From NCBI RefSeq assembly GCF_024748695.1, contig NZ_CP087176.1, positions 365,501 to 429,500 of the forward strand: a DNA stretch of 64,000 nt, written 5' to 3'. Origin of the DNA: Pseudomonas sp. B21-040. GTDB taxonomy: Bacteria > Pseudomonadota > Gammaproteobacteria > Pseudomonadales > Pseudomonadaceae. Of this stretch, positions 1 to 64,000 are shown one piece after another (position 1 is the first letter of the stretch; each line of letters begins with the position of its first letter). A model generated the notes under the pieces. That model saw only the letters and a list, made by a program, of their open reading frames with translations, did not search any database and was not told where the DNA came from. Both the position numbers and the translations under genes were made by a program.

Positions 1-823
1 CGCCTTCGGCCCGTACGTGGCTGACTATTCGCGCTACCTGCCGAGCAAGACTTCCTCGGTGAAAACCTTTTTCGCCGCAGGCGCCGGTTCGGTGATTGGT
101 GCACAGGTGGCGATGGTCCTCGGCGTGTTCGCCGCCGCTTCGGCCAACGGACAATTCGCCGGCCACGAAGTGGCCTACATCGTGGGTCTGGGCGGTACCG
201 GTGCCACCGCTGCGCTGCTGTATTTCAGCATTGCGTTCGGCAAGGTCACCATCTCCACGCTGAACTCCTACGGCAGCTTCATGTGCATTGCGACCATCAT
301 CAGCGGGTTCCGTGGTGACCTGAAGGTATCGCGCTTGCAGCGTCTGGTGTTCGTGCTGGTCATCGTCGGGGCTGCGACCCTGATGGCGTTGCTCGGCCAG
401 CACTCGTTCCTCGGTGCGTTCAAGTCTTTCATCCTGTTCCTGCTGGCGTTCTTTACGCCATGGAGCGCGATCAACCTGGTGGACTACTACTGCATCACCC
501 GCGAGCGCTATGACGTGCCGGCGCTGGCCGATCCGAACGGTCGCTATGGTCGTTGGAACGTCCTCGGTATCAGCATTTATGTCTTCGGTGTGCTGGTTCA
601 ACTGCCGTTCATCTCCACCAAGTTCTATACCGGTCCGCTGGTGGCGGCCCTGGGTGATGTGGATATTTCCTGGATCATCGGTCTGGTGATTCCCGCCGCC
701 CTGTATTACGTGTGCGCAAAAAAATGGCACGGCACAGTGCCTGATCGTTTGATCCTGCCGGTCGAGCAGGACGCGATCACTGAACAAAAGCTGAATGTTG
801 GTCGCGCTGCGGCGCAGGCCTGA
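1..823 (+). CDS. NCS1-family permease, probable urocanate transporter (5'-truncated)
   Basis: The reading frame is open from the first bases of the window, so the gene starts upstream; 273 residues of the C-terminal part are visible. It is a polytopic inner-membrane protein with several hydrophobic segments and the look of the nucleobase:cation symporter-1 (cytosine/purine permease) family, including an early G-P-Y-x-x-D-Y-S-R-Y stretch. The tail is hydrophilic. It lies 69 bases before hutX in the hut operon. In fluorescent pseudomonads the NCS1 permease of this locus is called HutTu and takes up urocanate; that substrate is inferred from position, not from visible residues. Confidence 0.8.
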   Translation, partial: AFGPYVADYSRYLPSKTSSVKTFFAAGAGSVIGAQVAMVLGVFAAASANGQFAGHEVAYIVGLGGTGATAALLYFSIAFGKVTISTLNSYGSFMCIATIISGFRGDLKVSRLQRLVFVLVIVGAATLMALLGQHSFLGAFKSFILFLLAFFTPWSAINLVDYYCITRERYDVPALADPNGRYGRWNVLGISIYVFGVLVQLPFISTKFYTGPLVAALGDVDISWIIGLVIPAALYYVCAKKWHGTVPDRLILPVEQDAITEQKLNVGRAAAQA

Positions 824-892
824 TTGGACGTGGACAGGGCTGGATGCCTCTTGACTGCCGTAAGCCAATTCATGATTAGGAGCGTCACAACA

Positions 893-1861
893 ATGAAATC
901 GAACAAGACCCTGCTGACCACATTGCTTTCCATGGGCCTGCTGGCCAGTGCCGGCGCCACTCAGGCAGCCGGTTGGTGCGAGTCGGGCAAACCGGTGAAA
1001 TTTGCCGGCCTGAACTGGGAAAGCGCCATGCTGCTGACCGACGTGCTGCAAGTCGTGTTGGAGAAAGGCTACGACTGCAAGACCGACAGCCTGCCGGGCA
1101 ACTCCATCACCATGGAAAACGCCCTGAGCAGCAACGACATTCAAGTGTTTGCCGAAGAGTGGGTCGGCCGCAGCGAAGTCTGGAACAAGGCCGAGAAGGC
1201 CGGCAAAGTCGTCGGTGTCGGCGCTCCGGTTGTTGGCGCGGTTGAAGGCTGGTACGTGCCGCGCTACGTGATCGAAGGCGACGCCAAGCGCAAACTGGAA
1301 CCTAAAGCCCCGGACCTGAAAAACATTGCTGACCTGGGCAAATACTCGGCGATCTTCAAAGACGCTGAAGAGCCGTCCAAAGGCCGTTTCTACAATTGCC
1401 CGGCCGGCTGGACCTGTGAGCTGGACAACAGCGAAATGCTGAAAAGCTACGGTCTGGAAAGCACCTACACCAACTTCCGCCCAGGCACCGGCCCGGCGCT
1501 GGATGCCGCCGTGCTGTCGAGCTACAAGCGTGGCGAGCCGATCCTGTTCTACTACTGGTCGCCCACCCCGCTGATGGGCCAGGTCGATGTGGTGAAACTC
1601 GAAGAGAAGCCAGGCGTGAACAAGACCGTGGATATCAAGGTCGGCCTGTCCAAGACGTTCCACGAACAAGCCCCGGAACTGGTGGCTGTACTGGAAAAAG
1701 TCAATGTGCCGATCGACATCCTCAACCAGAACCTGGGGCGCATGACCAAAGAGCGGATCGAGTCGCCAAAACTGGCCAAGATCTTCTTGAAGGAACATCC
1801 TGAAGTCTGGCACGCCTGGGTGAGCGAAGACGCAGCCAAGAAAATCGACGCGGCCTTGTAG
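893..1861 (+). CDS. hutX: ABC transporter substrate-binding protein HutX (histidine)
   Basis: Periplasmic solute-binding protein of the glycine betaine/choline (OpuAC/ProX) fold, 322 residues. The start at 893 is preferred: AGGAG lies about 10 bases upstream and the protein then begins with a clean signal peptide (MKSNK, hydrophobic core, cleavage near TQAAG). An in-frame start at 824 would only add a non-secretory extension. Aromatic residues at cage positions (LNWES, EEWVG, PRYV, YYWSPTP) resemble the betaine-binding family, but the place in the hut operon with hutW and hutV points to histidine as the ligand. A strong stem-loop follows the stop codon. Confidence 0.88.
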   Translation: MKSNKTLLTTLLSMGLLASAGATQAAGWCESGKPVKFAGLNWESAMLLTDVLQVVLEKGYDCKTDSLPGNSITMENALSSNDIQVFAEEWVGRSEVWNKAEKAGKVVGVGAPVVGAVEGWYVPRYVIEGDAKRKLEPKAPDLKNIADLGKYSAIFKDAEEPSKGRFYNCPAGWTCELDNSEMLKSYGLESTYTNFRPGTGPALDAAVLSSYKRGEPILFYYWSPTPLMGQVDVVKLEEKPGVNKTVDIKVGLSKTFHEQAPELVAVLEKVNVPIDILNQNLGRMTKERIESPKLAKIFLKEHPEVWHAWVSEDAAKKIDAAL

Positions 1862-1871
1862 GTTGGGCCTC

Positions 1872-1897
1872 TCCGACTGCCGGTAGCGGCAGTCGGA
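1872..1897 (+). other. Stem-loop between hutX and hutW
   Basis: A perfect 10-bp stem (tccgactgcc / ggcagtcgga) with a 6-base loop sits in the 70-base hutX-hutW gap. No T-run follows, so it is unlikely to be a full terminator. In operons of binding-protein transporters such hairpins often protect the upstream mRNA or give partial termination, so that more binding protein than permease is made; that role is inferred here. Confidence 0.6.
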
Positions 1898-1931
1898 CGC
1901 TTGATCGCAACCCCTTGATTGAGAGTCTCTT

Positions 1932-2783
1932 ATGTTTCCCGAAAGCTTTACCTTTTCCATCGCCGACTGGGTCAACGGTTGGGTCGACTCGTTGGTCACC
2001 AACTACGGCGACGTGTTTCGGCAGATCTCTGACACCCTGCTGTGGGCCATCGTCAATCTTGAAGGGCTGCTGCGCGCGGCGCCCTGGTGGCTGATGTTGG
2101 CCATCGTCGCAGGCGTTGCCTGGCACGCGACCCGCAAAGTCGTGACCACGGCCGTGATCGTCGGCTTGTTGTTCCTGGTGGGTGCCGTCGGCCTCTGGGA
2201 CAAGCTGATGCAAACCCTGGCGTTGATGATGGTGGCGACGATCATTTCGGTGCTGATCGGCATTCCGCTGGGCATTCTCTCGGCGCGCAGCAACCGCCTG
2301 CGTTCGATACTGATGCCGCTGCTGGACATCATGCAGACCATGCCGAGTTTCGTGTACCTGATCCCGGTGCTGATGCTGTTCGGCCTGGGCAAGGTCCCGG
2401 CGATTTTCGCCACCGTGATTTACGCCGCGCCACCGCTGATCCGCTTGACCGATCTGGGCATTCGCCAGGTCGACGGTGAAGTGATGGAAGCGATCAACGC
2501 CTTCGGTGCCAACCGCTGGCAGCAACTGTTTGGCGTGCAACTGCCGCTGGCCCTGCCGAGCATCATGGCCGGGATCAACCAGACCACCATGATGGCGCTG
2601 TCGATGGTGGTCATTGCTTCGATGATCGGTGCCCGTGGCTTGGGTGAAGACGTGCTGGTGGGGATTCAGACCCTCAACGTCGGACGTGGCCTGGAAGCCG
2701 GTCTGGCGATCGTGATTCTGGCTGTGGTGATCGACCGTATTACTCAGGCGTACGGTCGGGCCCGGCATGAGGTGAGCAAATGA
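1932..2783 (+). CDS. hutW: ABC transporter permease HutW
   Basis: Inner-membrane permease (283 aa) of the proline/glycine betaine-type MetI-like class. It has an amphipathic N-terminus, paired early membrane segments (about residues 50-90) and a run of further helices. The EAA-like coupling loop is visible around [23 protein letters not shown], followed by [16 protein letters not shown] lies a few bases before the ATG. The gene overlaps hutV by four bases (ATGA), so the two are translationally coupled. With HutX and HutV it forms the high-affinity histidine importer of the hut locus. Confidence 0.88.
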
Positions 2784-3610
2784 ACAACGCGACCGTAAGC
2801 AAGATCGAAGTCAAAAACGTCTTCAAGATTTTTGGCAACCGTTCCAAAGATGCACTGGCGATGATTGGCCAGGGCAAAACCAAGGACCAGGTGCTGGCCG
2901 AAACCGGCTGCGTGGTCGGCGTGAACGATCTGTCGCTGAGCATCGGCAGCGGCGAGATCTTCGTGATCATGGGCCTGTCGGGCTCCGGCAAGTCGACTTT
3001 GGTACGCCACTTCAATCGCCTGATCGACCCGACCAGCGGCGCGATCCTGGTGGATGGCGTGGACATCCTGCAATACGACATGGAAGCCCTGCGCGAATTT
3101 CGTCGACGCAAGATCAGCATGGTGTTCCAGAGCTTCGGCCTGTTGCCGCACAAGAGCGTGCTGGACAACGTCGCCTACGGCTTGAAAATTCGTGGCGAGA
3201 GCAAAGCCATGTGCGCCGAGCGTGCGCTGCACTGGATCAACACCGTGGGCCTCAAGGGCTACGAAAACAAATACCCGCATCAGCTCTCGGGCGGCATGCG
3301 TCAGCGTGTGGGCCTGGCCCGTGCCCTGGCGGCGGACACCGACATCATCCTGATGGACGAAGCGTTCAGCGCCCTCGACCCGCTGATCCGCGCCGAGATG
3401 CAGGACCAGTTGCTGGAGCTGCAAAAGACCCTGCACAAGACCATCGTCTTCATCACCCACGACCTCGACGAGGCCGTGCGCATCGGCAACCGCATCGCGA
3501 TCCTCAAGGACGGCCGCCTGATCCAGGTCGGCACCCCGAGAGAGATCCTGCATTCGCCGGCGGATGAATATGTCGACCGGTTTGTGCAACGGCGGGCGGC
3601 GGTGGTTTAA
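2780..3610 (+). CDS. hutV: ABC transporter ATP-binding protein HutV
   Basis: Cytoplasmic ATPase subunit (276 aa) of the ProV/OpuAA type. Walker A is GLSGSGKST, the signature is LSGGMRQR, Walker B with its catalytic Glu is [13 protein letters not shown], and the switch His is in [10 protein letters not shown]. An N-terminal stretch before Walker A ([21 protein letters not shown]) is typical of the betaine-class ATPases. The C-terminal CBS pair found in longer ProV proteins is absent, as the protein ends soon after the nucleotide-binding domain. It overlaps hutW and is followed by a repeat element. Confidence 0.88.
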
Positions 3611-3615
3611 AGGTC

Positions 3616-3750
3616 GATCGTTCCCACGCTCTGCGTGGGAATGCATCCCGTGACGCTCCGCGTCACACATGCGCAGGGCTTGAGCCTTGCACTGGCAACG
3701 GGACGCGGAGCGTCCCAGGCAGCATTCCCACGCAGAGCGTGGGAACGATC
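3616..3750. repeat. Intergenic inverted-repeat element, copy A
   Basis: Perfect 29-bp terminal inverted repeats (3616-3644 and 3722-3750, beginning gatcgttcccacgct) enclose two smaller palindromes: gtgacgctccgcgtcac (about 3650-3666) and gggacgcggagcgtccc (3700-3716). Related copies occur at 20550-20660 and 48926-49036, and a solo right end at 11265-11288. No coding capacity is needed for any of it. It lies between hutV and hutH1, inside the operon, and looks like a non-autonomous mobile repeat. Confidence 0.85.
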
Positions 3751-3778
3751 AATTCAGGTTGTACGCACGAGGTTGAAG

Positions 3779-5302
3779 ATGTCCCAGGCTGAAAAAATCG
3801 TTATCGCCGATGCCCCCGTGCGTTGGCAGGATGTGGTGGCCGTCGCCCGTGATGGCGCGCAGCTTGAGCTGTCGGCGCAGGTCTGGGCACGGATTGAAAA
3901 CGCGCAAGGCATCGTCCAGCGTATCGTCACCAGCGGTGAGCGCGCTTACGGCATCAACACCGGGCTGGGGGCGTTGTGCAACGTCTCGCTGGCGGATGAA
4001 CAACTCAGCCAGTTGTCGCGCAATACCTTGCTCAGCCATGCCTGTGGCGTTGGCGCGCCCCTGACCGACGAGCAGACTCGCTCGATCATGTGCGCTGCTG
4101 TCGTCAACTACAGCCATGGCAAATCCGGCCTGCACCGCCAGGTGGTCGAAGCCTTGCTGGCGTTGCTCAACCGTGGGATCACCCCGCAAGTGCCTTCCCA
4201 GGGTTCCGTGGGTTACCTGACCCACATGGCGCACATCGGCATTGCGCTGCTGGGTGTCGGCAATGTCAGCTATCGCGGGCAGGTCGTTTCCGCTCAGCAA
4301 GCCCTGGCCGAAGAAGGCCTGCAACCGGTCAAGCTCGGCGCCAAGGACGGTTTGTGCCTGGTCAACGGCACGCCGTGCATGACCGGCCTGAGCTGCCTGG
4401 CCATTGCCGATGCCACGCGCCTGCTGCAATGGGCCGACGTGATCGGTGCCATGAGTTTCGAGGCCCAGCGCGGTCAGATCGATGCGTTCGATGCCGAGAT
4501 CATTGCACTCAAGCCGCACCCGGGCATGCAGCAAGTGGGGATCAATCTGCGTGCGGTGCTCGACGGTAGCGAAGTGATCGCCAGCAGCAAGGGCATTCGC
4601 ACCCAGGATGCCTTGAGCATTCGTTCGATCCCGCAGGTTCACGGCGCGGCGCGCGATCAACTGGTTCACGCGACCCGACAGATCGAAACCGAACTCAACA
4701 GCGCCACCGACAACCCGCTGGTGCTGGGCACGCCGGACAACTACCGCGTGGTGTCCCAGGCCAACCCGCACGGTCAGTCCGTGGCATTGGCAGCAGACCT
4801 GCTGGCCATCGCCATGGCCGAAATCGGCTCCATCGCCGAGCGTCGCCTGGACCGCTTGATCAACCCTCACGTCAGTGGTCTGCCGGCATTTCTGGTGGCC
4901 AACCCGGGGGTGAACTCCGGGATGATGATCGTCCAGTACGTCGCCGCGTCCCTGTGCGCGGAAAACCGCCAATTGGCGCAACCGGCGGTGCTCGACAACT
5001 ACGTCACGTCGGGCCTTCAGGAAGACCACCTGAGCCTGGGCACCAACGCCGCGCTGAAGCTGCACCGCGCACTGGAAAACTGCACGCAGATCCTCGCCAT
5101 CGAGTACCTGCTGGCGTCTCAGGCGTTTGAATTCTTGAAAGAGCAACGCTTCGGCGCCGGTACCGATGCTGCCTGGCGTCTGCTGCGTGAGCGCGTTCCT
5201 GCCTACGATCAGGACCGCTGGCTGGCACCGGACATTGCCGCCGCTGCCGGTGTATTGAAAGACCCGAACTTGCTGCAAAAGGCTTTACCGAATCTGAACT
5301 GA
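3779..5302 (+). CDS. hutH1: HutH1: histidine ammonia-lyase paralogue lacking the MIO triad
   Basis: Full-length member (507 aa) of the aromatic amino-acid lyase family, paralogous to HutH2 just downstream. The ATG at 3779 matches the family N-terminus; longer in-frame starts run through the upstream repeat. The fold markers RAYGINTGLG, LVNGTP, SATDNPLV and LQEDHLSL are kept. At the cofactor site the sequence is GSVGYLTHMAH where HutH2 has [15 protein letters not shown], so exactly the Ala-Ser-Gly that cyclises to MIO is missing. The Tyr of PYSLR is Leu (L279) and the Phe of GGNFHAE is Pro. MIO-dependent deamination of histidine is therefore unlikely. In fluorescent pseudomonads hutH2 is the lyase needed for growth on histidine; the role of hutH1 is unclear. 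Confidence 0.85.
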   Translation: MSQAEKIVIADAPVRWQDVVAVARDGAQLELSAQVWARIENAQGIVQRIVTSGERAYGINTGLGALCNVSLADEQLSQLSRNTLLSHACGVGAPLTDEQTRSIMCAAVVNYSHGKSGLHRQVVEALLALLNRGITPQVPSQGSVGYLTHMAHIGIALLGVGNVSYRGQVVSAQQALAEEGLQPVKLGAKDGLCLVNGTPCMTGLSCLAIADATRLLQWADVIGAMSFEAQRGQIDAFDAEIIALKPHPGMQQVGINLRAVLDGSEVIASSKGIRTQDALSIRSIPQVHGAARDQLVHATRQIETELNSATDNPLVLGTPDNYRVVSQANPHGQSVALAADLLAIAMAEIGSIAERRLDRLINPHVSGLPAFLVANPGVNSGMMIVQYVAASLCAENRQLAQPAVLDNYVTSGLQEDHLSLGTNAALKLHRALENCTQILAIEYLLASQAFEFLKEQRFGAGTDAAWRLLRERVPAYDQDRWLAPDIAAAAGVLKDPNLLQKALPNLN

Positions 5303-5433
5303 TTTCCCAATAAAACCAGCGTGCCAAGGCGCGTCTCCCCAAGAGGCAGGCGCGACGGACAACGGACATTTCCGGAGCGTCTGGTCTGCCTCTCTAAATA
5401 GAGAGCATTTACAACTCTCAAAAGGAGCACAAA

Positions 5434-6966
5434 ATGACTGCGCTAAACCTGATTCCCGGCCAACTGAGCCTCGCCCAACTGCGTGATGTCTATCAGCAGC
5501 CGGTGAAATTGACCCTCGACAACAGCGCCTCGGCACAAATTGAAGCCAGCGTTGCCTGCGTGGAACAGATCCTCGCCGAGAACCGCACCGCCTATGGCAT
5601 CAACACCGGTTTCGGCCTGCTGGCCTCGACCCGCATCGCCAGCGAAGACCTGGAAAACCTTCAGCGCTCGCTGGTGCTGTCTCACGCCGCCGGTGTCGGC
5701 GAGCCGATCAGCGACGCCTTGGTGCGCCTGGTCATGGTGCTCAAGGTCAACAGCCTGAGCCGTGGTTTCTCCGGTATCCGTCGCGTGGTCATCGACGCGC
5801 TGATCGCCCTGATCAACGCTGAGGTTTACCCGCACATTCCATTGAAAGGCTCGGTCGGTGCTTCCGGCGATTTGGCGCCGTTGGCCCATATGTCGCTGGT
5901 GCTGCTGGGTGAAGGCAAGGCGCGCTACAAGGGCGAGTGGATGGAGGCGACCGAAGCGCTGAAAGTCGCCGGCCTGACGCCGCTGACCCTGGCCGCGAAA
6001 GAAGGCCTGGCGCTGCTCAACGGCACTCAAGTGTCGACCGCTTACGCACTGCGCGGTTTGTTCGAAGGCGAAGACCTGTTCGCTGGCGCTGTCGCGCTGG
6101 GCGCGCTGACCGTTGAAGCGGTATTGGGCTCGCGCTCGCCGTTCGATGCTCGCATCCATGCCGCCCGTGGCCAGAAAGGCCAGATCGACGCCGCTGCCGC
6201 TTACCGCGACCTGCTGGGCGAGCGCAGTGAAGTGTCCGACTCGCACGAAAACTGCGAAAAGGTCCAGGACCCGTACTCCCTGCGCTGCCAGCCACAAGTC
6301 ATGGGCGCCTGCCTGACTCAGTTCCGTCAGGCCGCTGAAGTGCTCGCTATCGAGGCCAACGCCGTCTCCGATAACCCGCTGGTATTCGCCGCTGAAGGCG
6401 ATGTGATTTCCGGCGGTAACTTCCACGCCGAACCCGTGGCCATGGCCGCTGACAACATGGCGCTGGCCATCGCTGAAATCGGTTCTCTGAGCGAACGCCG
6501 CATCTCGCTGATGATGGACAAGCACATGTCGCAACTGCCGCCATTCCTGGTGGCAAACGGCGGCGTGAACTCTGGCTTCATGATCGCCCAAGTGACCGCT
6601 GCCGCATTGGCCAGCGAGAACAAGGCCCTGTCACATCCGCATTCGGTAGACAGCCTGCCGACGTCGGCGAACCAGGAAGACCACGTGTCCATGGCCCCGG
6701 CTGCAGGCAAGCGCCTGTGGGAAATGGCGGAAAACACCCGCGGTGTTCTGGCCGTGGAATGGTTGGCGGCGGCTCAAGGCCTGGACTTGCGCGAAGGCCT
6801 GAAGAGCTCGGCAAAACTGGAAAAGGCCCGTGCCATCCTGCGTAACGAAGTGCCGTTTTATGAGAAGGACCGTTTCTTTGCGCCGGACATCAATGCTGCG
6901 ACTGAATTGTTGGCCTCGCGTTGCCTGAACGAGCTGGTAATGGCGAAGTTGCTGCCGAGCCTGTAA
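5434..6966 (+). CDS. hutH: Histidine ammonia-lyase (catalytic paralogue)
   Basis: Converts L-histidine to trans-urocanate and ammonia, the first step of histidine breakdown; cytosolic homotetramer. The 510-aa protein has the full length of the family. The MIO-forming triad is present as A143-S144-G145 in [15 protein letters not shown], with [26 protein letters not shown] (Y281, R284), SGGNFHAE and NQEDHVSM all intact. A strong AAAGGAG ribosome-binding site precedes the ATG. The ~130 bases after hutH1 contain no gene. It corresponds to hutH2 of fluorescent pseudomonads. Confidence 0.95.
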
Positions 6967-6974
6967 TGGCCTAT

Positions 6975-7037
6975 TCGCGAGCAGGCTCGCTCCCACAGTG
7001 GATTGTGTAAACCCTGTGGGAGCGAGCCTGCTCGCGA
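6975..7037. repeat. REP doublet (hutH-hutT gap)
   Basis: Two inverted copies of a REP-type unit form a perfect 24-bp stem (6975-6998 with 7014-7037, core gtgggagcgagcctgctcgcga) around a 15-base loop. It sits within the hut operon right after hutH and may stabilise the upstream mRNA or weaken readthrough into the permease gene. It belongs to the same general class as the units at 22386, 31478, 33078, 36550, 41154 and 43845. Confidence 0.85.
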
Positions 7038-7076
7038 TTCGATTTTGCGTCGAATAAGAATAATTAAGGACGAGAA

Positions 7077-8486
7077 ATGCAACAGCCAGCAAAAGGTTTG
7101 AAACGCGGGCTTTCTGCCCGACATATTCGCTTCATGGCGCTGGGGTCGGCGATCGGCACCGGGCTGTTTTACGGTTCTGCCTCGGCCATTCAAATGGCCG
7201 GCCCCGCGGTATTGCTCGCCTACCTGATCGGTGGCGCAGCGGTGTTCATGGTCATGCGCGCCCTCGGTGAGATGGCAGTGCACAACCCGGTGGCCGGCTC
7301 TTTCGGTCAGTACGCCAGCACCTATCTGGGGCCGATGGCGGGCTTCATCCTCGGTTGGACCTACGCGTTCGAAATGGTCATCGTCGGCATGGCCGACGTC
7401 ACCGCGTTCGGTATTTACATGGGCTTCTGGTTCCCGGAAGTCTCCCGCTGGATCTGGGTGCTGGGCATCGTTTCGGTGGTCGGCGGCTTGAACCTGTGTA
7501 ACGTCAAGGTCTTCGGTGAAATGGAGTTCTGGCTGTCACTGCTCAAGGTCGCAGCCATCGTCGCGATGATTCTGGGTGGCTTCGGCATCATGCTGTTCGG
7601 CATCAGCACGGCGCCCGGCGCCCAAGCGACCGATATCAGCAACCTCTGGAGCCATGGCGGTTTCATGCCCAATGGCGTGGGTGGCCTGATCGCTTCGTTC
7701 GCGGTGGTGATGTTCGCATTCGGCGGGATTGAAATCATCGGCGTGACCGCCGGTGAGGCCAAAGATCCGCAGCATGTGCTGCCTAGAGCGATCAATGCCG
7801 TACCGTTGCGTATTTTGCTGTTCTATGTGCTGACCATGTTCGTACTGATGTCGATCTTTCCATGGCAGCAGATCGGCAGCCAAGGCAGTCCGTTCGTGCA
7901 GATTTTCGACAATCTGGGCATCAGCTCGGCGGCGACCATCCTCAATATTGTGGTGATCTCGGCGGCGATCTCGGCCATCAACAGCGACATCTTCGGCGCT
8001 GGCCGCATGATGTACGGTCTGGCCCAGCAAGGGCACGCACCTAAGGGCTTCGCCCGTTTGTCGCGTAATGGCGTGCCATGGATGACCGTGGTGGTGATGA
8101 GTGCCGCGCTGCTGCTGGGTGTGCTGTTGAACTACCTGATTCCGGAAAACGTGTTTCTGTTGATCGCCTCCATCGCGACCTTTGCCACGGTATGGGTCTG
8201 GCTGATGATTCTGTGTACCCAGGTGGCCATGCGTCGCTCCATGAGTGCCGAGCAGGTCGCACAACTGAAGTTCCCTGTACCGTTCTGGCCCTATGCGCCG
8301 ATGGCGGCGATTGCCTTCATGCTGTTCATTTTCGGCGTGCTGGGTTATTTCCCGGACACCCAGGCGGCGCTGATCGTCGGTGTGGTCTGGATCGTGCTGC
8401 TGGTGCTGGCCTACCTGACGTGGGTGAAACCGGCGGCGGGCCAGGCGGCACTGGTAGAGCAGGAACCTTCTTTTTCACATCAATAA
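7077..8486 (+). CDS. hutT: Histidine permease, amino acid transporter (AAT/APC) family
   Basis: Inner-membrane amino acid:proton symporter (469 aa) with about 12 hydrophobic segments. The N-terminus [31 protein letters not shown]... is the classic AAT-family entry, with the unwound first helix around GSAIGTGLF, and [19 protein letters not shown] is the family's central motif. AAGGA lies just before the ATG. Placed between hutH and hutI, it is the counterpart of HutTh, the main histidine transporter of the hut locus in fluorescent pseudomonads. Substrate assignment rests on position and family. Confidence 0.85.
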
Positions 8487-8503
8487 CCTAACGGAGGCCA
8501 CGG

Positions 8504-9709
8504 ATGAAAACTCTCTGGCAACACTGCCACGTCGCAACCATGGCACAAGGCGTCTACTCGATCATCGAGGACGCGGCCATCGTGACGTCAGGTGCGCTCA
8601 TTGAGTGGATCGGCCCGCGCGCTGACCTGCCCGCGGGCGAGTACCCGGCCGTCAACGATTTGCAAGGGGCCTGGGTAACGCCGGGTCTGATCGACTGCCA
8701 CACCCACACGGTGTTTGGCGGTAATCGTAGCGGCGAATTCGAACAGCGCCTGCAAGGCGTCAGCTACGCAGAAATCGCAGCGGCCGGTGGTGGCATCGCC
8801 AGCACCGTACGCGCGACCCGCGCAGCCTCTGAAGACGAGCTGTTCGCCAGCGCCGCCAAGCGTCTTAAAAGCCTGATGCGTGATGGCGTGACCACGGTCG
8901 AAATGAAATCCGGCTACGGCCTCGACCTGGCCAGCGAGCGCAAGATCCTTCGAGTCATTCGCCGCCTCGGCGCCGAATTGCCGATCAGCGTGCGCAGCAC
9001 GTGCCTGGCCGCTCACGCGTTGCCGCCGGAATACGCCGACCGCGCCGACGACTACATCGATCACATCTGCGCCGAAATGCTCCCGGCCCTGGCCGCCGAA
9101 GGGTTGGTGGATGCGGTGGATGCATTCTGCGAATACCTGGCGTTCTCGCCGGCGCAGGTTGAACGGGTGTTCATCACCGCACAGGAACTCGGTTTGCCGG
9201 TGAAGCTGCACGCAGAACAACTGTCGTCGCTGCACGGTTCGAGCCTGGCGGCGCGTTATCACGCACTGTCGGCCGATCATCTGGAATTCATGACCGAGGA
9301 CGATGCCATCGCCATGGCCAAGTCCGGAACCGTCGCGGTGCTGCTGCCGGGCGCGTTCTACTTCCTGCGGGAAACTCAGTTGCCGCCGATGGACGCGCTG
9401 CGCAAGCACGGTGTGAAAATAGCCATCGCCAGCGACCTCAACCCGGGCACCTCGCCTGCGCTGTCGTTGCGCTTGATGCTGAACATGGCCTGCACCTGTT
9501 TCCGCATGACCCCGGAAGAGGCGCTGGCGGGCGCGACGATTCATGCCGCCACCGCGCTGGGCATGGCCGATACCCACGGCTCGCTGGAAGCCGGAAAAGT
9601 CGCGGATTTTGTCGCCTGGCAAATCGATCGTCCGGCCGATCTGTCGTACTGGCTCGGCGGTGACCTGGAAAAACGCGTCGTGCGTCACGGCGTCGAGACA
9701 AGTGTTTAG
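8504..9709 (+). CDS. hutI: Imidazolonepropionase
   Basis: Hydrolyses 4-imidazolone-5-propionate to N-formimino-L-glutamate, the third step of histidine catabolism; cytosolic metal-dependent amidohydrolase. At 401 aa it has normal length. The metal-binding entry motif [10 protein letters not shown], the glycine-rich [12 protein letters not shown] loop, KSGYGLD, KLHAEQ and [10 protein letters not shown] are all present. It begins 17 bases after the permease stop with GGAGG before the ATG, and ends 10 bases before hutG. Confidence 0.95.
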
Positions 9710-9719
9710 GAGAACAGCT

Positions 9720-10523
9720 GTGGATAAAGTTCTGAACTTCAAACAAGGCCGTGTGCCGCTGCTGATCAGCATGCCTCACGCGGGCGTGCGCCTGACCCCG
9801 GCGGTCGAAGCCGGGTTGATTCCCGACGCCCGCAGTCTGCCGGATACCGACTGGCACATTCCGAAGCTTTATGAATTTGCCACGGAACTGGGCGCCAGCA
9901 CCCTGGCCGCCGAGTACTCGCGGTTTGTCATCGACCTGAACCGTCCCTCCGACGACAAGCCTTTGTATGTCGGCGCGACCACGGGCCTGTACCCGGCGAC
10001 GCTGTTCGATGGCATTCCCTTGTTCCGCGAAGGCCTGGAACCGTCGAAAGAAGAGCGCACGACCTGGCTGGAACAGATCTGGACGCCGTATCACACGACA
10101 TTGCAAAACGAGCTGGCACGGCTGAAAGCCGAGTTCGGTTTTGCGTTGCTGTTCGACGCGCACTCGATCCGCTCGATCATCCCGCACTTGTTCGACGGCA
10201 AGCTGCCGGACTTCAACCTCGGCACCTTCAATGGCGCCAGTTGCGATCCTGAGTTGGCCACTCAACTGGAAGCCATTTGCGCGCGCCACGGCGATTACAG
10301 CCATGTGCTGAACGGCCGCTTCAAGGGCGGCCACATCACCCGGCATTACGGCAATCCGGCCGAGAATATCCATGCGGTGCAACTGGAGTTGGGTCAGTGC
10401 ACATATATGGAAGAGTTCGAACCGTTCCGCTATCGCCCGGATCTGGCTGCGCCGACGCAAGTGGTGCTCAAGGAGTTGCTGAAAGGTCTGCTGGATTGGG
10501 GATCTAAAAAATTCTTGAGGTGA
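9720..10523 (+). CDS. hutG: N-formylglutamate deformylase
   Basis: Hydrolyses N-formyl-L-glutamate to glutamate and formate, the last step of the five-step hut route (HutF makes formylglutamate; it must be encoded outside the window). I place the start at the GTG at 9720, ten bases after hutI, because AGGAG lies just upstream and the family N-terminus (DKVLNFKQGRVPLLISMPHAG) follows directly. A longer ATG frame from 9543 would overlap hutI. Protein of 267 aa. Metal-site motifs visible are SMPHAG, DTDWH, LLFDAHS and FKGGHITRHYG. Last gene of the operon. Confidence 0.92.
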   Translation: MDKVLNFKQGRVPLLISMPHAGVRLTPAVEAGLIPDARSLPDTDWHIPKLYEFATELGASTLAAEYSRFVIDLNRPSDDKPLYVGATTGLYPATLFDGIPLFREGLEPSKEERTTWLEQIWTPYHTTLQNELARLKAEFGFALLFDAHSIRSIIPHLFDGKLPDFNLGTFNGASCDPELATQLEAICARHGDYSHVLNGRFKGGHITRHYGNPAENIHAVQLELGQCTYMEEFEPFRYRPDLAAPTQVVLKELLKGLLDWGSKKFLR

Positions 10524-10538
10524 GGTTGGGGGCTGGCA

Positions 10539-11060
10539 TTAAATAATATGTTGGCCCCTGTTTAATAGATTGAAACTTCCAAATACTAGGAAGTAGTCGT
10601 CGGCATATTTACCCCGGAGGCTGAAAGTGCCTGTGATGTTTGTTCTAAGTTCGTCCCATAAATAGGTTATTTCGCCAGCGTCGCCCGGGTAGTTTTCGGT
10701 CGTATCTATCTGATTGTTTTCGTCAGGTATGTTGTCGACGATCTTGAATACGCTACCACTGTTTTTGTTCAGAGCCGGCGGGAGGGCTGCGGGAAGTAGC
10801 TGTTGGTTATCAGCGATTGGCTCTCTTGCGATATTTAGGTGAATTGCAATAACCTCTTTGATGCCCGTCAAGTCACTTGTGGGGCCTTTGTCATTAAAAA
10901 TTTCTTGGAAGGCTTTTATCGTCCAGCATTTGTTCCCTGATAAATCGACGCTTTTTACTATATTTATTTTGTTTGCCTTGAATTCGAAGTCTCCAGATTG
11001 AAGTTTTAAGGTCGCCTTGAACTCTTCAATAGGGATTTGTGATGCAGAAGGTGTGCTCAT
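10539..11060 (-). CDS. Hypothetical protein, AT-rich orphan gene
   Basis: A 173-aa reading frame on the opposite strand to its neighbours, clearly richer in A+T and with codon use unlike the flanking genes. GGAG lies 8-9 bases before the ATG (tggagaattaattatg). The protein has no signal peptide or membrane segment. Charged and beta-prone stretches (KLQSGDFEFKANKINIVKSVDL) lead to an aromatic C-terminal part (GKYADDYFLVFGSFNLLNRG). I recognise no family. Base composition, orientation and the AT-rich upstream region suggest recent acquisition. It is the only gene of this kind in the window. Confidence 0.65.
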   Translation of the reverse strand: MSTPSASQIPIEEFKATLKLQSGDFEFKANKINIVKSVDLSGNKCWTIKAFQEIFNDKGPTSDLTGIKEVIAIHLNIAREPIADNQQLLPAALPPALNKNSGSVFKIVDNIPDENNQIDTTENYPGDAGEITYLWDELRTNITGTFSLRGKYADDYFLVFGSFNLLNRGQHII

Positions 11061-11416
11061 AATTAATTCTCCAGTTTGAAATATTATCGTTGCGGGTGGC
11101 GGCTCCTGTTTGCTTGTTGATTTAATATTTTTCTGGGTTTTTTGTCTGCTGGTACTTTTGACAGTTTTTTATATTGATTGATTATATTGAACTGTCTATA
11201 TGCGCCTTAGGGTGCGTTATCTGAATGTCACCGCCTTGGCTACGGCCATCCGATAAGCCTTGCTGCATTCCCACGCAGAGCGTGGGAAGTCGCCACCGTG
11301 CAAAACACAGTCGCCACAGTTCACTTTTACCTTCTCGACGCTGCGTAATGTTTCGGGCACGGTGCATAAAGACACCGGCCTTCACAATAATCCGCTGCCG
11401 CACGAGAATGCTCTCT
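11061..11416. other. Gene-free stretch, AT-rich then normal, with a solo repeat end
   Basis: Bases 11061-11215 are unusually AT-rich and form the upstream region of the orphan gene on -. They include a small inverted pair gacagtt/aactgtc (about 11158-11200). From about 11216 the composition returns to normal. Bases 11265-11288 match the right terminal repeat of the 3616-3750 element. No supported gene was seen; an open frame from 11225 into the binding-protein gene has no family support before 11408. Confidence 0.6.
11265..11288. repeat. Solo terminal end of the intergenic inverted-repeat family
   Basis: gcattcccacgcagagcgtg and the four bases after it match the right-hand terminal repeat of the element at 3616-3750. 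No left end or inner palindromes were found nearby, so this is a remnant or an isolated half unit at the edge of the accessory patch. Confidence 0.7.
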
Positions 11417-12373
11417 ATGACAAGCCCCAAAGGTCTGTTCACCCGCTGTCTCTCAATCCTCTGCGGCACGGCTCTTCTGAGCACCAGCGTCCTGGCCAGC
11501 GACGATGCTTCCTGCAAAGCCGTGCGCATGGGCGTGGTCAACTGGACCGATGTGATCGCCACCAGTGGCATGGCCGATGTGTTACTCAATGGCCTGGGCT
11601 ACGAAAGCAAGCAAACCAGCGCTGTGCAGCAAATCATCTTCGCCGGCATCCGCGACAAGCGCCTGGACATTTTCCTGGGTTACTGGAAACCGGCGATGGA
11701 CAAAAACATCGCGCCGTTCGTGGCGGCCAACCAAGTGAAAGTCATGGAGAAACCGAGCCTGGCCGATGCTCAGGCCACCCTCGCGGTTCCGGACTACGTG
11801 GCCGCCGCCGGTTTGAAAACCTTTGCCGACATCGCCCGATTCAAAGACCAGCTCGGCGGCAAGATCTACGGCATCGAGCCCGGCAGCGGCGCCAACACCA
11901 CGATCAAAACCATGATCGAGACCAATCACTTTGGCTTGAAGGATTTCAAACTGATTGAATCCGGCGAGGCCGGCATGCTCGCCGCCGTACAGCGTGCAGT
12001 GAATCGCAAGGAGTTCGTGGTGTTCGTCGGCTGGACCCCGCACCCGATGAACATCAACATGAAGATCGACTACCTGACCGGCAGTGAAGACGTCTACGGA
12101 CCGAACGAAGGTTCGGCGACGGTCTCTACGGTCACTTCGCCGGATTACGCTGAACGTTGCCCGAATGTAAATCGCCTGCTGGAGAACCTGACTTTCAGCG
12201 CCTCGCAGGAAAGTCAGTTGATGGTGCCGATCATGGAGCGCAAGACGCCGCAGGATGTCGCCAGGCAGTGGTTGCGCGATCACCCGGAAGATATGCAGCG
12301 TTGGTTGGCGGGTGTCAGCAGTTTTGATGGTAAGGATGGCGTTGCCACCGTTCAGGCCAGTTTGAAAAACTGA
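11417..12373 (+). CDS. Orphan ABC transporter substrate-binding protein, choline/glycine betaine type
   Basis: Periplasmic binding protein of the ChoX/OpuAC family, 318 aa from the ATG at 11417; an ATG at 11408 is also possible. The signal peptide is TSPKGLFTRCLSILCGTALL, with cleavage near VLASDD. Four aromatic positions expected for a quaternary-ammonium cage are present: VVNWTD, GYWKP, VPDYV and GWTPHPMN. No permease or ATPase genes are adjacent, so it is an orphan that must share a transporter encoded elsewhere, as known for CaiX and BetX in pseudomonads. An HSL-type esterase follows after 49 bases. The ligand could be choline, a betaine or carnitine; the sequence does not decide. Confidence 0.82.
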   Translation: MTSPKGLFTRCLSILCGTALLSTSVLASDDASCKAVRMGVVNWTDVIATSGMADVLLNGLGYESKQTSAVQQIIFAGIRDKRLDIFLGYWKPAMDKNIAPFVAANQVKVMEKPSLADAQATLAVPDYVAAAGLKTFADIARFKDQLGGKIYGIEPGSGANTTIKTMIETNHFGLKDFKLIESGEAGMLAAVQRAVNRKEFVVFVGWTPHPMNINMKIDYLTGSEDVYGPNEGSATVSTVTSPDYAERCPNVNRLLENLTFSASQESQLMVPIMERKTPQDVARQWLRDHPEDMQRWLAGVSSFDGKDGVATVQASLKN

Positions 12374-12422
12374 ATTCAAATGTTGCTCTCCTTAAACCGC
12401 TGAACGGACTGGCACCAGGCTC

Positions 12423-13340
12423 ATGGCTCCTTACCCGCTTTCCGAACAGATGACGGCATTCGTCGAGACAACCGTCAGCTTCAACAGCACCGACAGCAGC
12501 CTCGAGGGTTTGCGTCGGGCCTACAGCGAGATGTGCCGGGCGTTTACTCCGCCACGTCCTGAAGGGCTTTATGTGCTTGATGTCGAGCTGGCGGGCGTGG
12601 CGATCAGGTCCTACCAGCCGCACGCCTCATCGTCGTCCGAGGCTTGCCCGTGCATTGTGTATCTGCACGGTGGTGGGTGGGTGGTGGGGGATCTGGATTC
12701 CCACGACTTCATCTGCGCCGAGCTCGCATCAACCCTCGGTGTATTGGTCATCGCGGTTGATTACCGCCTGGCGCCGGAGCATCCGTTTCCGGCGGCGTTC
12801 GATGATTGCATCAAGGTCTGGCGGGCGTTGCGTACGGGGCCATTCCGGCTTGATCCTGCGCGGACGCTGGTGATGGGGGACAGCGCGGGCGGCAACCTGG
12901 CCGCTGCATTATGTCTGGCGCTGCGGGATGCTCGCGAGCCATTGCCTGCTGCGCAGATTCTGGTCTATCCGGGACTGGGTGGCGGTGATCAGTTGCCATC
13001 GCGCGGCGAATGCATCGACGCGCCGTTGCTCAGCAGCAGCGATGTGGATTGTTATCACGCGCTGTACCTGCATGGCACCCGACATCCGGGGGCCTATGCC
13101 ATGCCACTGCTCGCCGGACACTTCAGTGGTCTACCACCGGCATTGATCGCCGTTGCGCAGTTCGATCCGCTGCGCGATGACGGCGTGCTCTACGCCGAGC
13201 AACTGGAAGCCGCCGGTGTGGACACCACGCTGTACTACGGCGAGGGGCTGGTTCATGGTTGTTTGCGCGCGCGCGCTCAAGTCGCCGAGGTCGATGCGCT
13301 CTATGAAACACTGCTCGGGTTTTTGGCTGACAAGTTGTGA
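12423..13340 (+). CDS. Alpha/beta hydrolase, hormone-sensitive-lipase (fold-3) family esterase
   Basis: Cytosolic esterase of 305 aa with no signal peptide. The oxyanion-hole motif HGGGW is at residues 82-86 and the nucleophile elbow GDSAGG has Ser154. The likely acid is in AQFDPLRDDG and the His in GLVHGC. DYRLAPEHPFPAAFDD is the family's hallmark between them. It follows an orphan quaternary-amine-type binding protein, which raises the possibility that it cleaves choline or carnitine esters brought in by that protein. This is inference from neighbourhood only; HSL esterases accept many short-chain esters. Confidence 0.85.
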   Translation: MAPYPLSEQMTAFVETTVSFNSTDSSLEGLRRAYSEMCRAFTPPRPEGLYVLDVELAGVAIRSYQPHASSSSEACPCIVYLHGGGWVVGDLDSHDFICAELASTLGVLVIAVDYRLAPEHPFPAAFDDCIKVWRALRTGPFRLDPARTLVMGDSAGGNLAAALCLALRDAREPLPAAQILVYPGLGGGDQLPSRGECIDAPLLSSSDVDCYHALYLHGTRHPGAYAMPLLAGHFSGLPPALIAVAQFDPLRDDGVLYAEQLEAAGVDTTLYYGEGLVHGCLRARAQVAEVDALYETLLGFLADKL

Positions 13341-13445
13341 CGCTGCACGGGGCATGCTCATTGACGTAATTCGGGTTTATGATGCCGGACGGCAGAATAA
13401 TAGAAGTCCCCCCAGGGATGACCTCGACCCCTTACGGAGCGCGCA

Positions 13446-14417
13446 ATGCAGACTTTGTACCCGCAGATCAAACCCCACGCCCGGCACGATCTGGCCGTCG
13501 ATGACACCCACACCCTCTACGTCGACGAAAGCGGTTCACCGGAAGGTTTGCCGGTGGTGTTTATCCACGGCGGCCCCGGTGCCGGGTGTGATGCCCAAAG
13601 CCGTCGGTATTTCGATCCAAACCTGTATCGCATCGTTACCTTTGACCAGCGCGGCTGCGGTCGCTCCACCCCCCACGCCAGCCTCGAAAACAACACCACC
13701 TGGGATCTGGTCGCCGACCTTGAGCGAATTCGCCAGCATCTGGGCATCGACAAGTGGGTGCTGTTTGGCGGCTCCTGGGGGTCGACCCTGGCGTTGGCCT
13801 ACGCGCAAACCCACCCAGAGCGTGTACACGGTCTGATCCTGCGCGGGATTTTTCTCTGCCGCCCACAGGAAATCGAGTGGTTCTACCAGGCGGGCGCCAG
13901 CCGTCTGTTCCCGGACTACTGGCAGGACTACGTTGCGCCGATCCCGATGGACGAGCGCGATGATTTGCTCAGCGCTTTCCACAAGCGCCTGACTGGCAAT
14001 GACCAGATTGCCCAGATGCACGCGGCCAAGGCCTGGTCCCTCTGGGAAGGCCGGACCGCCACCCTGCGTCCGAACCCGCTGGTGGTCGATCGCTTCTCGG
14101 AGCCGCAGCGTGCATTGTCGATTGCTCGCATCGAATGTCATTACTTCACCAACAATGCGTTCCTTGAGCCTAACCAGTTGATTCGTGACATGGGCAAGAT
14201 TGCCCATTTGCCCGGTGTGATCGTTCACGGTCGCTACGATGTGATCTGTCCGTTGGATAACGCTTGGGAATTGCACCAGAATTGGCCGAACAGTGAATTG
14301 CAGGTCATCCGGGACGCCGGCCATGCTGCCTCCGAACCGGGTATCACTGATGCGCTGGTGCGAGCCGCCAACCAGATGGCGCGCCGCTTGCTCGACCTGC
14401 CGCCTGAAGAAGCATGA
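13446..14417 (+). CDS. pip: Proline iminopeptidase
   Basis: Releases N-terminal proline from peptides (peptidase S33), cytosolic, 323 aa. Visible motifs are the oxyanion loop HGGPGAG (41-47), the nucleophile elbow GGSWGS (Ser110), the Asp in [10 protein letters not shown] and the His in [10 protein letters not shown]. The N-terminal [11 protein letters not shown]...[15 protein letters not shown] is typical of proteobacterial Pip. ACGGAG precedes the ATG. The stop overlaps the dtd start by four bases (ATGA), so the two are coupled, an arrangement conserved in Pseudomonas. Confidence 0.92.
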
Positions 14418-14851
14418 AGGGTTTGCTCCAGCGCGTACGGGGTGCGCGAGTCGAGGTCGCGGGCGAGGTGGTGGGAGCGGTCGACCAGGGGTTGCTGGTG
14501 CTGGTCGCGGTTGAGCCCGAGGACACTCGGGCCAGCGCCGACAAACTTCTTAATAAGCTGCTTAACTATCGGGTGTTCAGCGACGCCGAGGGCAAGATGA
14601 ATCTCTCCCTGGCGGATGTCGGCGGCGGGTTGCTGCTGGTCTCACAGTTCACCTTGGCTGCCGACACCAAAAGCGGGTTGCGCCCGAGTTTTTCGACCGC
14701 GGCGCCTCCGGCCTTGGGCGAGGAGCTTTTCGACTATCTATTAGGCAAAGCGAAACAGGTGCATGGCACAGTGGCATCAGGTAGATTCGGCGCGGATATG
14801 CAGGTGCACCTGGTCAACGATGGCCCGGTCACCTTCCTGTTACAGACCTGA
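14414..14851 (+). CDS. dtd: D-aminoacyl-tRNA deacylase
   Basis: Hydrolyses D-amino acids (and glycine from mischarged tRNA-Ala) off tRNA; cytosolic homodimer, 145 aa. The two DTD motifs are present: SQFTLAADT in the middle and NDGPVT (NxGPxT, with the Gly-cisPro pair) near the C-terminus. Starts inside the end of pip (ATGA overlap). No terminator was seen directly after it. Confidence 0.95.
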
Positions 14852-15172
14852 AAGCGCTTGAAACAACTTTTTAAGGGCTTTTCGACTGAAAACAGGCGTT
14901 TTACGCGAGAAATACTTTGTTGCGCCTGATGCGTTGTAACGCGGCCTACTAGATAATCGCGCGCTACGGGGATCGGCGTTCGTTGGTCCATTTTGACTTA
15001 GGTAGAGACTTGTCCTGGACCGTTTGGGGAATCATTTAGCCCCATCGGAGTCGGAACAATGCTCGCCAACTTGGCAAGAGTGGTTTGCAAGATCGGTTTT
15101 TTCAGGCCGTTGATCGTGCAAATCCTTTAACTGGCCGTTGGTTTTTTGATCTGTTTTCGGCGAGGGTTGCTC
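14852..15172. other. opgG upstream region without a gene
   Basis: About 320 bases between dtd and opgG. No supported gene was found. The middle part holds small self-complementary stretches (ggggaatcatttagcccc at about 15027; gccaacttggc at about 15066) that could fold in a long opgG leader. An actagataatcg stretch near 14948 resembles a -10 box, but I could not match a convincing -35 to it. Confidence 0.4.
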
Positions 15173-16987
15173 GTGATTGTTAGTCCCTGTAATGCACCAA
15201 AATTGACTGCCAAACGGTTCCGAAGCGCTCTGGTAGCGGGCTCTGCACTGCTCTGCCTGTTCAGCGCCGGCCAGCTTTGGGCATTCAATCTGGATGACGT
15301 GTCGGTCAAGGCAAAAGAGTTGGCCGCGCAAAAATACGAAGCTCCGCGCAGTAACCTGCCGAACGAGTTCCGCGATATGAAATTCGCGGACTATCAGAAA
15401 ATTCGTTTCCTGACCGAAAAAGCCGAATGGGCGGATCAGAAAACCCCGTTCAAGCTGTCGTTCTATCACCAGGGTATGCATTTCGATACGCCGGTGAAAA
15501 TCAACGAAATCACAGCTAACTCCGTCGAAGAGATCAAGTACGACCCGACTCGTTTCGATTTTGGCGATGTGAAATTCGATCCTAAAGCCACCGAACAACT
15601 GGGTTATGCCGGTTTCCGGGTGCTGTACCCGATCAACAAGGCTGACAAGCAAGACGAAATCATGACCATGCTCGGCGCGAGCTACTTCCGCGTCGTCGGC
15701 AAGGGTCACGTCTATGGCTTGTCCGCGCGCGGCATGGCGATTGATACCGCATTGCCATCGGGCGAAGAGTTCCCGCGTTTCACCGAATTCTGGATTCAAC
15801 AGCCGAAGCCGGGCGACAAGCACCTGGTGATTTTCGCCCTGCTGGATTCGCCGCGTGCCACCGGCGCCTATCGCCTGACCCTGCGTCCGGGCAGCGACAC
15901 CATTGTCGACGTCAAGGCGCAGATGTTCCTGCGTGACAAGGTCGGCAAGCTGGGTATCGCTCCATTGACCAGCATGTATCTGTTCGGCGCCAACCAGCCA
16001 TCGAAAGTGCTGAACTATCGTCGCGAATTGCACGATTCCAGCGGCCTGGCGATTCATGCCGGCAACGGCGAATGGATCTGGCGTCCATTGAACAACCCCA
16101 AGCACCTGTCGGTGAGCAACTTCTCGGTCGAGAACCCGCGTGGCTTCGGTCTGCTGCAGCGTGGCCGCGACTTCAGTCACTACGAAGACCTCGACGACCG
16201 CTACGACAAGCGCCCAAGCGCCTGGATCGAGCCGAAGGGTGACTGGGGCAAAGGTACCGTGGATCTGGTTGAGATTCCGACCGCCGACGAAACCAACGAC
16301 AATATCGTTGCTTTCTGGAACCCGGAAAAACTGCCAGAACCTGGCCAGCCGCTCGATGTTGCCTATCGCCTGCACTGGACCATGGATGAATCCGCAATCC
16401 ACGCCCCCGACAGCGCCTGGGTCAGCCAGACCCTGCGCTCCACCGGTGACGTTAAACAGTCCAACCTGATTCGTCAGCCGGACGGTAGCGTGGCTTATCT
16501 GGTGGACTTCGAAGGCCCGTCCCTGGCGGCATTGCCTCCGGAAGCGGACGTTCGCAGCCAGGTCAGCGTTGGCGACAATGCCGAACTGGTCGAAAACAGC
16601 GTGCGTTACAACCCTGAAACCAAGGGCTGGCGCCTGACGCTGCGCATGAAGATCAAGGACCCGGGCAAGGCCACCGAAATGCGTGCGGCCCTGGTCCAGA
16701 ACATCGTGCCGGCTGACCTGGCCAAAACGTCGCTTCCAGCGTCGAATTCGTCTGTCGCCAAGGCCGACAAGGTTGCCGCCAAGCAACAAGAGAAAGCGGA
16801 CAAGGAAGCCAAGCAAGCAGAAGCCAAGCAGGCTGATGCCAAGCCAGTTGCAGATGCCAAGGACAAGGCCAACAAAGACGCCAAGCAGCCTGTTGCTGCC
16901 GACGCGGCCCCAGCCACACCGGAATCGGCGCCGACTGAAGAAGTCCTGACCGAGACCTGGAGCTACCAGTTGCCTGCCGATGAGTAA
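15173..16987 (+). CDS. opgG: Periplasmic glucan biosynthesis protein OpgG (MdoG)
   Basis: Needed for branching of osmoregulated periplasmic glucans, acting in the periplasm beside OpgH. I choose the GTG at 15173 (GAGGG six bases upstream; begins [10 protein letters not shown]) over a TTG at 15146. A signal peptide with hydrophobic core [13 protein letters not shown] and cleavage after LWA precedes FNLDDV. The body matches the family ([34 protein letters not shown]-like region). Between about residues 530 and 590 lies an Ala/Lys-rich linker ([12 protein letters not shown] units), longer than in the enterobacterial protein, before a conserved end [11 protein letters not shown]. Overlaps opgH by 8 bases. 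Confidence 0.92.
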
Positions 16988-19550
16988 TTCTCAAGTACAG
17001 CCAGAGTCGCTTTCCGAGTATCTGGCGCATTTACCGATGACCGACGAGCAGCGCGCGGAACTTGCGGGCTGCCAGTCCTTCAGCGAGTTGCACCAGCGTC
17101 TGTCGTCCTCCACGTTCGACGCACCGACCGAAGCAGCTCAAGCTTCGGTAGGCCGCCGCTTGACTCTGAACACCGCTGAAGAGCTGGAAGAAGCGGAAAT
17201 GCTGGCGGTCGACGCCAGTGGCCGGGTATGCCTCAAGGCCACCCCGCCGATCCGTAGGACCAAAGTTGTGCCGGAGCCTTGGCGCACCAACATTCTGGTG
17301 CGTGGCTGGCGGCGTCTGACCGGTCGTACCAATCCGCCGGCTCCGCCGAAAGATGAACGCGTGTTGCCGGCTGCCCGCTGGCGGACCGTTGGTTCGATCC
17401 GTCGCTACATTCTGCTGGTGCTGATGCTCGGCCAGACCATCGTTGCCGGCTGGTACATGAAAGGCATCATGCCGTACCAGGGCTGGTCGTTCGTCGACCT
17501 CAACGAAGTGTTGCATCAACCGCTGCTGCAAACGGCCACGCAAGTGCTGCCGTATGCATTGCAAACCAGCATCCTGATTCTGTTCGGGATTCTGTTCTGC
17601 TGGGTATCGGCCGGTTTCTGGACCGCGCTGATGGGTTTCCTCGAGCTGCTCACCGGTCACGACAAATACCGCATTTCCGGCGCCAGCGCCGGCAATGAAC
17701 CGATTCCGAAGGATGCGCGCACCGCACTGGTGATGCCGATCTGCAACGAAGACGTGCCACGGGTGTTTGCCGGTTTGCGCGCGACGTTCGAGTCGGTTGC
17801 GGCCACGGGTGACCTGGATCGCTTCGACTTCTTCGTCCTCAGCGACAGTAACGACGCCGACATTTGCGTCGCCGAGCAGCAAGCCTGGCTGGACGTTTGT
17901 CGCGAAGCCAAAGGCTTCGGCAAGATCTTCTATCGTCGCCGTCGCCGTCGCGTCAAACGCAAGAGCGGCAACCTTGACGACTTCTGCCGTCGCTGGGGCG
18001 GTGACTACAAGTACATGGTCGTGCTCGACGCTGACTCCGTCATGAGCGGCGAGTGCCTGACCAGTCTGGTGCGCTTGATGGAAGCCACGCCGGATGCCGG
18101 GATCATCCAGACCGCGCCGCGTGCGTCGGGCATGGACACCCTGTATGCGCGCATGCAGCAGTTTGCGACTCGCGTGTATGGCCCGTTGTTCACGGCTGGC
18201 CTGCACTTCTGGCAGTTGGGCGAATCCCACTACTGGGGTCACAACGCGATCATCCGCATGAAGCCGTTCATCGAGCACTGCGCCTTGGCGCCGTTGCCTG
18301 GTAAAGGGGCTTTCGCCGGTGCAATTCTGTCCCACGACTTCGTTGAAGCCGCGCTGATGCGCCGTGCCGGCTGGGGCGTGTGGATTGCCTACGATTTGCC
18401 GGGCAGCTACGAAGAGTTGCCGCCGAACCTGCTGGACGAACTCAAGCGTGACCGTCGCTGGTGCCACGGTAACCTGATGAACTTCCGTCTGTTCCTGGTC
18501 AAAGGCATGCACCCGGTTCACCGGGCGGTATTCCTGACCGGTGTGATGTCTTATCTGTCGGCGCCGTTGTGGTTCTTCTTCCTCGTGCTGTCGACAGCAT
18601 TGCTGGCGGTCAACACGCTGATGGAACCGCAGTACTTCATGGAGCCGCGACAGCTGTATCCGCTGTGGCCGCAATGGCATCCGGACAAGGCCGTGGCGCT
18701 GTTCTCCACGACCGTCGTGCTGCTGTTCCTGCCGAAGCTGCTGAGCATCATCCTGATCTGGGCCAAAGGCGCGAAAGAGTTCGGCGGCAAGTTCAAGGTG
18801 ACCCTGTCGATGTTGCTGGAGATGTTGTTCTCCATGTTGCTGGCGCCGGTGCGGATGATTTTCCACACCCGTTTCGTCCTCGCCGCGTTCCTCGGCTGGG
18901 CGGCGACCTGGAACTCGCCACAACGTGACGACGACTCCACGCCGTGGAGCGAAGCGGTCAAGCGCCATGGTCCGCAAACCTTGCTGGGCTTCTTCTGGGC
19001 CTTGCTGGTGATCTGGCTGAACCCGAGCTTCCTGTGGTGGCTGGTGCCAATCGTGGGTTCGTTGATGCTGTCGATCCCGGTGTCCGTGATCTCCAGCCGT
19101 GTTGGCCTGGGCCTGAAGTCCCGTGACGAGAGCCTGTTCCTGATCCCTGAGGAATACAATCCGCCACAGGCGCTGCTGGCCACAGACCAGTACACCCACG
19201 AAAACCGTTATCACGCACTCAAAGACGGCTTCATCCGGTCAGTGGTCGACCCGCAGCAGAACGCCCTGGCGTGCTCGCTGGCGACGTCGCGTCACGGCCA
19301 GGCCGAGCCGATCGAGTGGCTGCGGATCGAGCGGGTGCGTCATGCATTGAAAGTCGGGCCTGACGGCCTGAACAACAATGAGCGCGTGCAACTGCTGAGC
19401 GACCCGGTGGCATTGGCTCGTCTGCATGAGCAGATCTGGAGTGAAGGTCACGCAGAGTGGTTGCAAGCCTGGCGTACATCGGTGAAATCCGATCCCCATG
19501 CGCCGCTGCTGCCGCTCAAGCCGCTGAGCGCACAGCCTCAGTTGGCATAA
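16980..19550 (+). CDS. opgH: Glucans biosynthesis glucosyltransferase OpgH (MdoH)
   Basis: Inner-membrane family 2 glycosyltransferase that polymerises beta-1,2-linked glucose from UDP-glucose and exports it for periplasmic glucans; 856 aa. A cytoplasmic N-terminal region and two membrane segments (about residues 135-220) precede the catalytic domain with [30 protein letters not shown] and the Q/RxxRW-type motif DRRWCHGN. A block of C-terminal membrane helices follows. The [13 protein letters not shown] stretch is characteristic of the family. Translationally coupled to opgG and ended by a clear terminator. Confidence 0.95.
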
Positions 19551-19551
19551 C

Positions 19552-19584
19552 AAAAAACCCCGCTCATCAAGCGGGGTTTTTTTT
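19552..19584 (+). terminator. Rho-independent terminator after opgH
   Basis: ccccgct-catca-agcgggg hairpin (19558-19576) followed by eight T residues, starting within a few bases of the opgH stop codon; an A-run precedes it, so it could work in both directions. Confidence 0.9.
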
Positions 19585-19740
19585 GCCTGATCGTTTGCAA
19601 GCCCTTGTGCAAACGGACGAGTACGTTAGGATCCGTCCCCGAATTGGTGCGCCCGGATAATTTTTGTCCACATGGCTACGTTTCCTGAGGGAGACGGCCG
19701 TTTGCGCGCCTCACACCGCAATGGTTTTGGGGACATGATG

Positions 19741-20538
19741 ATGAAGAAGTATCTCTCGATGCTGCTGGTCGGCGTCACGGCATTGGTTGCAGTCAGCACG
19801 GCGCAGGCCGGCGCCATTGATGACGCGGTCAAGCGCGGCACGCTGAAAGTCGGCATGGACCCGACCTACATGCCGTTCGAGATGACCAACAAGCGCGGCG
19901 AGATCATCGGTTTCGAAGTCGACATCCTCAAAGCCATGACCAAGGCCATGGGCGTGAAACTGGAGCTGGTGTCCACCGGCTACGACGGCATCATCCCGGC
20001 CCTGATGACCGACAAGTTCGACCTGATCGGCAGCGGCATGACGCTGACCCAAGAGCGCAACCTGCGCCTGAACTTCAGCGAACCGTTCATTGTGGTCGGT
20101 CAGACGCTGCTGATCCGCAAAGAGCTGGAAGGCACTATCAAGTCCTATAAAGACTTGAACACCGACGAGTACCGCATCACCTCCAAGCTCGGCACCACCG
20201 GCGAAATGGTCGCGAAAAAACTGATCTCCAAAGCCAAATACCACGGCTACGACAACGAGCAGGAAGCGGTGCTCGACGTGGTCAACGGCAAGGCGGATGC
20301 CTTCATCTACGACGCGCCTTACAACGTGGTGGCGGTGAACAAGGTCGGCGCCGGCAAGCTGGTGTTCCTCGATAAGCCGTTCACCTACGAACCGCTTGCC
20401 TTCGGTCTGAAGAAGGGTGACTACGACAGTATCAACTTCATCAACAACTTCCTGCACCAGATCCACGAAGACGGCACCTACGATCGCATCCATGACAAGT
20501 GGTTCAAAGACACCGCTTGGCAGAAAGACATGGAATAA
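19741..20538 (+). CDS. Polar amino-acid ABC transporter substrate-binding protein
   Basis: Periplasmic family 3 solute-binding protein, 265 aa from the third of three consecutive ATG codons (19735, 19738, 19741). Only the third has good spacing (7 bases) from GGGGA. The signal peptide is MKKYLSMLLVGVTALVAVS, cleaved near AQAG. The domain shows the usual motifs: LKVGMDPTYMPFEM, GFEVDILKAMTKAMG, FDLIGSGMTLTQERN and KLGTTGEMVAKK. First gene of a three-gene importer (binding protein, permease, ATPase). The ligand cannot be read from the sequence. Confidence 0.88.
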   Translation: MKKYLSMLLVGVTALVAVSTAQAGAIDDAVKRGTLKVGMDPTYMPFEMTNKRGEIIGFEVDILKAMTKAMGVKLELVSTGYDGIIPALMTDKFDLIGSGMTLTQERNLRLNFSEPFIVVGQTLLIRKELEGTIKSYKDLNTDEYRITSKLGTTGEMVAKKLISKAKYHGYDNEQEAVLDVVNGKADAFIYDAPYNVVAVNKVGAGKLVFLDKPFTYEPLAFGLKKGDYDSINFINNFLHQIHEDGTYDRIHDKWFKDTAWQKDME

Positions 20539-20549
20539 GGCTTACCGCT

Positions 20550-20660
20550 GATCGTTCCCTCGCTCTGCGTGGGAACGCATCCTGTGACGCTCTGCGTCAC
20601 GCTTGAGAAGGGACGCGGAGCGTCCCGGGCGGCATTCCCACGCAGAGCGTGGGAACGATC
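20550..20660. repeat. Intergenic inverted-repeat element, copy B
   Basis: Same element as at 3616-3750: terminal inverted repeats at 20550-20578 and 20632-20660, with inner palindromes gtgacgctctgcgtcac and gggacgcggagcgtccc. It is shorter (111 bp) because the spacer between the inner palindromes is smaller. It lies between the binding-protein and permease genes and ends 17 bases before the permease start codon, so it separates two cistrons of one transporter. Confidence 0.85.
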
Positions 20661-20677
20661 AAATTCCGGAACCCGTA

Positions 20678-21636
20678 ATGAAACAAAAAAATCCCAATGG
20701 CCCTGGCACGTATTAACCGTGCTGGTGCTGATCGGCCTGGCTGGTGCGTTGTACTACGCCACCTCGCTGATGTCCTACGAATGGCGCTGGAATCGCGTGC
20801 CGCAATACTTCGCCTACCACGCCGAAGAATCCCAGCGCGCCACTGATATCTCCACTGTCAGCGAACTGGTGCGCAAAGGCGATAAAGCTGAAGTCACGCT
20901 GCGCAACGACGCAGGCGATGAGCAACGCGTGACCGTCGACGACAACAGCCTGCAAGTCGCCCAAGGCGATGATGTGGCCGAAGGCGATGTGATTGGCGTG
21001 ACCCGTCATTGGGCCGCCGGGCCGCTGCTTTGGGGGCTGTGGACAACTTTGTGGTTGTCGGTAGTGTCCGGTGTGCTCGGGCTGTTGATTGGTCTCGCCA
21101 CGGGCCTGTGCCGGCTCTCGAACAACCCGACGCTGCGCGATCTCTCGACGATCTATGTCGAGCTGGTCCGTGGTACGCCGCTGCTGGTGCAGATCTTCAT
21201 TTTCTACTTCTTCATCGGCACCGTGATGAACCTGTCCCGTGAATTCGCCGGGATCGCTGCACTGTCGTTGTTTACCGGGGCCTACGTCGCGGAAATCATC
21301 CGTTCCGGCGTGCAGTCCATCGCCCGGGGGCAAAACGAAGCGGCGCGCTCGTTGGGGCTGAGTGCTGGCCAGTCGATGCGCCACGTGGTGATGCCGCAAG
21401 CCTTGAAGCGCGTACTGCCGCCCTTGGCCGGGCAGTTCATCAGCCTGGTCAAGGACACGTCGCTGGTCTCGGTGATTGCGATTACCGAACTGCTCAAAAG
21501 TGGTCGTGAAGTTATTACCACCTCGTTTTCGCCGTTCGAAATCCTGTTCTGCGTGGCCGGGTTGTACCTGTTGATCAACCTGCCACTGTCGAAAATCGCC
21601 AGTCGGCTTGAACGGAGGCTCGCGCAAAGTGATTGA
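20678..21636 (+). CDS. Polar amino-acid ABC transporter permease, with start-proximal frameshift
   Basis: Inner-membrane permease of the His/Glu/Gln/Arg class. The ATG at 20678 gives MKQKN... and stops after a dozen codons. One extra A in the A7 run at 20685-20691 would give [20 protein letters not shown] joined to the long frame, 319 aa. The only in-frame ATG upstream (20569) lies inside the repeat element. After the first membrane helix comes a periplasmic insert of about 90 residues ([19 protein letters not shown] to [11 protein letters not shown]), then the MetI-like domain with [12 protein letters not shown] and the EAA loop [14 protein letters not shown]. The frame break is either a sequencing error, a real mutation, or corrected by slippage. 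Confidence 0.75.
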
Positions 21637-22363
21637 AGTCCGCGATCTGGTAAAAGTCTTCGACACCCGTGGCCAAGTGGTTCGCGCGGTGGATAACGTC
21701 ACCACGCAAGTGGCCAAGGGCGAAGTGCTGGTGGTGATCGGTCCGTCCGGTTCCGGCAAGTCGACCTTCTTGCGCTGCCTCAACGGCCTGGAAGAATTCG
21801 ATTCGGGTTCGGTGAGCATCGATGGCCTGCAACTGGCCGACCCGAAAACCGACGTGAATGCCTACCGCCGCGAAGTCGGCATGGTGTTCCAGCATTTCAA
21901 CCTGTTCCCGCACATGACCGTGCTGGAAAACCTCTGCCTGGCGCAAAAAGTCGTGCGCAAGCGCGGCAAGAAGGAGCGCGAGGCCAAGGCCTTGGCGCTG
22001 CTGGAAAAAGTCGGGATCGCGCAGAAGGCCCACGAGTTTCCATCGCGCTTGTCCGGTGGCCAGCAGCAGCGTGTGGCGATTGCCCGCGCATTGGCCATGG
22101 AACCCAAGGTCATGCTGTTCGATGAACCGACGTCGGCCCTGGACCCGGAAATGGTCGGCGAAGTGCTGGATGTGATGAAGACCCTGGCCTTGGAGGGCAT
22201 GACCATGGTTTGTGTCACCCATGAAATGGGTTTTGCGCGGGAAGTGGCGGATCGGGTGTTGTTCTTCGATCACGGCAAATTGCTGGAAGATGCTTCGCCG
22301 GCCGAATTCTTCGATGCGCCGAAGGATCCACGGGCGCAGGCGTTTTTGCGTCAGGTCCTCTGA
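21629..22363 (+). CDS. Polar amino-acid ABC transporter ATP-binding protein
   Basis: Cytoplasmic ATPase of 244 aa, GlnQ/HisP class. I use the GTG at 21629 ([11 protein letters not shown]), which has GGAGG 11 bases upstream and overlaps the permease stop by 8 bases; a TTG at 21608 is in frame but less likely. Walker A is GPSGSGKST, the signature LSGGQQQR, Walker [15 protein letters not shown], and the switch His is in CVTHEMGFA. Last gene of the importer; a REP doublet follows. Confidence 0.92.
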
Positions 22364-22385
22364 CGGCGGCGACCTTGCGATCGCC

Positions 22386-22477
22386 ATCGCGGGCAAGCCC
22401 GCTCCCACAATGGATTGCGCTGTTCATGCTATTTGCGTAACACCGCTTATCCCTGTGGGAGCGGGCTTGCCCGCGAT
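22386..22477. repeat. REP doublet after the amino-acid ABC operon
   Basis: Inverted copies of a REP unit (atcgcgggcaagcccgctcc at 22386 and its complement ending at 22477) form a 24-bp perfect stem with a 44-base loop. It lies between convergent genes and may act as a transcription barrier. Confidence 0.85.
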
Positions 22478-22520
22478 TGCATCACCTCGGTCCTGAGTGA
22501 ACCGAGGTCAAAACACCCCC

Positions 22521-24437
22521 TCAAACCTTGAACTTGCCCACCAGCATCTGCAGATGCGTCCCCAGCCGTGCCAGCTCAATGCTGGAGGCCGCGGTCTCTT
22601 CGCTGGCGGCCGAGGTTTGTTCGGACACGTCGCGCACGTTAAGCACGCTGCGGTTGATCTCCTCGGCCACGGCGGTTTGCTGCTCGGCAGCGGCGGCAAT
22701 CTGCTGGTTCATCGTCTGAATGGCCGACACGGTGCGGGTGATGCTTTCCAGTGAGCCGCCGGCGCGGCGGGTCAGTTCGACGCTGCTGTCGGTCAGGGTG
22801 CGGCTGTTGTCCATGATGGTCGCGACTTGCTGGGTGCCGGCTTGCAGGCCGACGATCAGCTCTTCGATTTCTTCGGTGGACTTCTGGGTGCGTTGCGCCA
22901 GGCTGCGAACTTCATCGGCCACCACCGCAAAACCCCGTCCGGCCTCACCGGCACGGGCAGCTTCGATGGCGGCGTTGAGGGCCAGCAGGTTGGTTTGCTG
23001 GGCCACGGATTTGATCACGTCGAGCACGCTGCCGATCTTGTCACTTTCGCGCTTGAGGTCGCCCATCGCGGCAGTGGAGTTGCCGACTTCGAGGGCCAGG
23101 CGTTCGATCTGGGCGATGGCTTCGCCGACCACTTTGTCACCTTCGCGGGCTTGCTGATCGGCGGCGACAGCGGCTTCGCTGGCTTCCTCGGCGTTGCGCG
23201 CCACTTCTTGCACGGTCGCGGTCATTTCGTTCATGGCGGTGGCCACCTGGTCGGTTTCGACCTTCTGGCTGTTGACCCCGGCACTGGTCTGCTCGGTGAC
23301 GGCCGACAACTCTTCGGCGGCGCTGGCGATTTGCGTGACGCCGTCGCTGATGCCGCCGATCAGTTCGCGCAGGCCCAGAATCATGCTCTGCATGGCGCGC
23401 TGGAGCTGGCCGAGTTCGTCGCGACGTTTGGAGGTCAGGTTGTGAGTCAGGTCGCCTGCTGCGACGCGCTCAGCGACTTTCAGGGTCTGGCTCAGCGGGA
23501 TAACGATCTGACGGGTGATCGCCCAAGCGGCAATCATGCCAAAGACCAGGGCCAGAGCCGTGGCCAGCAGCAGCATGTTCTTGGCGTGTGCGGCATCGGT
23601 ATCGCGAACAATGGTTTGCGACACGGTGAGTTTTTTGCTGACGTCGAGCAGGATGTCACCTTGCGCAGCCATGGTTTTGAGCGCGGCAGCGCTGGCGACC
23701 TGTGAGTCGCGGTACTGGCTGACGGCGGCGCGGTAGGCCTTGAGCGAGTCGGTGGCCTGTTGCAGGTTGGCGATGTGCTGCTCCGGCAATTTGGACGGCA
23801 GGCTTTCGAGGTTTTTCAGGGCGTTGTCGATGGCATCCAGCGCTGGCTGTTCAGCTTCGGCCTTGCCGCTATAGGTGTAGCCGCGGACCTGGAAGCGCGC
23901 TTGCTGGATCAGTTTGCTCAGATCAATCACGCTATTGAAGTCGGCAACACTATCGCCCTGTAACAGGGACTTCTCGACTTCAGCGACGCGGGCCACGGCA
24001 TTATCGGCCGTGGCGCCGAGTTTGCTGCGGGCGTCTTCGCGGTTGGCGCCTGCCTGAGTCATGGCGGCGAACGCTTGTTTGTACTGGCTGACGGCGGCCA
24101 GTTGCTGGTCGACCATCGCTGCATCAGCCGGTTGTTCGATCATTTTGCGGGCGCTTTGCAGGCCGGTATCGAGTTGCGCAAGCTTGTCGTTAACCGCCCC
24201 CGGGCCTTGTTCTCCGCGGCGCATCTCATAGTCCAGGCGGGCGATGCGCAGGTCTTTGGTCAGGTCATTGAGGCTGGCAATGAACCCAAGCTTGTCGCCG
24301 CGGCTCGTCACATCACTCAGGCCGGTCCAGCCGGTGACGGTGATCGATAGGGTAAGCAGCAGCACCAGGCCGAAACCGATTCCCAGTTTGCGATTGACGC
24401 TGACGTTTCCCAGATTCTCGGCTAGCCATTGGTACAT
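22521..24437 (-). CDS. Methyl-accepting chemotaxis protein with HBM-type sensor
   Basis: Membrane chemoreceptor of 638 aa, started at the ATG at 24437 ([24 protein letters not shown] upstream). Longer frames upstream have no family support. Domains in order: TM1 (about residues 20-42); a periplasmic all-helical region of about 250 residues of the helical bimodular (HBM) kind, including [14 protein letters not shown]2 (about 295-315); a HAMP domain ([22 protein letters not shown]); and the signalling hairpin with tip [20 protein letters not shown]. No C-terminal CheR-docking pentapeptide is seen. The HBM receptor at this locus in P. aeruginosa is McpK (alpha-ketoglutarate). Orthology here is inferred from position. 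Confidence 0.88.
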
Positions 24438-24540
24438 GCTGCAACTCCCTGGACCACTGATTTTGGTTTTGTGGGAACTGTATCGGCAGGCGAAAGAGAA
24501 TCTGTAGGGCGGAAAAGGACTTGCGACGATCACAGTCCCT

Positions 24541-24671
24541 GTAGCAGCTGGCGAAGCCTGCGTTCGGCTGCGAAGCAGTCGTGAAATCAGACACCGCGGT
24601 GTTTCAGGTAGTCCGAGTTGTCCGGATTGACGACTGCTTCGCAGCCGAACGCAGGCTTCGCCAGCTGCTAC
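24541..24671. repeat. Long perfect inverted repeat (42-bp arms)
   Basis: Arms 24541-24582 and 24630-24671 are perfect reverse complements over 42 bases (beginning gtagcagctggcgaagcctg), with a 47-base loop. The unit differs in sequence from the gtgggagc-type REPs elsewhere in the window. It lies between rsmE and the chemoreceptor gene, both on -, and could act as a strong RNA stem ending the hisI-tat-rsmE transcript. Confidence 0.85.
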
Positions 24672-24684
24672 AAGGTAGTCGGGG

Positions 24685-25392
24685 TTAGAAGAGGCGGGCG
24701 AGCAGCGCGGTGACGGCGGTTTCGACACGCAGGATGCGCTCGCCGAGTTGCACCGGTTGCAGGCCGGCCTTGCCCAGCAGGTCGATCTCGTAGGGGATCC
24801 AGCCACCTTCGGGGCCGATGGCCAGCGTCACCGGTTCGTCTAGCCCACGGGGGCAGGGCGGGTAATTGCCGGGGTGGCCAACGAGGCCAAGGGTGCCCTC
24901 GGTGATTGCCGGCAAACGGTCCTCAACGAACGGCTTGAAGCGCTTTTCGATGACGATTTCCGGCAGCACACTGTCCCGGGCCTGTTCGAGGCCGAGGATC
25001 AGTTGCTCACGAATCGCTTCGGGCTCCAGAAACGGGGTTTGCCAGAAGCTCTTCTCGACGCGATAGCTGTTCACCAGGACGATGCGCGGCACACCCATGG
25101 CGGCCACGGTCTGAAACACCCTGCGCAGCATTTTCGGGCGTGGCAGGGCCAATACCAGGGTCAACGGCAGCTTGGTCGGGGGCGATTGGTCCAGCGTGAC
25201 ACGCAACTCGGCTTCATTGGCGTCCAGGCGCAGCACTTCGGCTGCCCCCATCAAACCGCCGATCCGTCCGACGCGCATGTTGTCACCGACTTCACAGCGG
25301 TGGACTTCCTGCATGTGCGTCAACCGGCGATCACGCAGGATCACCCGGTCGGCCGCAATGAAATCGGCTTCTTCGAGCAGCAGCAGGTTCAC
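24685..25392 (-). CDS. rsmE: 16S rRNA m3U1498 methyltransferase
   Basis: Methylates N3 of U1498 in 16S rRNA using SAM; SPOUT-class enzyme, 235 aa. The C-terminal trefoil-knot motifs are present ([26 protein letters not shown]), as is [21 protein letters not shown] start overlapping the tatC stop by four bases (GTGA), so it is coupled to tatC. Confidence 0.93.
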
Positions 25393-26189
25393 GGTTGGGT
25401 TGCTGGCGGCTGGTCGTTGTTGTCGTCAGCCGGTTGATCGTCCGGGTGCTCGCCGCGCTTGCTGACCAGGCTGCCAAACAGGATGCCGATCTCGAACAGC
25501 AGCCACATCGGAACTGCCAACAGCGTCTGCGAGAAGATGTCCGGCGGCGTCAGGATCATGCCGACCACGAAGCAGCCAATGACCACGTATGGGCGGATTT
25601 TCTTCAGGTATTTGACGTCGACCACGCCGATCCACACCAACAGCACCACGGCCACCGGGATTTCGAATGCCACGCCAAAGGCGAAGAACAGCGTCATGAC
25701 GAAATCGAGGTAACTGGTGATGTCGGTCATCATTTCCACGCCGGCCGGGGTGGCGGCAGCGAAGAACTTGAAGATCAGCGGGAAGACCAGGTAATAGGCG
25801 AACGCCATGCCGGTGTAGAACAGCAGGATGCTGGACACCAGCAATGGCACGGCAATGCGCTTTTCATGCTTGTACAGGCCCGGTGCGATGAAGCCCCAGA
25901 TCTGATGCAGGATCACCGGGATCGCCAGGAACAGCGAGACCATCATGGTCAGCTTCAGCGGCGTCAGGAACGGCGACGACACGTCGGTGGCAATCATCGT
26001 CGCGCCAGCAGGCAGGTACGCGCGCAGCGGCGTGGAGACGAAGGTGTAGATCTGCTGGGTGAAGGCAAACAACCCGGCGAAGATGATGAAAATCGCCGCT
26101 ACGCAACGCAGCAGGCGGGTACGCAACTCGGTGAGGTGCGAAACCAGCGGCATGTGCTGGTCGTTTTCGGGGAGAGTAGGGCCTGTCAT
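25389..26189 (-). CDS. tatC: Twin-arginine translocase subunit TatC
   Basis: Polytopic inner-membrane receptor for twin-arginine signal peptides, 266 aa, six predicted membrane segments. The conserved N-terminal [16 protein letters not shown] and the first periplasmic-loop region PFLTPLKL are present. The C-terminal tail is hydrophilic ([19 protein letters not shown]). The start codon and ribosome-binding site lie within the outer arm of a large inverted repeat separating tatC from tatB. Tat genes usually abut, so the 256-base gap is unusual. Confidence 0.95.
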
Positions 26190-26442
26190 CGGTCATTTCC
26201 TGTGTCGCGCCGAGCCTGTATTTGCGCAGGGCAAGGCGCGAGAAGCGTAGTTTGGCGTTTCAAATAAGCGACGAGTAACGCAGCCCTGCGCAAATACAGG
26301 CCGGCCCTCCGGGTTGTGCCTGAAAGCGGGCCAGGCTGCGTTGTAGGCCTTGGAAAGGGAACAACCATTCCCTGCGGCCTACGCCTTGCCTGGCCCGCTT
26401 TCAGGCGACAACGCGACACAGGAAATGACCGATGACAGGCCC
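26179..26442. repeat. Nested inverted repeats between tatB and tatC
   Basis: Three sets of perfect inverted repeats fill the gap. The outer arms are 31 bp (26179-26209 with 26412-26442) and reach into the first 11 bases of tatC. Two side-by-side inner hairpins follow: 19-bp arms 26214-26232/26283-26301 and 19-bp arms 26318-26336/26388-26406, the latter extended by gtaggcc/ggcctac. TGTCAT occurs at both outer edges (26184-26189, the tatC start, and 26444-26449, at the tatB stop), like a 6-bp target duplication. No coding capacity was recognised. It looks like a non-autonomous element inserted at a former tatB-tatC ATGA overlap. Confidence 0.85.
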
Positions 26443-26445
26443 TTG

Positions 26446-26910
26446 TCATGGGGCTCGCGGCGGCAGTGTGGGGTCATGAGGGGCCGGCGCTGTCGGTGCG
26501 GCGGCAAGAGCAACCGGCTCAACCGGCGTCGCTGGAACAACGGGCGCAGGTTCAGCTGTCGCTATTACCGATGCAGGCGCAGGTGCTGGTGTTGGTTCAG
26601 TGGCGGCGGCAGGTGCATGAATCGTCTGCTCTCCCACGTGCTCCACCGGCGTCGGCTCCTGCTGGGTCGGCGTGAAGATCTTCCGCGCCTCCTGTTCCAG
26701 CGACAGAATGTGCTCGTTGTGCAGTTGCCGACGAATTTCGTCGGCACCGATTTCACGTTCAACTTCCTGTTTGATTGCATTGAAACTGCGCTTCAAGCGC
26801 CCAACCCACAGGCCGGCGGTGCGCGCAGCACCCGGCAGGCGCTCAGGACCCAGCACGAGCAGGGCAACGAGGCCGACGAGCAGCAGTTCAGAGAAGCTGA
26901 TACCAAACAT
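26446..26910 (-). CDS. tatB: Sec-independent translocase subunit TatB
   Basis: Single-span inner-membrane protein that joins TatC in the signal-peptide receptor complex; 154 aa. The start at 26910 gives [21 protein letters not shown], with the conserved Glu and the GPERLP hinge; a longer frame upstream would disrupt this. An amphipathic helix ([26 protein letters not shown]) and an Ala/Pro/Thr-rich tail of about 80 residues follow, the tail being low complexity and variable between species. The start lies 10 bases after tatA. Confidence 0.93.
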
Positions 26911-26920
26911 TAGTCTGTGC

Positions 26921-27193
26921 TCACACGTCTTTGCGGATCGGCTCTTCGACTTTTTGCGCCTGCACATCGATGGTGTGCGGCTGGTTTACCGAGGCCTGTG
27001 GCTGCACCGGCGGTACTGGTTGAGACGGCGTGGCGGTCGGATCGGCCGGTTTTTCGTCGTCGTTCATGGCTTTCTTGAAGCCCTTGATCGACTCGCCAAC
27101 GTCCGTGCCGAGGTTCTTCAGTTTCTTGGTGCCGAATACCAACACGACAACAACCAGGATGACGATCCAGTGTTTCCAGTCAAAAATGCCCAT
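26921..27193 (-). CDS. tatA: Sec-independent translocase subunit TatA
   Basis: Pore-forming subunit of the twin-arginine translocase, 90 aa. One N-terminal membrane helix ([19 protein letters not shown]), the [10 protein letters not shown] hinge and an amphipathic helix ([13 protein letters not shown]) are followed by a flexible Pro/Gln-rich tail. The operon order on - is hisI-hisE-tatA-tatB-tatC-rsmE, with 25 bases between hisE and tatA. Confidence 0.95.
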
Positions 27194-27218
27194 GTTGCAG
27201 CTCCTCTCTAATAGTTAT

Positions 27219-27551
27219 TCAGGCGGACGGACGCGAGGCTTTCTCGACGTGTCCGGAGAGACCGAAACGACGGTCCAGTTCATCGAGTACAGCCTGTGGA
27301 TGCTGCCCCAGTTGGGCGAGCATGACCATGCTGTGGAACCACAAATCGGCGGTCTCGTAGATCACATCGCTGCAGTCACCGCTGATGGCGGCATCCTTGG
27401 CGGCAATGATGGTCTCGACCGACTCTTCGCCGACTTTTTCCAGAATCTTGTTCAAGCCCTTGTGGTACAGGCTGGCGACATACGAGCTGTCGGCGGCGGC
27501 GCCTTTGCGCTCTTCCAGCACTTGGGCCAGACGGGTCAGAGTGTCACTCAT
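27219..27551 (-). CDS. hisE: Phosphoribosyl-ATP pyrophosphatase
   Basis: Second step of histidine biosynthesis: hydrolyses PR-ATP to PR-AMP and pyrophosphate. All-alpha MazG-like fold, 110 aa, with [18 protein letters not shown] carrying the metal-binding Glu residues and [14 protein letters not shown]. The start overlaps the hisI stop by 8 bases. Encoded separately from hisI, as usual in Pseudomonas, unlike the fused enterobacterial HisIE. Confidence 0.95.
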
Positions 27552-27945
27552 GTGCGTGTCCTGCGGAATAGATGGCGTGCGGATCTTTCAGAACCGGGTC
27601 GACGGTTGTCCAGTCGCCGTTTTCGTATACGCGGTAGAAGCAGCTCTGGCGACCGGTGTGGCACGCGATGTCGCCGATCTGCTCGACCATCAGGATGATC
27701 ACGTCGGCGTCACAGTCCAGACGCATCTCGTGCAGGGTTTGTACGTGGCCGGACTCTTCGCCCTTGCGCCACAGCTTGCCACGCGAGCGCGACCAGTAGA
27801 TGGCGCGGTTCTCGGCAGCGGTCAGTTCCAGCGCTTCGCGGTTCATCCAGGCCATCATCAGGACGCGCCCGGTCTTGTGATCCTGGGCAATCGCGGGCAC
27901 CAGGCCGTCGGCGTCCCACTTGATCTCGTCCAGCCAGTTTTTCAT
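27544..27945 (-). CDS. hisI: Phosphoribosyl-AMP cyclohydrolase
   Basis: Third step of histidine biosynthesis, opening the adenine ring of PR-AMP; zinc enzyme, 133 aa. Start at the ATG at 27945 ([25 protein letters not shown] upstream); the longer upstream frame has no homology. Motifs [36 protein letters not shown] and the zinc-ligand [10 protein letters not shown] are complete. Confidence 0.95.
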
Positions 27946-28026
27946 CTTCGACTCCGACAGCGGGCTCCACACTTCAATAGTCAAGCCCAGGCGTTGAAAC
28001 AGTGTGCCAGTGCGTAACACAACTGG

Positions 28027-29631
28027 CTATCGGCGAACGACCAGATACAAACCGACGGCCATCATGATTCCCGCCGGCCAGTAGGCCAACTGGTTCAGTG
28101 GCCCGCCAGCGGCGAGTATCGCGCCACCGGCCAGATGGGCCGTACCGAGCAACCGCAGGAACCAGTCGTCGCGGCGTCGATGCCACGGTGGCGGCGGGTC
28201 GTACGCGTGGGGTTGAGACATGCGCTCCAGCAGGTCGCGGGCCATATTGGCCAGGTGCGGCAGCTGTTCAAACTGGCTCTGCACGTTGCCGAGCAAGGCT
28301 TTGGGGCTGACGCGCTCGCGCATCCAGCGCTCGAGGAACGGCTGCGCGGTGTTCCACAGATCGAGGTCCGGGTACAACTGGCGGCCCAGGCCTTCGATGT
28401 TCAACAGGGTCTTTTGCAGCAGAACGAGTTGCGGCTGCACTTCCATGTTGAAGCGTCGGGCGGTCTGGAACAGGCGCATCAACACCTGACCGAAGGAAAT
28501 ATCCTTTAACGGTTTTTCGAAAATCGGCTCGCACACCGTACGGATCGCCGCTTCGAATTCGTTGAGTTTGGTTTCCGCCGGCACCCAGCCCGAATCGATG
28601 TGCAACTGCGCCACGCGCCGGTAATCACGCTTGAAGAAGGCGAACAGGTTGCGCGCCAGGTAATCCTGGTCTTCCGGGGTCAGGCTGCCGACGATGCCGC
28701 AGTCGATCGCGATGTATTGCGGGCTCCACGGGTTCACGGTGCTGACGAAGATGTTGCCGGGGTGCATGTCGGCATGGAAGAAACTGTCGCGGAACACTTG
28801 CGTGAAGAAGATCTCCACACCGCGTTCGGCGAGCATTTTCATGTCGGTACGCTGGTCGGCCAGGGTCGTCAGGTCGGTGACCTGGATGCCGTAGATGCGC
28901 TCCATCACCAACACTTTCGGCCGGCACCAGTCCCAATAGACTTGCGGCACGTACAGCAGCGGCGAGCCTTCGAAGTTGCGCTTCAACTGGCTGGCGTTCG
29001 CCGCCTCGCGCAGCAGATCGAGTTCGTCGTAGATGGTTTTTTCGTAGTCCTGGACCACGTCCACCGGGTGCAGCAAACGCGCGTCGGCCGAGAGCTTTTC
29101 AGCGGCGCGGGCGAGAATGAACAGCCACGCCAGATCCTGGGCGATGACCGGTTTGAGGCCCGGGCGAATTACCTTGACCACCACTTCTTCGCCGGTTTTC
29201 AACTGCGCGGCATGCACCTGCGCCACCGAGGCGGAAGCCAGTGGCTCGACATCGAAGCGGCTGAACACTTCACTGATCTTTTTGCCGAGCTGTTCTTCGA
29301 TCAGTTTGACCGACACTTGCGAGTCGAACGGCGGCACGCGGTCCTGCAGCTTCATCAGCTCATCGGCGATGTCTTCCGGCAGCAGGTCACGGCGGGTGGA
29401 CAGAATCTGCCCGAACTTGATGAAAATCGGCCCGAGGTCCTGCAGCGCCAGGCGCAATCGCGCGCCGCGGCTCAAGTCCAGCGTCTTGCGCGGGAACCAG
29501 CGCCATGGCAACGCGTAACGCAGCGCCAGCAGGAACCAGGGCAGCGGCAGGGCGAACAGCAGGTCATCGAGACGGTAACGAATCACAACGCGCTGGATGC
29601 GCAACAAACGGCGGACGGCAAGCAGCTTCAT
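28027..29631 (-). CDS. ubiB: Ubiquinone biosynthesis kinase-like protein UbiB
   Basis: Atypical kinase/ATPase of the ABC1/ADCK/COQ8 family needed for ubiquinone assembly, membrane-associated, 534 aa. The family-specific [15 protein letters not shown] (KxGQ) segment, the Ala-rich loop [11 protein letters not shown], the VVVKVIRPG lysine, the [12 protein letters not shown] catalytic loop and IAIDCGIVG metal motif are all present. Two C-terminal hydrophobic helices (about residues 490-530) anchor it. Overlaps ubiJ by four bases in the operon ubiE-ubiJ-ubiB. Confidence 0.95.
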
Positions 29632-30251
29632 GCGTTATCGCTTGGGTCGAGGGATCGGGAAAGGCGCTCGAAGCGCGCCTCGAGACGTTCCAGATCGAGT
29701 TTGATCTGGTCCAGTTCACTGAAACGGGCTTCGGCTTCGCGCTGACCGACGAGGGTTCGCGATTCTTCAGCCAGGTATTCGCCCAGGTTTTGCCCCAGGC
29801 TGATGAACCCTTGCTGATACCAGCGAGCGCGACTGCGCAGGTGACCACCGATCAGTTGCGTCGCCACCGGGCCGAGCCAGCGCGAGAGTTCATACTCCCA
29901 ATCCAGCTCGAGGTCCTGAAGGATCGCCGCCAGTTCCAGCAGCACGCCGCTGTCTCCGTCGAGTTCGACTTCAGGGCCATGCAGGACCGAGGTCTTGTCC
30001 TTGCTCATCGCCAGTTTCAGCAGGCTTGAGGCCGGTGCACGCAAGGTGCAATCAACGCCGGTTTCCCAGTGGGAAGCGAGCATCAGGCCTTCGTCGCTGG
30101 GCAGGATGAACAGCTGCAATGCCGGGCTGCGGCAATCGATGGCTATCACCCGGCCGCTCAAATGCGCCAGCCGTGGCAGCGCCGTGCTGTCGAGACGCAG
30201 CACCCGGTTCAGGCCGAGTTCAACGCTGGCGAGCAGGCCGGCCAGCAACAT
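29628..30251 (-). CDS. ubiJ: Ubiquinone biosynthesis accessory factor UbiJ (SCP2 domain)
   Basis: Lipid-binding accessory factor of the aerobic ubiquinone metabolon, 207 aa. An N-terminal SCP2-like domain (about residues 10-120; [24 protein letters not shown]) is followed by a C-terminal coiled-coil-prone helix ([12 protein letters not shown]). Fits between ubiE and ubiB with TGATG and ATGA junctions on its two sides. Confidence 0.9.
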
Positions 30252-31021
30252 CAGGGTTTGATGCCGCGGTGCAGGGCGACGATGCCTGCGGTCATGTTGT
30301 GGTAGGTCACGCGGTCGAAACCGGCCTCGACCATCATCGATTTCAGGGTTTCCTGATTCGGGTGCATGCGGATCGATTCGGCCAGGTAGCGATAGCTTTC
30401 CGAGTCGTTGGTGATCAGCTTGCCCATCAACGGCATGAAGGCGAACGAGTAAGCATCGTAGGCTTTGGACATCAGCGCGTTGGTCGGTTTGGAGAACTCC
30501 AGCACCAACAGGCGACCGCCAGGCTTGAGTACGCGCAGCATCGAACGCAGGGCGTCTTCTTTGTGCGTCACGTTGCGCAGGCCGAAGGCGATGGTCACGC
30601 AGTCGAAGTGATTGTCCGGGAACGGCAGTTTTTCAGCGTCGGCCTGAACGAATTCGACGTTGCCGGCGACACCGAGGTCCAGCAGGCGATCACGTCCGAC
30701 CTTGAGCATCGATTCGTTGATGTCGGCCAGCACGACCTGGCCCGTCGGGCCAACGAGGTGCGAGAATTTTTTGGTCAGGTCGCCTGTGCCGCCGGCGATG
30801 TCCAACACGCGATTACCGGTGCGCACGCCCGAAAGCTCGATTGCGAAACGCTTCCACAAGCGGTGCATGCCGCCCGACAGGAGGTCGTTCATCAAGTCGT
30901 ACTTGGCGGCTACCGAATGGAAAACCTCAGCGACTTTTTCCGCTTTTTGGCTTTCCGGAACGTTTTTGAAACCGAAGTGCGTGGTGGGTTCGGCATCGCT
31001 GCCTTTGCGCTGATCAGTCAT
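30251..31021 (-). CDS. ubiE: Demethylmenaquinone/2-polyprenyl-6-methoxy-benzoquinol methylase UbiE
   Basis: SAM-dependent C-methyltransferase of ubiquinone (and menaquinone) synthesis, 256 aa from the ATG at 31021 ([18 protein letters not shown]). The class I motif [11 protein letters not shown] and the UbiE signatures [17 protein letters not shown] and [17 protein letters not shown] are present. First gene of the long - operon; a plausible sigma70-type promoter lies 30-58 bases upstream. Confidence 0.95.
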
Positions 31022-31050
31022 ATCGCTGTCACCAGAAGAGAATGCGGGAC

Positions 31051-31079
31051 ATTCTAATCCCCAAGGGATGCTTTGTCTT
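31051..31079 (-). promoter_or_regulatory. Putative sigma70 promoter for the ubiE-ubiJ-ubiB operon
   Basis: Read on -: AAGACA (31079-31074), 17-base spacer, TAGAAT (31056-31051). The -10 box matches five of six bases of the consensus and the spacing is ideal; the -35 is weaker. It lies 30 bases before the ubiE ATG. Confidence 0.45.
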
Positions 31080-31176
31080 GGCAAGGCTGAAGGTAAGATG
31101 GATCACCCTCGGGACGTTTTGCCGCACCCGCGGTCAGGATTTACCGACCAAGCATTCATAAAGCAGGAGTCATTTG

Positions 31177-31452
31177 ATGGCCCGTATTAGTGTTGAACGC
31201 GCCCACGGCCTGGGTAAGGAAGCGGCTCGCGAGAAGGCCGACAAGCTGGCGCAGAAATTGTCCGATCAATATGGCCTGGAGCCGCAGTGGTCGGGTGACA
31301 CCTTGAACCTCAAGCGCTCCGGCGTGAAAGGCGCGGTGCATGTCAGCGAAGATTCGATCCGCGTCGATGTCGAGCTGGGCCTGATGATGTCGGCCATGAG
31401 CGGCATGATTAAATCGGAAATCGAGAAGGCGCTGGATAAAGCGTTGGTGTGA
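31177..31452 (+). CDS. Polyhydroxyalkanoic acid system family protein
   Basis: Small basic cytosolic protein of 91 aa (MARISVERAHGLGKEAARE). It starts at the ATG at 31177 with GCAGGAG upstream; a TTG one codon earlier is in frame. It matches the conserved small protein found next to the PHA phasin genes in Pseudomonas (PHA_gran_rgn family). The molecular role is not established; binding to granule proteins or DNA has been suggested from context only. Divergent from ubiE and followed by a REP doublet. Confidence 0.8.
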   Translation: MARISVERAHGLGKEAAREKADKLAQKLSDQYGLEPQWSGDTLNLKRSGVKGAVHVSEDSIRVDVELGLMMSAMSGMIKSEIEKALDKALV

Positions 31453-31477
31453 CCTGCATCGATTTTTGAAGGCAGTC

Positions 31478-31573
31478 CCTGTAGGAGCCGAGCTTGCTCG
31501 CGATGGCGGTGTGTCAGTCCACATCCATTTTGAATGATGAGGGGCTATCGCGAGCAAGCTCGGCTCCTACAGG
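31478..31573. repeat. REP doublet upstream of phaI
   Basis: Inverted units cctgtaggagccgagcttgc (31478-31504 in full) and their complement (31547-31573) form a 27-bp perfect stem with a 42-base loop. Confidence 0.85.
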
Positions 31574-31702
31574 TCGAGGTGTGTGGCACCACTGGTTTAT
31601 GTCAGTTGTTAGGGTGCCGTTTCTAATTTTTCTCCCTACTTTGTGCCTGAGCCCGACACTTATCCGGGCAGTTCCTCAAACCTTCTGCGCGTGAGGTGCA
31701 CC

Positions 31703-32125
31703 ATGGCCAAAGTTATTCTGAAGAAAAAAATCGACGCATCGACCACTGCTCTGGGCGACGTCAAATCCTATGCCCGCAAGATCTGGCTGGCAGGCCTGGG
31801 TGCCTACGCCAAGGTCGGCCAAGAGGGCAGCGATTACTTTCAAGAGTTGATCAAGGCTGGTCAAACTGTTGAAAAGAAAGGCAAAAAAGTAGTGGCTGAG
31901 AAACTTGAAGCCGCTAATGCCGAGATCGATGAAGCCAAGAGTGAAGTGAGCACTTTCAAAGGCAAGGTCGAAGTTCAACTCGACAAGGTCGAGAAGGCTT
32001 TTGACTCGCGTGTCGCAAGTGCCTTGAATCGTATCGGCATTCCGTCTAAACATGACGTTGAGACACTCTCTGCTAAGCTCGATGAGCTGACGGCATTGCT
32101 CGAAAACGTCGCGCGTAAATCTTAA
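31703..32125 (+). CDS. phaI: Phasin PhaI
   Basis: Granule-associated phasin of class II (medium-chain-length) PHA, 140 aa. Start at 31703 (MAKVILKKKIDASTTALGDVKSYARKIWLAG; GAGG upstream). The amphipathic N-terminal helix SYARKIWLAGLGAYAKVG is shared with PhaF, and the C-terminal half is Lys/Glu-rich and likely coiled coil. Ten bases separate it from phaF, and the pair is transcribed toward phaD, opposite to the phaC1-phaZ-phaC2-phaD genes. Confidence 0.92.
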   Translation: MAKVILKKKIDASTTALGDVKSYARKIWLAGLGAYAKVGQEGSDYFQELIKAGQTVEKKGKKVVAEKLEAANAEIDEAKSEVSTFKGKVEVQLDKVEKAFDSRVASALNRIGIPSKHDVETLSAKLDELTALLENVARKS

Positions 32126-32135
32126 GGAGAACGGG

Positions 32136-32993
32136 ATGGCTGTTAAAAAGAACACCGAAAAAGAAGGCAGCTCGTGGATCGGGAAAGTCGAAGACTACTC
32201 CCGCAAAATCTGGCTGGCTGGTTTAGGCGTGTACTCGAAGATCGACACTGACGGCAGCAAGCTCTTCGATACATTGGTCAAAGACGGCGAGAAAGCCGAG
32301 AAGCTCACCAAGAGCGCTGTTGGCAAGAAAGTCGACGCCGCCAAGGATTCTGCTTCGTCGGCCAAGTCGCGCATCAGCGGCGTGAAAGATCGTGCGCTGG
32401 GCAAGTGGGATGAACTGGAAGGGGCTTTCGACAAGCGTCTGAACAGCGCCATTTCGCGCCTCGGTGTCCCGAGCCGCAACGAAGTCAAAGCACTGCACAG
32501 CAAGGTCGACACCCTGACCAAGCAAATCGAAAAACTCACCGGTGCCAAGGTTGCGCCTGTTGCGGCGAAAACCGCGGCGGCCAAACCGGCTGCTAAATCG
32601 GCTGCCAAGCCACTGGCCAAAGCTGCCGCTAAACCGGCTGCCAAACCAGCCGCGAAAGCAGCGGCCAAGCCAGCTGCCAAGACTGCCGCCGCCAAACCTG
32701 CAGCAGCCAAGCCAGCGGCCAAGCCGGTCGCCGCCAAAGCGGCCGCTAAGCCAGCGGCTAAACCGGCTGTCAAAACCGCAGCCGCCAAACCGGCAGCAAA
32801 ACCTGCTGCAGCGAAGAAGCCGGCAGTGAAAAAACCGGCCGCACCGAAAGCCGTTGCAAAACCAGCCGTTGCGGCTGCCAAACCGGCAACCCCGACAGCA
32901 CCGGTCAGCGCATCGAACTCCGCGACTGCGCCAACCCCTGCTGTTACCCCGACTGTCGCGCCAGCTCCATCGACGCCAACCAGTCAGTCCTGA
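32136..32993 (+). CDS. phaF: Phasin PhaF with histone-like AAKP repeat domain
   Basis: Bifunctional phasin of 285 aa. Residues about 10-135 form the phasin domain (YSRKIWLAGLGVYSKID, then a long helix and a leucine-zipper-like segment KVDTLTKQIEKL). From about residue 140 to 255 comes a lysine/alanine/proline-rich domain of AAKP-type repeats that binds DNA non-specifically in the characterised homologue and spreads granules between daughter cells. The end is Ala/Pro/Thr-rich. The repeats make this stretch prone to length variation. A strong terminator follows. Confidence 0.93.
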   Translation: MAVKKNTEKEGSSWIGKVEDYSRKIWLAGLGVYSKIDTDGSKLFDTLVKDGEKAEKLTKSAVGKKVDAAKDSASSAKSRISGVKDRALGKWDELEGAFDKRLNSAISRLGVPSRNEVKALHSKVDTLTKQIEKLTGAKVAPVAAKTAAAKPAAKSAAKPLAKAAAKPAAKPAAKAAAKPAAKTAAAKPAAAKPAAKPVAAKAAAKPAAKPAVKTAAAKPAAKPAAAKKPAVKKPAAPKAVAKPAVAAAKPATPTAPVSASNSATAPTPAVTPTVAPAPSTPTSQS

Positions 32994-33007
32994 TAACCCG
33001 GGGCTCA

Positions 33008-33044
33008 AAAAAACGCCCGACCTGCCAAGGTCGGGCGTTTTTGT
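33008..33044 (+). terminator. Rho-independent terminator after phaF
   Basis: An acgcccgacct / aggtcgggcgt hairpin with a tiny loop, preceded by A7 and followed by a T-run, 20 bases after the phaF stop; could also serve the opposing strand. Confidence 0.92.
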
Positions 33045-33077
33045 TTGTGCACGGTTCAATGAGCGACGCAGCCCTTG

Positions 33078-33167
33078 GTAGGAGCCGAGCTTGCTCGCGA
33101 TGGCGGTGTGTCAGCCCAATTTAATATCGACTGACACGACGCCATCGCGAGCACGCTCGGCTCCTAC
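33078..33167. repeat. REP doublet between phaF and phaD
   Basis: Inverted units gtaggagccgagcttgctcg (33078-33105 in full) and its near-complement (33140-33167, one mismatch), with inner gtgtcag/ctgacac that extends the stem. Lies between the ends of convergent phaF and phaD. Confidence 0.85.
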
Positions 33168-33171
33168 AAGG

Positions 33172-33792
33172 TTAGTCGTGGACTTCGAGATATTGCAGGG
33201 CCATCTGCTCCGTCGCGACCTTGATCGGCGGCAGCAAGTGCGGCGCCACCAGCATCATGATCTGGTACACCACCAGCCGCACTTCACCTTCACCCTCCAG
33301 AATCCGTTGGTAATCCAGCGAGAACAGCAGCGTCATGGTGATCTGTTCCACCAACTGCCCTAACGCCTGGGTGTCACTGACCAACTGCCCTTGAGCCTTC
33401 AACCGCGCCAGCAATGAAGCCAGTGTGCGCTTCAGCGCATTGAGCAAATTGCGTATGCCCTTGGCCAGTTTCGGCAGGCGCCCGGCGAGGTTCGACAGGT
33501 CCTGGAACAGAAACCGGTAGTGCGCCAGCCGTTCGACAATCAAGTGCAGGAACAGCCAGTAATCGTCTGGTCCCAGTTCCACATCGGCGGGTGGGTCGAG
33601 CAGCGGCGCCAGCTCGGTCTGGAAACGCTCGAACAACCCGAGAATCAGCGGTTCCTTGCCGTGAAAGTGGTAGTAGAGATTGCCGGGGCTGATGCCCATC
33701 TCGTTGGCAACTTCCATGGTGGAGACGTTCGGTTCGCCTTTGTGATTGAACAACTGCAAGGCACATTCGAGAATCCGGTCGCGGGTTTTCAT
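33172..33792 (-). CDS. phaD: TetR-family transcriptional regulator PhaD
   Basis: DNA-binding regulator of the PHA genes, 206 aa. The N-terminal TetR helix-turn-helix (TRDRILECALQLFNHKG, STMEVANEMGISPGNLYYHFHGKEPLI) is complete, followed by an all-helical ligand/dimer domain. In P. putida PhaD activates phaC1 and phaI promoters and responds to a fatty-acid-derived signal; that function is carried over from the family. Sits about 60 bases after phaC2 on -. Confidence 0.92.
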   Translation of the reverse strand: MKTRDRILECALQLFNHKGEPNVSTMEVANEMGISPGNLYYHFHGKEPLILGLFERFQTELAPLLDPPADVELGPDDYWLFLHLIVERLAHYRFLFQDLSNLAGRLPKLAKGIRNLLNALKRTLASLLARLKAQGQLVSDTQALGQLVEQITMTLLFSLDYQRILEGEGEVRLVVYQIMMLVAPHLLPPIKVATEQMALQYLEVHD

Positions 33793-33851
33793 CCAGTCTT
33801 CTTAATGGTCGAGTCAGGCCACGGCCGGCGTCGGCCGTGGTGGGTTGAACG

Positions 33852-35533
33852 TCAGCGCACACGCACGTAGGTACCGGGTGCTGCCTCCTGCGGGGGGTAG
33901 TTCTGATTGCCGAGGGTCATGTGAGTTTCTTTTTGTGCCCCGGAACGTTGCTGAATCCACTCCAGCCACTGCGACCACCAACTGCCGTCGACTTGCTTGG
34001 CGTCGTAGTACCAGGCCCGCGGATCGCTGCTCAGTTTTGCGCTCTCGACGTAGTTGGCTTTCGGATTGCTTGGCGGGTTGAGAATGCTTTGTACGTGACC
34101 GCTGTTGGACAAGACGAAGCGTCGTTCGCCACCCAGCAGCAGGGTCGAGCGATACACCGCATCCCACGGCGTGATGTGGTCGTTGATGCCCGCGACGCTG
34201 AAGCTGTCGACGGTGACTTTCTGCAAGTCGATGGGGTGCCGCACACTTCAAGGCCGCCCGGATGACTCAGCGGGTTGTGCTTGAAGAAGTCCAGCAGATC
34301 ACCATGAAAGGCTGCCGGCAGCCGAGTGTTGTCGTTGTTCCAGTAGAGGATGTCGAACGCTGGCGGTTCTTTGCCGAGCAGGTAGTTATTGACGAAGTAG
34401 CTCCAGATCAAATCGTTGGGACGCATCCAGGCGAACACCTTCGCCATGTCGCGACCTTCCAGCACGCCTTTTTGATACGACTTGCGCTTGGCCGCCTCAA
34501 GGGTCTGTTCGTCGGCAAAAAGCGTTGCCGGGGAGTCCATTTGACTGTCGAGCAAGCTCACCAGATAGGTCGCGCTGGACACTCGCCGCAGCTGTCGCTT
34601 GGCCTGCAAGTGGCCTTGCAGCGCGGCGATGGTCAGCCCGCCGGCGCAGGCACCCATCAGGTTCACCTCGCGGGCGCCGGTGATCGCCCGGCAGACATTC
34701 ATCGCTTCTTCCACGGCTTCAACGTACGTCGACAGCCCCCATTCGCGATGACGCACATCCGGATTGCGCCAACTGATCATGAAGGTTTGCAAGCCATTCT
34801 TCAGGGCGTACTGGACGAAACTGTTATGCGGGCTGAGGTCGAAAATGTAGTACTTGTTGATCTGCGGCGGCACCACCAGCAGTGGTTTGGAATACTGTTT
34901 TTCACTCATCGGCTTGTACTGGATCAGTTCCAGCAGCTCGTTGCGAAACACCACGGCGCCAGTCGTGGTGGCCACGGTTTTACCCACTTCGAACGCTTGC
35001 TTGGTGACTTGCCGAGGCAGGCCGTCATTGTGCAAGAGGTCGTCGACCAGATGGCTGATACCGCGCACCAGGCTGTTGCCGCCGGAATTGAAGATCTCCT
35101 TGATCGCCAATGGATTGAGCAACGTGTTGGTTGGCGACACCGCGTCATTGAGCAAGGCAAACGCAAAGTGCGCGCGGGCACGATCGTCGGCCGACATCGC
35201 GCTGTCGTCGATCCAGCTTTTCACCTGTTTCTGCCAGCTCAGGTAGGCCTGCAGGCTGCGTCGGTAAAAAGGGTTGAGGCTCCACGCAGGGTCGTTGAAA
35301 CGACTGTCCTTCGGGTTGGTCGGGTGCAAGGTTTCACCCAGCAATACGCGACCTAGCTGGCCGCCCAGCTTCAAGGCGTGGCGGGCGCTGTGCACCGGGT
35401 TGCGCAAGCCATGGGCCGCGACACTGCGCAGGGTCGAAATCAGATCCCGGCCGCGCAGGCCGGTAATCGCACTCTGTGCGTTGATGAACGCGGCGGGAGT
35501 GGGCAAAGCGTCTCTCGCTGGTTTTTCGCGCAT
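33852..35533 (-). pseudogene. phaC2: PHA synthase PhaC2, interrupted by a one-base frameshift
   Basis: Class II poly(3-hydroxyalkanoate) synthase, expected 560 aa. From the ATG at 35533 the frame is good for about 432 codons, with the nucleophile box MGACAGG (Cys near residue 296). At the run of four G (34233-34236 on +) the frame is lost, and translation goes on in a wrong frame to 34031. The rest of the protein continues in the next frame (IDLQKVTVDSFSVAGINDHI to GTYVRVR, ending 33852). The catalytic Asp (NDHITPWD) and His (SGHVQS) lie after the break, so the product as written would be inactive. One missing base in the G run restores the gene; the remaining sequence shows no decay. Confidence 0.85.
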
Positions 35534-35658
35534 GTCTCAACACTCCTTCGTCTTCAAGCCAAAAACAAACAAACAGAACCAGATCACCATAGTCGCTGTT
35601 GTGGGTTGTTGCGCGGCGTGGCGTCCTGCCTGCCTGTTTGGGTAAACAAATTCCCGAA

Positions 35659-36513
35659 TTAACCGCTCAATGGCGACGGATGTGGGTGCATGACGGCGCG
35701 CTGACGTTCCTCTTCGAGGAATTTCATGATGATCGGTGCCACCGCCTCGGCGCGGGTAATCAGGAACAAATGCCCGTCATCGATGATGTGCAACTGGGCG
35801 TTGGGAATACGCCAGGCGAGCATGCGCATGTTGATCAACGGGATCAGTGGGTCGTCGTCGCCGGCCAATACCAGGGTCGGCTGGTTGATCTTGTGCAGCC
35901 AGTGAATGCTGGTCCAGCCAAGACCGGCAAACAGCTGCCAGTAATACCCGAGCTTGCCTGCCGAACGGACTTTCGCCGCGTGGCTGGCCGCCAGGGTGGG
36001 ATCGCGACGGAACGAGCCGCCATAGATCATCGGAGCAATGCGGATGACATGAGACGGCTGGATGTAGCGCCGTGGGCTGGCCATCATCCACAGTACTTTC
36101 GGTTTGCCCGGCACCATCACCGCGCCGGCCGCCGTGGCCGCCAACACGAGTTTCTTGCAGCGCTCGGGGTAGTCATACGCGAACTGCTGGGCGAGGGCGC
36201 CACCCCAGGACACACCGATGACGTTGACTTGTCCGTAGTCAAGATAGTCGAGCATGCGTGCCGTGAGTTTCGCCAGGCCCGGGAAACGATAAGGCCGGTT
36301 CGGCGTGGATGAACCACCGACACCGGGTACGTCAAAAGCAATGACTTCCAGGTCTGGGTCCAGTGCCGCGACGAACGGAAACACCAGCTCCAGGTTGGCG
36401 CCGATGCCGTTGAAAATCAGCAAGGGCGTCAAGTGAGGCTTGCCGGGGCGTACTGCCGTGCGGAGGGTCTGGCCATCCAGGTCGACAGTACGAAAGATGA
36501 ACGGTTGCGGCAT
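35659..36513 (-). CDS. phaZ: Intracellular PHA depolymerase PhaZ
   Basis: Degrades stored medium-chain-length PHA at the granule surface; alpha/beta hydrolase of 284 aa. The lipase box GVSWGG carries the nucleophile Ser, and ALDPDLEVIAFDVPGVGGS, AGDDDPLIPLIN (acid) and DDGHLFL (His) complete the triad. No signal peptide, in keeping with an intracellular enzyme. Between phaC1 and phaC2 in the usual order. Confidence 0.94.
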   Translation of the reverse strand: MPQPFIFRTVDLDGQTLRTAVRPGKPHLTPLLIFNGIGANLELVFPFVAALDPDLEVIAFDVPGVGGSSTPNRPYRFPGLAKLTARMLDYLDYGQVNVIGVSWGGALAQQFAYDYPERCKKLVLAATAAGAVMVPGKPKVLWMMASPRRYIQPSHVIRIAPMIYGGSFRRDPTLAASHAAKVRSAGKLGYYWQLFAGLGWTSIHWLHKINQPTLVLAGDDDPLIPLINMRMLAWRIPNAQLHIIDDGHLFLITRAEAVAPIIMKFLEEERQRAVMHPHPSPLSG

Positions 36514-36549
36514 GCTTCAAGCCCTGTGGGTTAATTCATCCCCGATCCT

Positions 36550-36642
36550 CTGTAGGCGTTGAGCTTGCTCACGATAGCGGTGGGGCAGGCTCAGCAATAT
36601 TGACTGTGCTGCCGCCTTCGCGAGCAAGCTCGGCTCCTACAG
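36550..36642. repeat. REP doublet between phaC1 and phaZ
   Basis: Imperfect inverted units (left from 36550, right ending 36642, core gagcttgctcacga / cgcgagcaagctc). Located in the phaC1-phaZ gap, where it may tune readthrough from phaC1 into phaZ. Confidence 0.75.
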
Positions 36643-36660
36643 GGGCGCGAGGTGTGTCAG

Positions 36661-38340
36661 TTACCGCTCATGCACATAAGTGCCCGGTGCCGCCTCGGCC
36701 GCGACATAGGTTTTGTTGCCCAGAACCGTCGGGGATTTTTTCAGCTTGCCCGATCGTTCGGCTTGCCATGCCTGCCAGTGCAGCCACCAGGAATCGGTGT
36801 GCTTGGTGGAGTTTTCTTGCCAGTCTTCGGCCTTGACCGGCATTTCGGTGCTGGTCATGTAGCGCGATTTCGGGTTGCCTGGCGGGTTCAGAATGCTCTG
36901 GATATGCCCGCTGCTCGACAGCACGAACTCGACCTTGCCACCGAACAGTTGCGCTGACTTGTAGCAGGACTTCCACGGGGTGATGTGGTCGCTGGTGCCA
37001 GCCAGGCAATAGATGTCGGCGGTGACTTGCTTGAGGTCAATCGGCGTACCGCACACTTCCAGTGCATTGGAGCGGATCAGTGGATTACTTTTGAACATCT
37101 CGATCAGGTCGCCGTGGAACGCGGCCGGCAATCGTGTGGTGTCGTTGTTCCAGAACAGGATGTCGAACACCGGCGGCTCGTTGCCCAGCAGGTAGTTGTT
37201 GACCCAGTAGTTCCAGATCAAATCGTTGGGGCGCATCCAGGCGAAGACTTTCGCCATGTCGCGGCCTTCCAGAACCCCGGCCTGATAGGACTGGCGCTTG
37301 GCGGATTCCAGGGTTTGCTCGTCGACGAACAGGGCGACGTCGCTGTCCAGGGTGGTGTCCAGCACGCTGACCAGCAGCGTCAGGGCGTTGACCTTTTTCT
37401 CGCCGATTGCCGCGTAATGGCCCAGCAGCGCGGTGCAGGTAATGCCACCGGAGCAGGCGCCGAGCATGTTGATGTCTTTACTGCCGGTGATAGCGCTGAC
37501 TACGTCGACCGCTTCCTTGAGCGCCTCGATGTAGGTCGACAGACCCCACTCGCGCTGTTCCTTGGTCGGGTTGCGCCAACTGACGATAAAGGTCTGCACA
37601 TTGCTGCGCAGGCAGTAGCGCGCCAGGCTCTTCTCCGGGCTCAAGTCGAACACGTAGAACTTGTTGATCTGGGGTGGCACCACCAGCAACGGGCGTTCGT
37701 ACACTTGCTCGGTGGTGGGCTTGTACTGGATCAGTTCCAGCACGTCATTGCGGAACACCACCGCGCCTTCGGTCACTCCCAGGGTCTTGCCGACTTCGAA
37801 TGCGCCCATGTTGACCTGGCTCGGCATGCCGCCGTTGTTCACCATGTCCTTGGCCAGGTGCGAGAGGCCGTCGAGCAGGCTCTTGCCACCGGTTTCGAAG
37901 AAACGTTTGACCGCCGCCGGGTTGGCCGCCGTGTTGGTCGGGGCCATGGCTTCGGTCATGAGGTTGATCACGAAATGCCCGCGAGCGACATCTTTGGGTG
38001 AAAGGTTACTGTCGTCGATCCAGTCGTGGAGCTCCCTGCGCCACGCCAGGTAAGTTTGCAAATAACGTTTGTAGAGCGGGTTTTGGCTCCAGGCCGGATC
38101 GGCAAAACGACGGTCATCGGTGGACGGTTGAAGTTCGGATTTGCCGAACAACACGTTCTTCAGTTCAAGGCCGAAATGGGCGACATGCCTGGCACTGTGA
38201 ATCGGTTGTTTGATGGCCTGCCTGAGCACCATGCGAGCAGAAGCCAATAGATCTTTTCCACGCAGCCCAACGACAGGATTCAGCCCCAAGGTGTTTTCCG
38301 AGGCTTGAGTCTTCAAGTCATCGTTATTTTTGTTACTCAT
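36661..38340 (-). CDS. phaC1: Class II PHA synthase PhaC1
   Basis: Polymerises (R)-3-hydroxyacyl-CoA of medium chain length into PHA on the granule; 559 aa, the normal size. The catalytic Cys sits in LGACSGG (about residue 296), the Asp in TSDHITPWKS and the His in SSSGHIQS, so the triad is complete. It is paralogous to phaC2 over its whole length and is intact here. GGAG precedes the ATG. It heads the phaC1-phaZ-phaC2-phaD cluster. Confidence 0.95.
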   Translation of the reverse strand: MSNKNNDDLKTQASENTLGLNPVVGLRGKDLLASARMVLRQAIKQPIHSARHVAHFGLELKNVLFGKSELQPSTDDRRFADPAWSQNPLYKRYLQTYLAWRRELHDWIDDSNLSPKDVARGHFVINLMTEAMAPTNTAANPAAVKRFFETGGKSLLDGLSHLAKDMVNNGGMPSQVNMGAFEVGKTLGVTEGAVVFRNDVLELIQYKPTTEQVYERPLLVVPPQINKFYVFDLSPEKSLARYCLRSNVQTFIVSWRNPTKEQREWGLSTYIEALKEAVDVVSAITGSKDINMLGACSGGITCTALLGHYAAIGEKKVNALTLLVSVLDTTLDSDVALFVDEQTLESAKRQSYQAGVLEGRDMAKVFAWMRPNDLIWNYWVNNYLLGNEPPVFDILFWNNDTTRLPAAFHGDLIEMFKSNPLIRSNALEVCGTPIDLKQVTADIYCLAGTSDHITPWKSCYKSAQLFGGKVEFVLSSSGHIQSILNPPGNPKSRYMTSTEMPVKAEDWQENSTKHTDSWWLHWQAWQAERSGKLKKSPTVLGNKTYVAAEAAPGTYVHER

Positions 38341-38598
38341 CTACGACGCTCCATTGTCCTGAGACGAGTACCTGATACCAGCGGTGTAGTCACACAGCCA
38401 ATGCCAGGTACTACTGCTCGGGTGACCGTTAATACTGCATCGCTGCTTTTTAGTTCAGAGAGCACTGCAGGGAACTTGCCAGCTCCATTGGTTACCCGAG
38501 TTTAATTTTTTTCGCAAGCAGGCCAATCATTGACCCAGAAGCGGAGCATTCAAACAGATGAAATTAGAAAATGCCCTCTAAAGAGCAAGAGGCCTGAC
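38341..38598. other. phaC1 upstream region
   Basis: 258 bases between the DUF971 gene and phaC1, both on -; more AT-rich than its surroundings with a T-run near 38505-38512. It should hold the phaC1 promoter and PhaD-responsive sites. I could not assign a -35/-10 pair or a sigma54 GG-N10-GC pair with confidence. Confidence 0.4.
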
Positions 38599-38970
38599 TT
38601 AGAGCATCAGCTTGACGACGGATTCATTCGGGTCGCGGGTTTTTCCGGCCGCTTTGAGCTCGGCAAGATAATCCTCCCAAAGTGCGTCATAACGTCGCGC
38701 CAATTCATAGAGGTATTCCCAGGTGAACAGGCCGCTGTCGTGGCCGTCATCGAAGGTCAATTTCAGTGCGTACTGACCGGCCGGTTCTACCTTGCTCAGG
38801 CCTACGTTGATCTTGCCAAATTGCAGGACAGGTTTGCCGTGGCCCTGGACCTCGGCGGAGGGAGAGTGCACGCGAAGAAATTCGGCGGGCAGGGTGTATT
38901 CCTCGCCCGACGCGTATTTCAGCGACAGGGTTTTCGAGGCTTTGTGCAGTTTGATGTCGGTGGGGATCAT
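38599..38970 (-). CDS. DUF971 protein (gamma-butyrobetaine hydroxylase-like N-terminal domain)
   Basis: Small protein of 123 aa, start at 38970 (MIPTDIKLHKASKTLSLKYASGEEYTLPAEFLRVHSPS). The single DUF971 domain includes the typical FLRVHSPSAEVQGHG and LTFDDGHDSGLFTWEYLYEL segments. The domain is linked to iron-sulfur or iron-dependent proteins in other contexts; its role alone is unknown. It follows hslVU on -, as in other Pseudomonas genomes, and may be co-transcribed past the intervening hairpin. Confidence 0.85.
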   Translation of the reverse strand: MIPTDIKLHKASKTLSLKYASGEEYTLPAEFLRVHSPSAEVQGHGKPVLQFGKINVGLSKVEPAGQYALKLTFDDGHDSGLFTWEYLYELARRYDALWEDYLAELKAAGKTRDPNESVVKLML

Positions 38971-39005
38971 GACCGGGTATCCGTCTGTAGGCGTGTGGTC
39001 AGCCC

Positions 39006-39077
39006 CCTGTAGGAGCACGGCTTGCCGGCGATGGCGATTTCAAGTGCGCCATCGCCAGCAAGCTGTGCTCCTACAGG
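39006..39077. repeat. REP-type hairpin after hslU
   Basis: 31-base arms (39006-39036, 39047-39077) pair apart from two G-U-type mismatches around a 10-base loop; core gtaggagcacggcttgccgg. Compact enough to act as an attenuator or RNase barrier between hslU and the DUF971 gene. Confidence 0.8.
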
Positions 39078-39089
39078 AGGTCACATGGC

Positions 39090-40427
39090 TTACAGGATAT
39101 AACGGGACAGGTCTTCGTTCTGCGCCAATTCACCCAGGTGGCTGTTGACGTAGTCGGCGTCGATCAGGATCACCTTGTCGTCATGGGCACTGGCCAGATC
39201 ACCGGCGCTGAACGACACCTCTTCAAGCAGTCGCTCAAGCAAGGTGTGCAGGCGACGGGCACCGATGTTCTCGGTCTTCTCGTTAACCTGCCAGGCGATC
39301 TCGGCAATGCGCTTGATGCCGCTCGGCTGGAACTCGATGCCCAGGCCTTCAGTCTTCAGCAGCGCACAATATTGCTCGGTGAGCGAGGCATGCGGCTCGC
39401 TGAGAATGCGCTCGAAGTCTTCAGGCGTCAGCGCCTTGAGCTCGACACGAATCGGCAGGCGGCCTTGCAGCTCTGGCACCAGGTCGCTCGGCTTGCTCAG
39501 GTGGAACGCACCGGAGGCAATGAACAGGATGTGGTCGGTCTTGACCATGCCCAGCTTGGTATTGACGGTGCAGCCTTCGATCAGCGGCAGCAAATCGCGC
39601 TGTACGCCTTCGCGGGACACATCGACACCGCCGGAATTGCCGCGCTTGGCCACCTTGTCGATTTCGTCGATGAACACGATGCCGTGCTGCTCGACCGCTT
39701 CCAGTGCCTTGGCTTTCAGCTCTTCATCGTTGACCAGGCGGCTGGCTTCTTCGTCGCGCACCAGTTTCAGCGCTTCCTTGACCTTGAGCTTGCGGCTCTT
39801 GCGTTTGCCCTTGCCCATGTTGGCGAACAGGCTTTGCAGCTGGTTGGTCATTTCTTCCATGCCAGGTGGCGCGGAGATGTCGACGCCGGACACTTCGGCG
39901 ACTTCGATTTCAATTTCCTTGTCGTCCAACTGACCTTCACGCAGACGCTTGCGGAACAGCTGGCGGGTGTTGGAATCGGCCGAGGGTGCTTCGTCGTTGT
40001 TGAAACCCATGCGTGCCGGTGGCAGCAGGGCGTCGAGAATGCGCTCTTCGGCAGCGTCTTCGGCGCGGTGGCGCACCTTGGTCATTTCCTGTTCGCGCAG
40101 CAGTTTGATGGCTGCGTCAGCCAGGTCACGAATGATCGATTCCACATCGCGGCCGACATAGCCGACTTCGGTGAACTTGGTCGCTTCAACTTTGATGAAG
40201 GGCGCGTTGGCGAGTTTGGCCAGGCGACGAGCGATCTCGGTTTTGCCGACACCGGTCGGGCCGATCATCAGGATGTTCTTGGGGGTGACTTCAACGCGCA
40301 GCTCTTCAGGCAGCTGCATCCGGCGCCAGCGGTTGCGCAGCGCAATGGCGACGGCGCGCTTGGCATCGTCCTGGCCGATGATATGGCGATTGAGTTCGTG
40401 GACGATTTCACGGGGAGTCATGGACAT
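39090..40427 (-). CDS. hslU: HslUV protease ATPase subunit HslU
   Basis: AAA+ unfoldase of the HslUV (ClpYQ) protease, cytosolic hexamer, 445 aa. Walker [10 protein letters not shown], Walker B VFIDEIDK, the pore-loop region [18 protein letters not shown] and the C-terminal ENLSRYIL-like tail (EDLSRYIL) that docks into HslV are present; an intermediate I-domain spans about residues 110-240. Follows hslV by about 55 bases. Confidence 0.96.
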
Positions 40428-40482
40428 AGTATTTAGCGGACCTCAAGCAAGAATGAGCCGTGGCACGATGGCCAACACGGGC

Positions 40483-41013
40483 TTACTCGGCGCAGTCCTG
40501 CTCCTCAATGGTCTGGGTGTGATTGGTGAATACGCAGATATCGGCAGCGATGCCGAGGGCGGTTTCGACGATTTCCCGGGCCGACAGATCGGTCTTCTTG
40601 AGCAGTGCGCTGGCCGCGGCCTGGGCGTAGCCGCCGCCGGAACCCATGGCGATCAAGCCTTCTTCGGGTTCTACGACATCGCCATTGCCGGTAATGATCA
40701 GGGAGGCGTCTTTGTTGGCAACGGCGAGCATGGCTTCGAGACGGCTCAGGGAGCGGTCGGTGCGCCATTCTTTGGCGAGCTCGACGGCTGCGCGAACCAG
40801 GTGACCTTGATGTTTCTCAAGCTGGCCTTCGAAACGTTCGAAGAGGGTGAAGGCGTCAGCGGTGGCACCGGCGAAACCGGCGATGACCTGGCCGTGGTAC
40901 AGGCGGCGAACTTTCTTCGCGTTGCCTTTCATCACGGTATTGCCGAGAGAAACCTGGCCGTCGCCGCCCATGACGACTTTGCCGTGGCGGCGAACTGAAA
41001 CGATGGTGGTCAA
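40483..41013 (-). CDS. hslV: HslUV protease catalytic subunit HslV
   Basis: Threonine peptidase (proteasome beta-like), 176 aa. I start it at the TTG at 41013: GGAG lies 9 bases upstream, and after Met removal the protein begins [19 protein letters not shown] with the catalytic Thr exposed. The ATG further upstream (41061 or 41079) would bury that threonine and is unlikely. [22 protein letters not shown] and [11 protein letters not shown] family motifs are intact. Confidence 0.93.
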
Positions 41014-41153
41014 GGGAAGAGTCTCCACGCAGCGGGGCGAAAATGCCTTATGCCAACTCATATGGGGGTGGTGGCGCATTTTTCAACTGCGGGGCGGGAG
41101 AGGGGACGAGTGGTTTGAGTCAGATGGGATGTGTGGTGTTTATCAGAACGCTT

Positions 41154-41230
41154 TCGCGGGCAAGCCCGCTCCCACAGGGATAGCGCATATCCTGTGGGAG
41201 CGGCGGTGCGACGATTCGACTTGCCCGCGA
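41154..41230. repeat. REP doublet of two different unit variants
   Basis: Left unit tcgcgggcaagcccgctccc (41154-41178 in full). The inverted right unit begins cctgtgggagcgg (41191) and ends cttgcccgcga (41230), but carries about 16 extra bases (cggtgcgacgattcga) where a perfect copy would have one G. The extra stretch looks like a longer REP variant rather than random sequence. Confidence 0.75.
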
Positions 41231-41261
41231 TGAACGATGACGCACAGATCCTGCCGGGAAA

Positions 41262-41972
41262 TCAGCGGCTTTGGCGTTGTTGTAACAACAGGTTGCTAAA
41301 GCCTGCGCCGGCCAGTTGTTTCTGCGCGGTGGTCAGTTGTTCGCGGTTGCTGAACGGCCCGACCAGAACGCGATACCAGGTCTCATCCTTCACCGTGCCG
41401 GACTCAACCGCCACGGCCTGGCCCAGCAGAATGATCTGCGCACGAACCTTGTCCGCATCAGCCTCTTTGCGGAACGAGCCCGCCTGCAGGAAGAACTTGG
41501 TCACCGGCGCGGCTTTGGTGACGGGCGGCGGTGGCGGTGGTGTTATCCCGGCCAGGGCAGCCTGCGCGCGTGCCGTGTCGATCTTCGCCGCTTCCGCCGG
41601 TGTCACCGGTGTGGTCGGAATGGCTGGCACCTGTGGCGTCGGCAGGGTTTTTTCCGGCACGGCATCCGGCGGTACGATCACTTCCGATTCCGGCAGCAAG
41701 GTGTAGAAGTCGTATTTCGGCTTCACCGGTTGCGTCGGGCTCGGCGGGGTCTTGTTGGCCTCGGCGATCTTGGTGGCTTTCTGTTGCTGCTCCACCTTCT
41801 CGCGCTTGACCGTGTCGCTGCCCTTGCCCGGTTCCAGTTTCATCAGGAAAACGATGAACGCGCCGACCGTCAGGCCGATGGCCATCCACAACCAACCCGG
41901 GATCGGTTGCTTTGCTGGAGCTTGGTATCGGCTGGCGCCACGCTTGGGTGCAGGTTTTTTCTTGGCAGCCAA
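41262..41972 (-). CDS. SPOR-domain membrane protein (FtsN-like)
   Basis: Bitopic inner-membrane protein of 236 aa. A short basic cytoplasmic N-terminus (AAKKKPAPKRGASRYQAPAK) precedes one membrane segment (GWLWMAIGLTVGAFIVFLM, about residues 26-45). A Pro/Thr-rich periplasmic linker follows, then a C-terminal SPOR domain (about 155-230; KFFLQAGSFRKEADAD, YRVLVGPFSNREQ) of the kind that binds denuded peptidoglycan at the septum. The order argS-SPOR-hslV is the usual Pseudomonas one. It may serve as FtsN, but that is not certain. One base separates it from argS. Confidence 0.88.
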   Translation of the reverse strand: MAAKKKPAPKRGASRYQAPAKQPIPGWLWMAIGLTVGAFIVFLMKLEPGKGSDTVKREKVEQQQKATKIAEANKTPPSPTQPVKPKYDFYTLLPESEVIVPPDAVPEKTLPTPQVPAIPTTPVTPAEAAKIDTARAQAALAGITPPPPPPVTKAAPVTKFFLQAGSFRKEADADKVRAQIILLGQAVAVESGTVKDETWYRVLVGPFSNREQLTTAQKQLAGAGFSNLLLQQRQSR

Positions 41973-41973
41973 C

Positions 41974-43710
41974 TTACATACGCTCCAGAGTTTCCAGACC
42001 CAAGAGTTCCAGGCCTTGCTTGAGTGTGCGACCGGTCAGTGCGGCGAGGCGCAGACGGCTTTGCATTTGCGCCGGGGTGTCGGCGCTCAGGATCGGGCAG
42101 TTCTCGTAGAAACTGGAGAACAGGCCGGCCACATCGTACAGGTAGGTGCACAGGATGTGCGGCGTCCCTTTGTCGGAAACGTTGTTCAGTATTTCGCCGA
42201 ACTGCGCCAGTTTGGCGGCCAGTTCGTGTTCGTGCGCGGCTTCCAGCACGATCTGGCCTTCGACTTCGGTGAAGTCCTTGCCCAGCTTGCGGAACACGCC
42301 GGCAACGCGAGTGTAGGCGTACAGCAAGTAAGGCGCGGTGTTGCCTTCGAAGTTCAGCATCAGCTCGAAGTTGAAGCTGTAGTCGCTGGTGCGGTGCTTG
42401 GACAGGTCGGCGTATTTGACCGCGCCAATGCCCACCACCTTGGCGATGTTGCGCAGTTCGTCATCGGCCAGCTCTGGATTCTTGTCTTTCACCAGGGTGT
42501 AGGCGCGTTCCTGGGCTTCGGTCAGCAGGTCGATCAGCTTCACGGTGCCGCCGTCACGGGTCTTGAACGGACGGCCATCTTTACCGTTCATGGTGCCGAA
42601 GCCCATGTGTTCCATTTCCATCGGGTGCGTCACGAAGCCGGCCTTGCGCGCCACGGCGAACACTTGCTGGAAGTGCAGGGCCTGGCGCTGGTCGACGAAG
42701 TACAGCGCGCGATCGGCTTTGAGCTTGCCGCTGCGATAACGCACGGCCGCCAGGTCGGTGGTGGCGTAGAGGTAGCCGCCGTCCGCTTTCACGATGATGA
42801 CTGGCAGCGGATCGCCGTCGGCGTTCTTGAACTCGTCGAGGAACACGCACTGGGCGCCGTTGCTTTCGACCAGCATGCCGGCGGCCTTGAGGTCGTTGAC
42901 CACGTTGATCAGGTCGTCGTTGTAGGCACTTTCGCCCATGACGTCGGCCATGGTCAGTTTGACGTTCAGCAGTTCGTAGATTTTCTGGCAGTGCGACAGG
43001 GAAATGTCTTTGAACTTGGTCCACAGCGCCAGGCAGTCCGGGTCGCCGGCCTGCAGCTTGACCACCAGGCCTCGGGCGCGATCAGCAAACTCTTCGGATT
43101 CGTCGAAGCGCTGCTTGGCGGCACGGTAGAAGTTTTCCAGGTCCGACAGCTCGTCGCTGGTGATCGGGTTTTCCTGGAGGTACGCCATCAACATGCCGAA
43201 CTGGGTGCCCCAGTCGCCCACGTGGTTCTGACGGATCACTTCGTCGCCGAGGAATTCCAGGACTCGCGCGACACCGTCACCGATGATGGTCGAGCGCAAA
43301 TGGCCGACGTGCATTTCCTTGGCGAGGTTCGGTGCCGACAAGTCGATGACCGTGCGCTGTGCCGGGCCGGCCTTGCGCACGCCAATCTGACTGTCGGCCA
43401 GCGCGGCATCCAGGCGCGAGGCCAGGGCCTGGGTGTTCTGGAAGAAGTTCAGGAAGCCCGGGCCGGCGATTTCGGTTTTGGTGATGTTTTCATCAGCCGG
43501 CAGCGCGGCGATGATTTTCTCGGCCAGGTCGCGCGGCTTCATGCCGGCCAGTTTGGCCAGCATCATGGCGATGTTGCTGGCGAAGTCGCCGTTCTTCTTG
43601 TCGCGGGAGTTTTCCACCTGGATCGCCGGCGACAGGCCTTCAGGCAACACACCTTCGTTGACGAGTTGGGTGATGGCTTGTTGGATCAGCTGGCGAATGG
43701 TGTCTTTCAT
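41974..43710 (-). CDS. argS: Arginyl-tRNA synthetase
   Basis: Class I aminoacyl-tRNA synthetase, 578 aa, from the ATG at 43710 ([20 protein letters not shown]); the open frame upstream has no family support. An N-terminal additional domain binding tRNA comes first, then the HIGH-type motif in [14 protein letters not shown] and a catalytic core with [18 protein letters not shown] in place of a canonical KMSKS, as is normal for many ArgRS. The C-terminal anticodon-binding DALR domain ends [10 protein letters not shown]. Confidence 0.96.
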
Positions 43711-43844
43711 GGTCTTCTCTTTCGACCGCAAGCGCGGCGGCGCTTCGATGCGCTGGTGGAAAAACTGGGCATTATCCGTTGCGAAGGCGGGCTTGCCAAC
43801 CTTAGCAGGCAGGATGTGGATATGTGGTGACAAATGTCTTCGTT

Positions 43845-43912
43845 TGTAGGAGCAAGGCTTGCCTGCGATGGCGCCCTTGAGATCGCTATCGCGGGCAAGC
43901 CTTGCTCCTACA
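43845..43912. repeat. REP doublet between argS and priA
   Basis: Inverted units tgtaggagcaaggcttgcct (43845-43869 in full) and 43888-43912, near-perfect stem of 25 bp with one mismatch and an 18-base loop; it lies just beyond the priA stop on -. Confidence 0.85.
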
Positions 43913-43933
43913 CATTCAACGACGATCTTCAGG

Positions 43934-46153
43934 TCAATACAAATCGACAGGATCGACATCCAGCGACCAGCGCACCGCCCGTCCGCTCGGCATCTGCTCC
44001 AGCACCAGCAACCAACTGGCCAGCAACCGATGCAGCGGCGCCCGCGCCGTGGCCTGCAATAATAGCTGTGCACGATAACGTCCGGCGCGGCGTTCCATCG
44101 GCGCAGGCACCGGCCCCAGCAGTTCGATTCCGCCAAGATTCTGTTCGTCCACCAAACGTTCGGCCTCGCTGCATGCTTCATCCAGGAAACTTTCGGCCTG
44201 CCCCGGCTTGTGCGCTTCGGCCCGCAGCAGCGCCAGGTGTGCGAAGGGCGGCAGGCCCGCCGAGCGACGTTCGCTCAAGGCCTGTTCGGCGAATGCGAAA
44301 TAGCCCTGCTCCGTCAACTGCACCAGCAGCGGGTGGTCTGCCAGGTGCGTCTGGATGATGACTTTGCCCGGCTCTTCCGCCCGCCCGGCCCGCCCGGCCA
44401 CTTGAACAATCAACTGCGCCATGCGTTCGCTGGCGCGGAAGTCACCGGAGTACAACCCGCCGTCGGCGTCGAGAATCGACACCAGCGTCACCCGTGGAAA
44501 GTGATGCCCTTTGGCAAGCATTTGCGTGCCGACCAAAATGCACGGCTGGCCCTTTTGGATGGTGGCAAATAGCTGATTCATCGCGTCTTTGCGCGACGTG
44601 CTGTCGCGGTCGACCCTCAGCACCGGGTAGTCCGGGAACAGAATCGCCAGGCGTTCCTCGGCGCGCTCGGTGCCAGCACCCACGGGGCGCAAATCGACTT
44701 TGCTGCATTTCGGGCAGCGCCGGGGCACGCGTTCGACGTAGCCGCAATGGTGGCAGCGCAACTCACCGGAGCGCTGGTGCACGGTCATCCGCGCATCGCA
44801 GCGCTGGCATTCAGACATCCAGCCGCAGTCGTGACACAACAAAGTCGGCGCAAAGCCACGACGGTTGAGGAACACCAATACTTGCTGGCCGGCTGCCAGC
44901 GTCTGACCGATGGCTTGCTGCATCGGTCCGGAAATACCGCTATCCAGCGGGCGACTTTTTACATCCAGGCGCAGGAAACGCGGCTGCTTGGCACCACCCG
45001 CCCGCTCGTTCAGGCGTAGGAGGCCGTAACGGCCGGTGTAGGCGTTGTGCAGGCTTTCCAGTGAAGGCGTGGCGGATCCAAGGACAATCGGGATGTTTTC
45101 CTGCCGGGCGCGGACCAACGCCAGGTCACGGGCGTGATAACGCAAGCCTTCCTGCTGTTTATAGGAGCCGTCGTGCTCTTCGTCGATGATGATCAGACCG
45201 GGGTTTTTCATCGGCGTGAACAGCGCCGAGCGCGTGCCGATAATAATGTCGGCGTCACCGTCCCGAGCGGCGAGCCAGGCTTCGAGCCGCTCGCGATCAT
45301 TGACCGCCGAGTGAATCAACGCGATGCGTGCATTGAAGCGCTGCTCGAAGCGCGCCAGGGTCTGCGGGCCGAGGTTGATCTCCGGGATCAGCACCAGCGC
45401 TTGTTTACCGGCTTCGAGGGTTTCGCGGATCAGCTGCAAATAGACTTCGGTCTTGCCGCTGCCCGTGACACCGGCGAGCAGAAAGGCGTGATAACTGTCG
45501 AAGCCGGCGCGAATGGCTTCATAGGCTGCGCGCTGTTCCGGGTTGAGCGGCAATTCCGGTTGCGCCAGCCAGTGTTCGTGGCGTGCGCCGGGGGCGTGCT
45601 TGCGAATCTCCACTTGCACCAGATCCTTGGCCAGCAGCAAGTCCAGACTGTCTTTGCTCAACATCAGTTTGCTCAACAACTGATGGGCGACGCCGTGGGG
45701 ATGCTGGGCCAGTGTCGCCAAGGCTTCGCGTTGGCGCGGGGCGCGGGCGATGCGAGGGTCATCGAGGCTGGCGCCGGGCGCCGCGGACCAGAAGCGTTCC
45801 TGGCGCGCCTCGGCCAATTCACCCTGACGCAACAATACCGGCAACGCCCAGCTCAAGGTGTCGCCGAGGCTGTGCTGGTAATACTGGGACGTCCATAAAC
45901 ACAGTTTGAACAGCGCCGCCGGTAGCGGTGGCGTGGCGTCCAGCAAGGCCAGGGCCGGTTTGAGTTTTTCCACCGGCACTTCGCTGGTGTCGGTAACTTC
46001 CACCAGTATCCCGATCATTTCCCGACGACCGAACGGCACCCGCAAGCGCATGCCCGGTTGCAGCTGGGCGCGCAGGACCCCGGCCGGGGCGCGGTAATCG
46101 AACAGACGGCGCAGGGGCGAAGGCAGGGCGAGGCGCAAAATGGCGTCGGGCAC
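43934..46153 (-). CDS. priA: Primosomal replication restart helicase PriA
   Basis: 3'-5' DNA helicase that restarts collapsed replication forks, 739 aa. An N-terminal DNA-binding domain ([21 protein letters not shown]) precedes helicase motifs [11 protein letters not shown] (Walker A), [13 protein letters not shown] (DEEH box) and [11 protein letters not shown]. The paired zinc-binding cysteine block [13 protein letters not shown] and [17 protein letters not shown] follows, then motif V/VI in [13 protein letters not shown]. Divergent from rpmE. Confidence 0.96.
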
Positions 46154-46257
46154 GCGGGGGGATCTCGATCAACTAACAAAAAAGGGCTTGGCACATACAT
46201 CTGTAGGGGTCGCTTAATGGGTCGGGAGCCTAGCAGACGGTCGGTAGAAGCGACAGC

Positions 46258-46285
46258 TTGCGCGATTGCAAAGGTCTGGTAGAAT
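46258..46285 (+). promoter_or_regulatory. Putative sigma70 promoter of rpmE
   Basis: TTGCGC (46258-46263), 16-base spacer, TAGAAT (46280-46285), about 70 bases before the rpmE ATG. The leader that follows has a small caacaatagtgttg hairpin and a good ribosome-binding site (TGAGGA). Confidence 0.6.
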
Positions 46286-46354
46286 CCGCGGCCTAATTAC
46301 GTGCGGTATTCAACAATAGTGTTGAGTGGCGGCACGCTAGCCTGAGGAATCATC

Positions 46355-46585
46355 ATGAAAGCCGATATCCATCCAACATACGAAATCACCGCAGTTACCT
46401 GCAGCTGTGGCAACAAGTTCGAAACTCGTTCGAACCTGGCCAAGCCTCTGGCGATCGACGTATGCAACGAGTGCCACCCGTTCTACACCGGTAAGCAGAA
46501 GACTCTGGATACTGGCGGTCGTGTACAGCGCTTCGCAGACCGTTTCGGCGCTTTCGGCAAGAAAGCTCCAGCTGCTGCAGAGTAA
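46355..46585 (+). CDS. rpmE: 50S ribosomal protein L31 (zinc form)
   Basis: Ribosomal protein L31, 76 aa. Cys residues at 16, 18, 37 and 40 ([17 protein letters not shown]) mark the zinc-binding C+ form, whose partner under zinc starvation is a C- paralogue encoded elsewhere. [15 protein letters not shown] is the family signature. Followed within 40 bases by two hairpins that reach into the next gene. Confidence 0.97.
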
Positions 46586-46599
46586 GGTTGAAGGGCCCG

Positions 46600-47400
46600 A
46601 TGGGCTTTTCCTTGCTGTTGAAAAAGGCGTCCCTCGCGGGCGCCTTTTTTGTGTCCGCGATTTGGCTGTCAGGCGCCCAGGCGTTCTGCCCGACGCCGAG
46701 CGAGCTGGAGTCGGTCACCGTGCAGCGGGTCGTGGATGGCGACACCTTGCGCCTGAGCGATGGCCGCAGTGTGCGCATGATTGGTTTGAATACGCCTGAG
46801 CTGGGCAAACAGGGCCGCTCCGACGAGCCGTTTGCCGTGGTTGCGCGCAAACGCCTTGAAGCGCTGGTGGCTGCCAGCGATGGACGCGTCGGTTTGCTGC
46901 CGGGTAAAGAAAGCAAGGACCATTACGGTCGCACGCTGGCCCATGTCTATGGCGCCGACGGTGCCAATCTCGAAGCACAGATGCTCGCCGAAGGCCTCGG
47001 TTTTCAAGTGGCGGTGGCACCCAATGTTGATTTGGTCAGCTGTCAGCAAGCTGCTGAACGCAGTGCACGTCAGGCCGGGCTTGGTATATGGCGGCAATCC
47101 CCTGTACTGAAAGCGGAGCAGATCGAGGCTTCCGGGTTCGCCGTGCTCAGCGGTCGTGTGAGCAAGGTTCAGCGCAATCGCGGCGGGGTTTGGATCGAGT
47201 TGCAGGATTCGGTTGTATTGCGCGTTGCACCCAATATGCTCAACAGGTTCGATGTCGCGGCGCTGGAAACGCTTCAAGGCGCGCAAATTGAGGCGCGTGG
47301 CTGGGTCCAGGACCGCTCGCGTCGCGGTGGATTGAAACCCGGGCAAGCACGCTGGCTTCTGCCGCTGACGGATCCTTCGATGCTGCAAGCGACGCCATAA
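46600..47400 (+). CDS. Secreted thermonuclease-family (SNase-like) nuclease
   Basis: Staphylococcal-nuclease-like protein of 266 aa with a signal peptide (MGFSLLLKKASLAGAFFVSA, cleavage near GAQA). The SNase domain (about residues 35-165) has RVVDGDTLRL, RMIGLNTPELG (catalytic Arg and metal Asp regions) and KDHYGRTLAHV. The C-terminal 100 residues form a further OB-like region without a motif I recognise. I start it at the ATG at 46600; a TTG at 46588 is also in frame. The signal-peptide region overlaps a strong terminator hairpin of rpmE. Periplasmic nucleic-acid degradation is likely. Confidence 0.82.
   Translation: MGFSLLLKKASLAGAFFVSAIWLSGAQAFCPTPSELESVTVQRVVDGDTLRLSDGRSVRMIGLNTPELGKQGRSDEPFAVVARKRLEALVAASDGRVGLLPGKESKDHYGRTLAHVYGADGANLEAQMLAEGLGFQVAVAPNVDLVSCQQAAERSARQAGLGIWRQSPVLKAEQIEASGFAVLSGRVSKVQRNRGGVWIELQDSVVLRVAPNMLNRFDVAALETLQGAQIEARGWVQDRSRRGGLKPGQARWLLPLTDPSMLQATP
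46620..46650 (+). terminator. Terminator-like hairpin inside the nuclease signal-peptide coding region
   Basis: aaaaa-ggcg(t)ccc-tcgc-gggcgcc-tttttt: a GC-rich stem with one bulged T, flanked by A-run and T-run. It has every feature of a rho-independent terminator for rpmE but lies 20-50 bases inside the downstream reading frame. A weaker hairpin (aagggcccgatgggctttt, from 46590) directly follows the rpmE stop. Confidence 0.65.
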
Positions 47401-47581
47401 TAAAAATTGTAGACATTTTTTCTAGCGATTGTGAACAGTCTACCCCTTGTGTTCCGTGGCTCTTGGCCCAAAGTCTTAGGGCAGGGCGCTTGACAGGGGT
47501 GACCGGTCAGTCTTGTGGGGATTTTGCGAGGCGCGTATCCTCGCTGACCAGTCTGTCCAACAGTAAAAGCGGAATGCCAAA

Positions 47582-48850
47582 ATGTCTGATCTGAAAACTG
47601 CCGCTCTCGAATATCATGCCCATCCTCGTCCAGGTAAGCTGAGTGTCGAGCTCACCAAGGCCACCGCTACCGCCCGCGACCTGTCGCTGGCCTACAGCCC
47701 CGGCGTAGCCGAACCAGTACGCGAAATCGCCCGCGATCCTGAACTGGCCTACAAATACACCGGTAAGGGCAACCTGGTTGCAGTCATTTCCGATGGCACC
47801 GCCATTCTTGGCCTGGGTAACCTCGGCCCATTGGCTTCCAAGCCAGTAATGGAAGGTAAAGGCGTGCTGTTCAAGCGCTTCGCCGGCATCGACGTTTTCG
47901 ACATCGAAGTCGATTCCGAAAGCCCGCAAGCCTTCATCGACACCGTCAAGCGTATCTCCATCACCTTCGGTGGCATCAACCTGGAAGACATCAAGGCACC
48001 AGAGTGCTTTGAGATCGAGCGCGCTCTGATCGAGCAGTGCGACATTCCGGTGTTCCACGATGACCAGCACGGCACTGCGATCGTTACCGCAGCCGGCATG
48101 ATCAACGCCCTGGAAATCGCTGGCAAAACCCTCGCTGACGCCAAGATCGTCTGCCTGGGCGCCGGTGCTGCCGCCATCTCCTGCATGAAATTGCTGGTGA
48201 GCATGGGTGCCAACATCGAAAACATCTTCATGGTTGACCGTACCGGCGTGATCCACTCCGGCCGTGACGACCTGAACCAGTACAAGGCTGTCTTCGCTCA
48301 CGCGACTGACAAGCGCACCCTGGCTGACGCGCTGACCGGTGCTGACGTGTTCGTAGGCCTGTCCGGCCCGAACCTGTTGAGCGCTGAAGGCCTGAAGTCC
48401 ATGGCGGCCAACCCGATCGTGTTCGCGTGCTCCAACCCGGATCCGGAAATCTCCCCGGAACTGGCCCACGCCACCCGTGACGACGTGATCATGGCGACCG
48501 GCCGTTCGGACTACCCGAACCAGGTCAACAACGTACTGGGCTTCCCGTTCATCTTCCGTGGTGCCCTGGACGTTCGCGCCAAGCGCATCAACGAAGAAAT
48601 GAAAGTGGCTGCCGCCAACGCCCTGCGCGAACTGGCCAAACTGCCAGTGCCTCAGGAAGTGTGCGACGCCTACGGCGGCATCAAGCTGGAATTCGGTCGT
48701 GAGTACATCATTCCGAAACCAATGGATGCCCGTCTGATCACCCTGATCTCCGATGCCGTGGCCAAGGCTGCGATCGAGACCGGCGTAGCGACCCTGCCGT
48801 ATCCGAAGAACTACCCGCTCAAAAGCGTGGATGACGTGTTCAACGGCTAA
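47582..48850 (+). CDS. maeB: Malic enzyme (short form, without phosphotransacetylase domain)
   Basis: Oxidative decarboxylation of malate to pyruvate, giving NADPH (or NADH). 422 aa: an N-terminal malic domain with the SLAYSPGVAEP and VAVISDGTAILGLGNLG motifs, the metal/substrate segment FHDDQHGTAIV and a Rossmann nucleotide site CLGAGAAAISCMKLL. It ends KNYPLKSVDDVFNG and lacks the ~330-residue PTA-like C-terminal domain of long MaeB proteins. The cofactor is not decidable by eye. A 180-base gap upstream presumably holds the promoter. Confidence 0.92.
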   Translation: MSDLKTAALEYHAHPRPGKLSVELTKATATARDLSLAYSPGVAEPVREIARDPELAYKYTGKGNLVAVISDGTAILGLGNLGPLASKPVMEGKGVLFKRFAGIDVFDIEVDSESPQAFIDTVKRISITFGGINLEDIKAPECFEIERALIEQCDIPVFHDDQHGTAIVTAAGMINALEIAGKTLADAKIVCLGAGAAAISCMKLLVSMGANIENIFMVDRTGVIHSGRDDLNQYKAVFAHATDKRTLADALTGADVFVGLSGPNLLSAEGLKSMAANPIVFACSNPDPEISPELAHATRDDVIMATGRSDYPNQVNNVLGFPFIFRGALDVRAKRINEEMKVAAANALRELAKLPVPQEVCDAYGGIKLEFGREYIIPKPMDARLITLISDAVAKAAIETGVATLPYPKNYPLKSVDDVFNG

Positions 48851-48871
48851 GCCGTTGTAGCGCTTCAACCG

Positions 48872-48907
48872 AAAGCCCTGGCTCGTGAGAGTCGGGGCTT
48901 TTTTTTG
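48872..48907 (+). terminator. Rho-independent terminator after maeB
   Basis: aagccctggctc / gagtcggggctt stem with wobble pairs and a gtga loop, followed by T8, about 20 bases after the maeB stop. Confidence 0.85.
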
Positions 48908-48925
48908 CCTGTAGGTGATCGTGGT

Positions 48926-49036
48926 GATCGTTCCCACGCTCCGCGTGGGAATGCCTCTACGGACGTTCTGCGTTCGGCTCTGGATGGGACGCGGAGCGTC
49001 CTGGGCGGCATTCCCACGCAGAGCATGGGAACGATC
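48926..49036. repeat. Intergenic inverted-repeat element, copy C
   Basis: Third copy of the element at 3616-3750: ends gatcgttcccacgctccgcg (left) and cgcagagcatgggaacgatc (right), inner gggacgcggagcgtcc palindrome; the first inner palindrome is degenerate (ggacgttctgcgttc). Lies between the convergent maeB and ponA genes. Confidence 0.85.
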
Positions 49037-49044
49037 AGTGCAAC

Positions 49045-49080
49045 AAAAAGCCCCGCGCTTCTCACGAAGGCGGGGCTTTC
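49045..49080 (-). terminator. Rho-independent terminator after ponA
   Basis: Read on -: gaaagccccgcc...cgcggggcttttt, an 8-10-bp GC stem ending in T5, 15 bases after the ponA stop. Confidence 0.85.
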
Positions 49081-49094
49081 TGTTGGCGCTGCGA

Positions 49095-51539
49095 TCAGAA
49101 CAAATCGATCGGCGCCGCTTCGTCCGCTGGCAGTGGGCTGCCCGGCGCATTGCCGTTACCCAGTTCATTCATCGACGGAGGTGTGTCCTCGGCCTTGAAC
49201 AGTTCGAAGTAAGCGCCTGGCGTGCCTGGCGTCGCCGCACGACCGCTGATCGGGTCAACCCGCAGGCTCAGGATGCCTTCGGGCTCTGGCTGCGTATGCG
49301 GCGGCTTGTCTTTGAGGGCGGCGGCCATGTAGTTCATCCAGATCGGCAGCGCGACAGTGCCCCCGAATTCCTTGCGGCCCAGGCTTTCAGGCTGGTCGAA
49401 ACCGGTCCAGACCGTGGTCACGTAGTCCGCGTTATAGCCGGAGAACCACGCGTCCTTGGATTCGTTGGTCGTGCCGGTCTTGCCCGCAATATCGCTACGG
49501 CCCAGGGCCAGCGCGCGACGGCCGGTCCCGAGTTTGATCACGTCCTCCAGCATGCTGTTGAGGATGAAAGTCGTGCGGCCATCGACGATGCGTTCGGCTA
49601 CGGCTGGCGCTTGCGGCGCAGTGCCTGGCGCGGCTGGAACCTCACCCGGGGTGGCGTTGACCGTGAAGGTTTGCGCGGCAGGTGCGGCAATACCGTCGGT
49701 GGCCGTATCGCCTTTTGGAACGCTCGCCGGGTTGGCGACGAACAGCGTGTCACCGTTGCGGCTTTCGATCTTGTCGATGATGTACGGGGTGATCTTGTAG
49801 CCGCCGTTGGCGAACGTGCTCCAGCCGGTGGCGATCTCCATTGGCGTCAGGGTCGCGGTGCCCAGTGCCAGCGACAAGTTGGGCGGCAGGTCCTGCTTGT
49901 TGAAGCCAAAGCGGGTGATGTAGTCGATGGTCTTGCCAACGCCCATCGCTTGCAACAGGCGGATCGACACCAGGTTGCGCGACTTGTAGAGCGCCTCGCG
50001 CAGTCGGATCGGGCCGAGGAAGGTGTTGGTGTCGTTCTTCGGACGCCAGACCTTGTCCAGGTATTCGTCGACAAACACGATCGGTGCGTCGTTCACCAGG
50101 CTGGACGCGGTGTAGCCGCTATCCAGCGCGGCACTGTAGACGAAGGGCTTGAAGCTCGACCCCGGCTGACGCTTGGCCTGCAAGGCGCGGTTGTAGTTGC
50201 TCTGTTCGAAGGCGAAACCGCCGACCAGCGAGCGAATGGCGCCATTCTGCGGGTCCAGTGAAACCAGCGCGCCTTGTGCTTGCGGGATTTGGCTGAATTT
50301 CAGCGAGTTGTCCGGTTGACGCTGCACGCGAATCAAGTCACCTACCTGAGCCACGTCCGAAGGCTGTTTCGGGTTGGCGCCCATGCTGTTGGTGTTCAGG
50401 AATGGGCGCGCCCATTTCATGCTGTCCCAACTGATGTGCCCGTCACCGGTGCGGGTCATCACCTGCAGGCCGTTTTTATCGACCTGAGTGACGATGGCGG
50501 GCTCAAGGCCGCTGATGGTGCGTTGTTTGGTCAGCTCGGCGGCCCAGGCTTCGCGCGTCTTGCCCGGCAGGCGTGACTCAGGGCCGCGATAACCGTGGCG
50601 CTGGTCATACGTCATCAAGCCTTCGTGGACCGCTGTGTTAGCCATTTCCTGCAGGTTGCTCGGCACGGTCGTGGTAACGCGAAAACCTTCGGTGTAAGCG
50701 TCGGCGCCATAGCGACCGACCATTTCGGCCCGGGCCATTTCGGCGATGTACGGCGCGTTCACTTCCGGCGTTGGCACATGATAGCTGGCATTCAGCGGCT
50801 CGTTGATCGCCGTGGTGTAGTCCGCTTCGGTGATTTTTCCGAGTTTGTACATACGCCCCAGGATCCAGTCGCGGCGTTCTTTGCTGCGGGCCGGATTGGC
50901 CAGCGGATTGAAGCGCGACGGTGCTTTCGGCAGGCCGGCGATCATTGCCATCTGGGCAAGGCTGACATCGCGAATCGATTTTCCGTAATAAACCTGCGCC
51001 GCCGCCTCGATACCGTAGGCGCGGTTGCCCAGGTAGATCTTGTTGACGTACAGCTCAAGGATTTCGTCCTTGGTCAGCTGCCGTTCGATTTGCAAGGCCA
51101 GGAGAATTTCGGTGGTTTTGCGCGAGAAGCTGCGTTCGCTGGTCAGGAAGAAGTTCTTCGCCACCTGCATGGTGATGGTGCTGCCGCCGGACTGAATGTG
51201 CCCGCTTTTGACCAATTGGGTGGCGGCACGCATCAGGCTGCTGGGGTCGACGCCGTAGTGGTTGGCGAAGTTGTCGTCTTCAGCACTTAGTAACGCATTA
51301 ATGAAATTGGGGGGAATGTCGGCGAAACGGATCGGTGTGCGGCGCATTTCGCCAAATTCTGCGATCAACTTGTTGTCGCTGCTGTAGACCCGCAATGGAA
51401 TCTGCAACTGGATGCTTCTGAGAGCCTCCACGGACGGTAATCCGGGACTAAGGTAAAGATACGCGCCACTCAGACCCAGAAGCAGTCCGCAGAAAACGGC
51501 GACGATGGACCAACCGAAAAATTTCAGCAGACGAATCAA
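49095..51539 (-). CDS. ponA: Penicillin-binding protein 1A (class A PBP)
   Basis: Bifunctional peptidoglycan glycosyltransferase/transpeptidase in the inner membrane, 814 aa. A TTG start at 51539 gives IRLLKFFGWSIVAVFCGLLLG (TM anchor); no ATG is in frame nearby. The GT51 domain has SAEDDNFANHYGVD with the catalytic Glu and GGSTITMQ. After an OB-like insert comes the transpeptidase with QPGSSFKPF (nucleophile Ser and Lys), SRN-type region YKSRNLVSI, and KTGT in IAGKTGTTNESKDAW. The C-terminal tail is acidic. Divergent from pilM, a long-conserved arrangement. Confidence 0.94.
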   Translation of the reverse strand: MIRLLKFFGWSIVAVFCGLLLGLSGAYLYLSPGLPSVEALRSIQLQIPLRVYSSDNKLIAEFGEMRRTPIRFADIPPNFINALLSAEDDNFANHYGVDPSSLMRAATQLVKSGHIQSGGSTITMQVAKNFFLTSERSFSRKTTEILLALQIERQLTKDEILELYVNKIYLGNRAYGIEAAAQVYYGKSIRDVSLAQMAMIAGLPKAPSRFNPLANPARSKERRDWILGRMYKLGKITEADYTTAINEPLNASYHVPTPEVNAPYIAEMARAEMVGRYGADAYTEGFRVTTTVPSNLQEMANTAVHEGLMTYDQRHGYRGPESRLPGKTREAWAAELTKQRTISGLEPAIVTQVDKNGLQVMTRTGDGHISWDSMKWARPFLNTNSMGANPKQPSDVAQVGDLIRVQRQPDNSLKFSQIPQAQGALVSLDPQNGAIRSLVGGFAFEQSNYNRALQAKRQPGSSFKPFVYSAALDSGYTASSLVNDAPIVFVDEYLDKVWRPKNDTNTFLGPIRLREALYKSRNLVSIRLLQAMGVGKTIDYITRFGFNKQDLPPNLSLALGTATLTPMEIATGWSTFANGGYKITPYIIDKIESRNGDTLFVANPASVPKGDTATDGIAAPAAQTFTVNATPGEVPAAPGTAPQAPAVAERIVDGRTTFILNSMLEDVIKLGTGRRALALGRSDIAGKTGTTNESKDAWFSGYNADYVTTVWTGFDQPESLGRKEFGGTVALPIWMNYMAAALKDKPPHTQPEPEGILSLRVDPISGRAATPGTPGAYFELFKAEDTPPSMNELGNGNAPGSPLPADEAAPIDLF

Positions 51540-51638
51540 GGCTTTTGGACATCCAGGGCAAAGAATGAATTAGGCATCAGGGTTCAGAAACAGGGAACGA
51601 CCCGCGCTTGAAGTAAAAACCGGAAAAAAACGCTGGGC

Positions 51639-51644
51639 ATTATA
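51639..51644 (-). promoter_or_regulatory. Putative -10 box for ponA
   Basis: On - the sequence reads TATAAT, a perfect -10 consensus, about 100 bases before the ponA start. The best -35 candidates (ATGACG or TGACGC, 18-19 bases upstream) are weak, so the promoter call is tentative. Confidence 0.4.
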
Positions 51645-51725
51645 AGCATTTTTCGGCGAGGAGCGTCATTGGCGCTTCTGTCAAGACGGGGTGAATGAAC
51701 GCAATGGATATTACAGAGTCCGTAA

Positions 51726-52816
<1,091 letters not shown>

Positions 52817-52817
<1 letters not shown>

Positions 52818-53383
52818 TGGCGCGGATCAATCTTTTACCCTGGCGCGAAGAACAGCGAGAAGAGCGTCGCAAACGCTTTTTGCTGGCGTTGGTCGGTGTG
52901 CTGGTTTGCTCCGTAGGGGGGGTACTGGTCGCGGACCAGGTCATTAGCGGCGCCATCGATCGGCAAGCTGCCCGTAATGGGTATATCGCCAAACAGATTG
53001 CAGTAGTCGACGAGCGGATCGCCCAGATCAGTGACCTCAAAGCCCGCCGTCAGCAACTGGTCGAACGCATGCGAATCATTCAGGACCTGCAGGGCAACCG
53101 ACCGATCAGTGGCCGGATCTTCGATCAATTGGCTCGCGCGCTGCCGGACGGCGTGTATTTCACCGAAGTGAAAATGGTCGGCAAAACCTTGTCCATCACC
53201 GGCGCTGCCGAGTCAAACAATCGCGTGTCGGATCTGATGCGCAATCTGGATGCGTCCGACTGGTTCGATGCCCCAAGCCTCACCGAGGTCAAAGCGACAA
53301 CCGCCGGTCAGCTGGATCAGGCCAACGTTTTTCAACTGACCGTTCGTCAGACGCAGCCCGCAGCCGTGGAGGGCGATCAATGA
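52817..53383 (+). CDS. pilN: Type IV pilus assembly protein PilN
   Basis: Bitopic inner-membrane protein, 188 aa. The short cytoplasmic tail ARINLLPWREEQREERRK carries the INLLPWR motif that binds PilM. One membrane segment (about residues 22-42), a coiled coil (AKQIAVVDERIAQISDLKARRQQL) and a ferredoxin-like periplasmic domain pairing with PilO follow. Start at 52817 with AGGAG upstream; a longer frame inside pilM is rejected. Overlaps pilO by four bases. Confidence 0.95.
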
Positions 53384-54003
53384 GTCCGTCCCAATGGTTT
53401 GCAGGCCTGCGCAATGTTGATCTCAACGATCTGGACACCAGCAACATGGGGTCCTGGCCTCCGGCGATCAAGGTGTTGGTGGGTGTTCTGTTGATGCTGC
53501 TGGTGTTGGCACTCGGGTACACCTTTTACCTCAGTGACCTGCAAGACCAGCTCCATCTCAAGCGCGAGGAAGAACTGACCCTCAAGGAGCAGTTCGCCAC
53601 CAAAGCCCGCATGGCCGCGAATCTGGAACTGTACACCCAGCAAATGAAGGAAATGGAGACCTCCTTCGGGGTGCTGCTGCGGCAATTGCCCAGCGATACC
53701 GAGGTCCCGGGTCTGCTGGAGGACATCACCCGCACCGGGCTCGGCAGTGGTCTGGAGTTCGAAGAGATCAAACTGTTGCCGGAAGTCACCCAGCCGTTCT
53801 ACATCGAGCTGCCGATCCAGATCACGGTGACCGGCGCCTATCACGACCTGGCGACCTTCGTCAGTGGCGTGGCCGGGCTGCCCCGGATCGTTACGCTGCA
53901 TGATTTCGACCTTGCTCCGGCCAATCCCGAAGGCGGTGCGAAGTTGCGCATGAGCATCCTGGCCAAGACCTATCGCTATAACGACAACGGGGCACAGAAA
54001 TGA
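53380..54003 (+). CDS. pilO: Type IV pilus assembly protein PilO
   Basis: Bitopic inner-membrane partner of PilN, 207 aa. Membrane segment about residues 28-50 (IKVLVGVLLMLLVLALGYTFYL), then a coiled coil (DLQDQLHLKREEELTLKEQFATKA) and a periplasmic domain with GLLEDITRTGLGSGLEFEEIKLLPE. Coupled to pilN and pilP by ATGA overlaps. Confidence 0.95.
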   Translation: MSPSQWFAGLRNVDLNDLDTSNMGSWPPAIKVLVGVLLMLLVLALGYTFYLSDLQDQLHLKREEELTLKEQFATKARMAANLELYTQQMKEMETSFGVLLRQLPSDTEVPGLLEDITRTGLGSGLEFEEIKLLPEVTQPFYIELPIQITVTGAYHDLATFVSGVAGLPRIVTLHDFDLAPANPEGGAKLRMSILAKTYRYNDNGAQK

Positions 54004-54527
54004 GCCCGGTTCGTTGTTTGTCGATGGTTGTTTTGTTTGCCAGCCTGACCGCATGTGACAACAGCAACGATGTCGGCGACCTGGATGCCTACCTGAACGA
54101 AGTGCGTCTGCGGGCTCCGGGCAAGATTGAACCAACGCCGACGTTTCGGTCTTATCCAACGTTCACCTACAGCGCTGCCAACCTGCGCAGTCCGTTTTCC
54201 CGGCAGATCAGAGTGGACCTGGCTGGCCAGAAGCGCGGCTCGCGGAACGTCACGCCCGACCTCAATCGGGTCAAGCAGTACCTCGAAGGCTTCAACATCG
54301 AGCAGTTTGAAATGGTCGGCACGATTTCCAATGCCACCGGCTCCTTTGCGCTGTTGCGCGGGGCGGGCGGTGTGCATCGGCTGAAAGTCGGCGATTACCT
54401 GGGGCGTAACGATGGACGGATCGTCGCCATCAGCGGCTCCCAAGTCGATGTGATCGAAATCGTTCCCGATGGCGAGGGTGCCTGGCTGGAACGACCTCGG
54501 ACCCTCCCTTTGAAAGAGCACTCATAG
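54000..54527 (+). CDS. pilP: Type IV pilus assembly lipoprotein PilP
   Basis: Inner-membrane lipoprotein linking PilNO to the PilQ secretin, 175 aa. Lipoprotein signal with lipobox SLTAC (Cys19), an unstructured linker, and a C-terminal beta domain (about 80-165; LEGFNIEQFEMVGTI, GVHRLKVGDYLGRNDGRI) that binds the PilQ N0 region. Confidence 0.94.
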   Translation: MSPVRCLSMVVLFASLTACDNSNDVGDLDAYLNEVRLRAPGKIEPTPTFRSYPTFTYSAANLRSPFSRQIRVDLAGQKRGSRNVTPDLNRVKQYLEGFNIEQFEMVGTISNATGSFALLRGAGGVHRLKVGDYLGRNDGRIVAISGSQVDVIEIVPDGEGAWLERPRTLPLKEHS

Positions 54528-54540
54528 TGGAACTCGAATA

Positions 54541-56604
54541 ATGAACAGGATTTTCTCAACCCTCGGTATTTCGCTATGGATAGCGTTGTTGCCGCCGATG
54601 GTGCTTGCGACCAACCTCAAAGCGCTGGATGTCGCCGCGCTACCGGGTGATCGCGTCGAGTTGAAGTTGTCTTTCGACGGGCCGCCACCAGCGCCCCACG
54701 GGTATACGACCGAACAACCGGCGCGGATTGCCCTGGACCTGCCCGGCGTGGTCAGTCAGCTGGCGAGCAAGAGTCGTGACCTGGGCGGCGGCAATGCCCG
54801 CAGTGCAACGGTGGTGGAGGCCCAGGACCGGACGCGGCTCATCATTAACCTGACGCAGTTGATGCCGTATAGCGCGAAGGTCGAAGGCAACAATCTGTTG
54901 GTGGTGGTCGGGCAGGGGGCCAATAGCAAGGCATTGAAACCGGCGGCGAGCGCCCCTCGCGTTGCGATGACAACGCCAGCACCGGCAAAAACCTACGCCC
55001 CGGCGAGCAAGGCTATTCGCGGCGTCGACTTCCAGCGCGGCACTCAGGGCGAAGGAAATGTGGTTATCGATCTGTCCGATCCGTCCATCGCACCAGACAT
55101 CCGGGAACTCGACGGCAAAATTATCCTGGGTTTTGCCAGGACCCAATTGCCCGAGCAATTGCGCGTGCGGTTGGACGTCAAGGATTTCGGCACCCCGGTG
55201 CAGTTCGTCAACGCCAGCGCCACCGGCGACCGGGCCACAATCAGCATCGAGCCCGGCGGTACCTTCGACTACTCAACTTATCAGACGGACAACAAGCTGA
55301 CTGTCAGCATCCGGGCGATGAGCGTCGAGGATCTGCAAAAACGCAACGCCGAGCGCATGGCCTATATCGGTGAAAAACTTTCGCTGAACTTCCAGGACAT
55401 CGATGTGCGCTCGGTGCTGCAACTGATCGCCGACTTCACCAACCTCAATCTCGTGGCCAGCGATACCGTGCAGGGCGGTATCACCTTGCGGTTGCAGAAT
55501 GTGCCGTGGGACCAGGCGCTGGATCTGGTGCTGAAAACCAAGGGGCTGGACAAACGCAAGATCGGCAATGTCCTGTTGGTGGCGCCTGCCGATGAAATCG
55601 CCGCCCGAGAGCGTCAGGAACTGGAATCGCAGAAGCAGATCGCCGAACTGGCGCCGTTGCGTCGGGAGCTATTGCAGGTCAATTACGCCAAGGCTGCTGA
55701 TATCGCCAAGCTGTTTCAATCGGTGACCAGCGCCGACGCGAAAGCCGACGAGCGGGGCTCGATCACGGTGGATGAGCGGACCAACAACATCATTGCCTAC
55801 CAGCCTCAGGATCGCCTCGATGAACTTCGGCGCATTGTTACGCAGCTGGATATCCCGGTGCGCCAGGTCATGATCGAAGCGCGAATCGTCGAAGCCAACG
55901 TCGATTACGACAAAAGCCTCGGCGCGCGCTGGGGTGGTTCGGTGCGCAATCAGGGTAACTGGAACACGTCCGGGGTCTCCAATGGTTCGTCGACTACCCC
56001 CAGCACCAACTCACCGTTTGTCGACCTGGGCGCGGCTGGCAATACGTCGGGCATCGGCATCGCATTCATCACCGACAATGTGTTGCTGGATCTGGAGCTG
56101 ACGGCGATGGAGAAAACCGGCAACGGCGAAATTGTCTCGCAGCCCAAGGTTGTTACCTCCGACAAGGAAACCGCCAAAATCCTCAAGGGCACGGAGATTC
56201 CCTATCAGGAGGCCAGTTCCAGTGGCGCGACCTCGGTGTCATTCAAGGAGGCCTCGCTGTCTCTGGAAGTGACACCGCAGATCACGCCGGACAACCGGAT
56301 CATCATGGAGGTCAAGGTCACCAAGGACGAACCGGACTACCTGAACAAAGTGCAGGATGTACCGCCGATCAAGAAAAACGAGGTCAATGCCAAGGTCCTG
56401 GTCAACGACGGCGAGACCATCGTTATTGGCGGCGTTTTCTCAAATACTCAAAGCAAGGTAGTAGATAAGGTGCCATTTCTTGGTGATGTGCCGTATCTTG
56501 GCCGCCTTTTCCGGCGTGACGTGGTTTCGGAGAAAAAATCCGAGCTGCTGGTATTTCTCACTCCGCGTATCATGAACAATCAGGCGATTGCTGTGAGTCA
56601 TTGA
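54541..56604 (+). CDS. pilQ: Type IV pilus secretin PilQ
   Basis: Outer-membrane secretin through which the pilus exits, 687 aa. Signal peptide ([14 protein letters not shown]), two AMIN domains (about residues 25-125 and 145-250) that bind peptidoglycan, an N0/STN domain ([24 protein letters not shown]), an N1/KH domain ([17 protein letters not shown]) and the C-terminal secretin core with [17 protein letters not shown]. Ends [13 protein letters not shown]. Four bases separate it from aroK. Confidence 0.95.
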
Positions 56605-56608
56605 TTCT

Positions 56609-57127
56609 GTGCGAAATTTGATTCTTGTTGGACCGATGGGCGCTGGTAAAAGCACCATCGGCCGGTTGCTGGCCAAAGAGCTGCGCCTGCCGTTCAAAGA
56701 TTCCGATAAGGAAATTGAATTGCGCACGGGCGCCAATATCCCGTGGATTTTCGATAAAGAAGGCGAGCCGGGCTTTCGTGACCGCGAGCAGGCGATGATT
56801 GCCGAGCTGTGCGGCTGCGACGGCGTGGTGTTGGCGACCGGTGGCGGCGCGGTGATGCGCGAAGCCAATCGTCGGGCGTTGCATGCCGGTGGTCGGGTGG
56901 TCTACTTGCATGCTTCTGTCGAGCAGCAAGTGGGTCGTACGGCCCGTGATCGCAATCGACCCTTGTTGCGTACCGCCGATCCAGCCAAGACCCTGCGGGA
57001 TCTCTTGGCGATCCGCGATCCGCTTTATCGGGAAATCGCCGACCTGGTGATTGAAACCGATGAGCGGCCGCCGCGAATGGTGGTGCTCGACATTCTCGAG
57101 CGCTTGCAGCAGCTACCGCCCCGTTAA
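56609..57127 (+). CDS. aroK: Shikimate kinase
   Basis: Phosphorylates shikimate at the 3-hydroxyl, fifth step of the shikimate pathway; cytosolic, 172 aa. GTG start ([19 protein letters not shown]). Walker [10 protein letters not shown], the shikimate-binding DSD and GFRDRE segments, and [10 protein letters not shown] are present. Immediately follows pilQ and is followed by aroB, the arrangement found across gamma-proteobacteria. Confidence 0.96.
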
Positions 57128-57277
57128 AGCAGAGCGCGAAATGCGCTATCCTCGGCGTCCTGTCATGATCGCCCAAGGTTGTGGCGGAGGCTACCGAACG
57201 GCGTCGCACCAGCAGACGCCGTGGACATTCGATAACTCAAGGCAGGACGCCTGATTCCATCTTCACTGTGGGGACAC

Positions 57278-58378
57278 ATGCAGACACTCAAGGTCGATCT
57301 AGGCGAGCGCAGCTACCCGATTCACATTGGCGAAGGTTTGTTGGATCAACCCGAGCTGCTGGTCCCGCATATTCGTGGTCGGCAAGTAGCGATCATCTCC
57401 AACGAGACCGTAGCACCGCTCTACCTCGAGCGTCTGACCCGCAGTCTGGCGCAGTTCTCGGTGATTTCCGTGGTGCTGCCCGATGGCGAAGCCTTCAAGA
57501 CCTGGGAAACCCTGCAACTGATTTTCGACGGTCTGCTGACCGCACGGCACGACCGCCGCACCACGGTGATCGCGCTCGGTGGCGGTGTGATTGGTGACAT
57601 GGCCGGCTTTGCTGCCGCCTGCTACCAGCGCGGCGTCGATTTCATCCAGGTGCCGACCACGCTGCTGTCGCAAGTCGACTCTTCGGTCGGTGGCAAGACT
57701 GGTATCAACCATCCGCTGGGCAAGAACATGGTCGGCGCGTTCTATCAGCCGAACGTGGTGCTGATCGATACCGCGACCCTCAATACCCTGCCGGCCCGCG
57801 AACTGTCCGCCGGGCTTGCCGAAGTCATCAAGTACGGGCTGATCTGCGACGAGCCGTTCCTGACCTGGCTCGAAGAAAACGTTGATCGCCTGCGCGCCCT
57901 GGATCAAGTCGCCCTGACCTACGCCATCGAGCGCTCTTGCGCGGCCAAGGCGGCGGTGGTCGGTGCCGACGAGAAAGAGACCGGCGTACGTGCCACATTG
58001 AACCTCGGTCATACGTTCGGTCACGCCATCGAAACCCATATGGGCTATGGTGTCTGGCTTCACGGTGAAGCGGTCGCTGCTGGCACCGTAATGGCGTTGG
58101 AAATGTCCGCGCGCCTGGGCTGGATCAGCGAGCAAGAGCGTGATCGTGGCATCCGCCTGTTCCAGCGTGCCGGACTGCCGGTCATTCCGCCTGAGGAAAT
58201 GACCGAAGCCGATTTCCTTGAACACATGGCAATTGACAAGAAAGTGATCGACGGTCGTTTGCGCCTGGTGCTGCTGCGCCACATGGGCGAAGCGGTGGTG
58301 ACCGACGATTATCCGAAAGAGATTTTACAGGCCACGCTGGGAGCGGATTACCGCGCCCTGGCTCAGCTTAAAGGTTAA
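57278..58378 (+). CDS. aroB: 3-Dehydroquinate synthase
   Basis: Second step of the shikimate pathway, converting DAHP to 3-dehydroquinate with NAD+ and a divalent metal; 366 aa. Motifs: [24 protein letters not shown] (NAD site), [41 protein letters not shown] (metal Glu) and [12 protein letters not shown] (metal His residues). About 150 bases separate it from aroK; no hairpin terminator stands out there. Confidence 0.96.
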
Positions 58379-58388
58379 TAAGATCCCG

Positions 58389-59978
58389 ATGACTAGTTTG
58401 CATGCCGACGAGGCTTTCCTCGGCCATTACCAGTTAAGTCATGACCCTTTTGCTCCACGGGTGCCTGGCTTCAAATTTTTCCCGGCCCAGCGCAAACCGG
58501 TGCTGGGGCAACTGCATCACCTGGCGCGTTACAGCCAGTTGCTGCTGGTGGTCACCGGTCCGCAAGGCAGTGGCAAGACCCTGTTGCGCCAGGCCCTGGT
58601 AGCCAGCACCAATAAGCAGTCGGTGCAGAGTGTTGTGGTTTCCGCTCGCGGTGCTGGCGATTCGGCGGGCATCTTGCGCCAGGTGGCTCAAGCGCTGAAC
58701 GTCGAGCAAACCGAGATCGGTGCAATCCTGGCGCAGGTGGTCCAACTGGCGTTGACCGGCCAGGAAGTCTATTTGCTGGTGGATGACGCCGAGCATCTCG
58801 ACGAGTCCGCGCTGGAGGCCCTGATGGCCCTGGCCGCTGGCGCACCGGAAGGTCGTCCGCACGTTTTCCTGTTTGGCGAGTCGTCGCTGATCGCTCAACT
58901 TGAGGCGCTGAGCCTTGAGGAAGAGCGTTTCCACGTCATCGAATTGCAGCCTTACACCGAAGAAGAAACCCGCGAATACCTGGAGCAACGCCTCGAAGGC
59001 GCCGGCCGGGGTATCGAACTTTTCACCGCGGATCAGATCTCTGATATTCACGAAAGCTCCGACGGTTGGCCTGGCAACATCAACCAGGTCGCCCGCGATG
59101 CAATGATCGAAGCCATGATTGCCAGCCGCTCAGCGGTGAAGCGTCCAAGTATGGGGTTCAACATGCCGAAGAAACACGTGTTGGCGATTTCCGCCGTTGT
59201 CGTGGTCGCGGTAGCCGCCGCCTGGTTGATGCCGGGCCGCAGCAAAGCACCGACCACCGGCGCACCTGCCAACGAACAGGCACAACTGCCACTGGGTCAG
59301 GGGTCGCCACAACCTGGCGGCGGTGCGCCATCCGTCGAATTCGCCGGTAACTCGCAGCCGATGCCATTGCCGCTGGTCGGCAACTCGCAACCGGTCATGC
59401 GCGGTCCGTTGGCCGAAGCGGCCGGGGGCATCACTGAGGGCGACGACGGCGTGCCGGTCGAGGGTTCCAGCGCTACACCGCCAACCGTGACCACCATCGC
59501 CCCGCCAGCGGGCATTCAGCCAGGGCCCGCACCGACGCCAGCCGCCAAACCGGTGCCTGCGCCGACCCAGGTAGCAACGGCCAAGCCTGCGCCAGTGCCT
59601 GTTGCCAAGCCTGCCGCGGCATCGGCGCCAGCCAAGCCCGCTGTAGCCGCCAAGCCTGCCGAGAAACCAGCCCCCGCTGCCAAGGCTGCTGGCGGCACGT
59701 GGTATGCCGGGCAACCGACGAGCAACTACGTGGTACAGATCCTCGGCACCAGCTCCGAAACGACTGCGCAAAACTTCGTGAAAGAACAGGGTGGCGAGTA
59801 CCGTTATTTCAAGAAAGTCCTCAACGGCAAGCCGTTGTATGTCATCACCTACGGTAACTTCGCCAACCGCGATGCAGCCGTTACCGCTATCAAGGCCTTG
59901 CCAGCGAAGGTTCAGGCTGGTAAACCTTGGCCTCGCACTGTCGCCAGCGTCCAACAGGAACTGGCAACAACTCGCTGA
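58389..59978 (+). CDS. DamX-like AAA ATPase/SPOR-domain protein
   Basis: Fusion-type protein of 529 aa. Residues about 15-250 form an ExeA-like AAA+ domain (FFPAQRKPVLGQLHHL, Walker A TGPQGSGKTLL, Walker B YLLVDDAEHLDE). A membrane segment follows (KKHVLAISAVVVVAVAAAWLM, about 258-280), then a long Pro/Ala/Lys-rich periplasmic linker and a C-terminal SPOR domain (about 447-520) for septal peptidoglycan. In enterobacteria the aroB-linked gene is damX, a division protein that lacks an intact ATPase. Here the Walker motifs look complete. Starts 10 bases after aroB. Confidence 0.9.
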   Translation: MTSLHADEAFLGHYQLSHDPFAPRVPGFKFFPAQRKPVLGQLHHLARYSQLLLVVTGPQGSGKTLLRQALVASTNKQSVQSVVVSARGAGDSAGILRQVAQALNVEQTEIGAILAQVVQLALTGQEVYLLVDDAEHLDESALEALMALAAGAPEGRPHVFLFGESSLIAQLEALSLEEERFHVIELQPYTEEETREYLEQRLEGAGRGIELFTADQISDIHESSDGWPGNINQVARDAMIEAMIASRSAVKRPSMGFNMPKKHVLAISAVVVVAVAAAWLMPGRSKAPTTGAPANEQAQLPLGQGSPQPGGGAPSVEFAGNSQPMPLPLVGNSQPVMRGPLAEAAGGITEGDDGVPVEGSSATPPTVTTIAPPAGIQPGPAPTPAAKPVPAPTQVATAKPAPVPVAKPAAASAPAKPAVAAKPAEKPAPAAKAAGGTWYAGQPTSNYVVQILGTSSETTAQNFVKEQGGEYRYFKKVLNGKPLYVITYGNFANRDAAVTAIKALPAKVQAGKPWPRTVASVQQELATTR

Positions 59979-60329
59979 AGATTCGGCGGCCTTACCCAGG
60001 CCGCCTCTCCAAGCACCTCAAAATTTCTACAAGTGCGCGCCGTCTCTACAGACTGCGTGCCTTGTGGTGTCTGCGTCACAGTAGTCTTTGAGTCGTTGCA
60101 GTCAAAATTAAAAAAAGTTTTGACTAGCACAGCAGATCGCTTTAAACCTTTCACAAATGCGACATAGATTTGCGACATTTCGTCGTCAAATTTGTGAGCG
60201 TAAGTGTCGGTGTGTACAATGACCTCCCTTTTGCCCCCGCAAAGCTGGCATACGTTCGGCGCGGACGGTAACTGATTGAATTGAAAAGAAATTTGCCTCG
60301 GTAAGAGGCAGCCTGGTGAGAAAGTGTCT
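59979..60329. other. Regulatory region upstream of gltB
   Basis: About 350 bases with no supported gene. It begins with a ggcggcc/ggccgcc hairpin (59984-60004) just after the damX-like stop, without a T-run. An AT-rich patch follows with gtcaaaa...ttttgac (about 60101-60124). The octamer tgcgacat occurs twice in direct orientation (about 60157 and 60168), shortly before the promoter. Confidence 0.6.
60192..60220 (+). promoter_or_regulatory. Putative sigma70 promoter of gltB
   Basis: TTGTGA (60192-60197), exactly 17 bases, TACAAT (60215-60220); a good match to consensus about 110 bases before the gltB ATG. Two direct tgcgacat repeats lie 20-35 bases upstream of the -35 and could be activator sites. 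Confidence 0.7.

Positions 60330-64000
<3,671 letters not shown>

Follow-up and report, generated by a model that had tools for sequence, protein, structure and literature searches.

Two genes of the histidine ammonia-lyase (HAL) family follow each other in a hut operon of Pseudomonas sp. B21-040, within the stretch of 64,000 nucleotides that we analysed (the window), and the product of the first, HutH1, lacks the Ala-Ser-Gly (ASG) triad, so that the MIO cofactor cannot form. What does such a gene encode? We propose that HutH1 is probably an MIO-independent lyase, with hercynine as the most likely, predicted substrate and trimethylamine and urocanate as its products.

The features around hutH1 are given in Table 1. 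The OpuAC-type HutXWV genes (890-3610) lie directly upstream of it, which suggests the type of substrate. Seven solved relatives were found for the hutX-like protein, the top four being named glycine betaine/proline binders; its start codon is inferred, the mechanical ORF starting at 824. The hutW-like permease scores below the cutoffs of both models that match it (294.7 bits for TIGR03416, cutoff 363; 262.3 bits for the ProW model). The NCS1 transporter gene starts upstream of the window, the whole gene being L074:11354-12823, and the annotated hutG of L037 scores 318 bits against the hutG of the window taken as reference.

Table 1. Features of the hutH1 region, with positions in the window
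Feature	Position	Strand	Evidence
NCS1 (cytosine-permease-like) transporter, C-terminal part	1..823	+	profile searches
hutX-like substrate-binding protein, OpuAC family, glycine betaine type	890..1861	+	PF04069, 203.5 bits
hutW-like permease, ProW/ChoW type	1932..2783	+	TIGR03416, ProW model
hutV-like ATPase, ProV type	2780..3610	+	TIGR01186 365.8 bits, above cutoff 326.6
hutH1, MIO-less HutH homologue, 507 aa	3779..5302	+	sequence, PF00221, TIGR01225, alignments, tree, predicted structure
Shortened active-site loop GSVGYLTHMAHIGIA, without the Ala-Ser-Gly triad	4202..4246	+	translation and alignments
Codon of Leu279 (HAL Tyr280 position), second mark of the MIO-less branch	4613..4615	+	alignment
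hutH2, ordinary histidine ammonia-lyase with ASG triad	5434..6966	+	TIGR01225 726.6 bits, alignment
Amino-acid permease, proY-like, hutT position	7077..8486	+	ProY model 677.1 bits, below cutoff 736
hutI, imidazolonepropionase	8504..9709	+	TIGR01224 490.5 bits
hutG, N-formylglutamate deformylase, start codon inferred	9720..10523	+	ORF; annotated hutG match

The hutH1 reading frame opens with ATG and contains no internal stop; the shortened loop begins at codon 142 (Gly of GSVG). The first-pass annotation had stated that HutH1 lacks the MIO triad and is three residues shorter than HutH2 at this site, and that it is therefore not a MIO lyase. Both statements are borne out by a three-way and a 70-row alignment, in which the HutH1 site (GSVGYLTH) falls three residues short of that of HutH2, with the register kept on both sides, and no triad is present. 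The further claim that exactly Ala-Ser-Gly was lost holds for the absence of the triad, the precise position of the gap being a matter of alignment choice: MAFFT places it over S-G-D, with Tyr146 facing Ala142, and an equivalent gap over A-S-G leaves the Tyr facing Asp. HutH1 belongs to PF00221 by profile search and passes the hutH equivalog model of NCBIfam (TIGR01225, 542.3 bits for a cutoff of 539.15) despite the missing triad. Two further family matches were found in the genome, HutH2 and, beyond the window, a TAL-like paralogue (L003); both retain ASG. An AlphaFold model of HutH1 (41 sequences; pLDDT 89.4, below 50 at residues 407-414 and about 74 in block 141-150) has four P. putida HAL structures as its top Foldseek matches, with TM scores of 0.91-0.92 and 40% identity. 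This model fits HAL and ergothionase alike, so the fold does not decide the substrate.

We then considered whether HutH1 might be a decaying duplicate or a sequencing or assembly error, a reading that is almost certainly wrong. The cofactor-defining residues are indeed lost, and dN/dS is somewhat above that of HutH2 (in 14 of 14 congener comparisons). However, the values for HutH1 are only 0.041-0.137 against these 14 congeners and 0.194-0.201 against three more distant genomes, so that the earlier description of a full-length, in-frame gene without decay stands. The search for family proteins with GSVGYLTH-type sites, suggested together with the dN/dS check, returned the GSVGY---L site in all 80 loci kept from a scan of named genomes; in the set used for the family tree, 32 of the 70 rows show a GY--- site. 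A sequencing slip is thereby ruled out. Of 298 genomes sampled from the genus, 207 contain a close relative (E<=1e-150). Members of the MIO-less branch also occur in Erwinia, Rhizobium and Burkholderia, and a protein with the same site is carried by a Priestia plasmid; judged from these sequences, the branch is older than Pseudomonas. The decayed-duplicate or error reading was rejected on the dN/dS values and the identical site.

HutH1 shares the fold, the PF00221 domain and five active-site residues with MIO-dependent HutH. In P. putida HAL numbering these are Tyr53, which we take to be catalytic, His83 and Glu414, presumably the imidazole site, Asn195 and Arg283, all retained in 29 of 29 core rows and in the 80 named loci. 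The positions Tyr53, His83, Arg283, Glu414, Tyr280 and Phe329 of HAL correspond to Tyr57, His87, Arg282, Glu415, Leu279 and Pro330 of HutH1, the last two being departures from MIO-dependent HutH. At the Tyr280 position, all 37 MIO-less rows of the tree set, ergothionase included, have Leu and all 33 ASG rows have Tyr; the Phe329 position is Phe in 32 of 32 ASG rows and also in ergothionase, whereas HutH1 has Pro there. Wherever the triad is lost among these rows (37 of 37, with Treponema denticola ergothionase among them), an aliphatic residue stands at Phe59 and Arg or Lys at 358. The exception is a MIO-less paralogue found later (L102), which retains Tyr280 and Phe59.

In the tree of these 70 rows (37 MIO-less and 33 ASG), HutH1 falls outside the T. 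denticola ergothionase clade. An AU test rejects a tree in which the 32 GY rows and three ergothionase-type rows form one clade that excludes the AAD rows (p 3.7e-8). In a second tree, from which 13 near-duplicate rows had been removed beforehand and which was rooted on TAL-like enzymes, the node uniting the HutH1 clade and ergothionase on one MIO-less side is weakly supported (SH-aLRT 80), with long branches flagged there. Just two changes of MIO state are required in this second tree, one of them being paralogue L102. Thus, independent MIO losses with a convergent Leu280 are not claimed.

The genomic pairing of the lyase with importers is frequent. An importer gene on the same strand and at most 5 kb from the MIO-less lyase gene was found in 30 of 36 loci, versus 0 of 24 ordinary-HutH controls, a contrast that is favoured by the importer references being drawn from MIO-less loci and by 20 of the 24 controls coming from one order. 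These controls include L060/L091 (G674), which was fetched as a MIO-less candidate and proved to be an ordinary ASG HutH; when either strand is considered, they show a BCCT gene in L104 and single ATPases in L039 and L116. The 30 importers are of the PAAT (polar amino acid; 13), OpuXWV (9), BCCT (6) and OsmV/OpuB (2) types. As the last three belong to betaine/choline/carnitine families, betaine-family importers represent 17 of the 30 importers found (17 of 36 loci). HutH1 of the window is itself flanked by such an importer (OpuAC, PF04069). Among the named loci, an importer stands beside HutH1 in 79 of 80 (66 OpuXWV, 7 BCCT, 6 PAAT) and is of a betaine family in 73 of these 79 (73 of 80 loci). 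Eleven loci named as P. putida-like species (e.g. L246) display OpuXWV and HutH1 only, their 8-kb flanks being free of hut genes. The importer alone is no proof of a betaine substrate, since a study of P. fluorescens SBW25 reports that HutXWV takes part in histidine uptake (PMC8871633).

The lyase is also paired with ordinary urocanase. Five HutU partners (own operon, L202, L045, L036 and L037) are ordinary urocanate hydratases, and neither the thiourocanate nor the S-methyl-thiourocanate model reaches its cutoff with them. A profile search of the window's genome returned one urocanase match, and no thiourocanate hydratase or ErtD above cutoff. Among 25 genomes tested, 22 also carry an ordinary HutH, and three (G130, G1296 and G1330, all of genus g85) possess HutU and the MIO-less lyase with ordinary HutH missing. 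In these three genomes, hutC, D, F, U and I are present (with hutG also within the stretches of G130 and G1330), the lyase sits between HutU and HutI, and the sole paralogue with ASG is of the TAL-like kind and has Gln at 414; G130 additionally carries an AAD-type family member. This arrangement suggests that the product enters the pathway via ordinary HutU even where ordinary HutH is missing. Complete or near-complete hut sets with the MIO-less lyase as the sole one in view were found on three plasmids (L037, L045, L050), for which the plasmids only were searched. No named organism without ordinary HutH was found, the six genomes behind L211, L212, L214, L217, L246 and L250 all carrying one.

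From the triad loss, the purifying selection, the residue changes and the pairing with importers and ordinary HutU, we infer the substrate, the product, the role of the importer and the mechanism as follows. HutXWV would bring in hercynine (N-alpha-trimethyl-L-histidine, or histidine betaine). HutH1 would act on it as a 1,2-elimination lyase for histidine with a good leaving group at the alpha-amino position, releasing trimethylamine and urocanate, and the latter would be converted to glutamate through HutU, HutI, HutF and HutG. Tyr57 would serve as the base and His87 and Glu415 would bind the imidazole, with Arg282 retained; the shorter loop, Leu279 and Pro330, in place of the MIO loop, Tyr280 and Phe329, may leave room for N(CH3)3. 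In MIO enzymes, the electrophile makes NH3, a poor leaving group, leave readily; trimethylammonium has no such need. Since one operon holds MIO and MIO-free versions of the same fold, the rule that a quaternary amine needs no MIO would become directly testable.

The first-pass annotation had also supposed another function for HutH1. A chemistry different from that of the MIO lyases is very likely; a purely regulatory or binding role is disfavoured by the active-site residues retained across all 80 named loci and by the three genomes without ordinary HutH. On balance, we favour the view that many Pseudomonas and other proteobacteria possess a second way into the histidine pathway, free of the cofactor, in which a HutH-derived lyase with its own importer takes hercynine to urocanate and trimethylamine. 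Many genes named histidine ammonia-lyase would then encode trimethylamine lyases for a betaine, and the presence of hutH1 in the hut operon, though unneeded for histidine, would be explained. Hercynine is made by fungi and actinobacteria; through its cleavage, soil and plant bacteria would gain nitrogen, and trimethylamine would be released from an untracked source. No description of a hercynine lyase was found among the titles and abstract openings searched, which is weak evidence of novelty.

Other readings of HutH1 keep it as an enzyme with a different substrate. It could be an ergothionase, releasing trimethylamine from ergothioneine or S-methyl-ergothioneine to yield (S-methyl-)thiourocanate: ergothionase is a MIO-free relative, a family member in Agrobacterium lies beside an S-methyl-thiourocanate hydratase and ErtD, and EgtUC is one of the betaine/choline binders with which the binding protein of a Klebsiella plasmid cluster scores. 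This is nevertheless unlikely given the position of HutH1 outside the T. denticola clade, its lack of the SSIGEG-D site, a genome with neither thiourocanate hydratase nor ErtD above cutoff, and five HutU partners that are ordinary urocanases. The removal of another group from a modified histidine (a partly N-methylated or otherwise alpha-substituted imidazole propionate), with urocanate again passing to HutU, finds a hint in the PAAT importers of 13 of the 36 loci and in the SolA-like N-methyl amino-acid oxidase adjoining the lyase in L047, L048 and L085, both of which would suit a range of N-methylated substrates. We regard it as quite unlikely, because trimethylamine leaves more readily than mono- or dimethylamine, as general chemistry indicates, and three of the four importer types belong to quaternary-amine families.

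That HutH1 acts as a histidine ammonia-lyase in spite of lacking MIO is highly improbable: it passes the TIGR01225 cutoff and retains the imidazole-site residues, but ammonia leaves poorly without MIO, according to established HAL chemistry. A non-catalytic HutH1, serving HutH2 or the importer as a regulatory or binding partner, would accord with the missing MIO, with the adjacency of hutH1 and hutH2 in the window and with the reported dispensability of hutH1 for growth of SBW25 on histidine (PMC8871633). We hold this role to be very unlikely, as the catalytic Tyr, His, Arg and Glu persist in all 80 named loci, the MIO-less lyase has no HutH2-type partner in G130, G1296 and G1330, importer-lyase cassettes exist with no hut genes in view, and a regulatory role would be demanded beside four importer types.

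The hercynine lyase proposed here can be compared with four known systems. The hutTu-hutXWV-hutH1 module of P. fluorescens SBW25 is the same kind of insertion (transporter, XWV, H1) between hutU and hutH; the available portion of its account presents the module as a histidine transporter plus an additional histidase gene that is dispensable on histidine, and mentions neither MIO loss nor another substrate for H1 (PMC8871633). P. putida HAL (PDB 1b8f) represents the closest solved fold group, with the same imidazole-site and catalytic residues and the same operon, and differs by its ASG triad, Tyr280 (Leu in HutH1) and Phe329 (Pro in HutH1). Ergothionase is already known as a MIO-free member of the superfamily and a trimethylamine lyase (PMC13405746). 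The T. denticola enzyme (ergothioneine trimethylamine-lyase, PDB 6s7j/6s7q) resembles HutH1 in its HAL/PAL fold (Foldseek TM 0.90), the absence of MIO, Leu at Tyr280, an aliphatic residue at Phe59, a basic one at 358 and the retained Tyr53 and Glu414; the trimethylamine leaving group would be common to both, for HutH1 as a proposal. In contrast, the two share only 27-28% identity and stand in separate clades, the SSIGEG-DIT site of ergothionase faces GSVGYLTH, its NRGVGWNKD stretch (6s7j) reads NTGLGALCN in HutH1, with R57, W61, N62 and K63 replaced by T, A, L and C, and the thiourocanate pathway is missing above cutoffs from the window's genome. HutH1 as a plain member of the ergothionase family was rejected on its site, its clade and the missing sulphur pathway. 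Neither ergothionase (6s7j) nor the upstream HutXWV appeared in the first-pass annotation. Finally, the (S-methyl-)ergothioneine utilisation cluster of Agrobacterium pAt15955 (L035; NCBIfam NF058531, NF058538) contains a HutH1-clade lyase whose site is likewise GSVGYLTH, together with an importer of OpuXWV type; the place of HutU, HutI, HutF and HutG is taken there by a dedicated S-methyl-thiourocanate hydratase, by ErtD and by a molybdopterin reductase. This family member, lying beside a betaine ABC importer, the S-methyl-thiourocanate hydratase and ErtD, links the branch to trimethylated histidines.

At the active site HutH1 is three residues shorter than the Ala-Ser-Gly (ASG) enzymes, with both flanks in register, in an alignment with HutH2 and 68 other family members. 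MAFFT sets Tyr146 opposite Ala142 and leaves the gap over Ser-Gly-Asp, a choice equivalent to pairing the tyrosine with the aspartate and gapping Ala-Ser-Gly. Because the triad is missing whichever alignment is chosen, the first-pass annotation was right that HutH1 is devoid of the MIO-forming triad. The mechanical ORF list opens hutH1 too early, at 3635, within a region of REP-like palindromes; these are found at about 3615-3755, in the gap between hutV and hutH1, and again at 6976-7040, between hutH2 and the permease gene (window coordinates).

Coordinates of the hutH genes and of the shortened site in the window, and loci carrying the importer-lyase cassette
Feature	Position	Strand	Remark
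hutH1	3779-5302	+	ORF, 507 aa
Shortened active-site stretch	from 4202 (codon 142)	+	encodes GSVGYLTHMAHIGIA
hutH2	5434-6966		ASG comparison protein
OpuXWV-HutH1 cassettes, 11 P. putida-like loci			L221, L224-L226, L228, L230, L234, L242, L244, L246, L249

We computed the active-site columns from the alignment in P. putida HAL numbering, and we take the functional roles of these positions to be those of the P. putida HAL literature. Tyr53, His83, Asn195, Gln277, Arg283 and Glu414 are retained in all 29 core MIO-less rows. Position 280 is Leu in 37/37 MIO-less rows, covering all site types and ergothionase, and Tyr in 33/33 ASG rows; Phe59 is replaced by Val or Leu, and position 358 is Arg or Lys, in 37/37 MIO-less rows. 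Position 329 is Phe in 32/32 ASG rows and Ala or Pro in 29/29 core MIO-less rows, with Phe329 retained in the ergothionase-type and 'AAD' rows. Exceptions beyond these rows are locus L102 (G122:C1:3171487-3172974), which keeps Tyr280 and Phe59 despite its GSVGYLGPEGH site, and L153, of another site type, with Gln at 358. From these columns, the pattern reads as a loss of MIO and its contact residues, the substrate-binding and acid/base residues being kept. The AlphaFold model of HutH1 (pLDDT 89.4, pTM 0.91) is about equally close to P. putida HAL (TM 0.91-0.92) and to ergothionase (TM 0.90), and it does not discriminate between candidate substrates.

A maximum-likelihood tree of 70 proteins (careful method), computed without the MIO columns, unites 29 proteobacterial MIO-less rows in a single clade (bootstrap/SH-aLRT 100/100) and has a branch (91/89) with the 33 ASG rows on one side. 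The proteins of a Priestia plasmid (L036) and two Klebsiella plasmids (L037 and L050) have the same site and long branches; a single clade of all 32 'GY---' rows was not rejected (p-AU 0.354). The T. denticola ergothionase clusters with S. meliloti and Paracoccus plasmid proteins (100/99), apart from HutH1. A second tree was made by a quick method with TAL-like MIO enzymes as outgroup, and long branches were flagged in it, including ergothionase, L037, L102 and others. It requires two MIO-state changes in total. Since it places every MIO-less row but L102 on one side of ordinary HutH (support 80), a single MIO loss ancestral to ergothionase and the HutH1 branch would be the simplest reading, albeit a weakly supported one.

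The protein at L102:588-2075 (minus strand), a HutH paralogue lacking the ASG triad, from a genome of the same family as the window's, reads GSVGYLGPEGHLA. In the tree it does not group with the remaining MIO-less rows, and a separate MIO loss may account for it. A further MIO-less lineage, with the site GS[IL]GAA-DLA and Leu280, was seen at L082:5213 (minus strand), L040, L151, L157, L199 and L201. Asn195 is changed to Val or Ala and His83 to Arg in all those read but L157, and at L082 the protein adjoins an OsmV/OpuB-type importer and hut genes. At L153 / L156 (G1183:C1:112959-114398) the site is of a third type, GSIGA-GDLVPM; Leu280 is again present, and position 83 is Arg.

Counted by E value, 207 of 298 sampled genomes of the window's genus, its own included, have a match to HutH1 at E<=1e-150; the ordinary HutH matches of a comparison search stay well short of this cut-off, at about 1e-90 to 1e-110. 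At E<=1e-112, 3/369 class-wide and 23/398 phylum-wide sampled genomes pass, in overlapping samples that both include its own genome. One class-wide match, in genome G674 (L060), was rejected as an ordinary ASG HutH once its site was read; the other class-wide and phylum-wide matches with a site read (L004-L012 and L062-L073) are MIO-less. A profile built from MIO-less proteins was also run against named genomes, and we analysed the best 80 among 585 confirmed loci, which belong to Halomonas/Vreelandella, Pseudomonas, Pantoea, Enterobacter, Prodigiosinella and one MAG. The first-pass annotation had called for relatives with a GSVGYLTH-type site to be listed, and the GSVGY---L site was indeed read in 80/80 of these best 80 of 585. 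Tyr53, Leu59, His83, Asn195, Leu280, Arg283, Arg358 and Glu414 (P. putida HAL numbering) are likewise present in all 80, from scan patterns (YGxNTG and SHACGV stretches) that exclude the MIO site but demand Leu or Val at 59. The absence of decay noticed earlier in HutH1 is confirmed by its dN/dS (Nei-Gojobori), which ranges from 0.041 to 0.137 against 14 congeners and from 0.194 to 0.201 against three more distant genomes. At the same loci, partial HutH2 sequences give 0.013-0.078, below HutH1 in 14/14 pairs. Given these low values and the site common to the named loci, HutH1 is a conserved protein under selection, though the constraint on it is somewhat weaker than on HutH2.

Of 31 MIO-less loci, 20 have three or more hut genes in view, as do 64 of the best 80 of 585 named loci. 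In 11 of these 80, all P. putida-like, the 8-kb flanks of the OpuXWV-HutH1 cassette are free of hut genes, as are those of L217, L288 and L289. On the Klebsiella plasmids L037 and L050 and on Aureimonas pAU20c (L045), the hut set is complete or nearly so and the MIO-less protein is the only lyase in view, as judged from the plasmid sequences. The L037 and L050 operons bear an EgtUC/OpuCC-like importer and are possibly a mobile histidine-betaine utilisation island. An ordinary HutH accompanies the MIO-less one in 22 of 25 genomes (six of the 22 called by score alone) and was not found in the other three, G130, G1296 and G1330, of a single genus and 99-100% complete. There, HutU, a BCCT-matching gene (Pfam-confirmed in G1296), the MIO-less lyase and HutI are grouped with HutF, HutC and HutD, and HutG is also in the G130 and G1330 stretches. 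Each of the three has one ASG paralogue with Gln at 414, scoring best with a TAL model and at 364-371 bits against the hutH cutoff of 539; this TAL-like paralogue may have weak histidine activity. G130 additionally has an 'AAD'-type family member.

With the urocanate hydratase model, the HutU proteins of the window's own operon, L202, L045, L036 and L037 reach 985-1018 bits; all of them fall below the cutoffs of the models for thiourocanate hydratase (930) and S-methyl-thiourocanate hydratase (880). The window's genome has only one urocanase match, and no ErtD or thiourocanate hydratase over cutoff was found in it. With such ordinary HutU partners and neither of these two enzymes, the product of HutH1 is most simply urocanate, and its substrate one with an unmodified imidazole ring.

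Upstream of HutH1, the window presents in order an OpuAC-type binding protein, a ProW-type permease and a ProV-type ATPase. We compared the neighbourhoods of 36 MIO-less loci with those of 24 ordinary-HutH controls (20 from the window's order), counting an importer where one of four types lay no more than 5 kb away in the same orientation. An importer was found in 30/36 MIO-less loci vs. 0/24 controls, a contrast favoured by the fact that the importer references were drawn from MIO-less loci. When either strand is counted, a BCCT gene appears at control L104 and single ATPases at controls L039 and L116. The six MIO-less loci without a qualifying importer are L036, with a sugar-type MFS transporter immediately upstream of the lyase, L045, whose OsmV/OpuB set lies on the other strand, L046, L080, L089 and L204. 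Among the best 80 of 585 named loci, 79 have an importer (66 OpuXWV, 7 BCCT, 6 PAAT), and the sole one without, L256, is at a contig end. Just 3' of the hut operon, the window also encodes a choline-type substrate-binding protein (11225-12373; TIGR03414, 437 bits, cutoff 379).

The importer types bear on the substrate. OpuXWV (9 of the 36 MIO-less loci), OsmV/OpuB (2) and BCCT (6) are betaine/choline/carnitine families, the first two having the OpuAC binding-protein family in common, and the gene separating hutU from the lyase at L202, L206 and L081 is a BCCT (PF02028, 389-398 bits). PAAT, found at 13 of the 36, is not such a family. At L047:9514-10668, L048:9498-10643 and L085 (near 10.7 kb), a flavoprotein resembling SolA/N-methyl-L-tryptophan oxidase lies directly 3' of the lyase. 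The PAAT importers and this oxidase suggest that other N-methylated histidines may also be among the substrates. Against the proposed trimethylamine-lyase activity of HutH1 speaks the reported share of HutXWV in histidine uptake in SBW25 (excerpt of PMC8871633), and the cassettes without nearby hut genes likewise count against it.

The NCBIfam hutH equivalog TIGR01225 accepts HutH1 (542.3 vs. 539.15 bits) and also the MIO-less Priestia protein P0125; this acceptance of triad-less proteins is a likely source of wrong names. No NCBIfam trimethylamine-lyase model is matched by HutH1 or by nine MIO-less proteins scanned (E<=1e-60), and searches of an open-access library found no report of HutH1 as a trimethylamine lyase acting on hercynine. 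This activity is what we propose as new here, MIO-free ergothionase being already known.

In MIO enzymes, the substrate adds to the electrophile so that ammonia can depart; trimethylammonium departs unaided after removal of the beta-proton. In HutH1, His87 and Glu415 would hold the imidazole and Arg282 the carboxylate, Tyr57 would take the beta-proton, and trimethylamine would be released into the space vacated by MIO, Tyr280 and Phe329, with formation of urocanate. Such a MIO-free trimethylamine elimination is the most likely activity of HutH1. Ergothionase, which according to an excerpt of PMC13405746 releases trimethylamine from ergothioneine with no MIO, provides a precedent. On Agrobacterium pAt15955 (L035:1-10482), a lyase with the clade and site of HutH1, annotated hutH, also stands behind an OpuXWV importer. 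Unlike the window, this cluster encodes S-methyl-thiourocanate hydratase (975.8 bits, cutoff 880) and the ergothioneine-utilisation hydantoinase ErtD (782.8, cutoff 600); it also holds a molybdopterin reductase. It is apparently an S-methyl-ergothioneine utilisation cluster, in which, judging from the pathway names, the lyase step must take trimethylamine off a trimethylated thio-histidine. The Agrobacterium cluster thus links the branch with trimethylated histidines, and does so without recourse to the Pseudomonas evidence.
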